This document shows, piece after piece, positions 1 to 49,450 of a DNA stretch of 49,450 nucleotides. The notes below the pieces were generated by a model. The model made no database searches. It was not told the origin of the DNA and saw only the letters and a program-made list of their open reading frames with translations. How positions within the stretch are numbered: position 1 is the stretch's first letter; each line of letters begins with the position of its first letter. Source of the stretch: Chlamydiota bacterium (lineage in GTDB: Bacteria > Auribacterota > Tritonobacteria > UBA1439); NCBI GenBank assembly GCA_012729785.1, contig JAAYCL010000026.1:1-49450 (forward strand). Direction: 5' to 3'. A program made the translations under genes and the position numbers.

Positions 1-125
1 ATATACTGACAAGTTTTCGGTTCGGCCCCCTAGGGGGCCAAGGGAAGATGCACTCTCCACGGAGTGAATCTCAAAACCGGACATTTTAACTTTGCTAGAA
101 ATAGGACATTTTAACTTTGCTATTA
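1..125. mobile_element. End of an insertion-sequence-like element (partial)
   Basis: This stretch is visibly AT-richer than the rest of the window. It contains a 16-base perfect palindrome (24-39, GGCCCCC-TA-GGGGGCC), a small hairpin around 51-66 and two direct copies of a 19-mer (79-97, 104-122). Tandem short repeats near an end are typical of some transposase/integrase-type insertion sequences, and GGACATTTTAACTTTGC-like ends occur with integrase-core transposases. No transposase is inside the window, so the assignment is inference. Confidence 0.4.
79..122. repeat. Two direct copies of a 19-base repeat, period 25
   Basis: GGACATTTTAACTTTGCTA occurs at 79-97 and again at 104-122, identical and separated by 6 bases. 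With only two copies this is not a CRISPR array. It is best read as paired transposase-binding sites at an element end. Confidence 0.85.
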
Positions 126-158
126 CAGGCGGCCTCTCGGGGATGGCGAGGCCGCCTG
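126..158. other. Perfect 11-bp inverted repeat upstream of hypE
   Basis: CAGGCGGCCTC (126-136) and GAGGCCGCCTG (148-158) form an 11-bp stem with an 11-base loop. No T-tract follows, so it is not a canonical intrinsic terminator. It may stop read-through from the element on its left, or be a remnant of the junction. Confidence 0.6.
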
Positions 159-228
159 ATCTGTGATATGCTCCCCGTGCGCGGTCGTGCTGCAACGTAT
201 TGATCCGGCAACGGTTATGTAGAACGTC

Positions 229-1251
229 TTGAATGCGCAACGGGTTGCGATCGGGATGGGGGGGGGCGGGAGGCTCGCCGCCGAGCTGATCGAAGAGGTG
301 TTTCTCGCCGGCTACGGCAACGAGCTTCTGAACCGGCTCGACGACGCTGCGGAGGTCGAGTTCGGCCCCGCGCGCCTCGCCTTCACGACCGACGCCTTCA
401 CCGTCAAGCCCCTCTTCTTCCCCGGCGGCGACATCGGCCGGCTTGCCGTCTGCGGCACGTCGAACGATCTCTCCGTGAAAGGTGCGCGCCCGCGCCATCT
501 CTCCGCCGCGTTCATCATCGAGGAGGGGTTCCTCCTCGACGAGTTGCGCCGAATCGTCGGCTCGATGCGCGCGTCGGCGACGGAGGCGGGCGTCGAGATC
601 GTCGCCGGGGACACCAAGGTGGTGCGGAGGGGCGAGGCGGACGGGATCTTCATCGTCACCGCGGGGGTGGGGGAGCTGATCGAGGGGATGGATATCTCCT
701 GCGGGGCGGCGCGCCCCGGCGATGCGATCATCGTCTCCGGCGCGGTGGGGTGCCACGGCGCGTCGATATTGAACGCACGGGAGAAACTCGGTTTCACGCC
801 GGCGATCGTGAGCGACGTCGCCCCCGTGCGCGGGATCGTCGAGGCGCTCGAGCCGGCGGCCGCCGCCGTGCACGCCATGCGCGATCCGACGCGGGGCGGA
901 CTCGCCAGCGCGCTGAACGAGATCGCGGCGGCGTCCGGGGTGTCGGTGCGGATATTCGAGGACCGGGTGCCGGTCGCCCCCGGCGTGCGCGCCTGCTGCG
1001 GGGTCCTCGGGCTCGATCCGCTCTACATGGCGTGCGAGGGGCGGGCGGTCATTGTCGCCGACCCCGCCCGCGCGGGGGAGATCCTCCGGCTCGTCGCGAA
1101 AACGCCCGGGGGGAGGGGCGCCGCCCTGATCGGCGAGGTGACGGGGCGGCGCCTGGAGCCGGGGCTCCCGCCCGTGGCCGTGGAGACCGGGATCGGCACG
1201 AAACGTTTCCTTCCCCTTCTCGACGGCGAGCCGATCCCCCGGATATGCTGA
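229..1251 (+). CDS. hypE: Hydrogenase maturation carbamoyl dehydratase HypE
   Basis: HypE dehydrates the carbamoyl group transferred to its C-terminal cysteine by HypF. This gives the thiocyanate that becomes the CN ligand of the [NiFe]-hydrogenase iron. The 340-residue protein has the AIRS/PurM-type N-terminal domain (TTDAF, then GTSNDLSVKGARPRHLS, the family's GTxNDLAxxGA motif) and ends in the diagnostic PRIC tail with the acceptor cysteine. The start is TTG at 229. It is chosen because the residues before the glycine-rich GMGGGGR segment match the normal HypE N-terminal length, but no good Shine-Dalgarno is visible. The usual His of the HGxGG segment appears to be Met. hypA follows 40 bases later. 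hypC, hypD and hypF are not in the window; the IS-like end lies where hypD is often found. Confidence 0.95.
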   Translation: MNAQRVAIGMGGGGRLAAELIEEVFLAGYGNELLNRLDDAAEVEFGPARLAFTTDAFTVKPLFFPGGDIGRLAVCGTSNDLSVKGARPRHLSAAFIIEEGFLLDELRRIVGSMRASATEAGVEIVAGDTKVVRRGEADGIFIVTAGVGELIEGMDISCGAARPGDAIIVSGAVGCHGASILNAREKLGFTPAIVSDVAPVRGIVEALEPAAAAVHAMRDPTRGGLASALNEIAAASGVSVRIFEDRVPVAPGVRACCGVLGLDPLYMACEGRAVIVADPARAGEILRLVAKTPGGRGAALIGEVTGRRLEPGLPPVAVETGIGTKRFLPLLDGEPIPRIC

Positions 1252-1291
1252 ACGCCGTGAAACGTCCCGGGTGGCGCGAGGGGGGGAACGG

Positions 1292-1639
1292 ATGCACGAG
1301 CTTTCCGTCGTGCGGGGGATCCTCGGGATCATCGAACGCGAGCGGAAGGCGCGCGGCTTCTCGAGGGTGAGATCCGTCGAGGTGCAGTGCGGGCACTACT
1401 CGTGCATCACGGAGGAGTCGCTCCGTTTCTGCTTCGAGGCGGCGGCGGTCGAACCGCATCTGCGGGGGGCCTCGCTCAGTCTCGTGAGGCTGCCCGCGCG
1501 GTTCGAATGCCCGGCGTGCGAGGCGGAGTTCGACGCCTCGAAGACCGAGCCGGAGAGGTGTCCCGCTTGCGGCGCTCCCAATCCGTCGCCGCGGATCGTG
1601 TCGGAGATCCTGGTGCGGTCGCTGGAGGTGGACCGATGA
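1292..1639 (+). CDS. hypA: Hydrogenase nickel-insertion protein HypA
   Basis: HypA delivers nickel to the hydrogenase large subunit together with HypB. The 115-residue protein has normal family length. It starts with Met-His-Glu, where His2 binds nickel, and carries the zinc site as two CPAC motifs (Cys73/76 and Cys90/93). The start at 1292 is fixed by this conserved MHE terminus; the frame stays open a little further upstream. It follows hypE by 40 bases and its TGA overlaps the hypB ATG by four bases (ATGA), so translational coupling is likely. Confidence 0.95.
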   Translation: MHELSVVRGILGIIERERKARGFSRVRSVEVQCGHYSCITEESLRFCFEAAAVEPHLRGASLSLVRLPARFECPACEAEFDASKTEPERCPACGAPNPSPRIVSEILVRSLEVDR

Positions 1640-2295
1640 AGATCAGGTTGATGGACCGCGTCCTGGAGGCCAACGACGCCTGGGCCCGGGAGAACCGGAG
1701 GTTCCTCGCCCCGCGCGGCGCGGCGATGCTCAACCTGATCGGCTCCCCGGGGGCGGGGAAGACGGCGCTCCTGGAGAAGACGATCGAATCGTTGGCGGGG
1801 CGGCTCCCGGTCGCCGTGATCGAGGGGGACGTCGCGACGAGCCGCGACGCGGAGCGGATCGGGAGGAGGGGCGCCCCCGTCGTCCAGATCAACACCGGGG
1901 ACGGGTGCCACCTCGGCGCCAGCGCGGTGCACGAGGCGCTGAGGGAACTCTGCGCGACGCATGCCCCGCGGCTCGTCTTCGTCGAGAACGTCGGCAACCT
2001 CATCTGCCCCGCGGAGTTCGACCTCGGGGAGTGGGGCAAGATCGCGGTGTTGAGCGTGGCGGAAGGGGACGACAAGGTCGAGAAGTACCCGCTCCTCTTC
2101 TCCCTCTCGCGGGCGCTCGTGATCACGAAGCTCGGCATGCTGCCGCACACGAACTTCAGGATGGCGGAGGCGGAGCGCTGCTTCCGCAGGGTCAACCGGA
2201 ACGCCCCGATCATCCCCCTGGACAGCGTGACCGGGGACGGATTCGGGCCGTGGATCGATTTCGTGGAACGCGCCGCGGGAACCGGTCGCGTCTGA
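1636..2295 (+). CDS. hypB: Hydrogenase nickel-incorporation GTPase HypB
   Basis: HypB is a SIMIBI-class GTPase that works with HypA in nickel insertion. The 219-residue protein has a P-loop GSPGAGKT (36-43), the switch segment EGDVATSRDAERI, QINTGDGCHL with the Cys91-His92 metal site, and ENVGNLICPAEFDLGE. It lacks the His-rich N-terminal nickel-storage stretch of some HypB proteins. Oddly, the G4 guanine-specificity motif, normally NKxD before LLP, reads TKLG (164-167), so the Asp that reads guanine is missing. The rest of the fold looks intact. The ATG overlaps the hypA stop. Confidence 0.94.
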   Translation: MKIRLMDRVLEANDAWARENRRFLAPRGAAMLNLIGSPGAGKTALLEKTIESLAGRLPVAVIEGDVATSRDAERIGRRGAPVVQINTGDGCHLGASAVHEALRELCATHAPRLVFVENVGNLICPAEFDLGEWGKIAVLSVAEGDDKVEKYPLLFSLSRALVITKLGMLPHTNFRMAEAERCFRRVNRNAPIIPLDSVTGDGFGPWIDFVERAAGTGRV

Positions 2296-2366
2296 GCGGG
2301 GCGCACCCGGCGCCGCGGGTCCGCGGCCGGCGACGGAGGATTCCCGGGCCGTTCGCCGTCCGTATC

Positions 2367-2375
2367 TGCTACACT
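2367..2375 (+). promoter_or_regulatory. Probable extended -10 promoter of tatA
   Basis: TGcTACACT at 2367-2375 matches an extended -10 element and lies 30 bases before the tatA ATG. A ggaggag Shine-Dalgarno lies between them. No convincing -35 box is seen. Confidence 0.4.
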
Positions 2376-2405
2376 GGTGCGGAACCCAAGGGAGGAGACT
2401 GCGGC

Positions 2406-2615
2406 ATGAAGACGATTCCTTTCGCCCTCTGGACCCCGGGGCTCCCGGAACTGATCGTCATCCTCTTCATCATACTGCTCCTCTTTGGCGCCCGGCGCCT
2501 CCCCGAGACGATGCGCAGCCTCGGGAAGGGGGTCAAGGAGTTCAAGAAGGGGATGCGGGATGCCGAGGGGGGAGGGGAGGACGGCGCGGATGAGAAGCGC
2601 CCCCCCGCTTCCTGA
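2406..2615 (+). CDS. tatA: Twin-arginine translocase subunit TatA/E
   Basis: TatA is the small pore-forming subunit of the twin-arginine translocase, which exports folded proteins. The 69-residue protein has one N-terminal membrane helix (about residues 13-28) preceded by LPEL. The hinge FGARRLPE (the FGxxxLPE signature) comes next, then a Lys-rich amphipathic helix (LGKGVKEFKKGM) and an acidic tail. A strong ggaggag site precedes ATG 2406. The end overlaps tatC by 26 bases. Its position after hypEAB fits export of a [NiFe] hydrogenase, a classic Tat substrate, but no hydrogenase subunit is in view. Confidence 0.93.
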   Translation: MKTIPFALWTPGLPELIVILFIILLLFGARRLPETMRSLGKGVKEFKKGMRDAEGGGEDGADEKRPPAS

Positions 2616-3357
2616 CGCGGCCGCCGGGGAGAAGCCGTTCCTCGACCACCTCGAGGATTTGCGGAGGACGCTGATCAGGGCCCTGTGCGCGTTCTTCGCC
2701 GTCTTCCTCCTCTGCGTCCCCCTGACCCTGCGCGGGTGGACGATGCGAATCCTGAAACGCCCCCTCGCCGCGGCGACCGCGGGGGGCGCCGCCGCGACGC
2801 TCCCGACGCTCGCCCCGGCCGGCGGCTTCTCCGTGGCGATGAAGATCTCCCTCGAGAGCGCGCTGGTCCTGTCGCTCCCCCTGCTGCTGCTGATCGTGGG
2901 CGGCTTTGTCCTCCCCGCCCTCACGCGCCGCGAACGCGGCCTCTTCGCCCCCGCCCTTGCGTGCGGCGCGGCGCTCTTCTACGCCGGGATCCTCTTCGGC
3001 TACTTCACGACGCTCCCGTGGGCGCTGGGCTTCTTCTGGGGTTTCAACCGGATGATGGGGATAGAGAATCTCTGGACGATCAACGAGTACGTCGCCTTCG
3101 CGAGCCGCCTGCTGCTCGCCTTCGGGCTCGTCTTCGAGTTCCCCCTGGTCGTGCTCATCCTGGTGAAGGCGGGCATCCTGAGCCGACAATCCTTGAGCGG
3201 GAAACGGGGCTATGCTATAGTAATCATCTTCGTGCTGGCGGCCGTTTTGACCCCCGGCCCGGACGCCGTGACGCAGTGCCTGATGGCGGCGCCGCTGCTG
3301 CTGCTCTACGAGGCGTGCATCTGGGGCGCCCGGCTGATCGAGCGGAGAGCGGGATGA
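2590..3357 (+). CDS. tatC: Twin-arginine translocase subunit TatC
   Basis: TatC recognises the twin-arginine signal peptide in the Tat complex. The 255-residue polytopic protein begins with the characteristic cytoplasmic segment FLDHLEDLRRTL (about 17-28), close to the family's HLxELRxR motif with Asp in place of the key Glu. Six membrane segments follow, including SAPVLSLPLLLLIVGG-like and ALGLVFEFPLVVL-like stretches. ATG 2590 is chosen because it gives the normal length before the HLEDLR motif and a GGGAGGGGAGG tract lies just upstream. It overlaps tatA by 26 bases. A strong sigma70-like promoter lies inside its 3' end at 3193-3221. Confidence 0.93.
   Translation: MRSAPPLPDAAAGEKPFLDHLEDLRRTLIRALCAFFAVFLLCVPLTLRGWTMRILKRPLAAATAGGAAATLPTLAPAGGFSVAMKISLESALVLSLPLLLLIVGGFVLPALTRRERGLFAPALACGAALFYAGILFGYFTTLPWALGFFWGFNRMMGIENLWTINEYVAFASRLLLAFGLVFEFPLVVLILVKAGILSRQSLSGKRGYAIVIIFVLAAVLTPGPDAVTQCLMAAPLLLLYEACIWGARLIERRAG
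3193..3221 (+). promoter_or_regulatory. Sigma70-like promoter inside tatC, upstream of tRNA-Ala
   Basis: TTGAGC (3193-3198), a 17-base spacer and TATAGT (3216-3221) preceded by TGc form one of the best consensus promoters in the window. It lies in the tatC coding sequence 168 bases before tRNA-Ala. It could drive the tRNA and possibly the sugar cluster behind it. Confidence 0.5.
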
Positions 3358-3388
3358 GCGGCCGGCCGCGGGTTGTTACAGCGCGTGT

Positions 3389-3464
3389 GGGGCAGTAGCT
3401 CAGTTGGGAGAGCACCACGTTCGCAACGTGGGGGTCGAGGGTTCGAATCCCTTCTGCTCCACCA
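3389..3464 (+). tRNA. tRNA-Ala (anticodon CGC)
   Basis: The 76-base cloverleaf has acceptor stem GGGGCAG/CTGCTCC with the G3:U70 pair that is the alanine identity element. The D arm is TAGCTCAGTTGGGAGAGCA. The anticodon stem CCACG/CGTGG carries loop TTCGCAA (anticodon CGC, reading GCG), and the T arm contains GGTTCGAATCC. The 3' CCA is encoded. Confidence 0.97.
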
Positions 3465-3523
3465 TTTCTTCTGCACGGGCGGCGCGCCCTATCCTCGGGC
3501 GGGCCCCGTCCCGGGAGCTCCGT

Positions 3524-4393
3524 ATGCTGCGCGTGCTGATCGAGGCGATGCGACCCCGGCAGTGGGTCAAGAACCTGATCGTCTTCGCGGGGCTCCTCTT
3601 CTCGAAACGGTTCCTCCATGCGGGGGATCTTGTTACCGCCTGCGCGGCGTTCGCCGTCTTCTGCCTCCTCTCCGGCGTCGTCTACCTGGTCAACGATATC
3701 GCGGACGCCGCCGAGGACCGGCAACACGCCCTCAAGAGGCTCCGCCCGGTCGCCTCCGGGAGACTGCCGCGGGGCCTGGCGGCGGTCTTCGCGGCGCTCA
3801 TCGCGGCGCTGTCGCTTATCGCCGCCCGCGGCATCGGCCCGGGGTTCGCGGCCACGGCGCTCGGCTACCTCGTCTTGATGCTCGCCTACTCGCTCTTCCT
3901 GAAGCACGTGGTGATCGTCGACGTCCTCGCGATCGCGGTCGGGTTCGTGCTGCGCGCCGCGGCGGGGGGCGAGGCGATCGCGGTCGAGATATCCCCGTGG
4001 CTCCTCATCTGCACGATCCTGCTCGCCCTCTTCCTCGCCCTCAGCAAGCGCCGCCACGAGATCGTGCTGCTGGAAGGGAACGCGCCGCTCCACCGCCCGA
4101 TCCTCGAGGAGTACTCGACAGGCCTCCTCGACCAGATGATCGCGGTGGTGACGTCCTCGACGCTGATGGCCTACGTCCTCTACAGCCTCTCGCCGCGCAC
4201 GCACCGCGAGGTGAGCGCCCGGCTCTATCTGACGATCCCGTTCGTCCTCTACGGCATCTTCCGCTACCTGTGGCTGGTGCACCAGAAGGAGGAGGGGGGG
4301 AGCCCGGAGACGACGCTCCTGTCGGACCGTCCGCTGCTCGCCGACATCGTGTTGTGGGCTGCGGCGGTGGGGGCGCTGCTCTGGATGGAGTGA
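3524..4393 (+). CDS. UbiA-family decaprenyl-phosphate phosphoribosyltransferase-like
   Basis: This is a 289-residue polytopic UbiA-superfamily prenyltransferase. The N-terminal [19 protein letters not shown]-type segment and the metal-binding NDIADAAED motif (57-65) followed by [16 protein letters not shown] are typical of DPPR synthases (5-phosphoribose transfer from PRPP to polyprenyl phosphate). This makes it a better match to that subfamily than to ubiquinone or menaquinone enzymes. ATG 3524 is chosen because it directly precedes the conserved N-terminus and has GGGAG 8 bases upstream; the longer open frame would run back into tRNA-Ala. It heads a run of five same-strand glycan genes. The substrate is inferred from family resemblance. 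Confidence 0.85.
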
Positions 4394-4440
4394 ACCGCGG
4401 CGGGGGCGCCGAACAACCGAACGACGAAGGATCCGACCGG

Positions 4441-5424
4441 ATGAAGAAGACATGCGTGGTGACGGGGGGCGCCGGGTTTCTCGGCTCCCACCTCTGCGAC
4501 CGCCTGTTGCGGGAGGGGTTCGCGGTCATCTGCATCGACAACCTCCTCACCGGGAGCGTGAGGAACATCGAGCATTTGGCGGGGAACGAGGCGTTCACCT
4601 TCATCAAGCAGAACGTCGCGGACTACCTCTACATCGCCGGCGACGTCCATTACATCTTTCACTTCGCCTCCCCCGCGAGCCCGATCGACTACCTCGAGTA
4701 CCCGATCCCGACGCTCAAGGTCGGCGCGCTCGGCACGCACAAGACCCTCGGCCTCGCCAAGTCCAAGGGGGCCACCTTCATCCTCGCCTCGACCTCCGAG
4801 GTCTACGGCGACCCGCTCGTCCACCCGCAGCCGGAGACGTACTGGGGGAACGTCAATCCGATCGGTCCGCGCGGCGTCTACGACGAGGCGAAACGCTTCG
4901 CCGAGGCGATGACGATGGCGTACCACCGGTACCACCGCCTCGACACGAAGATCGTGCGCATCTTCAACACCTACGGGCCGCGGATGCGGATCCGGGACGG
5001 GCGGGTGGTCCCCGCCTTCATCTGGCAGGCCCTCCGCGGCGATCCGCTCACCGTCTTCGGCGACGGCTCCCAGACCCGCAGTTTCTGCTACGTCTCCGAT
5101 CTGATCGAGGGGATCTTCCGGCTCGCGATGTCGCACCTCAACGATCCGGTCAACATCGGCAACCCGCGCGAGATGACGGTGAACGACTTCGCCCGCGAGA
5201 TATTGCGCCTCACCGGGAGCCCGGGCCCGATCGTGTACCGCGAGCTCCCGGTGGACGATCCGAAGGTGCGGCAGCCCGATATCGGCAAGGCCCGGCAGCT
5301 GCTCGGGTGGGAGCCGCGGGTGCCGCTCGAGGACGGGCTGCGCGAAACGATCGCCTACTTCCGGACGGTGCTGGAGGAGGAGCAGGCGTCGGGGCGGCGC
5401 GGTTCGGGAGGCGGCGGACGATGA
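4441..5424 (+). CDS. NAD-dependent UDP-sugar SDR, UDP-glucuronate decarboxylase-like
   Basis: This 327-residue extended short-chain dehydrogenase has the GGAGFLG nucleotide-binding loop (9-15), the STSE segment (117-120) and the catalytic Tyr147xxxLys151 pair (YDEAKR). The stretch [12 protein letters not shown]...[11 protein letters not shown] and the PASPxxY loop are characteristic of UDP-glucuronate decarboxylase (UDP-xylose synthase). The family decarboxylates UDP-glucuronate to UDP-xylose in the cytoplasm. ATG 4441 lies 47 bases after the previous gene. Its stop overlaps the next start (ATGA). A dTDP- or UDP-sugar epimerase is the alternative reading. Confidence 0.85.
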
Positions 5425-7127
5425 ACAACGCGGGAACGCCGTCGCTCACGGTCTTCTTCCCCTGCTACAACGAGGAGGAGAACGTCGAGGCGCTCGCCGT
5501 CGAGGTGGACCGGGTCGTCGGGGAGATCGCCGACGACTACGAGGTGATCATCGTGGACGACGGCTCCACCGACCGCACCGGCGGGATTGCGGACCGGATC
5601 GCGCGGGAGCGGCCGCACGTCAGGGTCATCCACCACCCGCGCAACCTCGGCTACGGCACCGCCCTCCGGACCGGCTTCGCCGGCGCCCGGAAGGAGCTCG
5701 TCCTCTACACCGACGGCGACTGCCAGTTCGACATCCGCGATCTCCGCAAGCTCCTCCCCCTGATGCGCGAGGGGGTGGACCTGGTGGTCGGCTACCGTGA
5801 AAACCGGCAGGACCGGCCGCTCAGGAAGATCGTGTCGCGGGTCTACAACGCCATCATCCGCCTGATCTTCGGGCTGCGGGTCCGCGACATCGACTGCGCC
5901 TTCAAGCTCTTCAGGAGGTCGGTCTTCGACAAGGTCGAGATCCGCTCCGAGCGGTTCCTCGTGGACACCGAGATCCTGGTCAAGGCGAAGCGGGCGGGGC
6001 TCACCATCGTCGAGACCCCGGTGACGCACCTGCCCCGCACGCGCGGCGCCTCCAGCGTCTCCCCCCGCGACGTCTTCCGCACGCTCCGCGAACTCTCGCA
6101 CCTCTGGCTCCATATCTTCATGGTGAACTGGAAGAAGCTGATCCTCAGCTCGCTGGTGAGTCTCGGCTTCATCGGGCTCTTCGTGCGGCACCTCGACTAC
6201 CGTCTCTTCACCCGCGAGATCGGGAGGGCGGACAAGGGCCTGATCCTTCTCGGCCTCGCCGCGTACGGGCTCTCCTTCTGGTTCAGGAGCGTCCGGTGGA
6301 AACTCCTCCTCCTCCCCGAGGGGAGATTCCGGATCGGCGCGCTCTTCTCCGGGATCGTCATCGGCTTCATGGCCAACAACGTCCTCCCGGTGCGGATGGG
6401 GGAACTGGTGCGGGCCTACGACTTCGGCCGCAGGCAGCGCGTGTCGAAGAGCCTCTGCTTCGCCACGGTCGTCGTGGACAGGATGATGGACGGCCTGACG
6501 CTCATCGCCTGCCTCGCGGCGATCCTGATGTTCGCGAGCTTCCAGCCGATCGTGAACAGGATCTTCGTCCTCGGGCTCCTCACCTTCTTCTCGCTCTTCA
6601 TCGTCCTCTTCTACCTCGTCGCGGGCAAGAGCCCCGGCAGGGAGACCGGGATCTACCGCGCCGTCGACAACCTCGGCCGGCGGTACCTGAAGACGGAGGG
6701 GCAGTTCGTGATCTCGAACTTCATACGGGGACTCGAGGCGCTCCTCCAGGAGCGGCTGATGCTCGCCGCCTTCGGCGTGTCGCTCCTGGTCTGGTTCGCC
6801 GAGGCGGGGATGTACGCCTGTTTCATCCGCGCCTTCGACCTCGTCCTGCCTGCCTGGGCCCCCCTCTTCGTGCTCTGCATCGTCAACCTCGGCCTGATCG
6901 TCCCGTCGATCGGCTACGTCGGGACGTTCGAATGGTTCTGCAAGGCGGCCCTCCTCCAGTTCGCGGCCTACGCCGTGGATCCCGCCCGGGCCGCCGGCTA
7001 CTCGCTCGCCCTCCACGCGACGCAGTATATCCCCGTCACGCTCCTCGGGATCGTCTTCTTCATCCGCCACAACTTCGACGTCGTCAGGAGCCGTGACGAA
7101 CTCCGCATCACGGAGCTGGGGGACTAG
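5421..7127 (+). CDS. GT2 (DPM1-like) glycosyltransferase fused to UPF0104 flippase-like domain
   Basis: This 568-residue, two-domain membrane protein probably transfers a sugar from a nucleotide donor to polyprenyl phosphate. Residues about 8-230 are a GT2 glycosyltransferase of the dolichyl-phosphate-sugar synthase type, with [11 protein letters not shown], the VDDGST motif, YTDGDCQFD and a CAFKLFRR-type acceptor segment. Residues about 240-550 form an UPF0104/YbhN (LPG-synthase TM) domain with about eight membrane helices and the signature [17 protein letters not shown]. Such domains are linked to lipid-linked substrate flipping, which is inference here. The start overlaps the SDR stop, and the next gene encodes a paralogue of the C-terminal domain. 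Confidence 0.88.
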
Positions 7128-7129
7128 GG

Positions 7130-8110
7130 ATGAGATGGGGCAGGTACCTCGGCTGCGCCGTCAGCGCCGTCATCATCGTCGTCATCGCCTTCACCCTGCG
7201 CGGCGAGTGGGGCAAGGTCGGCGAGAGCCTCCGCGGTTTCGACCCCCGCGTCCTCGGCCCCGCCGTGCTCCTGTACCTGTGCGGTTTCGCCCTCCGGGCC
7301 GTGCGCTGGCAGTGCATGCTCGCCCCGCTGAAGCGGATCGGCTTCAACAGCTCCTTCGTCGTGGTGATGATCGGGTTCATGGCCAACAACATCCTCCCGC
7401 TCCGCATCGGCGAGTTCGTGCGCGCCTGGGCCCTGAAGCGCAGGGAGGGCGTGAGCGGCAGCGCCGCGTTCGCGACCATCGTCGTCGAGCGGGTCTACGA
7501 CGGCCTGACGCTGGTGGGGCTCTTCGTCTTCGTCCTCATCTTCAGCGCCGCCTCGCCCGAGGTGAAACGCTACGCCGCGTTGAGCGCGCCCGTCTTCCTC
7601 GCCGCCTACGGCATGCTCCTCTACGCGGCGTTCCATGAGGAGCGGGCGTCGCGGTTCCTCAAGCGGCTGTCCGGTCTCGCCCCGCGGGCGGCCCGCGCCC
7701 GCCTGGAGGCGCTCGTCGACGCGTTCATCCCCGGCCTGCGGTTCCTCTCCTCGTGGCGGAGCCAGGCGACCGTCGTCGCCCTCTCCCTCGCGACCTGGCT
7801 GATGGAGGGGTGCGTCTTCTGGATCGTGATGCGCGGCTTCGCGATGGAGGCCCCGTTCCACGCCGCCTTCTTCACCCTGGTGATCGTCAATATCGCGATC
7901 ATGGTGCCCGCGGGGCCGGGCTACCTGGGCACGTTCGAGGCGGCGGCGGTCGTCGCGCTCGCCCCGTTCCGCGTCCCCGACAGCGCGGCGGTCAGCTACA
8001 TCCTCGTGGTCCACCTCCTCCAGTACGTCTCCGTCACCGTCCTGGGGCTCTGGTTCATGAACGCGAGCGGATGGAGTTTGCGGGAGATCGAGGAGGCCGG
8101 GAAGGAATGA
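7130..8110 (+). CDS. UPF0104/YbhN flippase-like membrane protein
   Basis: This 326-residue polytopic protein has FMANNILPLRIGEFVRA and ATIVVERVYDGLTLVGL. The matching blocks in the C-terminal half of the preceding protein are [17 protein letters not shown] and [15 protein letters not shown]. The two are evidently tandem paralogues, one free and one fused to GT2. The family is the membrane part of LPG synthases and AglD-like proteins; a role in moving a lipid-linked sugar across the membrane is inferred. ATG 7130 lies two bases after the previous stop, and the gene's own stop overlaps the next start (ATGA). Confidence 0.88.
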   Translation: MRWGRYLGCAVSAVIIVVIAFTLRGEWGKVGESLRGFDPRVLGPAVLLYLCGFALRAVRWQCMLAPLKRIGFNSSFVVVMIGFMANNILPLRIGEFVRAWALKRREGVSGSAAFATIVVERVYDGLTLVGLFVFVLIFSAASPEVKRYAALSAPVFLAAYGMLLYAAFHEERASRFLKRLSGLAPRAARARLEALVDAFIPGLRFLSSWRSQATVVALSLATWLMEGCVFWIVMRGFAMEAPFHAAFFTLVIVNIAIMVPAGPGYLGTFEAAAVVALAPFRVPDSAAVSYILVVHLLQYVSVTVLGLWFMNASGWSLREIEEAGKE

Positions 8111-9411
8111 AGGCGGTCGTCATCGGCGGCGGGATCACCGGCCTGAGCGCCGCGTACGCCCTCGCGAAGCGGGGCGACGAGGTCACGCTGCTCGAGCGGG
8201 AGGGGCGGGCGGGGGGGCTCGCGGGGTCGTTCCGCGTCGGGGGGGTCTGGCTGGAGCGGTTCTACCACCACATATTCAAGACCGACACCGCGATCCTCGG
8301 CCTCATCGACGAGCTGGGCCTCTCCAAACGGCTTCTCTGGCGGCCGTCGTCGATCGGATTCTTCCACCGGGGGGCCGTGCACCCGTTCACCACGCCGTGG
8401 GACCTCCTCCGGTTCTCCCCGCTCCGCTTCGCCGATCGGGTGTGGCTCGGCCTCGCGGTCCGGCGGTTCCAGCGGATGGAGGAGTGGGAGGAGCTCGACG
8501 GCGTGACGTGCGCGGACTGGTTTTCGGCGCAGGTGAGCCCCGCGGCCTACCGGACGGTCTGGGAGCCGCTGCTGCGCCTCAAGTTCGGCGACGCCGCCGG
8601 CCGGATCCCCGCGTCGTGGATCTGGGGGAGGATACATCCGCGGGCCCGGTCGAGGAGCAGGGGGGGGATGCGGGAGGAGCTCGGCTACCTCGAGGGGGGA
8701 TTCGAGCTGATGCTGGAGCGGCTGAAGGAGGCCCTCGCGAGGCGGGGGGTGCGGCTGCTCGAGGGAACGGCCGCCGAGTACATCATCAGCGAGCGGGACC
8801 GCGCCCGCGGTGTGGTCGCCGGCGGCCGCGAGCTGTTCTGCGACTCGGTCGTCTGCACCGCCCCGATCCCGGCGTTCCTCGCGATCGCCCCCCCGCTCCC
8901 GCGGGACTACGCCGATGCCCTGGCCGGGATACGCTACCAGGCGGCGGTCTGCCTGGTGCTCGAGTGCGCCGAAGGGGTGAGCCCGGTCTACTGGCTCAAT
9001 ATCAGCGATCCCGCCGTCACCTTCGGGGGGCTCATCGAGCACACCAACTTCGTCTCCCCGGCGCGGTACGGCGGGAGCAGGATCGTGTACCTGTTCAACT
9101 ACGTGCGGGAGGACGATCCGCTGTTCAGGATGCCGGCGGAGGAGTACTACGCCTTCCACGAGGAGTCGTTGAAGCGTGTGAACCCCTCGTTCCGGCGGGA
9201 ACAGGTGAAGGGGATGCGCCTCTTCCGGGCCCCGCACGCCACCGTCGTCTACACGCTCGGCTACCGGAAGGCGATGCCCCCGTTCGCCACACCGGTGAAG
9301 GGGCTCTACCTGGTCAACACCAGCCAGATCTACCCGTACGACCGCAACATGAACAACTGCGCGGCGCTCGGGGAGCGGTTCGTCTCCGAGACGATCCTCC
9401 CGCGCGCCTGA
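8107..9411 (+). CDS. FAD-dependent amine-oxidase-like oxidoreductase
   Basis: This 434-residue flavoprotein has an N-terminal Rossmann FAD site (GGGITG at 7-12, with an acidic LLERE strand end) and the GGLAGSF segment common to protoporphyrinogen-oxidase/UDP-galactopyranose-mutase-like enzymes (COG1232). There are no membrane segments. It ends the sugar cluster, joined to the UPF0104 gene by ATGA. A role in oxidising or isomerising a nucleotide- or lipid-linked sugar is plausible from context only. It is not DprE1, which belongs to the vanillyl-alcohol-oxidase fold and would lack this N-terminal motif. Confidence 0.82.
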   Translation: MKAVVIGGGITGLSAAYALAKRGDEVTLLEREGRAGGLAGSFRVGGVWLERFYHHIFKTDTAILGLIDELGLSKRLLWRPSSIGFFHRGAVHPFTTPWDLLRFSPLRFADRVWLGLAVRRFQRMEEWEELDGVTCADWFSAQVSPAAYRTVWEPLLRLKFGDAAGRIPASWIWGRIHPRARSRSRGGMREELGYLEGGFELMLERLKEALARRGVRLLEGTAAEYIISERDRARGVVAGGRELFCDSVVCTAPIPAFLAIAPPLPRDYADALAGIRYQAAVCLVLECAEGVSPVYWLNISDPAVTFGGLIEHTNFVSPARYGGSRIVYLFNYVREDDPLFRMPAEEYYAFHEESLKRVNPSFRREQVKGMRLFRAPHATVVYTLGYRKAMPPFATPVKGLYLVNTSQIYPYDRNMNNCAALGERFVSETILPRA

Positions 9412-9427
9412 TTTTGGCGGCGCCCCC

Positions 9428-10408
9428 ATGACCAGAGCCATCGGCCTCTTTTCCGGAGGCCTCGACAGCATCCTCGCCGCCTGCGTGCTCGCGGAACAGG
9501 GGATCGAACTGACGGGGATCTGTTTCGAGACGCCGTTCTTCGGCGCCGGCCGCGCCCGCGAGGCGGCGCGGAAACTCGGGATCCCCCTCCGCGTGGAGGA
9601 TATCACCGCCCCCCATCTCCTCGTGCTGAAGCGCCCGCGGCACGGCTTCGGCTCGGGGATGAACCCGTGCATCGACTGCCACACCCTGATGGTCTCCCGG
9701 GCCGGCGAGCTGATGCGGGAGGAGGGGTTCGATTTCGTCTTCACCGGCGAGGTGCTGAACGAGCGGCCGATGTCGCAGAACAGGAGGTCGCTGAAGATCG
9801 TCGAGACGCAGTCGGGGTGCGCGGGCCGCCTCCTGAGGCCCCTGAGCGCGCAACTCCTCGACGAGACGATCCCCGAGAAGGAGGGGAAGGTGGACCGGGC
9901 GCGCCTCCTCGGCATCTCCGGCCGCTCCCGGAAGCCGCAGATGGCGCTCGCCGAGAAGTTCGCGATCGCCGCCTATCCCCAGCCCGCCGGCGGATGTCTG
10001 CTGACCGATCCCGGCTTCGCCTCCCGCCTGAAGGAGCTTCGCGACCGGGAGGGGCTCGACGACGTCCGGGGGCTGCACCTGCTCAAAATCGGAAGGCACT
10101 TCCGCCTCCCGGGAGGGGGCAAGGCCGTCGTCGGGCGGAATGAGCGGGAGAACGCGCGGCTGGAGGAGCTCGCCCGAAAGGGGGACGCGCTGCTCCGGCC
10201 GAAGAATGTCCCCGGACCGGTCGTGCTCGTTCCCGGCGGGGCCGGCGCGGCCGACCTGGAGGAGGCCGCGCGCGCCTGCGCGCGTTACAGCGACGCGCGG
10301 GAGGAGGACGAGGTGCTGGTCGTCGTGGCGGCGGGGGGGGAGGAGATGACGCGTCGCGTCAGACGCCCCGCCCCCGCAGCCCTCCGGCTGATCCGCATCG
10401 GCATCTGA
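9428..10408 (+). CDS. PP-loop ATPase, tRNA thiolation (ThiI/MnmA-like) enzyme
   Basis: This 326-residue protein has a PP-loop SGGLDS (9-14), used to adenylate a uridine before sulfur transfer. The CxxC motif CIDCH (Cys81/Cys84) comes about 70 residues later, and the segment QPAGGCLLTDPGF carries another conserved Cys. This matches the short ThiI/MnmA-like proteins that lack a THUMP domain. The C-terminal part (about 220-326) resembles the small domain appended to these proteins. The modified base (s4U8 or s2U34) cannot be decided from sequence. It starts 16 bases after the FAD gene and may be co-transcribed; tRNA-Leu follows on the other strand. Confidence 0.78.
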   Translation: MTRAIGLFSGGLDSILAACVLAEQGIELTGICFETPFFGAGRAREAARKLGIPLRVEDITAPHLLVLKRPRHGFGSGMNPCIDCHTLMVSRAGELMREEGFDFVFTGEVLNERPMSQNRRSLKIVETQSGCAGRLLRPLSAQLLDETIPEKEGKVDRARLLGISGRSRKPQMALAEKFAIAAYPQPAGGCLLTDPGFASRLKELRDREGLDDVRGLHLLKIGRHFRLPGGGKAVVGRNERENARLEELARKGDALLRPKNVPGPVVLVPGGAGAADLEEAARACARYSDAREEDEVLVVVAAGGEEMTRRVRRPAPAALRLIRIGI

Positions 10409-10461
10409 CCGCGTGCGGACGTCTTCTTTGTTCCTTTCCCGGAGACGAGCGACGGCAATTG

Positions 10462-10548
10462 TGGTGCCGCGGGAGGGAATCGAACCCTCATGAGCGCGAG
10501 CTCACACGATTTTGAGTCGTGCGCGTCTGCCAATTCCGCCACCGCGGC
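10462..10548 (-). tRNA. tRNA-Leu (anticodon CAA)
   Basis: On the minus strand an 87-base class II tRNA has acceptor GCCGCGG/CCGCGGC and anticodon stem CACGA/TCGTG with loop CTCAAAA (anticodon CAA, reading UUG). A long variable arm (TGAGC-TCGC-GCTCA) and T arm GGTTCGATTCC follow. CCA is encoded (TGG at 10462-10464 on the plus strand). Confidence 0.96.
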
Positions 10549-10568
10549 GGGTGGTGCGGGCGTCTGTA

Positions 10569-10578
10569 TGGTATCATA
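10569..10578. promoter_or_regulatory. Overlapping divergent -10 boxes for tRNA-Leu and the AsmA-like operon
   Basis: TGgTATCAT (10569-10577) reads rightward toward the AsmA-like gene. On the other strand TATGAT (10573-10578) reads leftward toward tRNA-Leu. The two hexamers share bases inside a near-palindrome (GTATGGTATCATAC), so only one polymerase could bind at a time. No clear -35 boxes are seen. Confidence 0.38.
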
Positions 10579-10602
10579 CCGTTACGTCCCCCGGGAATCG
10601 CC

Positions 10603-13353
10603 ATGAGACCCCAGATTGTCCGAAGAATCTGCCTCGTCGTCGCGGCATGCGCCGTCGCCGCCGGCGCCCTGTTCGTCGCCTTCGGTTTCGCCGCGCGCGC
10701 CCCCTGGTTCCTGGAGCAGGCGCGGACGCAGATCGAGCGGGGGGTCGGGCGCAAGGTCTCCTTCTCCTCCCTGGCGCCGTCCCTCTTCCCGGGGATCGGG
10801 GTGCGCGCCTTCGACTTCCGCCTCTACGAGAAGGACGGGCAAACCGCCTGCCTCGACGCGGAGAGGATCGCCCTCCGCGTCCGCCTCCTGCCGCTCCTCT
10901 GGAGAACGCTGCGCATCAAGACGGTGCGGGTGGACCGGCCCCGCCTCTCCCTGGTGCGGGACCGGGACGGCAGATGGAACATCGAGGACCTGATCGAGGG
11001 GAAGAAGGCCCCCGCCGCCGGGGCGGCCGCGGGTCGCCCCCCCGGGCCCTCGGCGCGGCCCCGCGTGACGATCGCCGCGCTCCGGGTGCGCGGCGGCCTC
11101 GTCACGGCGCGCGACGAGGCGACCGGGCGCGAGGCGGCGGTGCGCGATCTCGACCTCGTCGTCTCCCGCATCGCGGAGGGCGGGCTCCCGCACCTGCGCG
11201 GGGGGGGATCGTTCTCGGGCGTTCCGCTTGCCGTTCTCCTGGACGAAATCGAAGAGAGCAGGGCGCTGGGGGTGCGGGAGGGGCTCCTCTCGGGACGCTT
11301 CACGGTCGACGGGTGGACGGGGAAAAAACTCCTCTTCAGCGGCGACCTCCGTCTCTCAGGCCTCGGATACGAGATCCCGGGGATCTGGCGATCCCCCCCC
11401 GGGGGCGCCGATTTCGATCTTCGGCTGCGCGGGGAGGGGGCGGTGTCGGAAGACGGCTGGCGTTTCTCGCGCATCGCCGCGGACGGACTCGGCAAACGGC
11501 TGACGGGTGAGGCATCGTTCGATCCCGCGGCGGGCGGCGGCCCGACGGCGGTCGATTTCGCGGCCAGGTCGCTGCCGTGGGACGCGCTGGGCGAGCCGAT
11601 CGGCGACGGGCGCGCGCTCGGGGGGGAGGCGTCGTTCGCCGGCGCGGTGAGGAGGGAAGCGGGGAGGCATTCGGCAGAGATCGAGCTGGACCTCTCGAAG
11701 AGCCGCATCGCGTACGGCGGGGTGCTCGACAAGGCCGCCGGGGCCGTCGCGACGCTGAAGCTCCCGCTCCTGTTCGGGGAAACCGGCGTCTCGTGGAAGG
11801 ACGCCTCGGCGCGGCTCGGGACGGCGGAATTCCTCTCCGACGGAGAGGTCGCGACCGGGGCCCTGAAGGCGAGGATCAGATCGAGCGGCCTCGACCTCCG
11901 GGAGATCGGCGGCTTCATCGCGGGAGGCGCGGGCCTGTCGGGACGCGGCGATATGGATCTCCGTGTCGCCTGCGCGCGCGGGGCCCCGCTCCTGTCCGCG
12001 GAGGTCTCGGGGACGGTGAGGGTGCCGGACGGGGAATTCTCCGCGCCCTCCCTCCCGCACCCGCTCCGCTTCGACGCCGTCGTCTCCTGCGAGCCGGGGA
12101 GCGTCCGCCTGGGCCTGAACACCCTGAAAACCGGATCGAGCCTCGCCGAGGGGTACGTGCGCCTCGATCTGGCGGACCGGCCGGCGTTCGACTGCGAGCT
12201 CAACTGCCCCCGCCTCGACGGTTCCGACTTCGCCGCCGCCGGAACCTCGCGAGGCGGAACCGACGGGCGGGCCCGCCCCGGCGGACAAGCCCGCCCCGGC
12301 GCGGCGGAGGCGGCCGCTCCGCCCCTCCCCGCCCGCCCCGACGCCCGGCCGCCCGGCTTCCTGGAGCGGCTGGAGGGCCGCGGCAAGGTGTCCGTGGGCG
12401 AGCTCAAACTCGGGCGGCTCGTCGTTCGAAACGGGCGTGCGCGGGTGCGTCTCTCGAACGGCGTCGCGGCGCTCGAGGAGATCGTCCTCCCGTTCTACGG
12501 GGGGGAGGCGAACGGGACGGTTTCCTCGGCGATCCTCGATGAGCCCCCGCGCCACTCCCTCACCGCCGCCCTCAAGAACGTCGACCTCGAGCCGCTCCTC
12601 GCCGACATCTACGCGTACCCGCGCCGCCTCTCCGGCACGCTCTCCGCGGAGTGCGTTGCCCGCGGCGCCGGCGCGGGGTGGGAGGAGATCCGAACCGGAT
12701 TCGCCGGGAACGGCCGCTTCTCCGTGAAAAACTGCGTGCTCCATTCCAACAGTCTCTTGAAGGGGCTGGCGCCGCTGATGCTGATGCTCGGCACCCAGGC
12801 CGACTGCAAGGAGTTCGTCGCGATGGGAAATCTCCTCCGCGCCTCCCCCTCGGAGATGCGCCTTTCGCGCTGCGAGGGGACCTTCGCCCTCGACGCCGAC
12901 GGGTGGGGCACCGGCGATATGGTCATCGAGAGCGCCGACCCGAAGAACCCGCTTCGTCTGGCGATCGAGGGCGAGATGGGACTCGACGGCGTGCTGGGGT
13001 TCCTCGGCACCGCCTCCTTCCCGCGCGGCTCCGCGTACTACGCGCAGCTCGCCCCGTACTTCCCCGACGACGGCGGCTGGATCGCGCTCCCGTTCCCGGT
13101 GCCGATAGGGGGCACGCTCGGGGAGCCGCGCGTGGACGCCGACGCCGCCGCCGGGAGCGTCGCGCGGAGCGCGGCGGGGATCGGGAAGGCGCGCGTGCGC
13201 AAGGAGCTGGAGAAGAAGATCGACAAGGCGTTCGCCCCGAAGATCGAAACGGGAGAGGGGAAGGCGAAACCGTCCTCCGGTCTCGAGGAGGTCGGGAGGG
13301 AACTCCTCAAGGGCGGTTCCAAGCAACTCCTCAAACAGATGTTGAAACCGTGA
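10603..13353 (+). CDS. AsmA-family envelope protein
   Basis: This is a 916-residue protein with one N-terminal membrane helix (about residues 5-27) and a long beta-rich periplasmic part. The first 120 residues match the AsmA N-terminal domain (LEQARTQIERGVGRKVSFSS, then FRLYEKDG...LDAERIALRVRLLPLL and RVDRPRLSLVRDRDGRWNIEDL). The C-terminal third matches AsmA_2 (LNGTVSSAILDEPPRHSLTA-like and ADPKNPLRLAIEGEMGLDG-like blocks). The family bridges inner and outer membranes in lipid transport or outer-membrane maintenance. Residues about 225-260 of the translated linker region are Pro/Ala/Gly-rich. ATG 10603 starts the signal anchor. The stop overlaps the next GTG (GTGA), placing it first in a four-gene coupled operon. 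Confidence 0.82.
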   Translation: MRPQIVRRICLVVAACAVAAGALFVAFGFAARAPWFLEQARTQIERGVGRKVSFSSLAPSLFPGIGVRAFDFRLYEKDGQTACLDAERIALRVRLLPLLWRTLRIKTVRVDRPRLSLVRDRDGRWNIEDLIEGKKAPAAGAAAGRPPGPSARPRVTIAALRVRGGLVTARDEATGREAAVRDLDLVVSRIAEGGLPHLRGGGSFSGVPLAVLLDEIEESRALGVREGLLSGRFTVDGWTGKKLLFSGDLRLSGLGYEIPGIWRSPPGGADFDLRLRGEGAVSEDGWRFSRIAADGLGKRLTGEASFDPAAGGGPTAVDFAARSLPWDALGEPIGDGRALGGEASFAGAVRREAGRHSAEIELDLSKSRIAYGGVLDKAAGAVATLKLPLLFGETGVSWKDASARLGTAEFLSDGEVATGALKARIRSSGLDLREIGGFIAGGAGLSGRGDMDLRVACARGAPLLSAEVSGTVRVPDGEFSAPSLPHPLRFDAVVSCEPGSVRLGLNTLKTGSSLAEGYVRLDLADRPAFDCELNCPRLDGSDFAAAGTSRGGTDGRARPGGQARPGAAEAAAPPLPARPDARPPGFLERLEGRGKVSVGELKLGRLVVRNGRARVRLSNGVAALEEIVLPFYGGEANGTVSSAILDEPPRHSLTAALKNVDLEPLLADIYAYPRRLSGTLSAECVARGAGAGWEEIRTGFAGNGRFSVKNCVLHSNSLLKGLAPLMLMLGTQADCKEFVAMGNLLRASPSEMRLSRCEGTFALDADGWGTGDMVIESADPKNPLRLAIEGEMGLDGVLGFLGTASFPRGSAYYAQLAPYFPDDGGWIALPFPVPIGGTLGEPRVDADAAAGSVARSAAGIGKARVRKELEKKIDKAFAPKIETGEGKAKPSSGLEEVGRELLKGGSKQLLKQMLKP

Positions 13354-15038
13354 CCCCGCCCCGCCCCGCGCCGTTCCTTGCCGCCGCCGTCCTCGTCCTC
13401 GGCGCCCTCGTCGCCGGGTGCAGCATGGGCTCGCGCCGCATCCGGCCGGGCGACTATCCGTCAGACCCGCGCCTCGACTGCATCCTCGACGACCGCCACG
13501 TGCTGCTCTTCCTCGTCGACGGCTGCAGGGAGGATCTCCTGCGGGAGATGGTTGCGCGGGGCGAACTGCCGGCCATCCGGCGCTACCTTGTCGCGCGCGG
13601 CGCCTCCGCGGAATGCGCCGTCTCCACCGTCCCGTCCGTGACGAACGCCTGCATCGCTGCGGCGACCTGCGGCGTCTACCCGGGGCGCCTCGGCGCGCCC
13701 GGAAACCGGTGGTACGACCGCGACAAGTCCGAGCGGATCTCCGTCTTCGGGCTCCACGACTACTACCGCATCGAGGAGTACCTGTCGAGACCGACGATCT
13801 ACGAGATCCTTTCCGACGAGCCCACGGTGGCGCTCTTCACCCGCTGCCCCCGGGGGAGCACGTACCATATCCCGTTCTACTACAACCTGATCGCGATGAA
13901 GTACTACCTCGCCGGGAACTGGGCGAAAGTCGACGAGGCGTTTCTCGGGGAGTTCGACGACCTGGTCGACTGCGCGAACCGGGACGGGGTCTTCCCGCGC
14001 TTCGCGTTCTTCCACCTGACCGGGTACGACTCCGTCGCGCACCGTGCGGGGCCGTTTTCCGCGGAGGCGAAGGCGCTCCTGAGGAATGTCGACCGCGGGC
14101 TGGGCAGGATCGCGGAGGCCCTGGAGCGCAACGGCGCCCTCGACCGGGTCTGCCTGATGCTGACGGCCGACCATGGGCACGTCGTGATGGAGAAAAAGAA
14201 CTGCCTCCTTCTCGAGGAGTGGTTTCCCGCCCGCACCGGCCTCCCCGCGCTCGACCGGTACACCCGCATCGACCGTTCACACGATGCGCGGAAGAGGAGG
14301 CGTCTGTACGACCGTTTCGCCGTGATCGTCGCGAACAACGGACGAAACGCCGATCTGCACCTCCGGCGCAACCCCGCCGAAACCTGGATCCCCCCGGAGC
14401 GGATGGCCCCCTGGAACGAACGCCCCTCGTGGGAGGAGCTCAGGCACTACCCCGCGCCCCGCGGCCCCGTGGACCTGATCGAAGCCCTCCGGAGGGCGCC
14501 CGGCGTGGGGTTCGTGGCCGGCCGCCCCCGAAACGGGGAGATCGCGCTCTTCTCGCCCGGCGGGGAAAGCCGCATCCGGACCGTCGTGGAAGGCGGGGAG
14601 ACGCGGTTCTCCTATGCCGTGGTCGAGGGCGACGACCCGCTCGGGTACGGGGGGACGGGGGCGGCCGCCTCGCTCTGCGACGGAAGGTTTCGTTCCTCGC
14701 GCGAGTGGCTGGAGGCGACCTGCGGCCTCGACTTCCCCGACATCGTCGCCCAGCTCCCCTCCTTATTCGAGGACCGGAGCCGCGGCGATCTGTACCTCGT
14801 CGCCGCGGACGGGTGGGATTTCGAAGAGACGAACATCTCGAGCCACGGCGGATTCCAGCGCGACGAGATGCGCATCCCCCTCCTCGTCGCGGGGCCGCGG
14901 ATCCGGAAGGGGACGTTCGGCCCGGTGCGCCTGGTGGACCTCGTCCCCACGATCCTGGACTACCTCGGGCACGGGGACCGGGCGAGGCGGGACGGGTTGG
15001 ACGGGGTGTCGTTTCTGGAGGAGATCTCCGCGCCGTGA
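13350..15038 (+). CDS. Lipid-anchored alkaline-phosphatase-superfamily phosphodiesterase
   Basis: This is a 562-residue type I phosphodiesterase/nucleotide-pyrophosphatase-like lipoprotein. GTG 13350 gives a textbook lipoprotein signal, LVAGC with lipid Cys24; a start codon further downstream would remove it. Metal and catalytic residues are visible. Asp57 is in LFLVDGCRED and the probable nucleophile Thr98 in PSVTN. Further metal ligands lie in DSVAHRAG, in the ADHGH motif and in a terminal His in ISSHGGF, about 20 residues ahead of the RIPLLVAGP strand. The substrate is unknown; envelope phospho-compounds or phosphoglycerol groups are possible. It overlaps its neighbours by four bases on both sides. 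Confidence 0.83.
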   Translation: MTPPRPAPFLAAAVLVLGALVAGCSMGSRRIRPGDYPSDPRLDCILDDRHVLLFLVDGCREDLLREMVARGELPAIRRYLVARGASAECAVSTVPSVTNACIAAATCGVYPGRLGAPGNRWYDRDKSERISVFGLHDYYRIEEYLSRPTIYEILSDEPTVALFTRCPRGSTYHIPFYYNLIAMKYYLAGNWAKVDEAFLGEFDDLVDCANRDGVFPRFAFFHLTGYDSVAHRAGPFSAEAKALLRNVDRGLGRIAEALERNGALDRVCLMLTADHGHVVMEKKNCLLLEEWFPARTGLPALDRYTRIDRSHDARKRRRLYDRFAVIVANNGRNADLHLRRNPAETWIPPERMAPWNERPSWEELRHYPAPRGPVDLIEALRRAPGVGFVAGRPRNGEIALFSPGGESRIRTVVEGGETRFSYAVVEGDDPLGYGGTGAAASLCDGRFRSSREWLEATCGLDFPDIVAQLPSLFEDRSRGDLYLVAADGWDFEETNISSHGGFQRDEMRIPLLVAGPRIRKGTFGPVRLVDLVPTILDYLGHGDRARRDGLDGVSFLEEISAP

Positions 15039-15925
15039 AGAGAACGGTGTTGTTGCTGCCCTGCCTCCTCGCCCTGCTCTGCGGCTGCGGGACGGTCGTC
15101 CCGGGGGCCCGCTACCGGGTGAATGTGGACGACTACGCGTTCAGCGCTGACGGTGCGAGCGTCTTTTACCTCGAGGACCGTTTCCGCTTCTACCCGTTTC
15201 TTCTCGCCGCGCGGGAGGACCGTTTCCTGTACCGCTACGACCGGGAGAGCCGGCGGCACCGTTTCCTCGCCGAGACCGGCGCCTTCTCCGTCTCCCCGCA
15301 TGCCCCCTTCGTCCTCTGCGCGCCTGAATGGGGGAGGAGGTTCGACAACCGGGCAACGGTCCCGGATTTTCAGATCATCGACGCGGCGCGCGGCACGCGG
15401 CGCGGTTTCTCGATGCCGGAGGGGTTCGACGACGGCTACCTTGCGTACGCCTTCGCGCACGTCGTCTGGAGCCGGGAGGGGCCCGCGACGGCGTGGGTCC
15501 AGTTCTACTACCTGCCGGGCGCGCGCCCCTCGCCCTGGCGCCGGTGCGGACGCCCGAGGCACGACTGGCGCCGCGAGCTCTGGAGGGTCGTCGTGGATCC
15601 CGCGCGGAAGGACGGCGCGGTCGCCGACGCGTCGCCCTGCCCCGCCCACGCCGTTCCCCGCGCGGTCTGGCGGGCCATGCGGGATGAGAAAGCGGTCTCG
15701 CCCGACGGAACGGCCGAGCTCCTGTACACGCGTTACGTGGGCCGCATGCGCTTCAACACGACGCTCGCGATCGTCTCGGAGGGGGGAGGGGAGCGGGAGT
15801 ACGTCGTCAGGGAGCATGCCGTGCTCAACTGGGGACAGGCGGGGTACTACACGCTCCTGTACGTGCTTTCCGCCCCCGTCTTCGGCGTCAACAGCCTGTT
15901 GAACGGCGCGGGGGGCGCGTCATGA
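15035..15925 (+). CDS. Lipoprotein with propeller-like repeats, unknown function
   Basis: I do not recognise a named family for this 296-residue protein. GTG 15035 begins a lipoprotein signal with lipobox LCGC (lipid Cys18). The mature part has two or three TolB/WD-like blade motifs (YAFSADGASVFYLED, then LYRYDRESRRHRFLAETG and FSVSPHAPFVL) and later AVSPDGTAELLYTR. This suggests an incomplete beta-propeller or a beta-sheet repeat protein. The C-terminal 25 residues are hydrophobic. It overlaps the phosphodiesterase stop (GTGA) and the next start (ATGA), so it probably works with those envelope enzymes. Confidence 0.7.
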   Translation: MKRTVLLLPCLLALLCGCGTVVPGARYRVNVDDYAFSADGASVFYLEDRFRFYPFLLAAREDRFLYRYDRESRRHRFLAETGAFSVSPHAPFVLCAPEWGRRFDNRATVPDFQIIDAARGTRRGFSMPEGFDDGYLAYAFAHVVWSREGPATAWVQFYYLPGARPSPWRRCGRPRHDWRRELWRVVVDPARKDGAVADASPCPAHAVPRAVWRAMRDEKAVSPDGTAELLYTRYVGRMRFNTTLAIVSEGGGEREYVVREHAVLNWGQAGYYTLLYVLSAPVFGVNSLLNGAGGAS

Positions 15926-16962
15926 GGCGGTGCATCGCGGCGCTTGTCTTCCTGCCCGCGGCGCTCTGTCCGCCCGATGCGCCCGCGCGCATCGAGCTGC
16001 TCCTGATGGAGCAGGCCCGCGGACTGCGACCGCCGCCGCTGGAGCCCGAGATACGGTTCCGGGGCACCCCGTTCGGACACATGGCGCTCTACGTCGAGAG
16101 CGCGGCGCGCGACGCGGAGGGGGTGCTGCGCCAGGCCCGCCCCGGGGAGCGCGGGGGGCTCGTCCTCACGGTGGACAAGGAGCTCCGCGACTCCTTCTTC
16201 ACCGCCTATACGCGGGAGGAGTTCTTCTACGGCCCCCTCGACCCCGAGAACCTCCCGGCCGCCCTGTCGCGCGGGGATATCGAGAAGGCGCTCGAGGAGT
16301 TCAACCGGAACTATGGGCATCTGTACAACCGGGGGCCCGGCGTCTCCGGCCTCGGCCAGGACTACGGCACGCTGTTCGTCCGGGGCATCCGGGGGTTCGT
16401 CTACCCCACGACGCGCCGCGAGGAGGCGGCCATCATCGAGCAGTGGCGGGAGCAGCGTCACGACACCTTCGTTCCGATGACCAACAACTGCGTCACCACG
16501 GTCATCAGGGCGATGAACCGCGCGGGGCTCGATCGCCGCGACTTCTTCATCCGCGGGCTCGCCCCGTACAACGCCTGGACCTACTTCGTCAGGAGACTCC
16601 TCTGGGCCCCCCCCTGCGCACGGGCGCCCAACGGCGCCTTCCTCCGCCGCGACGGGGCGTACCTGACGCACTATCCGCAGATACCCTCGGACGCCGTCCG
16701 GCCGGCGGGGCGCCCGTTCAACGTCTACTCCCTCCAGAACCTCGAGTACCTGGTCTGGGCGGGTCCGCACGGATCCGCCGCCCTCCCCAGCGACGCGCCG
16801 GTGTCGTACCGCGGCTATCCGTCGGGGAAGGAGAAGACGGCCGGGGCGGGGCCGCGCCGCGGGGCCGCGGCGGGGATCCGCTGGGCCGTTTCGCAGCCGG
16901 AGGAGTTTCTGCGCCTCTGGATCCAGTCGTTCAAGGGGTTCTGGTATCTGGCCGGGGGTTGA
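15922..16962 (+). CDS. Secreted Cys/His enzyme resembling Lnb/DUF4105
   Basis: This is a 346-residue exported protein with a short signal peptide (hydrophobic 4-16). Two conserved-looking segments stand out: TPFGHMALYVES with His53 and MTNNCVTTV with Cys190. A GH...L block followed by an NC(A/T) block is the pattern of Lnb-type (DUF4105) lipoprotein N-acyltransferases and related papain-like thiol enzymes. The assignment is by pattern only. If correct, the enzyme would act on acyl groups or peptides in the periplasm, and it is coded directly behind two lipoproteins. It is the last gene in the overlap-coupled operon. Confidence 0.55.
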   Translation: MRRCIAALVFLPAALCPPDAPARIELLLMEQARGLRPPPLEPEIRFRGTPFGHMALYVESAARDAEGVLRQARPGERGGLVLTVDKELRDSFFTAYTREEFFYGPLDPENLPAALSRGDIEKALEEFNRNYGHLYNRGPGVSGLGQDYGTLFVRGIRGFVYPTTRREEAAIIEQWREQRHDTFVPMTNNCVTTVIRAMNRAGLDRRDFFIRGLAPYNAWTYFVRRLLWAPPCARAPNGAFLRRDGAYLTHYPQIPSDAVRPAGRPFNVYSLQNLEYLVWAGPHGSAALPSDAPVSYRGYPSGKEKTAGAGPRRGAAAGIRWAVSQPEEFLRLWIQSFKGFWYLAGG

Positions 16963-17113
16963 GTCCGCAGCCGCGGCATGCGGCATGCGGTGCGGCGGGA
17001 GGTCGGGCCTCTGATCGTTCCGGAACGAACCGGGGCCGGCCGATTCCGGGAGAGGGGATCTCCGCGACGCCTGCGCCGCACCGATGCGGAGAAAGACAGG
17101 GGAGGGGGGGGAC

Positions 17114-17686
17114 GTGGAGATTCTGCTCGGCATCTGCCTCGGGATCGGCCTGGCCGCGGCGTGCGGCTTCAGGGTGTTCGTGCCCCTGCTCGTCATGAGT
17201 ATCGCCTCGCGCACGGGGCACCTTGCGTTGGGGAGCGGCTTCGAGTGGATCGGGAGCGTCCCGGCCCTCGTCATGTTCGCGGTCGCCGCGGTGGTCGAGC
17301 TCGCCGCCTACCTCGTCCCGTGGCTTGACAACGCCCTCGATTCGGTCGCGACCCCGGCCGCGGTGATCGCCGGCACTGTGGCGATGGCCGCATGCGTATC
17401 GGGGGCGAGCCCGCTTCTCACCTGGACGCTCGCGGTCGTGGCGGGCGGGGGCGCGGCGGGGATCGTGCAGGGGATGACCGTCGTCGCGCGCGGGGCGTCG
17501 AGCGCGACCACCGGCGGCGCCGGTAATCCGGCCGTCTCGACCGCGGAGGCGGGCGGATCGGTGTTCGTCTCCGTTCTCGCCGTCGCCGTGCCTGTCGTCG
17601 CGGGCCTCGCCGTCATCCTGCTCCTCGCCTATGCGTTCCTGAGGATCGGCGGGGGGGTCCGGCGCCGGCGGGAGGCGCGGGGATGA
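17114..17686 (+). CDS. DUF4126-like membrane protein
   Basis: This is a 190-residue protein with about five membrane segments, the usual DUF4126 layout (LGICLGIGLAAACGFRVFVPLLV at the N-terminus, then FEWIGSVPALVMFAVAAVVELAAYLVPWLDNALDS). The family function is unknown. GTG 17114 is preferred because a GGAGGGGGGG tract sits immediately upstream and the protein then starts with the first helix; an ATG at 17084 in the same frame would add ten polar residues. The 150 bases before it hold no other recognisable gene. Confidence 0.72.
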   Translation: MEILLGICLGIGLAAACGFRVFVPLLVMSIASRTGHLALGSGFEWIGSVPALVMFAVAAVVELAAYLVPWLDNALDSVATPAAVIAGTVAMAACVSGASPLLTWTLAVVAGGGAAGIVQGMTVVARGASSATTGGAGNPAVSTAEAGGSVFVSVLAVAVPVVAGLAVILLLAYAFLRIGGGVRRRREARG

Positions 17687-17852
17687 CGAGGGTCCCCGGC
17701 GCCGTGAACAGCCCGCAAGAGAACGGGAACGGAGGGATCCTCGTCGCGCGCATCCTCGCCGGGGAGGCGCGCGCCGGGACACGGGGGCGGGCGTAGGAGG
17801 GGGGGCGGGCGGCGAGGAGAGGTTGCGCGTGCGGACGCCCGGCCGTTTGCGC

Positions 17853-17858
17853 TATACT
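17853..17858 (+). promoter_or_regulatory. Probable -10 box (TATACT)
   Basis: TATACT is an isolated AT-rich hexamer in a GC-rich 235-base gap (17687-17921), 63 bases before the GTG of the membrane methyltransferase gene. No good -35 box is at the right distance. I see no gene in the rest of this gap. Confidence 0.4.
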
Positions 17859-17921
17859 TGCGGATAGACGCAGGCGCGCGCCGCGGCGCGGCCGGCGTCC
17901 CGTCCGGGAGGCGCGAGCCCC

Positions 17922-20219
17922 GTGTCCCTGTTCCCCAAGCGCGCCGCCGTGTTCGTCCTGGGCTTCTGCGCGATCACGGTCCAGGTGGTCTTCTTCCGCG
18001 AATTCCTCGTCGTCTTCCTCGGCAACGAGCTCTGCGCGGGCGTCGTCTTCTTCGCATGGTTCCTCGGCGTCGGCCTCGGCGCGGCGGCGAGCGCCCGCAC
18101 GGCCAGGCGGTCCGTCACCGGGGAGGGGCCGTTCATCCTCCTCTGCGCCCTCCTCATGGCGGCGGCCCCCGTGCTCCTCGTCCTGATCCGGCTCGCGCGC
18201 GGCATCCTCGGCGTGTCGCCCGGCGCCTACGTCCCGTTCGGTTCCCTCCTCGGCGCCGCCGTCGCCCTGATCTCCCCGTTCAGCTTCCTGGTCGGGTTCG
18301 TCTTCCCCTTTGCCTGCCTGCTCGGGCTCGGGGAACGGGAGGGGGTGCGCGGCGTGGGGCGGGCGTACGTGCTCGAGTCGCTCGGGGCCATCGCGGGCGG
18401 CGCGGCGTTCAGCTTCATCCTGGTGGGGCGCGTGCCCGCCGTCCAGATCGTCTCCGGCTGCGCCGCGGCGATGTACGGCGCCATCGCTCTCGTCGCGTGG
18501 GCGCACGGGGGGAGACCGGGGGCCGCGCGGGCGGCGGGGTCCCTCGCCGCGGCGTGGGTCCTCTTTCTTGCCGCCGGCGCGGCCGGGCGGCTCGAGTCGT
18601 GGACCGTCGGCCGCCGGTGGCGGAGCCTGAACCCGGGGGCCCGGCTCGTCGTTTCGGCGGATTCGCGGTACGAGAATATCGCCGTGGGCGCGCGCGCCGG
18701 GCAGTACGACGTCTTCGGGAGCGGGCAGTACTACTTCTCCTTCCCGGACCCGTACGGCGCGGCGGCCGCGGGCCACGCGATCATGCTCGCGCACCCCGCC
18801 CCGCGGCGGGTGCTGCTGATCGGCGGCGGCGCGGGGGGGATGCTCGCCTCCATCCTCGCGCACCGGCCGTCGCGCGTGGACCTCGTCGAGCTCGACCCGG
18901 CGCTCCTGGATGTCGTCGGGCCGCGCCTCGACGCCGCGGCCGCGCGGGCCCTGCGCGACCCCGTCGTCCGCCTCCGATTCGGCGACGGCAGGCGCTACGT
19001 CAAGCAGACCGGCGTGCGCTACGACCTTTGCATCGTGAACGTCCCCGACCCCTCCACCGCGATGCTGAACCGCTTCTACACCCGCGACTTCTACCGGGAG
19101 GCGCGCCGGATCCTCGCCCCGGGCGGCGTCCTCGCGGCGCGACTGAGCGCCCCCGCGGACTACTACGGGGGGGAGACGGGCGACTACGCGGGTTCGGTCT
19201 ACGCCACGCTGCGCTCGGTCTTCCCGTATCTGGCGGTGGCGCCCGGCGAGGAGAACTGGTTCTTCGCCTCCGCCGACCCCGGGGCGGTCAGCGGCGACCT
19301 CGACATCCTGCGGCCTCGATGGGAGGCGCGCGGCATCGAGACGCCTCTCTTCAGCGCGCGCCACCTCCTCGCCTGGTGGCTCCCCGAGCGCGTCCTGTTC
19401 ACGAAGGATGCGCTCGAGGGCCGTGCGGACGCGCGCATCAACACCGACCTCAGGCCGGTGACCTACTACCTCAACCTGATCCTCTGGGCCCGTTTCTCCG
19501 GCTCCCCGATCGTCTCGGCGCTCCGGGCGCTCGAGAGGGGCGGGCCGGCCTGGTATCTCGGCCCGATCCTGGCCCTCCTGGGGCTGCGGCTTGCCTGGCT
19601 CGCCGCGTCGGGGAGAAGAGGGCCGCGGCAGGACGGGTTCCACGCCCTCCTCGCCGTCGGCGCCGTCGGGTTCAGCGCGATGGCGCTGGAACTCGTGCTC
19701 ATCTTCACATTCCAGAGCGTCTACGGCCACGTCTACCGGATGATCGGCCTGATCGTCGCCCTGTTCATGGCGGGGCTCGCCTGCGGGGCAGGCGCCGCGA
19801 CGCGCCTGGCGGTGCGTCCGGGGAAGCAATGCGTGCGGGCGCTCGCGGGGGTGGCGGCGGCCCTCGCCGTCCACGCGGCGGCGGTCCCCTGGATCGTGCG
19901 CCTCGTGTCGCCGCTCCCCGCGGGCTCGGAGTGGGTCTTCTTCGCCCTCGTCTGGGGCAGCGGCGCCCTGACCGGGGCTGCGTTCCCGCTCGCGGCGGCG
20001 GTCTGTGTGCGCCGCGCCGCCGATACCGGGAGGGCGGCGGCGCGCGTGAACGGTTTCGACAATCTCGGCGCCTGCCTCGGCGCCTTCCTCGCCGGCGTCG
20101 TCTTCGTCCCTCTCCTCGGCCTCGTCTCGACCTGCCTGCTGCTCGCCGTCATGAACGCCGCCGGCGCGGCGCTTCTCGCGGCGGGAACGGGAGGGGCGAG
20201 GCTCAGTAGACGAGGGTGA
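17922..20219 (+). CDS. Polytopic membrane protein with spermidine-synthase-like domain
   Basis: This is a 765-residue protein with three parts. About six N-terminal membrane helices come first. A soluble spermidine-synthase/Rossmann domain occupies about residues 235-440 (YENIAVGARAGQYDVFGSGQYYFS, LLIGGGAGG near 298, VELDPALLD, and FGDGRRYV with D as the usual catalytic region). About seven to eight C-terminal helices follow. Such SpeE-membrane fusions are common, but their substrate is not established; polyamine synthesis is possible and not proven. GTG 17922 has a GGGAGG site 10 bases upstream. Its 3' end overlaps the convergent gspB-like gene by 17 bases. Confidence 0.8.
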   Translation: MSLFPKRAAVFVLGFCAITVQVVFFREFLVVFLGNELCAGVVFFAWFLGVGLGAAASARTARRSVTGEGPFILLCALLMAAAPVLLVLIRLARGILGVSPGAYVPFGSLLGAAVALISPFSFLVGFVFPFACLLGLGEREGVRGVGRAYVLESLGAIAGGAAFSFILVGRVPAVQIVSGCAAAMYGAIALVAWAHGGRPGAARAAGSLAAAWVLFLAAGAAGRLESWTVGRRWRSLNPGARLVVSADSRYENIAVGARAGQYDVFGSGQYYFSFPDPYGAAAAGHAIMLAHPAPRRVLLIGGGAGGMLASILAHRPSRVDLVELDPALLDVVGPRLDAAAARALRDPVVRLRFGDGRRYVKQTGVRYDLCIVNVPDPSTAMLNRFYTRDFYREARRILAPGGVLAARLSAPADYYGGETGDYAGSVYATLRSVFPYLAVAPGEENWFFASADPGAVSGDLDILRPRWEARGIETPLFSARHLLAWWLPERVLFTKDALEGRADARINTDLRPVTYYLNLILWARFSGSPIVSALRALERGGPAWYLGPILALLGLRLAWLAASGRRGPRQDGFHALLAVGAVGFSAMALELVLIFTFQSVYGHVYRMIGLIVALFMAGLACGAGAATRLAVRPGKQCVRALAGVAAALAVHAAAVPWIVRLVSPLPAGSEWVFFALVWGSGALTGAAFPLAAAVCVRRAADTGRAAARVNGFDNLGACLGAFLAGVVFVPLLGLVSTCLLLAVMNAAGAALLAAGTGGARLSRRG

Positions 20220-20724
20220 AGAGCGTATCCCCGCGTCTGAGCTTCACGCGGTCGCTCAGGATCTCCACGACCTCCGCGTCCTCGATCCGGTCCCCCACCT
20301 TCAGCATCCGGTCGTTGATGATCGCCCACGACCGGCTGCCGCTGCGGCTCAATCCCCGCAGACGCAGCGCGGGGAGATGCGCCTCCGCCTCCGGCGCGGC
20401 GGAGGGGGGGGCGGGCTCGGCCGGCTCCGGGGGGAGGGAGGCGGCGGGGAGGATGCTCCTGGGCTCCAGCGTCACCTCGGCCATCGGACCCGGCGCGGCG
20501 GCGTCCCGGGCGGGGGGGGGCTCCGCGGGGGGGGGAGGGACGAGATGCAGGAGGCGGAACAGGACGGCGGCGGCGAACACAACGGCGGCAGAAACGGCGA
20601 GAGGCGCGGGGAGGCGCCGCCGCCCCGCAGGCGGCTGCTGCCCGCCGGGGGGATCGAGGGCCGGCGAAGCGCCTTCCCTCTTCTCCGTCTCGATCTTCCG
20701 AAGCGCTTCGAAGATGATGCTCAT
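20203..20724 (-). CDS. GspB-like type II secretion accessory protein
   Basis: This 173-residue protein begins MSIIFEALRKIETEKREG, the cytoplasmic signature of GspB/ExeB family proteins (compare the usual M-SxIxxALRKAE). One membrane helix (about 41-61) follows, then a Pro/Ala-rich periplasmic linker and a C-terminal domain (SWAIINDRMLKVGDRIEDAEVVEILSD region) like GspB/PilP-type secretin-assembly modules. It lies 18 bases downstream of the ExeA gene. The ExeA/ExeB pair helps place the secretin through the peptidoglycan. No other secretion gene is in the window. Confidence 0.8.
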   Translation of the reverse strand: MSIIFEALRKIETEKREGASPALDPPGGQQPPAGRRRLPAPLAVSAAVVFAAAVLFRLLHLVPPPPAEPPPARDAAAPGPMAEVTLEPRSILPAASLPPEPAEPAPPSAAPEAEAHLPALRLRGLSRSGSRSWAIINDRMLKVGDRIEDAEVVEILSDRVKLRRGDTLFTLVY

Positions 20725-20742
20725 CGCACCGTTCCCGGCGCC

Positions 20743-21576
20743 CTACGGCGCGGCCGCCGCCGTGAGCTCCGGCTCCCCCTCGATCTCCCTGATGCTGGTC
20801 CGGACGATCTTGGCCTTGATCGTGGCGGTGCCGAGCACGAAGCCGGCGAGCAGCGCCTTGTCGCAGACCGTATTGATGAGGCGCGGCACCCCGCCGGAGT
20901 AGTCGTAGACGAGATCGACCGCCCGCCGGTCGAAGACGACCCGCCCCCCGCCGCCGGCGACCCGCAAACGGTGCTCGATATACGCCGAGACCTCGCCGCG
21001 CTGCAGCGGGGAGAGGTGGAACCGGATGGAGATCCGCTGCCGGAGCTGGAGGAGCGACTTCGAGTCGAGCTTCTTCCTGAGCTCCGGCTGGCCGACGAGG
21101 ACGATCTGGAGCAGCTTCTCCTCGGCGGTCTCGAGGTTGGAGAGCATCCGGATCTGCTCGAGCTGCCCCGCGCTCAGGTTCTGCGCCTCGTCGATGATCA
21201 GCACCGCGTTATTCCCCTCGCGCACCTGGGCGATGAGGAAGGCGTTCAAGGCGCGCATCAGATTCATCCGGCCCCTTCCCGGGAGCGGGATCCCGAAATC
21301 CTCGATGACGGCGTGGATGAGCTGGGACTCGGTCAGGTTCGAGTTGAGGATGAAGGCGGTCTTCACGCGGTCGTCGAGCCGGGAGAGGAGGGCGCGGCAG
21401 AGGGTCGTTTTCCCGGTGCCGACCTCCCCGGTGATGGAGAGGAACCCTTTCCGTTCCGCGATCCCGTACTGGAGGAAGCTCAGCGCCTCCCGGTGCTGGG
21501 GGCTCGGGAACAGGAAGCCGGGGTCGGCCGTGAGGTTGAACGGGTGCTTCCGGAATCCGTAGAAGGAGAGGTACAT
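20743..21576 (-). CDS. ExeA-like AAA ATPase (GspA)
   Basis: This 277-residue AAA+ ATPase of the ExeA/GspA family starts MYLSFYGFRKHPFNLTADP, the family's hallmark N-terminus. It has Walker A GEVGTGKT (50-57), Walker B VLIIDEAQ (125-132) and an arginine-finger region QRISIRFHLSPL. The usual C-terminal peptidoglycan-binding domain is absent, so this is the short form. Start 21576 is fixed by the N-terminal motif; the frame is open further upstream. It is the first gene of the exeA-gspB pair, with a sigma70-like promoter 31 bases upstream. Confidence 0.87.
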   Translation of the reverse strand: MYLSFYGFRKHPFNLTADPGFLFPSPQHREALSFLQYGIAERKGFLSITGEVGTGKTTLCRALLSRLDDRVKTAFILNSNLTESQLIHAVIEDFGIPLPGRGRMNLMRALNAFLIAQVREGNNAVLIIDEAQNLSAGQLEQIRMLSNLETAEEKLLQIVLVGQPELRKKLDSKSLLQLRQRISIRFHLSPLQRGEVSAYIEHRLRVAGGGGRVVFDRRAVDLVYDYSGGVPRLINTVCDKALLAGFVLGTATIKAKIVRTSIREIEGEPELTAAAAP

Positions 21577-21606
21577 GGTTCGGCCGTCTGCTCGGGTCCG
21601 GCGCCC

Positions 21607-21635
21607 AGTATATCCCCCCGCGGGCCCGGCGACAA
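21607..21635 (-). promoter_or_regulatory. Sigma70-like promoter of the exeA-gspB pair
   Basis: On the minus strand TTGTCG (plus 21630-21635), a 17-base spacer and TATACT (plus 21607-21612) precede the ExeA ATG at 21576. The leader would be about 24 bases and shows no clear GGAGG. Confidence 0.6.
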
Positions 21636-21658
21636 GCGGCAAGAGGCTCGGCGGGAGG

Positions 21659-22453
21659 CTACGCCCGATCGGCCGCCGGCCCCGCGGGGGAGAGGGCGCG
21701 GATCAGCTCGTCGTGGATGCGGGAGTTCGTGGCGGCGATCTCCGGCACAAACGGGTCGAACTGCCGCCCCGAGAAGTCCGTGGCGAGCCCCCCCGCCTCG
21801 CGCAGGATCAAAACGCCTGCCGCGGTGTCCCATGGCTTGAGTTCCCGTTCCCAGAACCCGTCGAACCGCCCCGCCGCGACGTAGCAGATGTCGAGCGCGG
21901 CGGAACCGTCGCGCCGCACCCCCTGCGCGAGCAGCGAGACGCGCTCGAATACCCGAAAGGTTTCCCCGGGGTTCTCCACGAGGCGGTACGGGAAACCGGT
22001 GCAGAGGAGGCTTCCCTCGAGCGCGGAAACGGGGGAGACGCGGATCGGTGAGCCGTTCAGGGCGGCGCCCTTGCCCTTCTCGGCGGTGAAGAGCTCGTCG
22101 CGGATCGGGTCGCAGACCGCCCCCGCGAGGAGCTCCCCGCCGCCCAGCAGCCCCACGGAGGCGCAGACGCACGGGTATGCGTGCGTGAAGTTGACGGTGC
22201 CGTCCATCGGGTCGACGACCCAGAGATAGTCGGAGCGGCGCGGCGCCTGCGCCGACTCCTCGGTGAGGATGTCGTGGGAGGGGAACGCCCGTTCGAGGAC
22301 CTGGAGGGCGGCGTGCTCGGCGGCGAGGTCCGTCTCCGTGACCGGGTTCATCCTGGCCTTGAAGCGCACCCCGGCGGGCCTGCCGAAGTCCCGTTTGATG
22401 ACCGCCGCCGCCGCCCGCGCCGCGGCGGCCGCCGTCTCCAGGAACGAACTCAT
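21659..22453 (-). CDS. Inositol monophosphatase family protein
   Basis: This 264-residue protein carries the family's three metal-binding motifs: TEES (Glu65/66), DPMDGTVNF (81-89, the DPIDGTxN motif) and the C-terminal WDTAAG. These enzymes are Mg-dependent, Li-sensitive sugar- or inositol-phosphate phosphatases; some act in NAD or aromatic metabolism, so the substrate stays open. The ATG at 22453 overlaps the M3 peptidase stop (ATGA), so the two are translated together. After its stop the strand carries the exeA promoter. Confidence 0.9.
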   Translation of the reverse strand: MSSFLETAAAAARAAAAVIKRDFGRPAGVRFKARMNPVTETDLAAEHAALQVLERAFPSHDILTEESAQAPRRSDYLWVVDPMDGTVNFTHAYPCVCASVGLLGGGELLAGAVCDPIRDELFTAEKGKGAALNGSPIRVSPVSALEGSLLCTGFPYRLVENPGETFRVFERVSLLAQGVRRDGSAALDICYVAAGRFDGFWERELKPWDTAAGVLILREAGGLATDFSGRQFDPFVPEIAATNSRIHDELIRALSPAGPAADRA

Positions 22454-24042
22454 CGCGTCTCCGCCATCGTCCGAAGGAACGGACCCGGGTCGAGGCCGCG
22501 ATAGCCGAGGTCTCGCGCCAGCTCGTCGCCGTTGCGCTCCTGGCCGTACGCCCAGAGCGACTTCAGGAACGCGCCCGCAGCGGGGGAGGCGAACCACCGC
22601 GCGCCGAATCTCGCCCGGAGCGTCTCCAAGAGCTGCGCCTTCAGGAACCAGGCGCGGAGGTAGTCCGCCGCGTAGTAGTAGTCGTCCACGTCGCTCAGGT
22701 AGCGCGCGGCGTCGTTGTCGTCGAGGGGGAAGCCGTAGGCGCGGGAGAGGATCGTCCGGTAGCGCTGCTTCGGGTTCGGAACCCCCGCGTGAAGCTCCCG
22801 CTCGTAGAGGATCTTGGCCGCGTAGCGCCGCGCGAAATAGATCCGCGAGAAGCGCCGGAACCGCAGGTACGACTCGAGCTCTTTCGGCGGGAAGGCGGTC
22901 CGCTCCCCGACCCACGCCGGATCGTCCATCAGCTCCTCGAACAGGAAGGCGTACGCCTCTGTCACCGTGTTGTCGCCGAGCTGCGCGAATTCGAAATGGT
23001 CGGTGTTGGTATTGGCGAAATGCTGGGCGTGCCCCATCTCGTGGAGGAGCGTCTCGTAGTCCGGGACCCCCCCGGAGGGCTTGACGGTGAGACGGATATC
23101 CTCCGGGACCTTGAGGCCGAAGCAGGCGGCGCGCGGGTTCTTCTTCGGCAACGGTTCGTCGTGGATCAGGATGTTGCGCTGGCCCTTCAGGTCGATCCCC
23201 AGCCCCGCGAGCGTGGCGGAGACGGAGGGCACCAGCCCCTCCGCGGGGAAGCAGGCGCGGTACCGGTCCAGATGGAAGAGGCGCGCGACGTCGCAGCGCC
23301 GGAACCGCTCCGGCGGGACGCCCATGAACTCCCGCGTCACCGCGCCCAGGAGGGCGGCGTACGCCGTTTCGGTTGCCGAGAGGATCTGTTCGCACTGCAG
23401 GGAGAGCGCCGCGAGCGAGAAGCCGCGAAGCTCCTCGCTCAGGGCGTTGTACGAGTCGAAACCGAGCCGGCGGGCGAGCCGGCGGCTTTGTTCCCCCTTC
23501 TCGAGCTGGATCGGCTCGATCGTTTCGAGGACCGGGAGGGCGGCGTCGGAGATCCGCTGGCGCTTCGCCCGATCCGCCTCCACAGCGAGGAGAACGGGGA
23601 GCTGCGGGAACGGGACCTTCGCGCCGTCCAGCTCAATCTCCGCTCCGGACTCGGTGTTGCGGATCGCGTCGCTGAGGGGCGCCACCGCCTTGTCGACATG
23701 CTCGGCGAGCAGGTAGCGGCGCAGGTACCGCAGCGCCTTCTTCTCGCGCGGGTCCGCGGCATCGTCGGCCGCCTTCCCGACCGCCGCGATCGCCTCCGGG
23801 CTGAACAGCCTCTCGTGCCCCGCGTAGGTCTGCGCGATATCCACCGGGTCGCCGTAGACGCGGTTCTCCCAGGCGCGGAGTCCCTGCTCGAGGATCAGCG
23901 CCTCCGCCTCGAGGCGCATGTCGGCGATGACGAAGCGCATCCCCCCTCCTGTCGTCTGCGCCGGGGCGGCGGCGGGCGCCGTCGTGTCCGCCCCCTCCGC
24001 CGCCGCGCCGAACGCGAGAATTGCGATGGGGATTTTCAGCAT
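22450..24042 (-). CDS. M3-family oligoendopeptidase-like metallopeptidase
   Basis: This zinc peptidase of 530 residues (from ATG 24042) has the HExxH motif as HEMGH (334-338) and a downstream TEAYAFLFEE whose Glu363 fits the third ligand. This layout fits the M3/thimet-oligopeptidase clan. Two starts compete. 24042 gives a hydrophobic N-terminus (about residues 3-15) like a signal peptide, but no Shine-Dalgarno, and its -10 box lies only 7 bases away. 23940 gives a 496-residue cytoplasmic protein and has AGGAGGGGGG directly before ATG. The stop overlaps the inositol-phosphatase start. M3 enzymes clip short peptides. Confidence 0.82.
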   Translation of the reverse strand: MLKIPIAILAFGAAAEGADTTAPAAAPAQTTGGGMRFVIADMRLEAEALILEQGLRAWENRVYGDPVDIAQTYAGHERLFSPEAIAAVGKAADDAADPREKKALRYLRRYLLAEHVDKAVAPLSDAIRNTESGAEIELDGAKVPFPQLPVLLAVEADRAKRQRISDAALPVLETIEPIQLEKGEQSRRLARRLGFDSYNALSEELRGFSLAALSLQCEQILSATETAYAALLGAVTREFMGVPPERFRRCDVARLFHLDRYRACFPAEGLVPSVSATLAGLGIDLKGQRNILIHDEPLPKKNPRAACFGLKVPEDIRLTVKPSGGVPDYETLLHEMGHAQHFANTNTDHFEFAQLGDNTVTEAYAFLFEELMDDPAWVGERTAFPPKELESYLRFRRFSRIYFARRYAAKILYERELHAGVPNPKQRYRTILSRAYGFPLDDNDAARYLSDVDDYYYAADYLRAWFLKAQLLETLRARFGARWFASPAAGAFLKSLWAYGQERNGDELARDLGYRGLDPGPFLRTMAETR

Positions 24043-24049
24043 GGGCGGT

Positions 24050-24057
24050 ATTATAAT
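24050..24057. promoter_or_regulatory. Bidirectional -10 (TATAAT on both strands)
   Basis: ATTATAAT reads as TATAAT in both directions: minus strand at 24050-24055 for the M3 gene, plus strand at 24052-24057 for the DUF4404 gene. The minus copy ends only 7 bases before the possible ATG at 24042. The best minus-strand -35 match is weak (TACCCA with a 17-base spacer). Confidence 0.45.
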
Positions 24058-24150
24058 GGCTTGCGCGCCCCGTGGGTAATCATTTCTGCGCGGCGGGCCG
24101 CCGCGCGGAGGATATGGTACCCTTGGGAGGCGCCCGGAAAGGGGCCTCGT

Positions 24151-24423
24151 ATGCACCACCAGCATCTTCGCGCCATGATCCGAGAGCTCCGCGCCGAACT
24201 CGCGAACGCCGCGCCGGTCGACGCCGATCTCCGCGAACGCATCCGGGGGATGCTGGACGAGATCGAGGGGCTGCTCGAGGGCGGCGGGGAGATCGCGGCG
24301 CAGCAGCACCGGCAGCTTGTCGAGCGTCTTCGGGAATCCGCTCGGCAGTTCGAGGAGTCGCACCTGCCGCTGACGATGGCCGTCGGCAGGCTGATCGACG
24401 CCCTCAGCGCCATCGGCATCTAG
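24151..24423 (+). CDS. DUF4404 family protein
   Basis: This is a 90-residue, helical, charged protein (ELRAELANAAPVDADLRERIRGMLDEIE...). Its spacing and Pro/Ala elements match DUF4404 proteins, whose function is unknown. The terminal segment LTMAVGRLIDALSAIGI is typical of that family. ATG 24151 is preceded by a weak GGGG motif. It is divergent from the M3 peptidase gene and shares the 24050-24057 promoter region. Confidence 0.68.
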   Translation: MHHQHLRAMIRELRAELANAAPVDADLRERIRGMLDEIEGLLEGGGEIAAQQHRQLVERLRESARQFEESHLPLTMAVGRLIDALSAIGI

Positions 24424-24548
24424 CGGATGCCGCGCGCATCATCGGCCGGCGCACCATGGTGCACGGACAGCCGTAGCCAGGAGGAGACCGGCCGGGGGGC
24501 GCGTGTGGGCGGCATGGAGTTTCGGCGGCGTCTTCAATGGGAGGCACC

Positions 24549-24722
24549 ATGAGGAAGGTCACGGCGGCGGTGACGGCATGCGCGCTTCTGGCGTCTCTGG
24601 CGGGGTGCGCGCTGGTCAGCGACAAGAAGAAGCGCGACGAGAAGGGGGAGAAACGCCGGATCAAGGTGTTGGGGGTCCCCGTCTGGAAGAGCGAGAAGCC
24701 CGCGCCGCGGCCGTCGATGTAG
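24549..24722 (+). CDS. Small lipoprotein
   Basis: This is a 57-residue protein with a lipoprotein signal ending LAGC and a short Lys/Arg-rich mature part (DKKKRDEKGEKRR). I do not recognise a family. ATG 24549 is preferred over an in-frame ATG at 24537 because GGGAGG sits just before it. It lies 126 bases behind the DUF4404 gene, which may be in the same transcript, and faces the next gene tail to tail. Confidence 0.65.
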   Translation: MRKVTAAVTACALLASLAGCALVSDKKKRDEKGEKRRIKVLGVPVWKSEKPAPRPSM

Positions 24723-24746
24723 GGGCTTCCGCCGCGCCGGGATGCG

Positions 24747-26570
24747 TCAGCGCAGCGCGCTGTTCGCCTCGCGGAGTTCGTGTGCTATCGAAACGAGCGC
24801 GTTCCGGATGAACGCCGGGGTGTGCGCGGGGGCGCCGGACGCCTCGACCTGAAGCCCCTCCTCGACGCGGCCGAGGAAACCGGAGAGCGCCTCGTCCGGG
24901 AGCGGGGAGGGGGAGGCGGCCCACCGCTTCAGATCCCGGAGCAGCGGCTGGTCGGGGCGATAGTCGCCCCCCTCCATGAACGGGTTGACGGGCGGCGGGT
25001 TGCCGGCGAACTGGAACCCCTTCAGCGCGACGATGAGCGGCGTGAAGTCGCGCCCGGTCCTGAGCCGGGGGAACTGGTACTCGATGACCTTGGACTGTAT
25101 CTCCCCGTCCGGCGAGTGGAGATTCTCGCGCGAGAAGTAGAGCCCGCCCCGGGGGTCCTCGATCTCCCGGTTGTGGATGCGCGTCTCCCGCACGGCGCCG
25201 CTCCGGTCCCGCCGGAGATCCCCGCCGAGGAGCAGCAGGCAGAGCAGGTCGGCGCGACGCGGCGGAGGCCCGCTGCGAAGCCCCGGGGGGATCTCGATCG
25301 AGAGGTGGAGGCTGTGGGGCCGCACCCCGCAGAACGCAGCCGCCTCACGGATGAGGGAGGCGAGGAGGCGCGGGTCGTTCGTCACCGGCATGGACAGGTC
25401 GCCGGCGATCTTCAGGCGCCCGAGCGCGTACTCGAGGAATCCGCGGCACCGCTCCCCGGGGGGGCAGGCCGCCCGATGCGTGTCCACGTGCATCCCGAGC
25501 TTCCAGCCGCGCCTGAGCAGGTCGAAGTCGGCGGTCCAGTAAAAGCCGTCGAACAGGGGATCCATCCCCGGCGCGGCGCCGATCGCCGCGGCGCCGAGCG
25601 GGCTGAACTCGAGCTCCGCGCCGAGCGGCGCGCTCCCCGGCTGCGCCTCGCGCACGGCGAGCCGGCAGGTCGCCGCCGCATCGTTTGCGTCGAAGAGGCG
25701 CGCCGCGACGGCGATGGCCCGGACGGCGTAGTCGAGGTACTCCCGTCCTTCCCGCAGCGTCCCGCAGCCGTCCCGCTCGATGAGCCGGTCGAGCTCGCCG
25801 CCGCTTCGATTCAGACAGTCGAGGGCGGCATGGGCGCTCGACGCGTGCGCGTAGAACCCCTCCGGGGCGGCGACCAGATCGCCGAAGCGCGACAGGATCC
25901 GCGCCTCCGTGTGGCTGAAGACGATCTGCCGGGCCGTCAGGCGCAGGTACGCGGCCGCGTACGGGCGGGCCGGGTGGTCGGGCCTCCACAGCGGGGCGAG
26001 CGTGGGGATGCCGGGATGGCGCAGGGCGCGGCGTATCTCCTCGCGGCCCGGCGGCCTTCCGCCGCGCGCGGCGGCGCACAGCTCCTCGATCGTCCCTCCG
26101 AGCAGTTCCCGCAGGACGACCATCTCCTCGGGGCCGGGGCGTCTCCCCGTCAAACGCGCGGCCTCCTCCTCGAGGATCTCGTCGACGAGGACCGCGGCGT
26201 CCGCGGCGGCGGGCTCCCCGTCGCCGAGGTAGCGCCCGATCCGATCCGGATTTGCCACGTAGGCGTGCGCGCGACGGGTCTCCCCGCCCCGCACGCAGGT
26301 CACCGGCAGGCGGCGGTACATGTCCCCCTCCGCCTCGTACGCGTCGAGCGCCGCGAGCTGCGCGCGGGGGATCCCCTCCACGAGCCACCCCCTCACCGTC
26401 TCCCCCTCCTGCGGGACGATGTAGGCGTAGCCGTACGGCGGCGTGACGCGCCGGTAGCCGCGGAGGACGCACGGCCTCTTCGGGAAGATCCTCCCGGTGA
26501 GGGCGCGCATCGTGCGGTCGTAGGCCAGCGTGCCGTACACGAACAGGTCGACCGGGCCGTCGTCGCTCAT
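24747..26570 (-). CDS. Fusion of AIG2/GGCT-like cyclotransferase and glutamine-synthetase-like domain
   Basis: This is a 607-residue protein with no signal peptide. Residues about 6-115 look like a gamma-glutamylcyclotransferase/AIG2 fold: VYGTL at 11-15 and [13 protein letters not shown] with the probable catalytic Glu79. Residues about 310-530 show three blocks recalling glutamine-synthetase-like amidoligases: GAELEF (318-323), HLSIE (423-427) and IEYQFPR (497-503). The centre (120-310) is helical and unassigned. Cyclotransferase and amidoligase domains are known partners in Gln/Glu-amide pathways, but I know of no named family with this exact fusion. It might make and break a gamma-glutamyl or peptide amide, which is inference. 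The start has a TATACT box 10 bases away and no Shine-Dalgarno. Confidence 0.68.
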
Positions 26571-26580
26571 CTCGAAGACG

Positions 26581-26609
26581 AGTATACCCGATGCGGTCCG
26601 CGGCAGAAA
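26581..26609 (-). promoter_or_regulatory. Promoter of the cyclotransferase-amidoligase fusion
   Basis: On the minus strand TTTCTG (plus 26604-26609), a 17-base spacer and TATACT (plus 26581-26586) are followed after only 10 bases by ATG 26570. The mRNA leader would be about 3-4 bases. Confidence 0.5.
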
Positions 26610-26613
26610 GCGA

Positions 26614-26641
26614 TTGTGGCCCCGGGAGGAACTGCTATACT
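26614..26641 (+). promoter_or_regulatory. Promoter of the malic enzyme gene
   Basis: TTGTGG (26614-26619), a 16-base spacer and TATACT (26636-26641) with extended TGc. It is back to back with the promoter of the divergent gene. The GGGAGGAGGG ribosome site of the malic enzyme lies at 26682-26691. Confidence 0.5.
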
Positions 26642-26695
26642 GGCCCGGAGGGGCTGGGGGCAGCCGCCTGCCCGCCCCCGCGGGAGGAGGGACGG

Positions 26696-27991
26696 ATGAC
26701 CACGGAAAAAGAGCGTGAAGCGCTCGACTACCACCGCCTCGGCCGGAGGGGCAAGATCGAGGTCGTTCCCACCAAACCGTGCCGGACGCAGAAGGATCTT
26801 TCGCTCGCCTACACCCCGGGCGTGGCGGTTCCGAGCCTCGCCATCGCCGCCTCCCCCGACGAGGCCTTCTCCCTGACCGCGCGGGGGAACCTCGTCGCGG
26901 TCGTCTCGAACGGAACGGCGGTGCTCGGTCTCGGCGACATCGGGGCGCTCGCGAGCAAGCCGGTGATGGAGGGGAAGGCGGTCCTCTTCAAGCGGTTCGC
27001 CGACATCGACGCCTTCGACATCGAGGTGAACTCCAGGGACGTCGATGAGCTCATCGGCTTCATCAAGCTCCTGGAGCCGACGTTCGGGGGGATCAATCTG
27101 GAGGATATCAAGGCCCCCGACTGCTTCCCGATCGAGGAGGCGTGCGAGCGCGACATGCGGATACCGGTCTTCCACGACGACCAGCACGGCACGGCGATCA
27201 TCTCGGGCGCCGCGCTCCTCAACGCGCTCGAGATCGCGGGCAAGAGGATCGAGGAGTGCCGGGTGGTCTTCAGCGGCGCGGGCGCGGCCGGCCTCGCCTG
27301 CGCGCGGTACTACCTCAGCCTGGGGGTGAAGAAGGAGAACCTCGTCCTCTCCGACATCGGGGGGATCCTGCACGAGGGGCGCACGGAGGGGGTGAACCGG
27401 TACCTACAGCCGTTCTTGGCCAAGACGAAGGCGCGCACCCTCGCCGAGGCGATGCGGGGCGCCGACGTCTTCATGGGGGTCTCCGCCAAGAACCTCGTCA
27501 CCCCGGAGATGGTGCGGTCGATGAACCGCGCCCCGGTCGTCTTCGCCATGGCGAACCCGGACCCCGAGATCACCTACCAGGACGCCAAATCGGCGAGGCC
27601 CGACGTCATCGTCGCGACCGGGCGGTCGGACTTCCCGAATCAGGTCAACAACGTCCTCGGGTTCCCGTTCATCTTCCGCGGCGCGCTCGACGTCCGGGCC
27701 ACGCACATCAACGAGGCGATGAAGCATGCCGCCACCCGGGCGCTCGCGGCGCTTGCGCGCGAGGAGGTCGTCGACGAGGTGCGGGAGGCGTACGGGGGGG
27801 AAACGTTCTCCTTCGGGCCCGACTACATCATCCCCAAACCGTTCGACCCGCGCGCGCTCCTGCGGGTGGCCCCGCAGGTGGCGCGGGCGGCGATGGAGAG
27901 CGGCGTGGCGCAGGCGCCGATCGCGGACTGGGCCGCCTACGACAGGGAACTCGAGGAACGGCTGAACGTCATCCGGGCGCGGGCGCGCTGA
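26696..27991 (+). CDS. Malic enzyme (NAD(P)-dependent)
   Basis: This cytoplasmic enzyme oxidatively decarboxylates malate to pyruvate. The 431-residue protein has the family's YTPGVA signature ([14 protein letters not shown]), [38 protein letters not shown] and the Rossmann segment [22 protein letters not shown] is also diagnostic. The length fits the compact bacterial form without a phosphotransacetylase domain. ATG 26696 has a strong GGGAGGAGGG upstream. NAD versus NADP use is not decided. The gene stands alone, with its own promoter and a convergent neighbour. Confidence 0.95.
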
Positions 27992-28022
27992 GGGCCGCCG
28001 CGCGCCGCACGGGGCGGAACGG

Positions 28023-28211
28023 TCAGACGGCCACCTTGATCGTGCTGGCGAGCCAGACGAGGGCGGCCATGCCGGCGCAGATGATGACGAAGGAGACGAG
28101 CGGCATGAGACCGGTCGCCTTGCCGCCGGTCTTCCGCATGATGGAGACGTTCAGCACGACGCCGGTGAAGAAGATCGCGAACCCGATGAGGAGTTTTAGG
28201 AAGATTTCCAT
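28023..28211 (-). CDS. Small two-helix membrane protein
   Basis: This is a 62-residue protein with two membrane helices (about 5-22 and 38-58). I do not recognise a family. ATG 28211 starts the first helix and has a GGGGGG tract upstream. It sits behind one of the best promoters in the window, so it is probably a real gene and not chance. Confidence 0.6.
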   Translation of the reverse strand: MEIFLKLLIGFAIFFTGVVLNVSIMRKTGGKATGLMPLVSFVIICAGMAALVWLASTIKVAV

Positions 28212-28240
28212 ACGCACCCCCCCCTTGACGTGCACCCCTC

Positions 28241-28269
28241 ATTATCCACGATGCGGGCCGTCCCGTCAA
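28241..28269 (-). promoter_or_regulatory. Sigma70-like promoter of the small membrane protein
   Basis: On the minus strand TTGACG (plus 28264-28269), a 17-base spacer and GATAAT (plus 28241-28246). The start site would be near 28234, giving a leader of about 23 bases with a Shine-Dalgarno-like G tract. Confidence 0.6.
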
Positions 28270-28295
28270 AGGCGAACTGGGGCCCCGAGGTGAGG

Positions 28296-29975
28296 ATGTC
28301 GCGCCCCCGCCTCTATCCGCTCGGCGCGGCGGTCATCCTCTCCGTGCCGCTCGTCCTCTCGGCCCTGAGCGTCCGGCGCCTCTCGATCACCTACGACGAG
28401 CCGTGCCATTTTCGGTACGGGTACCAGCTGCTCGTCGAGCGCACCGCCCGGCGTTTCGCGGACTCGACGATGCCCGTCTCCGCGCTGAACGCCCTCCCGC
28501 GCGCCGCGGGGGCGCTCTGTGCCCCGTTCCCCGGCGCACGGGCCGCGGCGCGACGTCTGCACGACCCGAAGAGCGGGCGCTGGGCGACGATCCTCGCCGC
28601 CCTGCTCCTCGGCGCCCTGGTCTGCCGCTGGGCCCGGGAGCTCTACGGGCCGGCCGCGGGCCTCTTCTCCCTCTCCCTGTACGCGTTCGACCCCAACATC
28701 ATCGCGCACGGCATGCTCGTCACCACCGACCTCTACGCCGCCCTCCTGATGACGGCCGCCCTGTACTGTTTCTGGCGGTTCGAGGCGCGCCCCGGCCCGG
28801 CGCGGGGGGCGGCGTGCGCCTTCGCGCTCGGCCTCGCCCAACTCGCCAAGCACGCCGCCTTCCTCCTCTACCCGGTCTTTCTGGTCATCGCGTGCGCGCG
28901 CCATGCGGGGGGGCTGCGGCGGCGGATCGCCGCGCGGGATCTCCGCGGGCTCGTCGGGCGCGCGGCGGCCGCCGCGGGGTGGGCGATCCTCTTCGCCGGG
29001 GCGAGCGCGGCCGTGATCAGCGCGGGATTCCTCTTCGAGGGGGTCGGCGCCCCGCTCGAGTCGTACGCGTTCAAGAGCCGGTTCTTCGCCGCGGCGCGGG
29101 CGCGCGCGGGACCCCTCGCCCGCCTCCCGCTCCCGCTGCCGGCGCCGTACCTCGAGGGGCTCGACTGGTCGCGTCACTACGACGAGACCGGGGGGGTCTC
29201 GGGGAATCTGTACCTGTTCAAGGAACTCAGGCCGCGGGGGACCGGATTCCCCGGCTACTATCTCGCCGCCTTCGTCTTCAAGACGCCGCTCGCGCTCCAG
29301 GCGTGCCTCGCGGCGGCGCTCGTCGCCCTCCCGGGGCGGCGGCGCAGGGCGCGGTTCATGGACGACGAGCTGTTCCTGCTGGCGCCGCTGGCCGCCGCCG
29401 CCGTCTGGTTCGCGTTCTTCTTCCGCACCCAGGTGGGGGTGCGCTACATCCTGTTCGTCTACCCGCTCATCCAGATTCTCTGCGGAGGCCTCGTCGCGGG
29501 GTGGGAGCGATTCGGCCCCGCGCGGAGGGCGGCGCTCCTCGCGGCCCCCGTGCTGCTCCTCTCATCGACCCTCTCCTGGCACCCCCACTTCATCCCGTAC
29601 TTCAACGAACTCGTCCCTGACCGCACCCGCTGCCACGAGATCCTGGCGGACTCCAACATCGACTGGGGGCAGGCCGAATGGTATCTGCGGCGATGGCGGA
29701 GAACGCACCCGGAGGCGGTCGTGAACCCCGAGAGGCCGGTGGCGGGGAGGGTGGTGGTCGGGGTCAACCTGCTCACGGGGGTCTTCCTCCCGGAGCGCTA
29801 CCGGTGGCTGCGGGAGAACTTCTCGCCGACGGGGCACGTGGCGCACGCGTATCTGATCTACGACGTCGCCCCGGAGGAGCTCGAGCGGCTCGGGCTCGGG
29901 GAGGGGGAGCTCAGCGCGCCACCCGCGCCCCGCGGACCTCGACGGTCTTCACCCGGTACCGGTCCGCCTCGGTGA
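28296..29975 (+). CDS. GT-C (PMT/ArnT-like) membrane glycosyltransferase
   Basis: This is a 559-residue protein with about eleven membrane helices and an early acidic loop typical of GT-C enzymes using polyprenyl-phosphate sugar donors (ITYDEPCHFRYG near residue 35, the DE motif). Other landmarks are YDPKSGRW-like and YAFDPNIIAHGMLVTTD (the DPxxxAH segment of the GT39/ArnT group). A periplasmic C-terminal region contains NIDWGQAEWYLRRW. It probably transfers a lipid-linked sugar such as the product of the 3.5-9.4 kb cluster, which is inference. ATG 28296 is chosen for the signal helix. The last ~21 codons overlap the convergent gene by 65 bases. Confidence 0.78.
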   Translation: MSRPRLYPLGAAVILSVPLVLSALSVRRLSITYDEPCHFRYGYQLLVERTARRFADSTMPVSALNALPRAAGALCAPFPGARAAARRLHDPKSGRWATILAALLLGALVCRWARELYGPAAGLFSLSLYAFDPNIIAHGMLVTTDLYAALLMTAALYCFWRFEARPGPARGAACAFALGLAQLAKHAAFLLYPVFLVIACARHAGGLRRRIAARDLRGLVGRAAAAAGWAILFAGASAAVISAGFLFEGVGAPLESYAFKSRFFAAARARAGPLARLPLPLPAPYLEGLDWSRHYDETGGVSGNLYLFKELRPRGTGFPGYYLAAFVFKTPLALQACLAAALVALPGRRRRARFMDDELFLLAPLAAAAVWFAFFFRTQVGVRYILFVYPLIQILCGGLVAGWERFGPARRAALLAAPVLLLSSTLSWHPHFIPYFNELVPDRTRCHEILADSNIDWGQAEWYLRRWRRTHPEAVVNPERPVAGRVVVGVNLLTGVFLPERYRWLRENFSPTGHVAHAYLIYDVAPEELERLGLGEGELSAPPAPRGPRRSSPGTGPPR

Positions 29976-31155
29976 CGCGGAACCGCAGATTCTCGTAGGC
30001 GACCTCGTCGCCGGGGGAGGGGACCCGGCCGAACAGGTGCGTCACGAACCCCGCCACCGTCTCCGCGACCCCGACCGGCATCCGGTCCTGGAAGAGGGCG
30101 TTGAACCTCTCGACCCGCATCCGCGCGTCCACGACGATCGAGTCCGCGCCCTTGCGCCAGCCGGCGGGCTCCTCGGTGTCGTACTCGTCGTCGATCTCCC
30201 CGACGATCTCCTCGACGATGTCCTCCATCGTGAGGACCCCCGCGGCGCCCCCGTATTCGTTCACCACGATCGCGATGTGCCTCCCCGCGGCCTGCAGATC
30301 GGCGAGCGCGGTTTCGATCGAGGCGGACTCGGGTATGACGTGGGGCGGGCGTGCGATCTCCCCGGCGCGCGCCTCCTCGGGCACCCCCGCGAGGTCGGTG
30401 GCGTTGATGACGCCCGTGATCCGGTCGATCCGGTCCCGATAGATCGGGATGCGCGAGTGGCCGTCCTCGTCGAGGAGCGCGAGGAGGTCCCCGACGGTCG
30501 CCGACTCCGGGGCGGCCGTGACCTCGATGAGCGGGACCATCGCCTCCCGGACCGTGGTCTTGCCGAAGCGGAAGATCTCCTCGATCATCTCCTTCTCCTC
30601 CCGCCGCAGGACCCCCGAGGCGTGGCTCTCCTTGAGCAGGAGCTCGATCTCCTCCTTGGTCACGAACGGGTTCTTTTTCGACCGCCCGCGGGTGAAGAGC
30701 ATCGAGATCCCCTTGCCCATCGTCGAGGCGGTCCAGACGAGGGGGAAGAGGGCGTAGTAGGCGGCGCGGAGCGGGGCCGCGCAGAGGATGCAGAGCGTGT
30801 TGGCGTACTGGCGCCCGTAGGCCATCGGGATGATCTGCCCGACGATGAGCACGAACGGCCAGTAGATGGCGATGGAGACGAGGTTCTCCAGATTCCTCGG
30901 CACGACGTGCGAGACCATGTTGTTGAGGATGCAGGAACCGATGACCACGGTGACGTTGTAGCCCACGAGGGTGGTGGCGAGCAGGTTCCTCGGCTCGTCG
31001 AGGAACCGCTGGACGATGCGCGCCATCCGCTGGCCGAGCTCGGCGCGGTGGCGGATCCGCAGCCGGTTGCAGGAGATCAGCGCCATCTCGGAGCCGGCGA
31101 AGAACGCCTGGAGGAGCAGGCAGAGCAGGATGACGGCGATTCCGCCGAGGATCAT
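29911..31155 (-). CDS. CNNM/CBS-pair/CorC-HlyC membrane protein (second copy)
   Basis: This is a 414-residue protein in the order CNNM transmembrane domain (about 1-175, four helices), paired CBS domains (about 195-320) and CorC/HlyC transporter-associated domain (about 335-410). Typical blocks are FAGSEMALISCNR, REAMVPLIEVT, HIAIVVNEYGGAAGVLT and EDIVEEIVGEIDDEYD. The family is linked to Mg/Co efflux and divalent-cation homeostasis. The start overlaps the stop of the upstream paralogue (ATGA), so both are made together. The 3' end overlaps the convergent GT-C gene by 65 bases. Confidence 0.9.
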   Translation of the reverse strand: MILGGIAVILLCLLLQAFFAGSEMALISCNRLRIRHRAELGQRMARIVQRFLDEPRNLLATTLVGYNVTVVIGSCILNNMVSHVVPRNLENLVSIAIYWPFVLIVGQIIPMAYGRQYANTLCILCAAPLRAAYYALFPLVWTASTMGKGISMLFTRGRSKKNPFVTKEEIELLLKESHASGVLRREEKEMIEEIFRFGKTTVREAMVPLIEVTAAPESATVGDLLALLDEDGHSRIPIYRDRIDRITGVINATDLAGVPEEARAGEIARPPHVIPESASIETALADLQAAGRHIAIVVNEYGGAAGVLTMEDIVEEIVGEIDDEYDTEEPAGWRKGADSIVVDARMRVERFNALFQDRMPVGVAETVAGFVTHLFGRVPSPGDEVAYENLRFRVTEADRYRVKTVEVRGARVAR

Positions 31156-32402
31156 CGCGGCTCCTCCCGGCACACGATGATCTCGCGTACCCTGCTCTTC
31201 TGCGCGGCCGAGACGGTGAAGACGAGCCCCCCGTGCCGGACGCGGTACCCCTCGGGGGGGATCCGTCCGGCGCGGGCGGTGAGGAAGCCGCCGATCGTGG
31301 TGTTCCCCTCGTCCCTGAGGTCGGCGCCGAAGAGCCGGTTGAATTCGGCGATCTCCATCCGCGCCCGCACCCTGAAGCGGCCCGGCTCGATCTCCTCGTG
31401 GAGCGGCGCCGCCGACTCGCCCTTGTCGCGGATCTCGCCGATGATCTGCTCGATCAGATCCTCGAGCGTGACGAGCCCCGCGACGCCGCCGTACTCGTCC
31501 ACGACGAGGGCGATATGGACCTTCCTGCGCTTGAACTCCCGCAGCAGCGACGAAGCGGTCTTCGTCTCGGGGACGAAGGTGGCCGGGCGCAGGATCCCCC
31601 TGAGCTCGGCCTCCGGGGCCCTCCCGCGCCGGCTGAGCAGATCCTTCGCGTAGAGCACCCCGAGGATGTTGTCGAGCGTCTTCTCGTAGACGGGGATGCG
31701 GGAGTAGCCGCTCCGGCGGATCTCGTCCCTGATCTCGGCGAGGGGGCGGTTGACCTCGAAGGCGACGATCTCCCGCCGGGGGCGCATCAGCGTCGTGACC
31801 CGGCGGCTGGAGAAGTCGAGGACCGCATGGATCATCCGCCGCTCCCTCGTGTCCACGACGCCCTCGCGCGAACCGATGGTGATCGCGGTCTTGATCTCGG
31901 CCTCGGTGACGGCGTATTCCGCCTGGGAGCGGGGCGGGGCGAGGAGCCCCCCCAGCCGGTCGGAGGCGTACATGACCGCCACCCGGACCGGGCTGAGGGC
32001 CCAGCCGATGAAATGGATCACGGGAGCGACCAGCGGGGCGAGCCGGGTGTTGAGCTGGATGGCGATCGTCTTCGGCGTGACCTCGCCCATCACCAGGATG
32101 GCGAACGTCATCACCAGAATCGCCAGCGCCGTCCCCTGGTTGCCGAACGCCGAGCGCAGGAGCGACTCGCCGAGCGTCGAGGAGAGCATGTTGACGAACA
32201 TGTTGCCGACGAGGATCGAGGTCAGGAGCCAGCGCGGGTTGGCGAGGAGCCAGGCGATGAGGGGGCCGCGCCGGGTGCGCGAGAGCTTCTTCACCTGGAA
32301 CGGGGAAAGGGAGAAGAGGGTGGTCTCCGTGCAGGAGAAGAAGAACGAGCAGCAGAGCAGGGCCAGGATCGCGGCGAGGTAGTAGGCGGTGGCGCGATTC
32401 AA
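31152..32402 (-). CDS. CNNM/CBS-pair/CorC-HlyC membrane protein (first copy)
   Basis: This is a 416-residue paralogue of the next gene with the same domain order. Landmarks are CSFFFSCTETTLFSLS (CNNM helix), MGEVTPKTIAIQ (characteristic GExxPK motif), MRPRREIVAFEV, HIALVVDEYGGVAGLVT and EDLIEQIIGEIRD. The likely start is TTG at 32402 because no ATG or GTG gives a complete first helix; a GGAG element lies about 12 bases upstream. Adjacent CNNM pairs are common in bacteria and may form a heteromeric unit. It lies 31 bases behind the 131-residue membrane protein. Confidence 0.88.
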   Translation of the reverse strand: MNRATAYYLAAILALLCCSFFFSCTETTLFSLSPFQVKKLSRTRRGPLIAWLLANPRWLLTSILVGNMFVNMLSSTLGESLLRSAFGNQGTALAILVMTFAILVMGEVTPKTIAIQLNTRLAPLVAPVIHFIGWALSPVRVAVMYASDRLGGLLAPPRSQAEYAVTEAEIKTAITIGSREGVVDTRERRMIHAVLDFSSRRVTTLMRPRREIVAFEVNRPLAEIRDEIRRSGYSRIPVYEKTLDNILGVLYAKDLLSRRGRAPEAELRGILRPATFVPETKTASSLLREFKRRKVHIALVVDEYGGVAGLVTLEDLIEQIIGEIRDKGESAAPLHEEIEPGRFRVRARMEIAEFNRLFGADLRDEGNTTIGGFLTARAGRIPPEGYRVRHGGLVFTVSAAQKSRVREIIVCREEPR

Positions 32403-32433
32403 GGGCGCGGAACTCTCCTGCGGGCGGCGCGGA

Positions 32434-32829
32434 TCATTCCGCCGCGATTCGTTTCTCCCCGGGCGGCTGTCCGCCGGGGCCCACCTCGAGGGCGCTCTTG
32501 CACCCCTGGACGATGTAGTCGAAGCCGTAGAGCACCGTCTTGAAGATGCCGAGGAAACGGGCGCTCTCCTCCTTCACCTGCGCGAGCTCCCCCTCGGCCG
32601 CCGCGAGGCGCATCTTCAGCTCGGCGCAGTCGCGGCCGCAGACCGCCAGGTCCCGCCCGTGCTCCTCCGACTGGGCGGAGAGCGCGGCGACGCGGCGCGA
32701 CAGCTCCTCGATATTCAAACGGTCGAGGCGGCGGCGCACCTGGCGTGCGTGCAGGAAGACGGCCGCAGCGAGCAGCACGAGCGATACGGGGGTGATCCAT
32801 TCGAGGATCCAGGCAAGCTGGGGCGGCAT
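32434..32829 (-). CDS. Membrane-anchored coiled-coil protein, unknown
   Basis: This is a 131-residue protein with one N-terminal helix (about 6-27) and a coiled-coil stretch (about 40-100; LSRRVAALSAQSEEHGRDL, LKMRLAAAEGELAQVKEE). No named family is recognised. ATG 32829 has AGAGGAGTG upstream. It lies between fba and the CNNM genes and is probably part of one transcription unit starting at the fba promoter. The longer open frame upstream of the ATG is an antisense shadow of fba and is not used. Confidence 0.6.
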   Translation of the reverse strand: MPPQLAWILEWITPVSLVLLAAAVFLHARQVRRRLDRLNIEELSRRVAALSAQSEEHGRDLAVCGRDCAELKMRLAAAEGELAQVKEESARFLGIFKTVLYGFDYIVQGCKSALEVGPGGQPPGEKRIAAE

Positions 32830-32909
32830 TGCGGCACTCCTCTGCGGCGTCGGCCGATCGGTACCCGCCCCGCCCGCGGCGCGCCGCGTCCCGCCGGGAC
32901 GGGGTGCGC

Positions 32910-33839
32910 TCAGGCGGCCTTGCCGCCGCAGCCGAGCGCCAGAATCTTCCTCCGCACCACCTCCCTGATGGCGTCCCGCGCGGGGCCGAGGTAGTGGCGC
33001 GGGTCGAAGTTCGCGGGGTTCTCCGCGAAGCATTTGCGGATCGTCCCGGTGATGGCGAGACGGATGTCGGTGTCGATGTTGACCTTGCAGACGTTCATTT
33101 TCGCCGCGCGGCCGATCATCTCCTCGGGGACGCCGCGCGACCCCTCGATCCGGCCCCCGTAGCGGTTGCAGAACTCGACCAGATCCTGCGGCACGCTCGA
33201 GGCGCCATGCAGCACGAGCGGGAATCCCGGGAGGCGCGCCTGGATCTCCTCGAGCCGCTCGAAGTCGAGTTTCGGCTCGCCTTTGAACTTGTAGGCGCCG
33301 TGGCTGGTCCCGATCGCGACCGCGAGCGAGTCGCAGCCGCTCCGCTCGACGAACTCCTGCGCCTGGTCCGGGTTGGTGAAGATGGCGTCCTTCTCGCTCA
33401 CGGAGATGTTGTCCTCGACCCCCGCGAGCTTGCCGAGTTCCGCCTCGACCGAGACGCCGCGCGCGTGGGCGTACTCCGCGACCTTCCTGGTGAGGGCGAT
33501 GTTCTCCTCGAACGGGTGCTTGGACCCGTCGATCATCACGGAGGTGAACCCGCCGTCCACGCACGCCTTGCAGATCTCGAAATCCTCCCCGTGGTCCAGG
33601 TGCAGGACGATCGGGAGGTCGCAGGTCTCGAGGGCGGCCTCGACGAGTTTCTTGAGGTACTCGTGCCGGGCGTACTTCCGGGCGCCGGCGGAGAATTGGA
33701 GGATCAACGGGGCGCGCTCGGCCACGCCGGCCTCGACGATCCCCTGGATGATCTCCATATTGTTGACGTTGAACGCCCCGAGCGCGTAGCGCCCCGCGAG
33801 CGCGTCGGCGAAAAGCTTTTTCGTGGTGACCAGCGGCAT
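32910..33839 (-). CDS. fba: Class II fructose-bisphosphate aldolase
   Basis: This 309-residue enzyme cleaves fructose-1,6-bisphosphate in glycolysis/gluconeogenesis, with zinc. The metal and substrate residues are visible: HLDHG (His pair), EAELGKLAG, GTSHGAYKF and VLHGASSVPQD. The phosphate loop near NVCKVNIDTDIR is also present. Length and motifs place it with FbaA/GatY-type class II aldolases; tagatose-1,6-bisphosphate is a possible alternative substrate. ATG 33839 has GGAGGGG 8 bases upstream; the extra residues of the open frame before it have no family match. It is first in a probable operon of four. Confidence 0.93.
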   Translation of the reverse strand: MPLVTTKKLFADALAGRYALGAFNVNNMEIIQGIVEAGVAERAPLILQFSAGARKYARHEYLKKLVEAALETCDLPIVLHLDHGEDFEICKACVDGGFTSVMIDGSKHPFEENIALTRKVAEYAHARGVSVEAELGKLAGVEDNISVSEKDAIFTNPDQAQEFVERSGCDSLAVAIGTSHGAYKFKGEPKLDFERLEEIQARLPGFPLVLHGASSVPQDLVEFCNRYGGRIEGSRGVPEEMIGRAAKMNVCKVNIDTDIRLAITGTIRKCFAENPANFDPRHYLGPARDAIREVVRRKILALGCGGKAA

Positions 33840-33907
33840 GATGGATCCCCTCCGAAGGTTGGAAAATGCCGCGCCTTCCGCGGGCATCGGCCCGCGGCGC
33901 CGACGAC

Positions 33908-33937
33908 AGTATGCCACAGCGGCCGGAGGGGGCGCAA
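33908..33937 (-). promoter_or_regulatory. Promoter of fba operon
   Basis: On the minus strand TTGCGC (plus 33932-33937), an 18-base spacer and CATACT (plus 33908-33913) with extended TGg. The leader would be about 62 bases and contains the GGAGGGG ribosome site. Confidence 0.5.
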
Positions 33938-34003
33938 CAGATTTAGGCGCGGCTGTCGGGGGCCGCGTGCGTCCTGTTCCCGGTGGCCAAGCGCCGCGGC
34001 GGA

Positions 34004-34012
34004 TGGTATCGT
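34004..34012 (+). promoter_or_regulatory. Extended -10 promoter of polX
   Basis: TGgTATCGT at 34004-34012, with TGGCCA 17 bases upstream as a weak -35, lies 21 bases before the polX GTG. A GGGAGGG ribosome site (34021-34027) lies between them. Confidence 0.4.
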
Positions 34013-34033
34013 TGACGAGAGGGAGGGCGTTGC

Positions 34034-35746
34034 GTGGAAAACTCCGTTGTCGCCGGCGTCTTCGACGAGATCGCGAACATACTCGACATACTCGGGGAGA
34101 ACCCGTTCCGGATCCGCTCGTACCGCGCCGCCGCGCGGCGCATCGCCGATATGCCGGAGAGCGTGACGGCGATGGCGCGGGAGGGGCGCGATCTCACCGC
34201 CGTCCCCGGCATCGGCGTCTCCATCGCGGAGAAGGTGCGGGAGATCGCGGCGACGGGGAGATGCGCCTTCCTCGCCGATCTGCGCGGGAAGATCCCGCGC
34301 GGCCTCCCGGAGCTTCTGAGGATCGAGGGGCTGGGGCCGAAAAAGGTCAAGCTCTTCCACGAGCGCCTGGGGATCGATTCCGTCGACCGGCTCGAAGAGG
34401 CCGCCCGGAGCGGGGCGCTCAAGAAGCTTCCCGGGATGGGGGGGAAGAGCGAGGAGAACCTCCTCGGGGCGATCGGCCGGTATCGGGCGGGGCGGGGGAG
34501 GTTCACGCTCTCGACCGGGATCGAGTACGCGGAGTCGCTCGCCCGCTTCCTCCGGGAAGCGAGAGGGACCGCGGCGATCGAGGCGGCCGGGAGCGTCCGG
34601 AGGCGCAGGGAGACCGTCGGGGACCTCGACATCCTCGCCATCTCGTCCGACGGGCCGGGGCTGATGGAGCGGTTCTTCCGCTACGACGGGATCGAGGAGA
34701 GGACGGCGCGGGGGGGGACGAAGTCGAGCGCGCGGCTCGCCTGCGGGTTGAACGTGGACCTGCGCGTACTCGAGGAGGGGGAGTACGGCGCCGCCCTCCA
34801 GTACTTCACCGGCTCCAAGGAGCACAACATCGCCCTGCGCGGCCGCGCCGCCGCCCGGGGGCTCAAGCTCAGCGAGTACGGGGTTTTCCGGGGGGAACGG
34901 CGCGTCGCGGGGCGGAGCGAGGAGGAGGTCTACGCGGCCCTCGGGCTCCCGGTCATCCCGCCGGAACTGCGCGAGAACCGGGGGGAGTTGTCGGCCGCCG
35001 AGCAGGGGGCGCTCCCCGACCTCGTCGAGCTGCGGGACATCCGCGGGGACCTCCAGATGCACACCACGGCCACCGACGGCCGCGGGACGATCGCCGAGAT
35101 GGCGGAGAAGGCGAAGAAGCTCGGCTACGAGTACATCGCGATCACGGAGCATTCCAAGGCGGTCCGGGTCGCCGGCGGACTCGACGCGAAAAAGCTCGCC
35201 GCGCACCTCAGGGCGATCGAGAAGGCGGCGGGGGCGTATCCGGGCCTGCGCATCCTCAAGGGGGTCGAGGTCGACATACTGCCCGACGGGAGCCTCGATC
35301 TCGACGACGGCATCCTCGCCGAGTGCGATCTGGTCGTCGCGTCGGTCCACTACCGGTTCAACCTCCCCGAGAAGGAGATGACGCGGCGCATCGTCCGCGC
35401 GATCGGCAACCGGCGGGTGCAGATCCTCGGACACCCCACCGGGCGCCTGATCCTCGAGCGGCCCGGCTACGAGGTGGAGATGGAGGAGGTCGTGAAAGCG
35501 GCCAAGGAGCACGGGGTCGTCCTGGAGGTGAACGCGCACCCAAGCCGGCTGGATCTGCGGGACACGCATGTGCGGCTGGCGGTGGAGCGCGGGGTGAAGC
35601 TCGCCATCTCGACCGATGCGCACGCCCCTTCGCAACTCGATCTGATGCGCTACGGCGTCTACACCGCGCGCCGCGGCTGGGCGGAGGCCGCGGACGTGAT
35701 CAACACCTTCCCGCTGAAGAGGATGCTGGCGGCGCTGAAGCGGTAG
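34034..35746 (+). CDS. polX: DNA polymerase X family protein (PolX)
   Basis: This is a 570-residue family-X DNA polymerase for base-excision or gap-filling repair. An N-terminal helix-hairpin-helix region (about 20-130, including VPGIGVSIAEKVREI and LRIEGLGPKKVKL) binds DNA. The nucleotidyltransferase core has GSVRR (186-190) and the catalytic acids Asp197/Asp199 (GDLDI) and Asp242 (NVDL). A C-terminal PHP domain (about 335-560; DLQMHT, HSKAV, GVEVDIL, NAHPSRLD, STDAHA) may act as a 3'-5' exonuclease. Length is normal. GTG 34034 has GGGAGGG six bases upstream. Confidence 0.95.
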   Translation: MENSVVAGVFDEIANILDILGENPFRIRSYRAAARRIADMPESVTAMAREGRDLTAVPGIGVSIAEKVREIAATGRCAFLADLRGKIPRGLPELLRIEGLGPKKVKLFHERLGIDSVDRLEEAARSGALKKLPGMGGKSEENLLGAIGRYRAGRGRFTLSTGIEYAESLARFLREARGTAAIEAAGSVRRRRETVGDLDILAISSDGPGLMERFFRYDGIEERTARGGTKSSARLACGLNVDLRVLEEGEYGAALQYFTGSKEHNIALRGRAAARGLKLSEYGVFRGERRVAGRSEEEVYAALGLPVIPPELRENRGELSAAEQGALPDLVELRDIRGDLQMHTTATDGRGTIAEMAEKAKKLGYEYIAITEHSKAVRVAGGLDAKKLAAHLRAIEKAAGAYPGLRILKGVEVDILPDGSLDLDDGILAECDLVVASVHYRFNLPEKEMTRRIVRAIGNRRVQILGHPTGRLILERPGYEVEMEEVVKAAKEHGVVLEVNAHPSRLDLRDTHVRLAVERGVKLAISTDAHAPSQLDLMRYGVYTARRGWAEAADVINTFPLKRMLAALKR

Positions 35747-35757
35747 CGGTCGAACCC

Positions 35758-37269
35758 TCAGGGGGCGGCGCGCCTGAGGGTGAAGGCGTCGAAGACGTTG
35801 ATGATGTTCCTGCTCACCGGCGTGAAAGGGATGACGGTGAGCGTCGGCTCCGAGGGGGTGCCGGTGATCCTGAACTGCGCGAGGTTCTCCGAGAGGCTGT
35901 TGAAGGCGGGCTGGAGCAGCAGGTCCGCGAACAGGAGCGGGCTCTTGCCGACCGGTCGCGCGTAGAGGGTGAGGTCGAGTTCCCCCCCCGGCTTCATCGT
36001 CCCGGTCCCGTACAGGTCCAGGATGTCGCTGGAGATGCTGAGCGACTCGATGCGGACCCCCTGCTCGTCGAACCCCCAGCTGAGCCGGCACTCCTGCGCC
36101 GGCTCGCCGCCGGCCGGCCGGGCGAGGCGTATCTTCGAGAGGACGAGGAGCAGGACCGGGAGTTTCCAGAATCGGGCGTCGCTCACCGTCAGCTCGCCGC
36201 GTCCCTGCAGCCGGCCGAGGCAGTGATCGCCCTGGAACGCCAGATGGCCGCTTCCCCGGCCGCTGATCCCCTCCGCGGCCGGCTGCACCGTTCCGAGGAG
36301 GGCGGCGATGTCGACGTCCTGGAAGGTGTAGCGATTGAAGAAGGTGCACGGCGGTTCAAGGTTGACGATGCTGTACCCCTCGACCCTCCCGTCGAGGAGC
36401 CGCCCGTCGAGGCCGTTGACGATCACGGAGCGCGGGTCCACGAACACCCTGCCGGTGGCGTTCGTGACGGGGAGCTGCAGGAACCGGCAGGAGGCGTCCT
36501 TGGCGGTGAAGACGAGGCTGTAGTCCCCCTCGCGCGCCGTGTTCCAGGACAAGGTCACGTTCCCCGAGAGGCCGAAGCGGCCGGCGGGCCGATACCGCCT
36601 CCAGATCTCGCCGCCGACGAGCGGGAAGGCGCGGAGCCGCTCCTCGGTGACGGACAGGTCGCCGCTGTCGAAGGCGATCCGCGCTGTTTCGGCGTCGAGG
36701 TCCGCGTTCCCGGAGAAGAGATAGGCGCCCCAGAACGGGTCGTCCACCGTGCCGCGCAGGGCGACGCGCCGGCGGGAGGGGAAGGGGGTGAGCTCGCAGC
36801 CGACCCCCTGGATGCGGCGGCCGCCGATCGACACCGTGCCGCGGGTGAGCGTGAAGACCGGGGGGCGGTCCGTCTCCACCGCGGGGGTGCGGCAGACGAC
36901 CCCCCGCCAGTTGGGACGGCCCTCCGCGTCCCGCTCGAAACGGAGGTCAGGCTCGCGGAGGTCCAGTTCCTTCACCTGGAACCGCAGCCGAAGGAGGGAG
37001 CCCCAGCGGGGCCTCACGCGGAGCCGCTGCGCCCTGAAGAGGAGCGCCCCGCCCGGCTGCTTCCGCACGTCGACCCCCTCGAGGACGAGGCCGCCGAACG
37101 GGCCGAGGGAGGCGGAGCCGAGCGTGATCTCCGCGGCGAGGTACTGTTCCAGGATCTCCCGGACCCGGGCCTTGAGCGCCGCGGGGCGGAGGAAGAGGAG
37201 GTAGGAGAGCGCCGCGAAGGCGGCGACGAGGAGGGCGAGGAGAGGCGCAACCGTCCGGGCTGCTCTCAT
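35758..37269 (-). CDS. AsmA-like envelope protein (second)
   Basis: This is a 503-residue protein with an N-terminal signal anchor (about 6-27) and AsmA/TamB-type repeats. LRPAALKARVREILEQYLAAEITLGSASL...VLEGVDVRKQPGGALLF and ELDLREPDLRFERDAEGRPNW match the AsmA N-terminal region. The C-terminus contains GTMKPGGELDLTLYARPVG, typical of the same superfamily. It is probably involved in lipid transport between membranes. ATG 37269 is preceded by TATACT only 6 bases upstream and no Shine-Dalgarno, so the mRNA is predicted leaderless. It ends 11 bases from the polX stop, convergent with it. Confidence 0.78.
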   Translation of the reverse strand: MRAARTVAPLLALLVAAFAALSYLLFLRPAALKARVREILEQYLAAEITLGSASLGPFGGLVLEGVDVRKQPGGALLFRAQRLRVRPRWGSLLRLRFQVKELDLREPDLRFERDAEGRPNWRGVVCRTPAVETDRPPVFTLTRGTVSIGGRRIQGVGCELTPFPSRRRVALRGTVDDPFWGAYLFSGNADLDAETARIAFDSGDLSVTEERLRAFPLVGGEIWRRYRPAGRFGLSGNVTLSWNTAREGDYSLVFTAKDASCRFLQLPVTNATGRVFVDPRSVIVNGLDGRLLDGRVEGYSIVNLEPPCTFFNRYTFQDVDIAALLGTVQPAAEGISGRGSGHLAFQGDHCLGRLQGRGELTVSDARFWKLPVLLLVLSKIRLARPAGGEPAQECRLSWGFDEQGVRIESLSISSDILDLYGTGTMKPGGELDLTLYARPVGKSPLLFADLLLQPAFNSLSENLAQFRITGTPSEPTLTVIPFTPVSRNIINVFDAFTLRRAAP

Positions 37270-37275
37270 GGCGAC

Positions 37276-37304
37276 AGTATACCCCGCCGTTTCCCGAAAG
37301 ACAA
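37276..37304 (-). promoter_or_regulatory. Strong sigma70-like promoter of the AsmA-like gene
   Basis: On the minus strand TTGTCT (plus 37299-37304), exactly 17 bases, then TATACT (plus 37276-37281), then gtcgcc and ATG 37269. A start site 6-7 bases past the hexamer would fall on or next to the A of the ATG. Confidence 0.6.
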
Positions 37305-37370
37305 AGCACGCCGCGCGTGCGGCGAGGGAACGGATGGCGTATCATGACGAAACGACCGGGGGGAGGAAGG

Positions 37371-38117
37371 ATGCGGACAGGAGCGGCGGTGTTCACGGAT
37401 TTCGACGGGACGGTGACGACCGTCGACTCGCTGCAACGCATCCTCACCGTCTTCACCGGGGAGGCGTGGCGCCGCATAGAGGACGAGGTCGAGGCGGGGC
37501 GTATCGGGGACCGGCGGAGCCTCCAGATGGAGTTCGATCTCGTCCGGGCCTCCCGCGTCGAGGCGATGGCGGTGGTCGACCGGGATGTGGCGGTCGATCC
37601 CGCGTTCCCTCCGTTCGCGGCGTGGCTGAAACGGCGGGGGGTGCCGCTCACGGTGCTGAGCGGCGGCTTTGCGTCGATCATCAGGCGGGTGCTCGGCCGC
37701 CACGGCCTCGAAACGCTGGAGGTGCGGGCGAACGAGGCGAGGGTCTCGCGCGGCAGGTGGCGGGTGGTCCCGGCGCGCGGCCGCCGGCTCTGCGGCGCCT
37801 GCAACCACTGCAAGACGGCGTCGATTGTGCGGGCCAGGCGGGCGGGCCTGCAGACGATATTCGTCGGGAACGGGGTCACGGACCGCTGTCCCGCCCGTCA
37901 CGCGGACCTCGTCTTCGCCAAGGGCGTGCTGGCGGCGCACTGCCGGCGCGAAAGGATACCGTTCCGGCGCTACCGGACGTTCAGGGACGTGCGGCGGGCG
38001 CTGGAGAGGGAATGCGTCCTTCCGGCGGCGGCGCCTGAACGGCGCGCGGGGCGCTCCTCCGCATCCAGCCGTAGATCGGGACCTCGATCGTCTTCTGCTT
38101 CGGGTGGTCGAGCGTGA
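37371..38117 (+). CDS. HAD-superfamily phosphatase (MtnX-like)
   Basis: This 248-residue HAD-IB type phosphatase has motif I DFDGT (10-14), motif II SGG (in VLSGGFASIIRR) and a motif III/IV region TIFVGNGVTDRCPARHADLVFAKG (GNGxxD). CNHCKT lies between them. The small N-terminal cap after motif I resembles MtnX-type phosphatases; the substrate is unknown. ATG 37371 follows GGGAGGAAGG. The last ~45 codons (Ser/Arg-rich) run antisense through the tail of the convergent DUF1573 gene, so the biological end may be less certain than the core. Confidence 0.78.
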   Translation: MRTGAAVFTDFDGTVTTVDSLQRILTVFTGEAWRRIEDEVEAGRIGDRRSLQMEFDLVRASRVEAMAVVDRDVAVDPAFPPFAAWLKRRGVPLTVLSGGFASIIRRVLGRHGLETLEVRANEARVSRGRWRVVPARGRRLCGACNHCKTASIVRARRAGLQTIFVGNGVTDRCPARHADLVFAKGVLAAHCRRERIPFRRYRTFRDVRRALERECVLPAAAPERRAGRSSASSRRSGPRSSSASGGRA

Positions 38118-39198
38118 AGACCGCCTTCGCCCGAACGCCCCCGGTCTCCGAGGGGGGCGCGCCGGTCACGGTGAAGGTGCGGGATTTCGCCGGTTCGAGC
38201 GGGCCCTGCGGGCTGATGCGGAACGCGGGGTTGTCGATCTCCGCCTTCAGTACCGCGAACTCCCGGTCCCGCGTGCTGGCGACGGTGATCGACCGGGCGA
38301 TCTCCCCCCCGGGCGCGAGCTGCCCGAGACTGATCCGGCTCGGCTGCGCGACGATCTCGCCGCTCACGGTGATCCGCACCGGGATCTGGAGCGTCGGTTT
38401 GGCGGCGCTGTTCGTCGGGATGCTCACGCTCTCGAAATGGCGTCCGGTCTCGACATCGGTCTTCAGGGCGACCTCGAGGAGGTAGCGTCTCTTCCCGTTC
38501 TCCGGCGGCTCCTCCCGGAGCGCCGCGGTCACCAGATTCAGACGCGTGGCGGGCTCGCCGAGGGTGAGCTCCTCGGGCAGGGTCTGGGAGATGCGTACCG
38601 TCCCCGCGGAGGCCTCCGGCCGGTCCTGCAGGATGACGGTCGAGGGCTCCACCAGGAGCGGGGGGATCACGGTCCCCTCGATCGTGAGGGAGACCTTCGG
38701 TTCCGCGGGGTCGTTGGAGTAGACGTAGATATGCTTGACCTGTTTCCCCTGTCTCCCCCCGATGGTGAACGTGGCGCCGATCTCCCCCGTCCCGCCCGGC
38801 GGAACGACCTTGGAGGAGACGAGGGCGGCCGTGCAGCCGCAGGTCGTGGAGACCTTGTCGATGCGCAGGTCCGCCTGCCCCTCGTTGCGGAAGCGGTAGA
38901 CGTGCTCCACCTTCTCCACGCCGACCGCCTCGCCGAAGTCGTGCCCGGTCGACTCGAAGACGATCCTGGGCGCCGGTTCCGAAAGGACCGTCGCGGACGC
39001 CTCCGGCCGAACGGGGACGGAAGCCTCCGCCGGGGAGGCGACGGCGGCCGCCGGGGGGGACGGCGCATCCGCGGGCGCCCCCGTTTCTGCCGCGGCGGGG
39101 GGCGACCCCGCGGGTCGGCGCCCCGCGGCGGATGCGGCGGAGGCAACGATGAGGATCGGGAAGGCGGCAACGGCCAGGGTACGGGCGATTCGATTCAT
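37981..39198 (-). CDS. Secreted DUF1573 protein
   Basis: This is a 405-residue exported protein with a signal peptide (about 1-24, ending ASAA) and a Pro/Ala-rich linker (about 25-75). An Ig-like DUF1573 domain follows with HDFGEAVGVEKVEHVYRFRN and the hallmark CGCTA (STTCGCTAAL). Two more beta-sandwich segments follow (TFTIGGRQGKQVKHIYVYSND and similar). DUF1573 proteins are periplasmic or surface proteins of unknown role. ATG 39198 has AAGGAG upstream. Its 3' end overlaps the convergent HAD gene by 137 bases, the longest such overlap in the window. Confidence 0.82.
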   Translation of the reverse strand: MNRIARTLAVAAFPILIVASAASAAGRRPAGSPPAAAETGAPADAPSPPAAAVASPAEASVPVRPEASATVLSEPAPRIVFESTGHDFGEAVGVEKVEHVYRFRNEGQADLRIDKVSTTCGCTAALVSSKVVPPGGTGEIGATFTIGGRQGKQVKHIYVYSNDPAEPKVSLTIEGTVIPPLLVEPSTVILQDRPEASAGTVRISQTLPEELTLGEPATRLNLVTAALREEPPENGKRRYLLEVALKTDVETGRHFESVSIPTNSAAKPTLQIPVRITVSGEIVAQPSRISLGQLAPGGEIARSITVASTRDREFAVLKAEIDNPAFRISPQGPLEPAKSRTFTVTGAPPSETGGVRAKAVFTLDHPKQKTIEVPIYGWMRRSAPRAVQAPPPEGRIPSPAPAARP

Positions 39199-39251
39199 CG
39201 GCAGGCGCTCCTTGTTGCGCCGCGGACCCGCGGCCCGCGGCATGGAGGCCC

Positions 39252-39281
39252 ACTATAGCACACCGCCTCGGCGCCGTTCAA
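39252..39281 (-). promoter_or_regulatory. Sigma70-like promoter of the DUF1573 gene
   Basis: On the minus strand TTGAAC (plus 39276-39281), an 18-base spacer and TATAGT (plus 39252-39257) with extended TGc. It lies 54 bases before ATG 39198. Confidence 0.55.
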
Positions 39282-39314
39282 TTCTGCGTTGTACGTCTTC
39301 AGATCGGCTCCGGG

Positions 39315-39320
39315 TATAAT
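39315..39320 (+). promoter_or_regulatory. TATAAT -10 box of the DUF1571 gene
   Basis: A perfect TATAAT hexamer 130 bases before the lipoprotein start, divergent from the DUF1573 promoter. A -35 box at the correct spacing is not evident (TTGTAC is 20 bases upstream). I see no coding in the leader. Confidence 0.42.
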
Positions 39321-39449
39321 GGGGTTCGTGCGGGGCCTCCGGGTGCCTGTGCGCGGCCCGGAGGGCGCGGACACCGCCTGCCGCGGGCCGTGCACGCGGG
39401 GAACGGATATGCCGGCGGAGGCGGGTCGGACCCGCCGCGGAGGGGGGCG

Positions 39450-40265
39450 ATGGAGCGGCCGAGGAGGGGGATGGCGTTCTTGCGGAAGCGGTCGGGGGCG
39501 GCGGCGTGCGCGGCGTTGGGGGTGCTGTGCGGCTGTGCGGCCCCGCCGGGGACACCCGTTGTCCGGCCCGATGCGGCCGCATCCGCCGCGGCGGGGGAGG
39601 AGCTCGAGCGGCTCCACGGCGTCATCGACCGCGCCGTCGAGGAGTACGGGAAGGTCCGCGAGTACCGGTGCGTGTTCCAGAAGCGCCAGCGGATCCGCGG
39701 CGTTCTCCAGGAGCCCCAGCGGATACTGTTGAAGTTCAGGAAACCGATGGACGTCTATATGCGGTGGCTCTCCAGGCAGCACGAGGGACAGGAGATCCTC
39801 TACGCGCCCGCGCGCTACGGGACGAGGGCGATCGCCCGGGCGGGCGGCTGGAAGGGGGCGGTGACCCCGCCGATCCCCATCGACGTCGACGGGTACTGGG
39901 TGATGCGCGACAACCTCCATCCGCTCGACCGCGTGGGGATAGGGTACTTCCTCGATCTGTTCATGCGCAACGCGCGGCGCGCACGGGAGGAGAAGGCGAG
40001 CATGCTGATCGACAGGGGCGCGGAACAGATCTCGGGACGGCCCGCAGGCGTCCTCGAATCGGTGCTGCCGGACGACCCGTCACGGGGATACTACTGTCGC
40101 CGCTGCGTCGTATGGTTCGACGAGGGACACGGCCTGCCGGTGAAGATCATGATCTACGACTGGGCCGACGATCTCACCGAGGAGTATCTGTACGAGAACC
40201 TCGACCTGCAGCCCGGCTTCACCGACCTCGACTTCGACCGCCGGAATCCCGCCTACCGTCTCTAA
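39450..40265 (+). CDS. DUF1571-like lipoprotein
   Basis: This is a 271-residue lipoprotein with lipobox LCGC (lipid Cys29). The mature part matches DUF1571 proteins: an N-terminal helix with YGKVREYRCVFQKRQRIRG, ILLKFRKPMDVYMRW, then EILYAPARYGTRAIARAGGW and a C-terminal WFDEGHGLPVKIMIYDW. The fold may resemble lipoprotein carriers (LolA-like half-barrel), which is inference. ATG 39450 is preferred because GGAGG lies six bases upstream; ATG 39471 is also possible but its ribosome site is too close. Confidence 0.78.
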   Translation: MERPRRGMAFLRKRSGAAACAALGVLCGCAAPPGTPVVRPDAAASAAAGEELERLHGVIDRAVEEYGKVREYRCVFQKRQRIRGVLQEPQRILLKFRKPMDVYMRWLSRQHEGQEILYAPARYGTRAIARAGGWKGAVTPPIPIDVDGYWVMRDNLHPLDRVGIGYFLDLFMRNARRAREEKASMLIDRGAEQISGRPAGVLESVLPDDPSRGYYCRRCVVWFDEGHGLPVKIMIYDWADDLTEEYLYENLDLQPGFTDLDFDRRNPAYRL

Positions 40266-40299
40266 CGCGAGGGCGGGCAACAACGCGCAAAGGGTCTAT

Positions 40300-40318
40300 C
40301 GCCGCATCCGCGGCGTTT
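40300..40318 (+). terminator. Weak stem-loop after the DUF1571 gene
   Basis: CGCCGC-ATCC-GCGGCG forms a 6-bp stem with a 4-base loop, followed by TTTC. The T-tract is short, so this is at best a weak intrinsic terminator. It lies 35 bases past the stop in the 178-base gap between convergent genes. Confidence 0.3.
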
Positions 40319-40395
40319 CAGAGCATCGGCGGACACCGGCCGCGCGTATGATCGTGCGGGCGTTCCTCTCCCGCGGGGCGGGACGTGGAGGATGC

Positions 40396-40416
40396 GCGGC
40401 TGCACGGAGCAGCCGC
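40396..40416 (-). terminator. Perfect 8-bp hairpin after the trpD-like gene
   Basis: GCGGCTGC (40396-40403) and GCAGCCGC (40409-40416) form an 8-bp GC-rich stem with a 5-base loop, 27 bases past the minus-strand stop at 40444. There is no T-tract; it may slow polymerase or protect the mRNA end. Confidence 0.35.
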
Positions 40417-40443
40417 CGGACCGGGGCGCGGGGAATCGGAAGA

Positions 40444-41565
40444 TCAGCGCTCTCCGGCGCCCTTCCTCGTCGCGGCGATGAAGTGCCGGAGCCTCTCGAG
40501 CGCCCCCCCGCTCTCGATCGCCTCGCGCGCGCGCCCCATCCCCTCGCGGAGGTCCCCGACGAGGCCGGCGGCGAGGAGCCCGGCGGCGGCGTTGGCCAGG
40601 CAGACGTCCCGTCGGGGTCCCGAGTTCCGTTCGCCGAGTATCCTCTCCAGCGTCGCCGCGTTCCCGCGCGGCGTCCCGCCGTGGAGCGCGGCGAGGGAAA
40701 CGCGCGGGACCCCGAGCTGGCGCGGCGTGATCTCCATCGGGCGGAGTCTTCCCCCGGCGAGCAGGAACGCCCGGGTGGGGCCGGAGATCGAGACCTCGTC
40801 CATCCACCTTCCGCGTCTCCCCGCGGTCCCGCAGAGGACGAGGGCGCGAGGGATCCCGAGGATCCGGGCGGCGCCCGCGGCGAGGGCGAGCATCTCATGG
40901 TGGAAGACGCCGAGCAGCTGGAAGGCGACCGGGGCGGGATTGCAGAGCGGCCCGAGGAGATTGAAGACGGTGCGGAACGGGAGCGCCCGCCGGACCTCGG
41001 CCACATGCCGCATCGCGGGGTGGTATCGCGGGGCGAAGATGAAGCCGATCCCCGTCTCGCGGATGCAGCGCGCGACCTCCGCCGGCCCGAGGTCGATCCG
41101 CGCGCCGAGCGCCTCGAGGACGTCCGCGCTCCCGCAGCGCGAGGTGCTCGCCCGGTTGCCGTGCTTGGCGATGCGGGCGCCCGCGGCGGCGAGGACGAAC
41201 ATCGCGGCGGTGGAGACGTTGAACAGATCCAGCGAGTCGCCCCCGGTGCCGCAGACGTCGCCGAGCGGCGCCCCGCAACCGCTCACCGGGACGCGCACCA
41301 TCTTCTCCCGCATCACCGACGCCATCGCGGCGAGCGCCCGGGGGGTGCAGTCGGACGCCTGGAACGCCGAGAGGAACAGCGCCGCCTCATACGGCGCGCA
41401 CGCCCCCTCCACCATCAGTCTCGCCGCCTGCATCGCGTCCCGCGCCCGGATGCCGCGCCCCTCCGCGAGCCGCCGGCCGGTCTTCAGGAGCCATACGCTC
41501 ACCGGGTTCGCCGGGGGCGGGAAGAGGCGCGGGAGCTCGTCTCGTACGAATCGTCGCATCTCCAT
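40444..41565 (-). CDS. trpD: Anthranilate phosphoribosyltransferase-like protein
   Basis: This 373-residue enzyme would transfer phosphoribose from PRPP to anthranilate. The main TrpD motifs are present: GDVCGTGGDSLDLFNVST (PRPP site), KHGNRASTSRCGSADVLEALG, and FAPRYHPAMRHVAEVRR with FNLLGPLCNPA. It is about 30 residues longer than usual, mainly at the N-terminus (MEMRRFVRDELPRLFPP). ATG 41565 has a GGAGGG site 10 bases upstream. No other tryptophan gene is nearby, so a related phosphoribosyltransferase such as a TrpD2-type protein should be kept in mind. It is transcribed alone from a TGgTACACT promoter. Confidence 0.78.
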   Translation of the reverse strand: MEMRRFVRDELPRLFPPPANPVSVWLLKTGRRLAEGRGIRARDAMQAARLMVEGACAPYEAALFLSAFQASDCTPRALAAMASVMREKMVRVPVSGCGAPLGDVCGTGGDSLDLFNVSTAAMFVLAAAGARIAKHGNRASTSRCGSADVLEALGARIDLGPAEVARCIRETGIGFIFAPRYHPAMRHVAEVRRALPFRTVFNLLGPLCNPAPVAFQLLGVFHHEMLALAAGAARILGIPRALVLCGTAGRRGRWMDEVSISGPTRAFLLAGGRLRPMEITPRQLGVPRVSLAALHGGTPRGNAATLERILGERNSGPRRDVCLANAAAGLLAAGLVGDLREGMGRAREAIESGGALERLRHFIAATRKGAGER

Positions 41566-41592
41566 CGAAATCGTGCCCTCCTGCCTGCCTCC

Positions 41593-41601
41593 AGTGTACC
41601 A
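41593..41601 (-). promoter_or_regulatory. Extended -10 promoter of the trpD-like gene
   Basis: On the minus strand TGgTACACT (hexamer at plus 41593-41598) is 27 bases before ATG 41565. No good -35 box is seen. Confidence 0.4.
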
Positions 41602-41681
41602 TACCGGGCCTCCGATCATCCCGCTTCGCCGTTACCCCGCGCGGGGCCGGCGGGCGTCCTCCCCCGCGACGGGGCGATATC

Positions 41682-41690
41682 TGCTATAGT
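41682..41690 (+). promoter_or_regulatory. Extended -10 promoter of the beta-CASP gene
   Basis: TGcTATAGT at 41682-41690 precedes the ATG at 41774 by 83 bases. No convincing -35 box is seen in this GC-rich region. Confidence 0.4.
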
Positions 41691-41773
41691 GAGGGGGGGG
41701 TGCGGGCCGTCGGAACCAGGACCCCGCGCGGCCGGCCTCGCCGCAGCCGCGGATCGTTGTTCGGGGGGATGCG

Positions 41774-43165
41774 ATGAGGGTCACCGTGTTCGGCGCCGCA
41801 GGCGGGGAGGTCACCGGCTCGGCGTACCTCGTCGAGACGGCCCACGCGGCAATCCTCGTGGAGTGCGGGATGTTCCAGGGGAAGAACGGCCTCGGCGAGA
41901 GGAATCGCTCCCTCCCGCGCTCCATCCCCGCCTCCTCCCTCGCCGCGGTCCTCCTGACGCACGGGCACCTTGACCACACGGGCCGCCTCCCGCTGCTCGC
42001 GAGGGAGGGGTTCCGCGGCCCCATCTACGCGACCCCCGCCACCGGGGAGATCACCGGCCTCATCCTGCGCGATTCGGCCCACCTCCAGGAGCACGACGCC
42101 GAGCGGCTCAGCCGCCGGCGCGCGCGGGTTGGCGATCCGCCGATCGCGCCTCTCTACACCCTCCGGGACGCCGAACGGATCATCGAGAATCTCGCTCCGG
42201 TGCCGTACCGCGAGCCGCTCGGGGTGGCGCCGGGGATCCGCGCCCGCTTCATCGAGGCCGGGCACATCCTCGGTTCCTCGAGCATCCAGTTGCTCGCGGA
42301 CGAGGACGGCCGCGAGAAGCGAATCGTCTTCTCGGGGGACCTGGGGCCCAGGGGGGCCCCGATCATGCGCGATTTCGAATCGTTTCACGATGCCGACCTC
42401 GTTGTCATGGAATCCACCTACGGCGATCGAAATCACCGCCCGTTCGAGGAAACGGTCGAGCAGCTCATCGCGATCATGGAGGAGGCCGTTGCGGGGAAGG
42501 GGAAGATTCTCGTCCCGACATTCGCCGTCGGCCGCGCGCAGACGCTGCTGGCGGTCCTGGCCTGGATCTTCCGCAGCGGACGCGTGGAGCCGTTCCCGGT
42601 CTTCCTGGACAGTCCCATGGCCGTCGAGGCGACACGGATCTACCGCCGCCACCCGGAGCTGTTCGACGAGGAACTGAAAGGGTTGCTCCGGGAGCAGCTG
42701 TCGCGCGACGACCTGGCGACGCTGCGGGCGACCGTGCGCACGGAGGAGTCGATGGCGATCAACGACCGCCCCGGTCCGTGCCTGGTTCTGGCGGGTTCCG
42801 GGATGTGCACCGGGGGCCGCATCCTGCACCACCTGAGGCACAATCTCTGGAAACCGGAGACGCACGTGCTGATCGTCGGCTACCAGGGGCGCGGCACGCT
42901 CGGCCGCCTCCTCGTGGAGGGATCGAAAAGGGTCACGATCTTCGGGGAACCGATCGCGGTCAAGGCGCGCATCCACACCCTCGGCGGTTTCAGCTCGCAC
43001 GCGGGCCAGGAGGACCTGCTCGCCTGGTTCGACGCCCTCGCTCCGGCGAGGCCCCGCCTCGTCCTCACGCACGGGGAGGATCATGCGCGCGAGGCGCTGG
43101 CGGCGCGCATCCGGGAAAGGCACGGGATCGAGGCGCTGCTCGTGGAAGAGGGGGCGACCGTCTAG
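41774..43165 (+). CDS. Metallo-beta-lactamase/beta-CASP RNA exonuclease-like protein
   Basis: This is a 463-residue nuclease of the CPSF/YsH1 type. The zinc motif THGHLDH (62-68) and later ligands (EAGHILGSSS, SGDLGP) define the metallo-beta-lactamase fold. FAVGRAQTLLAVL, DSPMAVEAT, AGSGMCTGGRI and the C-terminal IHTLGGFSSHAGQEDLLAW belong to the beta-CASP and RMMBL parts. Proteins of this kind process or degrade RNA; DNA cannot be excluded. ATG 41774 follows GGGGGG. It is monocistronic by position, with a 157-base gap afterwards. Confidence 0.9.
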   Translation: MRVTVFGAAGGEVTGSAYLVETAHAAILVECGMFQGKNGLGERNRSLPRSIPASSLAAVLLTHGHLDHTGRLPLLAREGFRGPIYATPATGEITGLILRDSAHLQEHDAERLSRRRARVGDPPIAPLYTLRDAERIIENLAPVPYREPLGVAPGIRARFIEAGHILGSSSIQLLADEDGREKRIVFSGDLGPRGAPIMRDFESFHDADLVVMESTYGDRNHRPFEETVEQLIAIMEEAVAGKGKILVPTFAVGRAQTLLAVLAWIFRSGRVEPFPVFLDSPMAVEATRIYRRHPELFDEELKGLLREQLSRDDLATLRATVRTEESMAINDRPGPCLVLAGSGMCTGGRILHHLRHNLWKPETHVLIVGYQGRGTLGRLLVEGSKRVTIFGEPIAVKARIHTLGGFSSHAGQEDLLAWFDALAPARPRLVLTHGEDHAREALAARIRERHGIEALLVEEGATV

Positions 43166-43196
43166 TTGGCGTTCGGGGTCGGACCACGGAATCGTG

Positions 43197-43224
43197 TTGC
43201 GGGAGAACAGGGTGCGTCTAACAT
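43197..43224 (+). promoter_or_regulatory. Possible promoter of the DUF6868-like gene
   Basis: TTGCGG (43197-43202), a 16-base spacer and TAACAT (43219-43224). It lies 98 bases before the start of the small membrane protein, in a gap that otherwise holds no gene. Confidence 0.3.
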
Positions 43225-43322
43225 GCGCCTAACAAACGGCCTTAGAGGCGTTTTTCAGGCCCGAAATCGGCGTAGAGCGGAGCATCGGCCCAAGGGAGAG
43301 GCGTCAAGGAAAGGAGGACGGT

Positions 43323-43565
43323 ATGGACCTGCATGCGGTTCGATCGTTCTTCATGTGGTGCACCATCCTGAACGGGGGGCTGCTGCTCCTCACCTCCCTC
43401 GTCCTCCTCTGCGCGGGGGATTTCGTCTATCGGCTTCACGGGAGGTGGTTCCCGCTCGGCCGGGAGGCGTTCAGCGTCGCGCGCTACTGTTTTGTCGGGT
43501 TCATGAAGGTGTTGTTCCTGATGTTCAACCTTGTCCCGTACCTCGCCCTGGTGCTTATCGGGTGA
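43323..43565 (+). CDS. DUF6868-like small membrane protein
   Basis: This is an 80-residue protein with two to three hydrophobic segments (about 8-30 and 50-78). Its pattern (MDLHAVRSFFMWCTILNG, GDFVYRLHGRWFPLGREAF, FNLVPYLALVLIG) matches small DUF6868-type membrane proteins found in many environmental bacteria; their function is unknown. A full AAGGAGG ribosome site precedes the ATG. It lies 82 bases ahead of the AlkD gene. Confidence 0.8.
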   Translation: MDLHAVRSFFMWCTILNGGLLLLTSLVLLCAGDFVYRLHGRWFPLGREAFSVARYCFVGFMKVLFLMFNLVPYLALVLIG

Positions 43566-43647
43566 GGGGGCTGGCCCCGGCCCCGCATCGCGACGGCAGG
43601 GTTTTGACGGGACGGTCGCATCGCGGGCGCGGACCATGTAAGGCGGG

Positions 43648-44424
43648 ATGCACGTGAATGCCGGACAGATCGTACGCAGACTGAAGAAGATGGGCGACCC
43701 CCGCGTCGCGGCCCATTCGGGACGCTTCTTCAAGACCGGCGTCGGAGAGTACGGGGAGGGGGACAGGTTCCTCGGCATCCGGGTCCCGGCCCTGAGGAGA
43801 TGTGCGGGGGAATGCAGGGGGCTTTCGATCGAGGAAGCGCTGAAGCTCCTGCGGTCGCCGTTCCACGAGGCCCGCCTGCTCGCCCTGCTGCTGCTCGTCG
43901 CGCGTTACTCCTCGGCCCGGAACGAAGGCACGCGCGCGGCCGTCTACCGCGCCTACCTGCGGCACACCGCCCTCGTCAACAACTGGGACCTGGTCGACTG
44001 CTCCGCGGACAAGATCGTGGGCGCCCACCTGTTCGAGAGGGACAGGAGACCGCTCCGTCGGCTCGCCCGGTCGAAGAGCCTCTGGGAGCGGAGGATCGCC
44101 GTGATGGCCACGTTCCACTTCATCCGGAGGGGCGATTTCACGGACACCTTTGCGATCGCGGAACTGCTGCTCGACGACCCCGAGGATCTGATCCACAAGG
44201 CCGCGGGGTGGATGCTGCGCGAGGTGGGGAAGCGCGACCAAGCCGCGGAGGAGGCGTTCCTGGCACGGCACTGCGGAACGATGCCGCGCACGATGCTCCG
44301 ATACGCCATCGAGAAGTTCCCCGAGCGAACGCGCCGCGCCTACCTGGTACGCCGGGGGCGAACCGGGAGGGCGCCGTGCGACGGAGTGCGCCGCAGGCCG
44401 GATATCGCTGAGAAGGCGACGTAG
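43648..44424 (+). CDS. AlkD-like DNA alkylation repair protein
   Basis: This 258-residue HEAT-repeat-like DNA glycosylase removes alkylated purines (for example 3-methyladenine or 7-methylguanine) without base flipping. Family markers are FLGIRVPALRR near the N-terminus, NNWDLVDCSA (catalytic Asp and Trp), LWERRIAVMATFHFI, HKAAGWMLREVGKRD and MPRTMLRYAIEKFPE. The C-terminal 25 residues are basic and less conserved. It is 33 bases ahead of a methyltransferase gene of the same repair pathway, so the two form a small alkylation-damage operon. Confidence 0.92.
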   Translation: MHVNAGQIVRRLKKMGDPRVAAHSGRFFKTGVGEYGEGDRFLGIRVPALRRCAGECRGLSIEEALKLLRSPFHEARLLALLLLVARYSSARNEGTRAAVYRAYLRHTALVNNWDLVDCSADKIVGAHLFERDRRPLRRLARSKSLWERRIAVMATFHFIRRGDFTDTFAIAELLLDDPEDLIHKAAGWMLREVGKRDQAAEEAFLARHCGTMPRTMLRYAIEKFPERTRRAYLVRRGRTGRAPCDGVRRRPDIAEKAT

Positions 44425-44456
44425 ACGCGTTTCGCGGCCCGGGAGGGCGCCAAGAG

Positions 44457-45119
44457 ATGCGGGCACATTCCGCGAAGGAGGACCGCAACCTCCCCGCGCG
44501 GGGGAGAAGAGGCGCGCCGCGCTTCACGTCTGAGGCGGTGCGGCACTGCCTGCGCGACACCGCGTTCGGCCCCGTCGCCGTGCTCTGGTCCGCGGAGGTT
44601 CGGGCGCCCGGGATCGTGCGCATCCTCCTCTCCAAACCGGGCCTGCCCGCGCCGCGCTCCCTCGCGACGCAGTTTTCCGGTTCCGCCTCGTCCTCCTGCC
44701 GGGAGATCGGCCTCGTGCTCGACCGGATCGAGGCGTTCCTCTGCGGCGAGGATATCCGATTTTCCCTCGATACGGTCCGACTGGACCTCTGCCCCCCGTT
44801 CCAGCGGAGGGTGCTCCGCGCCGTTCACGCGATCCGCCGCGGCAGGGTCGGCACGTACCGTCTCATCGCGGCGCGCGCGGACGTTCCGGGCGGCGCCCGG
44901 GCGACGGGGACGGCCCTGGCGACCAATCCGTTCCCCCTCGTCATCCCCTGCCACCGGGTGATCCGCTCCGACGGGAGCCCGGGCGGCTACGGGGGCGGGG
45001 CGGGGATGAAACGGGCCCTGCTGGCGATGGAGGGCGTCGTGTTCCATGCATCGGGGAAGGTTGTTCTGCGGAAGGGCGCGCATCCCCCAGACCGCCCCGT
45101 GCCGGGCTTTTGCGGTTGA
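44457..45119 (+). CDS. ogt: Methylated-DNA-protein-cysteine methyltransferase (Ogt/MGMT-like)
   Basis: This 220-residue suicide repair protein transfers the methyl group of O6-methylguanine to its own cysteine. The active site IPCHRVI is present with Cys165, followed by the GSPGGYGGG loop; the helix-turn-helix part FQRRVLRAVHAIRRGRVGTYR is normal. An N-terminal domain of about 110 residues precedes it. ATG 44457 is preceded by a GGGAGG element. It follows the AlkD gene by 32 bases. Confidence 0.93.
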   Translation: MRAHSAKEDRNLPARGRRGAPRFTSEAVRHCLRDTAFGPVAVLWSAEVRAPGIVRILLSKPGLPAPRSLATQFSGSASSSCREIGLVLDRIEAFLCGEDIRFSLDTVRLDLCPPFQRRVLRAVHAIRRGRVGTYRLIAARADVPGGARATGTALATNPFPLVIPCHRVIRSDGSPGGYGGGAGMKRALLAMEGVVFHASGKVVLRKGAHPPDRPVPGFCG

Positions 45120-45144
45120 ACGGGCGGCCGGAAACTGGTATCGT
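45116..45144 (+). promoter_or_regulatory. Strong sigma70-like promoter with predicted leaderless start
   Basis: TTGAAC (45116-45121), exactly 17 bases, then TGg-TATCGT (hexamer 45139-45144), then gccggc and ATG 45151. The -35 box overlaps the stop of the MGMT gene. The transcript would begin at or next to the ATG. Confidence 0.6.
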
Positions 45145-45150
45145 GCCGGC

Positions 45151-45357
45151 ATGGCATGCGAACGGATGCGCGACATCGATCGGGAGGATAGGTTCGCCCT
45201 CTCGATGCTCGGGGCCGGCATCGCGCGCGCCCCGTCGAGGATCATGTGCCTCCTCCATTCCTATCCGCGCGGGACGCAGGCCATCTCCCGGGTCCGCTCG
45301 GGGTTCGACCGGCGCATGCGCCGGCTCGTCCTCGAGGCGCGGAGGGGCATGCGTTGA
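45151..45357 (+). CDS. Small basic protein, unknown
   Basis: This is a 68-residue Arg-rich protein (SRVRSGFDRRMRRLVLEARRGMR at the end, given here only as composition: 14 Arg). No family is recognised and no membrane segment is seen. The ATG at 45151 has the strongest promoter of the region 6 bases upstream and no Shine-Dalgarno. Its stop overlaps the TTG of the next gene (TTGA). A short leaderless ORF coupled to a lipoprotein gene could be a leader or a genuine small protein. Confidence 0.5.
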   Translation: MACERMRDIDREDRFALSMLGAGIARAPSRIMCLLHSYPRGTQAISRVRSGFDRRMRRLVLEARRGMR

Positions 45358-46406
45358 AGCGCGCCGTCGCCGTCCTCCTCGCCGCCGCCGTGTTTGGCGG
45401 CTGCATGCGGTACGCCCCCGAGGTCCGCACACGGCCCCCGAAGACGGCGATTCCCGCCTCGGCACGGGAGTCGCGCCGCCTGCCCCCGCCGCTCGTCATC
45501 GAGGTGGCGCTCGTGCCGGAGCCGGGAAGCCCGCCCTGCCCCGAGGCGCCCGCCGCCCCGACCGACTACCTCGAGGAGGTGCGGGACTGCGTCCGGATCG
45601 GCGCGGCGGCGGTCCGGGTACAGCCGCTCGCCTCGGACAGCGGGGCCGGCCGCCCCCGGTACGACCGGAGCCTCGCGAACTACCGGAGGATCGTCGCGGG
45701 GGTGCTTCTGGCCGCCCCCGACGTCGTCATCGATCTCGACCTCGAGGGGGCGCCGCCGGACGCGGCCGGGTGGGCCCGCTGCAACGGGCGGATAGAGATC
45801 CTCGACGAGGGGGGGGCGCGTGCGCGGCTCCTGCCCGCCGGAGGGGAGGCCCCGCTCGAGAAGATGCGGAAGATCATCGCCGGGGGAGGGCACCTGCGCA
45901 TCGGCCTCCGAGAGAGCCGCGGATGGCCCTACAGAAGGCGGCCCGGCAACCTCGACTACCTGCGCCGGGCGGTGTCGATGGCGCGCGCGATGGGCCGCCC
46001 GGTCGCCACGCCCGCGGAGGCGCGGGAGATGCTCGGCCTCAAGCCGCTAACCCGCCTCTACGCGGTGCCCGGCGCCAGAACGGTGAAGGCCGGGGAGAGA
46101 TTCTCGCTCGACGTCATCGCCCAACCGCTCAGGGAGGCGGTGAAAGGGTACGTCGTCTTCGTCGCCCCCGACGGGAAACGATACTCGCTCGCGAAGGGGG
46201 GGAGGGTCGCACGCGGGGTCGCCCCGTTCATCTCCGATCCTAAGGGGATCAGAATCCCCTTCTGCCGGACCGTGTTCGACGCCTCGATCCACCCCGCGAC
46301 GCGCCCGGGCGACTACACCGTCGTGGCCGCCCTGGTGCCGCCGGACTCGGCCGCGCGCCTCTCGACGGCGCTCGCCGTGGCGATTGAGAAGGTCACGGTC
46401 GAGTGA
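45354..46406 (+). CDS. Lipoprotein with BKACE-like (DUF849) domain and C-terminal beta domain
   Basis: This is a 350-residue lipoprotein: TTG 45354 gives signal VFGGC with lipid Cys17, and GGAGGGG lies just upstream. Residues about 40-230 resemble the BKACE (3-keto-5-aminohexanoate cleavage, DUF849) TIM barrel. CVRIGAAAVRVQPLASDSG corresponds to the AGAAIVHIHVRD block, DRSLANYRRIV and PDVVIDLDLEG follow in order, and GGHLRIGLRESRG...LRRAVSMARAMGRPVATPAEAREMLGL matches the BKACE C-terminal block. The two zinc His residues are absent and the middle is shortened, so it is probably not a BKACE catalyst. Residues about 240-350 form a beta-rich domain (AGERFSLDVIAQP, GYVVFVAPDGKRY, PGDYTVVAAL). The function is unknown. 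Confidence 0.6.
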   Translation: MKRAVAVLLAAAVFGGCMRYAPEVRTRPPKTAIPASARESRRLPPPLVIEVALVPEPGSPPCPEAPAAPTDYLEEVRDCVRIGAAAVRVQPLASDSGAGRPRYDRSLANYRRIVAGVLLAAPDVVIDLDLEGAPPDAAGWARCNGRIEILDEGGARARLLPAGGEAPLEKMRKIIAGGGHLRIGLRESRGWPYRRRPGNLDYLRRAVSMARAMGRPVATPAEAREMLGLKPLTRLYAVPGARTVKAGERFSLDVIAQPLREAVKGYVVFVAPDGKRYSLAKGGRVARGVAPFISDPKGIRIPFCRTVFDASIHPATRPGDYTVVAALVPPDSAARLSTALAVAIEKVTVE

Positions 46407-46522
46407 CCGGCGGATTCTCGAGGCGGATCTCCGGGGACGGCCGCCGATTCCAGGCGGTACCCCGGCGCAGGCGCGCCCGGGGCGGACCGGGAACAACAGG
46501 AAACGGGAAAGGATTCAAGGAT

Positions 46523-48247
46523 ATGCGCTGGACAGAGGCGTTCATACCGACGCTCAAGGAGTGCCCGGCCGATGCCGAGATCGTCAGCCACACGCTGATG
46601 CTGCGCGCGGGGATGATTCGGAAGCTCGGCGCGGGGATCTACACCTACCTCCCGCTGGGCTGGCGGACCGTCAGAAAGGTCGAACGGATCGTGCGGGAGG
46701 AGATGGACCGCGCCGGTGCCCAGGAGCTCCTCCTCCCCATCCTGAGCCCCGCCGAGCTCTGGCGCGAGAGCGGGCGCTGGGACGAGTACGGCAAGGAGCT
46801 GATGCGGCTGCGGGATCGGCACGACCGCGAGTTCGCCCTCGGCCCGACGCACGAGGAGGCGATCACCGCCACCGTGCGCGGGGAGGTGCGCTCCTACCGC
46901 GAGCTGCCGCTCTGCCTCTACCAGATCCAGACGAAGTTCCGCGACGAGGTGCGGCCGCGCTTCGGCGTGATGCGGGGGCGGGAGTTCACGATGAAGGACG
47001 CCTACTCGTTCCATCGAAACGCCGCGTCCCTCGACGACTACTACCGGGCGATGCACGAGGCGTACGCGCGCATCTTCAAACGCTGCGGGCTCACCTTCAG
47101 GGCGGTGCTCGCCGACCCCGGCCTGATGGGGGGGAGGGAGACGCACGAGTTCATGGTGCTGGCCGAGACGGGGGAGTCGGTGGTGATCTCCTGCCCCGCG
47201 GAATCGTGCGGCTACGCCGCCACCACGGACACCGCCGCCGGCGTCGCGCCGCCCGCCGCCCAGCCCGCGGAGACGCCGCTGCGGGAGGTGGACACCCCGG
47301 GGAAGCGGACGGTCGAGGAGGTCGCCGCGTTCCTCGGCGTGGCGGCGGACCGGCTCATCAAGACGCTGCTCTACCGGGCCGGCGGGGAGACGGTCGCGGT
47401 CCTGGTGCGCGGCGACCGGGACGTGAGCGAACCGAAGCTCCGGCGGGCGCTCGGGCGGGCCGTGGTGGAGCTCGCCGGCGAGGAGACGGTCCGCGGGATC
47501 ACGGGGGCGGAGACGGGGTTCGCTGGGCCGGTCGGTCTCGCCGGGGTCCGGATCCTCGCCGATCGAACGGTGCAGGGGATGCGGGACGCCGTCACGGGGG
47601 CGAACAAGAACGACCGCCACCTCGCGGGCGTGAGCGAGAAGCGCGACTTCTCCGTCGAGGGGTTTTTCGACCTGGCCGTGAGTCGCGAGGGGGACGGCTG
47701 CCCGCGCTGCGGCGCGGCGCTCACCGCCTACCGCGGCATCGAGGTGGGGCAGATCTTCAAGCTGGGGACAAAGTACAGCGAAACGATGGGGGCGACGTTT
47801 ACCGACGAGGACGGCGCCGCCAAGCCGTTCGTGATGGGCTGCTACGGCATCGGCATCACGAGGACCGTCGCCGCGGCGATCGAGCAGCACCACGACAAGG
47901 ACGGGATCGTCTGGCCGATGGCGCTCGCGCCGTACCAGGTCGAGATCATCGCCATGAAGCCGTCCGACGAGGCGGTGATGCGCGCCGCCTGCACACTCGC
48001 CGACCTCCTCGCCGCCAAAGGGGTCGAGGTGGTGCTCGACGACCGCGATGAGCGGCCCGGGGTGAAGTTCAAGGACGCCGACCTCGTCGGCATCCCGCTC
48101 CGGGTCGTCGTGGGTCCGAAGGGGCTCTCGCAGCGAAAGATCGAACTGAAGTGGAGGGGCGATACGGAGGCGCGGCTCGTCGATGCGGAAGGCGCCGCCG
48201 ACGAGATCGCGAAACTCGTTCTGGCGAGGATGGAAGCCGGCGACTGA
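46523..48247 (+). CDS. proS: Prolyl-tRNA synthetase (bacterial type)
   Basis: This 574-residue class II aminoacyl-tRNA synthetase has normal bacterial length. Motif 1 region GAGIYTYLPLGWR, motif 2 (FRDEVRPRFGVMRGREFTMKDAYSF) and motif 3 (GCYGIGITR) are all present. An editing insertion (INS/YbaK-like, about 230-380) follows motif 2, and the anticodon-binding domain (PYQVEIIAMKP, DDRDERPGVKFKDADLVGIPLR) ends the protein. ATG 46523 is chosen by the family N-terminus MRWTEAFIPTLKE; a GGAAAGGA element precedes it. The 116-base gap before it holds no gene. It converges with the BMC genes. Confidence 0.97.
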   Translation: MRWTEAFIPTLKECPADAEIVSHTLMLRAGMIRKLGAGIYTYLPLGWRTVRKVERIVREEMDRAGAQELLLPILSPAELWRESGRWDEYGKELMRLRDRHDREFALGPTHEEAITATVRGEVRSYRELPLCLYQIQTKFRDEVRPRFGVMRGREFTMKDAYSFHRNAASLDDYYRAMHEAYARIFKRCGLTFRAVLADPGLMGGRETHEFMVLAETGESVVISCPAESCGYAATTDTAAGVAPPAAQPAETPLREVDTPGKRTVEEVAAFLGVAADRLIKTLLYRAGGETVAVLVRGDRDVSEPKLRRALGRAVVELAGEETVRGITGAETGFAGPVGLAGVRILADRTVQGMRDAVTGANKNDRHLAGVSEKRDFSVEGFFDLAVSREGDGCPRCGAALTAYRGIEVGQIFKLGTKYSETMGATFTDEDGAAKPFVMGCYGIGITRTVAAAIEQHHDKDGIVWPMALAPYQVEIIAMKPSDEAVMRAACTLADLLAAKGVEVVLDDRDERPGVKFKDADLVGIPLRVVVGPKGLSQRKIELKWRGDTEARLVDAEGAADEIAKLVLARMEAGD

Positions 48248-48268
48248 GACGGGTGTTCCGGGGCGGGG

Positions 48269-48592
48269 TTACCGCTTCCTGCGCGGCGACATGCGGGCGG
48301 GGGGCGTCTTCGGCGAAACGTCCGGGGCGAGGTGGATCTCGTCGATGTAGCCCACGATGACGGCGCGCACGCAGCCGTCTTTCCAGTCGAGCACCTGTCG
48401 CGCGGAGTTCCCCTCGTCCACGAAGAGCACCCGGTCGCCCGCCCCCGCCTGGACCGTGTCCACCGCCACCACCGGCGTCTCGGTCCGCTTTCCGTGCGGG
48501 TCCTCGGGGCGCACGAGCAGGAGCTTCCGCCCGTCGAACCCCTCGTGCTTGAGCGTCGCCACCACCGTGCCGATGACCGTGCCGATCTTCAT
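48269..48592 (-). CDS. BMC pentameric vertex protein (EutN/CcmL), paralogue 1
   Basis: This 107-residue BMC-P protein forms pentamers that close the corners of a protein microcompartment. The start MKIGTVIGTVVATLKHEG is the family signature, followed by KLLLVRPED, VAVDTVQAGAGDRVLFVDEGNSAR (the conserved AGxGDxV loop) and AVIVGYIDEI. It carries a basic Arg/Lys/Pro tail of about 20 residues not shared by its neighbours. Its ATG shares one base with the preceding stop (TGATG). It is the last gene of the visible shell cluster and converges with proS. Confidence 0.92.
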   Translation of the reverse strand: MKIGTVIGTVVATLKHEGFDGRKLLLVRPEDPHGKRTETPVVAVDTVQAGAGDRVLFVDEGNSARQVLDWKDGCVRAVIVGYIDEIHLAPDVSPKTPPARMSPRRKR

Positions 48593-48861
48593 CAGGCATC
48601 CCTCGTCACGGCGTCGACGATCCCGGTGACGGTCGCGTCGGAGGGGTTGAACGGCTCCGGAAGGGGCAGCGACGCCTCGCGGCCGCCGATGAAGAAGACG
48701 GTCTCGCCGGGGCCCGCCTGCTGCGTGTCGCAGGCGACCACCGGCTCGCCCGACGCCTTCCGTTCCTCGTCGAGCGGCTGCACGAGGAGGAGCTTGACGC
48801 CCTTGAGCGAGTCGACCTTCCTGCTCGCGACCACCGTGCCGATGACTGTTCCGATCTTCAT
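48592..48861 (-). CDS. BMC pentameric vertex protein (EutN/CcmL), paralogue 2
   Basis: This 89-residue BMC-P protein begins MKIGTVIGTVVASRKVD. KLLLVQPLDEE, VVACDTQQAGPGETVFFIGGREAS and the terminal ATVTGIVDAV follow. Normal length for the family. ATG 48861 is preferred over an in-frame ATG at 48870, which would add three residues; no strong Shine-Dalgarno supports either. It overlaps the next gene by one base and follows the third paralogue by 28 bases. Confidence 0.92.
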   Translation of the reverse strand: MKIGTVIGTVVASRKVDSLKGVKLLLVQPLDEERKASGEPVVACDTQQAGPGETVFFIGGREASLPLPEPFNPSDATVTGIVDAVTRDA

Positions 48862-48889
48862 ATGCGGCATGCCGCGGGCGGAGCCGGAT

Positions 48890-49198
48890 TCATGCGGCCC
48901 CGGCCGACGCGCCCTTGCGGTAGATCTCCCTGCCGCCGACCTCCCACGAGTCGACGACCGCCATCACGACGCCGTCCACGGGGCGCTTGTCGGTCGGGGC
49001 GGTCTGCCGGCAGGAGCTCCCCTCCGCGTACAGCACCAGGTCGCCGGTGCCCGCCTGCACCACGTCGACCGCGACCGTGTAGTTGTCCAGGTCGGCGCCG
49101 GTGTGCGAGACCTGCCTGACGAGCAGAAGCGTGAGCCCCTGGATCTTTTCGCTCTTGCGCGTCGAGACGACCGAGCCGACCACCCTGCCGAGCTGCAT
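48890..49198 (-). CDS. BMC pentameric vertex protein (EutN/CcmL), paralogue 3
   Basis: This is a 102-residue BMC-P protein beginning MQLGRVVGSVVSTRKSE. LTLLLVRQVSH, VAVDVVQAGTGDLVLYAEGSSCRQT and DGVVMAVVDSWE follow. It is the most divergent of the three neighbours. It lies 55 bases downstream of the BMC hexamer gene. Three vertex paralogues in tandem are the arrangement described for PVM-type microcompartments that degrade fucose or rhamnose aldehydes; the enzymes themselves are beyond the window. Confidence 0.92.
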   Translation of the reverse strand: MQLGRVVGSVVSTRKSEKIQGLTLLLVRQVSHTGADLDNYTVAVDVVQAGTGDLVLYAEGSSCRQTAPTDKRPVDGVVMAVVDSWEVGGREIYRKGASAGAA

Positions 49199-49253
49199 GC
49201 GCCCCTCCGGGGCGGGTTCCGCGCCCCTCGCCCGGGGATCCCGGGCCCGCCGG

Positions 49254-49450
49254 TCAGTCCTTGGCCGCGGAACGGCCGAGCGGCAGGACCGCGTCCACGT
49301 TCACGTGCGGCCGCGGGATGATATGCACGGAGACGAGCTCGCCCACCTTCTCGGCCCCCCGCGCCCCCGCCTCGGTCGCCGCGCGCACCGCCGCCACGTC
49401 GCCGCGCACGATCGCCGTCACGTAGCCGCCGCCGATCTTCTCGTAGCTCA
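49254..49450 (-). CDS. BMC hexameric shell protein (BMC-H), partial
   Basis: The minus strand to the window edge encodes the last ~65 residues of a BMC-domain protein: [40 protein letters not shown] and VLPLG, ending in a TGA at 49254-49256. This is the standard PduA/CcmK-type BMC fold, with the [16 protein letters not shown] pore-side block and the HIIPRPH motif. The start lies outside the window. Together with three vertex proteins it marks the end of a microcompartment locus. Confidence 0.93.

Follow-up and report, generated by a model that had tools for sequence, protein, structure and literature searches.

The window, a 49,450-nucleotide stretch of contig JAAYCL010000026.1, carries on its minus strand at 24747-26570 a single open reading frame (ORF) that starts with ATG and has a product of 607 residues. 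This product fuses an N-terminal gamma-glutamyl cyclotransferase domain of the GGACT/AIG2 type to a putative amidoligase-like C-terminal domain, with a helical region in between. The locus has the following features:

24747..26570, minus strand: coding sequence of the 607-residue fusion protein, stop included (ORF, full-length orthologues, alignments, purifying selection)
26247..26546, minus strand: GGACT/AIG2 gamma-glutamyl cyclotransferase domain, residues 9-108 (PF06094, 3jub alignment, Foldseek)
26334-26336, minus strand: codon of the catalytic Glu, E79, of the same domain, whose YGTL motif is residues 12-15
25656..26246, minus strand: central all-helical region, residues 109-305, of no known family (AlphaFold2 secondary structure)
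24996..25655, minus strand: putative GS-superfamily amidoligase-like core, residues 306-525 (invariance, predicted strands, Foldseek, hhalign), with the motifs ExE (E319/E321), WK..HVD.H (356-365), FLE (E380), HSLH (H419/H422) and EYQFPR (E497/R502)
24750..24995, minus strand: C-terminal tail of three helices, residues 526-607 (AlphaFold2 model; local pLDDT is high from about residue 555 onwards)
26591..27991, plus strand: malic enzyme gene, divergent from the fusion gene (PF00390/PF03949)

An earlier sequence-only reading had proposed a single polypeptide, and all the motifs that it named do lie in the one 607-residue ORF: VYGTL (residues 11-15) and LDAYE (75-79), then GAELEF (317-322), HLSIE (422-426) and IEYQFPR (496-502). 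The gene is real and not a product of chance, because the protein is conserved from end to end, its key motif residues are invariant and its dN/dS is low (full-length values of ∼0.11 and ∼0.08 for the two closest pairs with unsaturated synonymous sites, and ∼0.1 in both domains for the closest pairs). An overlapping ORF of 639 residues on the plus strand (24780-26699) was rejected as a GC-rich shadow. Upstream of the start codon, at a distance of 11-16 bases on the minus strand (window 26571-26600), stands a TATACT that would fit a leaderless transcript; a sigma-70 promoter scan called no promoter.

Full-length fused relatives were found by translated search in 8 of 44 genomes of Auribacterota, the window's own phylum, where they are 35-53% identical to the window protein over the full length; in a second phylum an alignment-based search found them in 14 of 82 genomes. 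Among them are relatives in the metagenome-assembled genomes JAPLCW010000094.1 (Candidatus Auribacterota) and JAQUPF010000008.1. In a tree of GGACT domains, whose small number of columns calls for caution, the fused domains form one group (support 94/87) that is not nested among the GGACTs linked to Amidoligase_2 genes; this points to one, separate fusion event, apparently behind all the fused forms. No viral or plasmid relative of the fusion protein was found, and a viral or plasmid origin of the fusion was dropped for that reason. At one locus (L022:10918-12783, G015) a single in-frame TAG splits the fusion ORF into ORFs of ∼254 and ∼358 residues; this may be a sequencing error, a pseudogene or two genes.

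The N-terminal domain is well placed in its family. Residues 9-108 match PF06094 (GGACT) with an E-value of 2.8e-18 and 67.1 bits against a gathering threshold of 22.8, PF06094 matches all eight members of our first family alignment, and a search with the family profile brings up AIG2-like structures from plants and GGACT structures from mammals. Alignment to human GGACT (PDB 3jub) sets E79 on Glu82, the catalytic acid/base of the human enzyme (PMC7022552); the two proteins share the domain family, the YGxL motif, this Glu and its D-x-[YF]-E context. Y12, G13, L15 and E79 are invariant in all 19 relatives that have the domain; a loss of the Glu from orthologues, which would have told against the earlier reading, is thus not seen. 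In a Foldseek search with the full-length model, GGCT-fold structures come first (E-values down to 2.9e-07), and the match at rank 13 (chloroplast-type transit peptide part) is a GGCT-like match to the N-terminus. The GGCT/AIG2 assignment and the probable catalytic Glu of the sequence-only reading are both borne out, and we regard the fusion and a GGACT domain with its catalytic Glu as established, with cyclotransferase activity predicted from sequence. Known GGACTs are stand-alone proteins of ∼150 residues, whereas the domain here is the N-terminal fifth of a 607-residue chain.

Residues 109-607 gave no Pfam or NCBIfam family with a credible score in the members tested. The central ∼190 residues (about 109-305), which the earlier reading had left unassigned, are indeed without a family; they are predicted to be all-helical, with conserved alignment positions that include Y204, Y208, F218, E222, S245 and N254. 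For the C-terminal domain, no match to the Amidoligase_2 model (PF12224) was found in the window's own genome or its phylum, and hmmscan of the members tested gave none to it and none to COOH-NH2_lig (PF14395), GCS2 (PF04107) or Pup_ligase (PF03136). Matches to Fucose_iso_N2, CysA_C_terminal and other Pfam families were weak, scattered over one or two members and taken as chance. PHROG 23382, a 67-position family of unknown function, matched 14 of the 21 members weakly (best E-value 0.0007) and was dropped.

The C-terminal region is the most strongly conserved part of the protein. E319, E321, S323, W356, K357, D363, H365, E380, G384 and R385 are identical in 21/21 members, as are H419, S420, D455, R464, E497, F500 and R502, which gives the domain an invariant set of acids and bases. 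Aligned by eye with Amidoligase_2 members, its motifs follow the Amidoligase_2 order FGxEIE / WK..D.S / E[IV]VSP / HVH / VEFR. The weight that had been put on HLSIE shifts by a few residues: one member has Q in place of H422, and Q is the usual residue at 426, but the invariant H419 stands just before (P-H-S-L-H).

Profile-profile comparison, which had been suggested as a check, gave weak support for kinship with Amidoligase_2, here represented by 62 sequences (7 bacterial, 55 from viral contigs). The hhalign score of the C-terminal profile against this set was 27.5 (P 0.005), in a register that sets GAELEF...WKL on GIEIE...WKV and in which the first block alone aligns. Nineteen unrelated families scored 10.6-18.4 and a reversed profile 12.9, while 60 block shuffles reached at most 25.1 (mean 17.8, sd 3.3). 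The other ligase families scored within or near this null range (COOH-NH2_lig 21.8, GCS2 20.0, Pup_ligase 12.3). The positive control, Amidoligase_2 against GCS2, scored 31.4, but the test has low power, because some pairs believed to be related also fail it (Amidoligase_2 against Pup ligase, 19.8). The signal needed a deep and cleanly trimmed Amidoligase_2 alignment; a few badly trimmed sequences gave none, positive controls included.

Confident AlphaFold2 models were obtained for the full protein (pLDDT 77.5, pTM 0.73) and for residues 122-607 (pLDDT 84.1, pTM 0.87). Strands are predicted at 316-322, 361-363, 378-383, 418-427 and 493-500, and the conserved motifs fall on or beside them; the predicted placing of acid, His and Arg residues on a sheet resembles that in the PafA/GS superfamily. 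Foldseek was run against a set of 350,542 chains. Outside the GGACT matches, the full model matched the Pup ligase PafA best (E-value 0.05, probability 0.87, 386 columns); the C-terminal model had an Azotobacter glutamine synthetase at rank 2 (E-value 0.27) and the GS homologue PA5508 (4hpp) at rank 4 (E-value 0.43). That GS-superfamily members (4bjr, 9n4x, 4hpp) rank high in both searches is suggestive. No Foldseek E-value for the C-terminal domain was below 0.05 and none is significant alone; TM-scores to GS-type structures are ∼0.2 and identities ∼8-13%, in which the domain is unlike the superfamily. A viral structure library, with at least one protein named amidoligase enzyme in it, gave nothing significant for this domain.

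From motif order, leading structures and the profile match, the C-terminal half is probably a GS-type amidoligase, as had been proposed, but as one that Pfam and NCBIfam do not match. By eye its motifs follow the Amidoligase_2 order ExE, WK..D, E, HxH, E[FY]; it shares with that family the partnership with GGACT and a weak in-register profile match, and differs in the long helical region before the core and the helical tail after it. Because the PF12224 model fails to recognise the domain, it is better not classed as Amidoligase_2, although it may well work like one.

The partnership with GGACT can be seen independently of the fusion. We gathered Amidoligase_2 loci without regard to GGACT and searched them with a GGACT profile from the window's family: a GGACT gene was nearby in 24 of 64 non-redundant loci, in 23 of them read in the same direction as the amidoligase and mostly within 550 bases, against 0 of 60 Pup-ligase/GCS2 control loci, whose flanks were shorter. 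In Arthrobacter phage genomes AIG2 and amidoligase genes are adjacent (PMC5513430), and a single region of phage UFV-P2 encodes AIG2 and an ATP-grasp enzyme together with COOH-NH2_lig and Amidoligase_2 (PMC3890496). In phages and bacteria the Amidoligase_2 and AIG2/GGACT partners are separate genes, whereas in the window they are fused. A functional link between cyclotransferase and amidoligase activities is likely because of the 24 linked loci. The loci L077 and L081 (G311) have Amidoligase_2 matches in large open frames of 983 and 809 residues, which are possibly other fusions.

By a modest balance we favour the fusion protein being a bifunctional gamma-glutamyl-amide synthetase/cyclotransferase. 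The C-terminal domain, most likely of GS/amidoligase fold, would ligate an amine to the side-chain carboxylate of glutamate, or of a glutamyl group, at the expense of ATP and with Mg, and so form a gamma-glutamyl amide; the N-terminal GGACT would free the amine again, the gamma-glutamyl group cyclising within the molecule and leaving as 5-oxoproline. A gamma-glutamyl group would thus be put on and taken off in one chain, for protection, storage or turnover of the amine.

The two domains are inferred to share one bond as their target; a scheme in which they are as described yet do not act on it in turn, with the GGACT clearing wrong or excess gamma-glutamyl products or using gamma-glutamyl compounds from outside, we consider unlikely. 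GGACT-family enzymes do use free small gamma-glutamyl amines (PMC7022552), the sequence has no sign of channelling, and in the tree most Amidoligase_2-linked GGACTs lie farther from the fused domains than the stand-alone enzymes do; the separate neighbouring genes at Amidoligase_2 loci, on the other hand, favour a shared substrate. It is improbable that the C-terminal domain is not of GS type at all, being a new fold or unrelated enzyme with a coincidental likeness in motifs. Such a reading would fit the lack of a sequence family and the weak Foldseek and profile scores, but in the searches with both models GS-superfamily structures lead the non-GGACT matches, the order of the motifs agrees with their placement on strands, and the GGACT-amidoligase linkage is independent.

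In all three loci of the window's family (f1, with L018 and L019 included) a malic enzyme gene is divergent from the fusion gene. In 10/10 loci of the second phylum an HMGL-type synthase gene, citrate/homocitrate/isopropylmalate-synthase-like with all NCBIfam scores below cut-off, immediately precedes the fusion gene; a small globin-sensor-like (RsbR-N-like) gene follows the fusion gene in eight loci, and genes for an isocitrate-type dehydrogenase and the aconitase AcnA are near it in several. This context hints at the supply of 2-oxoglutarate and glutamate. At L061-L070 the synthase, fusion, RsbR-N-like, dehydrogenase and aconitase genes form a conserved cluster, with RuvAB/YebC/queA genes on its other side in the opposite orientation. 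In the window, a large minus-strand ORF at 22450-24363 has a metallopeptidase-like HExxH motif (LLHEMGHAQHF) and no Pfam family above cut-off.

Guanidino kinases are members of the GS superfamily. Least likely is that the C-terminal domain has the GS fold and is a phosphotransferase or other non-ligase (a guanidino-type kinase, or a deamidase like Dop, the depupylase homologous to PafA in the same superfamily; PMC3511204) or a sensor of glutamate/2-oxoglutarate that regulates the carbon-metabolism operon beside it, as the second-phylum neighbours could suggest, since fusion to GGACT argues for gamma-glutamyl amide chemistry and the invariance of the presumed catalytic acids, His and Arg in 21/21 members speaks against a dead sensor. 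A role as stand-in for normal glutamine synthetase was rejected, PF00120 being over cut-off in 24 of 25 genomes searched, carriers and non-carriers alike. Some Auribacterota have giant ORFs with tandem glutamine-synthetase units, at L223:5248-18528(-) (4427 residues), L224:789-9104(+) (2772 residues) and L225:191-8530(-) (2780 residues). The first has six Gln-synt_N + Gln-synt_C units by Pfam and the others three each by Gln-synt_C matches; the units are spaced by ∼550 residues, all contain NGSGMHVHQSL, and they follow an N-terminus that resembles a signal peptide. A chain of six units, as in L223, equals one GS ring.

Known systems offer partial parallels. In butirosin biosynthesis the ligase BtrJ attaches a gamma-glutamyl group that the AIG2-family cyclotransferase BtrG later removes; these are two separate proteins, and the ligase is an ATP-grasp enzyme. 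Trypanothione synthetase-amidase and glutathionylspermidine synthetase/amidase combine an ATP-grasp ligase with a cysteine amidase that hydrolyses. The window's protein would likewise have a ligase and a cleaving domain per polypeptide, the former putative and the latter matched by PF06094; unlike in those enzymes, its ligase would be of GS type and its cleavage would be cyclisation to 5-oxoproline. Opposing ligase and bond-cleaving domains in one chain are documented for both enzymes (PMC2784880, PMC6272389), and the making and breaking of an amide by one protein has a precedent in trypanothione synthetase-amidase. The description of the pathway as unusual is therefore fair for the pairing of GGACT with amidoligase, but a synthetase and a hydrolase in one chain are known (PMC2784880).

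Only tentatively, and at somewhat less than even chances, do we propose that a new branch of the GS superfamily begins with the C-terminal domain, within a self-contained gamma-glutamyl-amide synthetase/cyclotransferase that in one phylum is tied to a citrate/isocitrate (2-oxoglutarate-forming) cluster. The domain adds a family that is unrecognised and unnamed in current libraries. In many phages and bacteria amidoligase and AIG2/GGACT genes are neighbours; a conserved fusion from non-viral genomes ties the two predicted activities together physically and gives one protein to express and assay.
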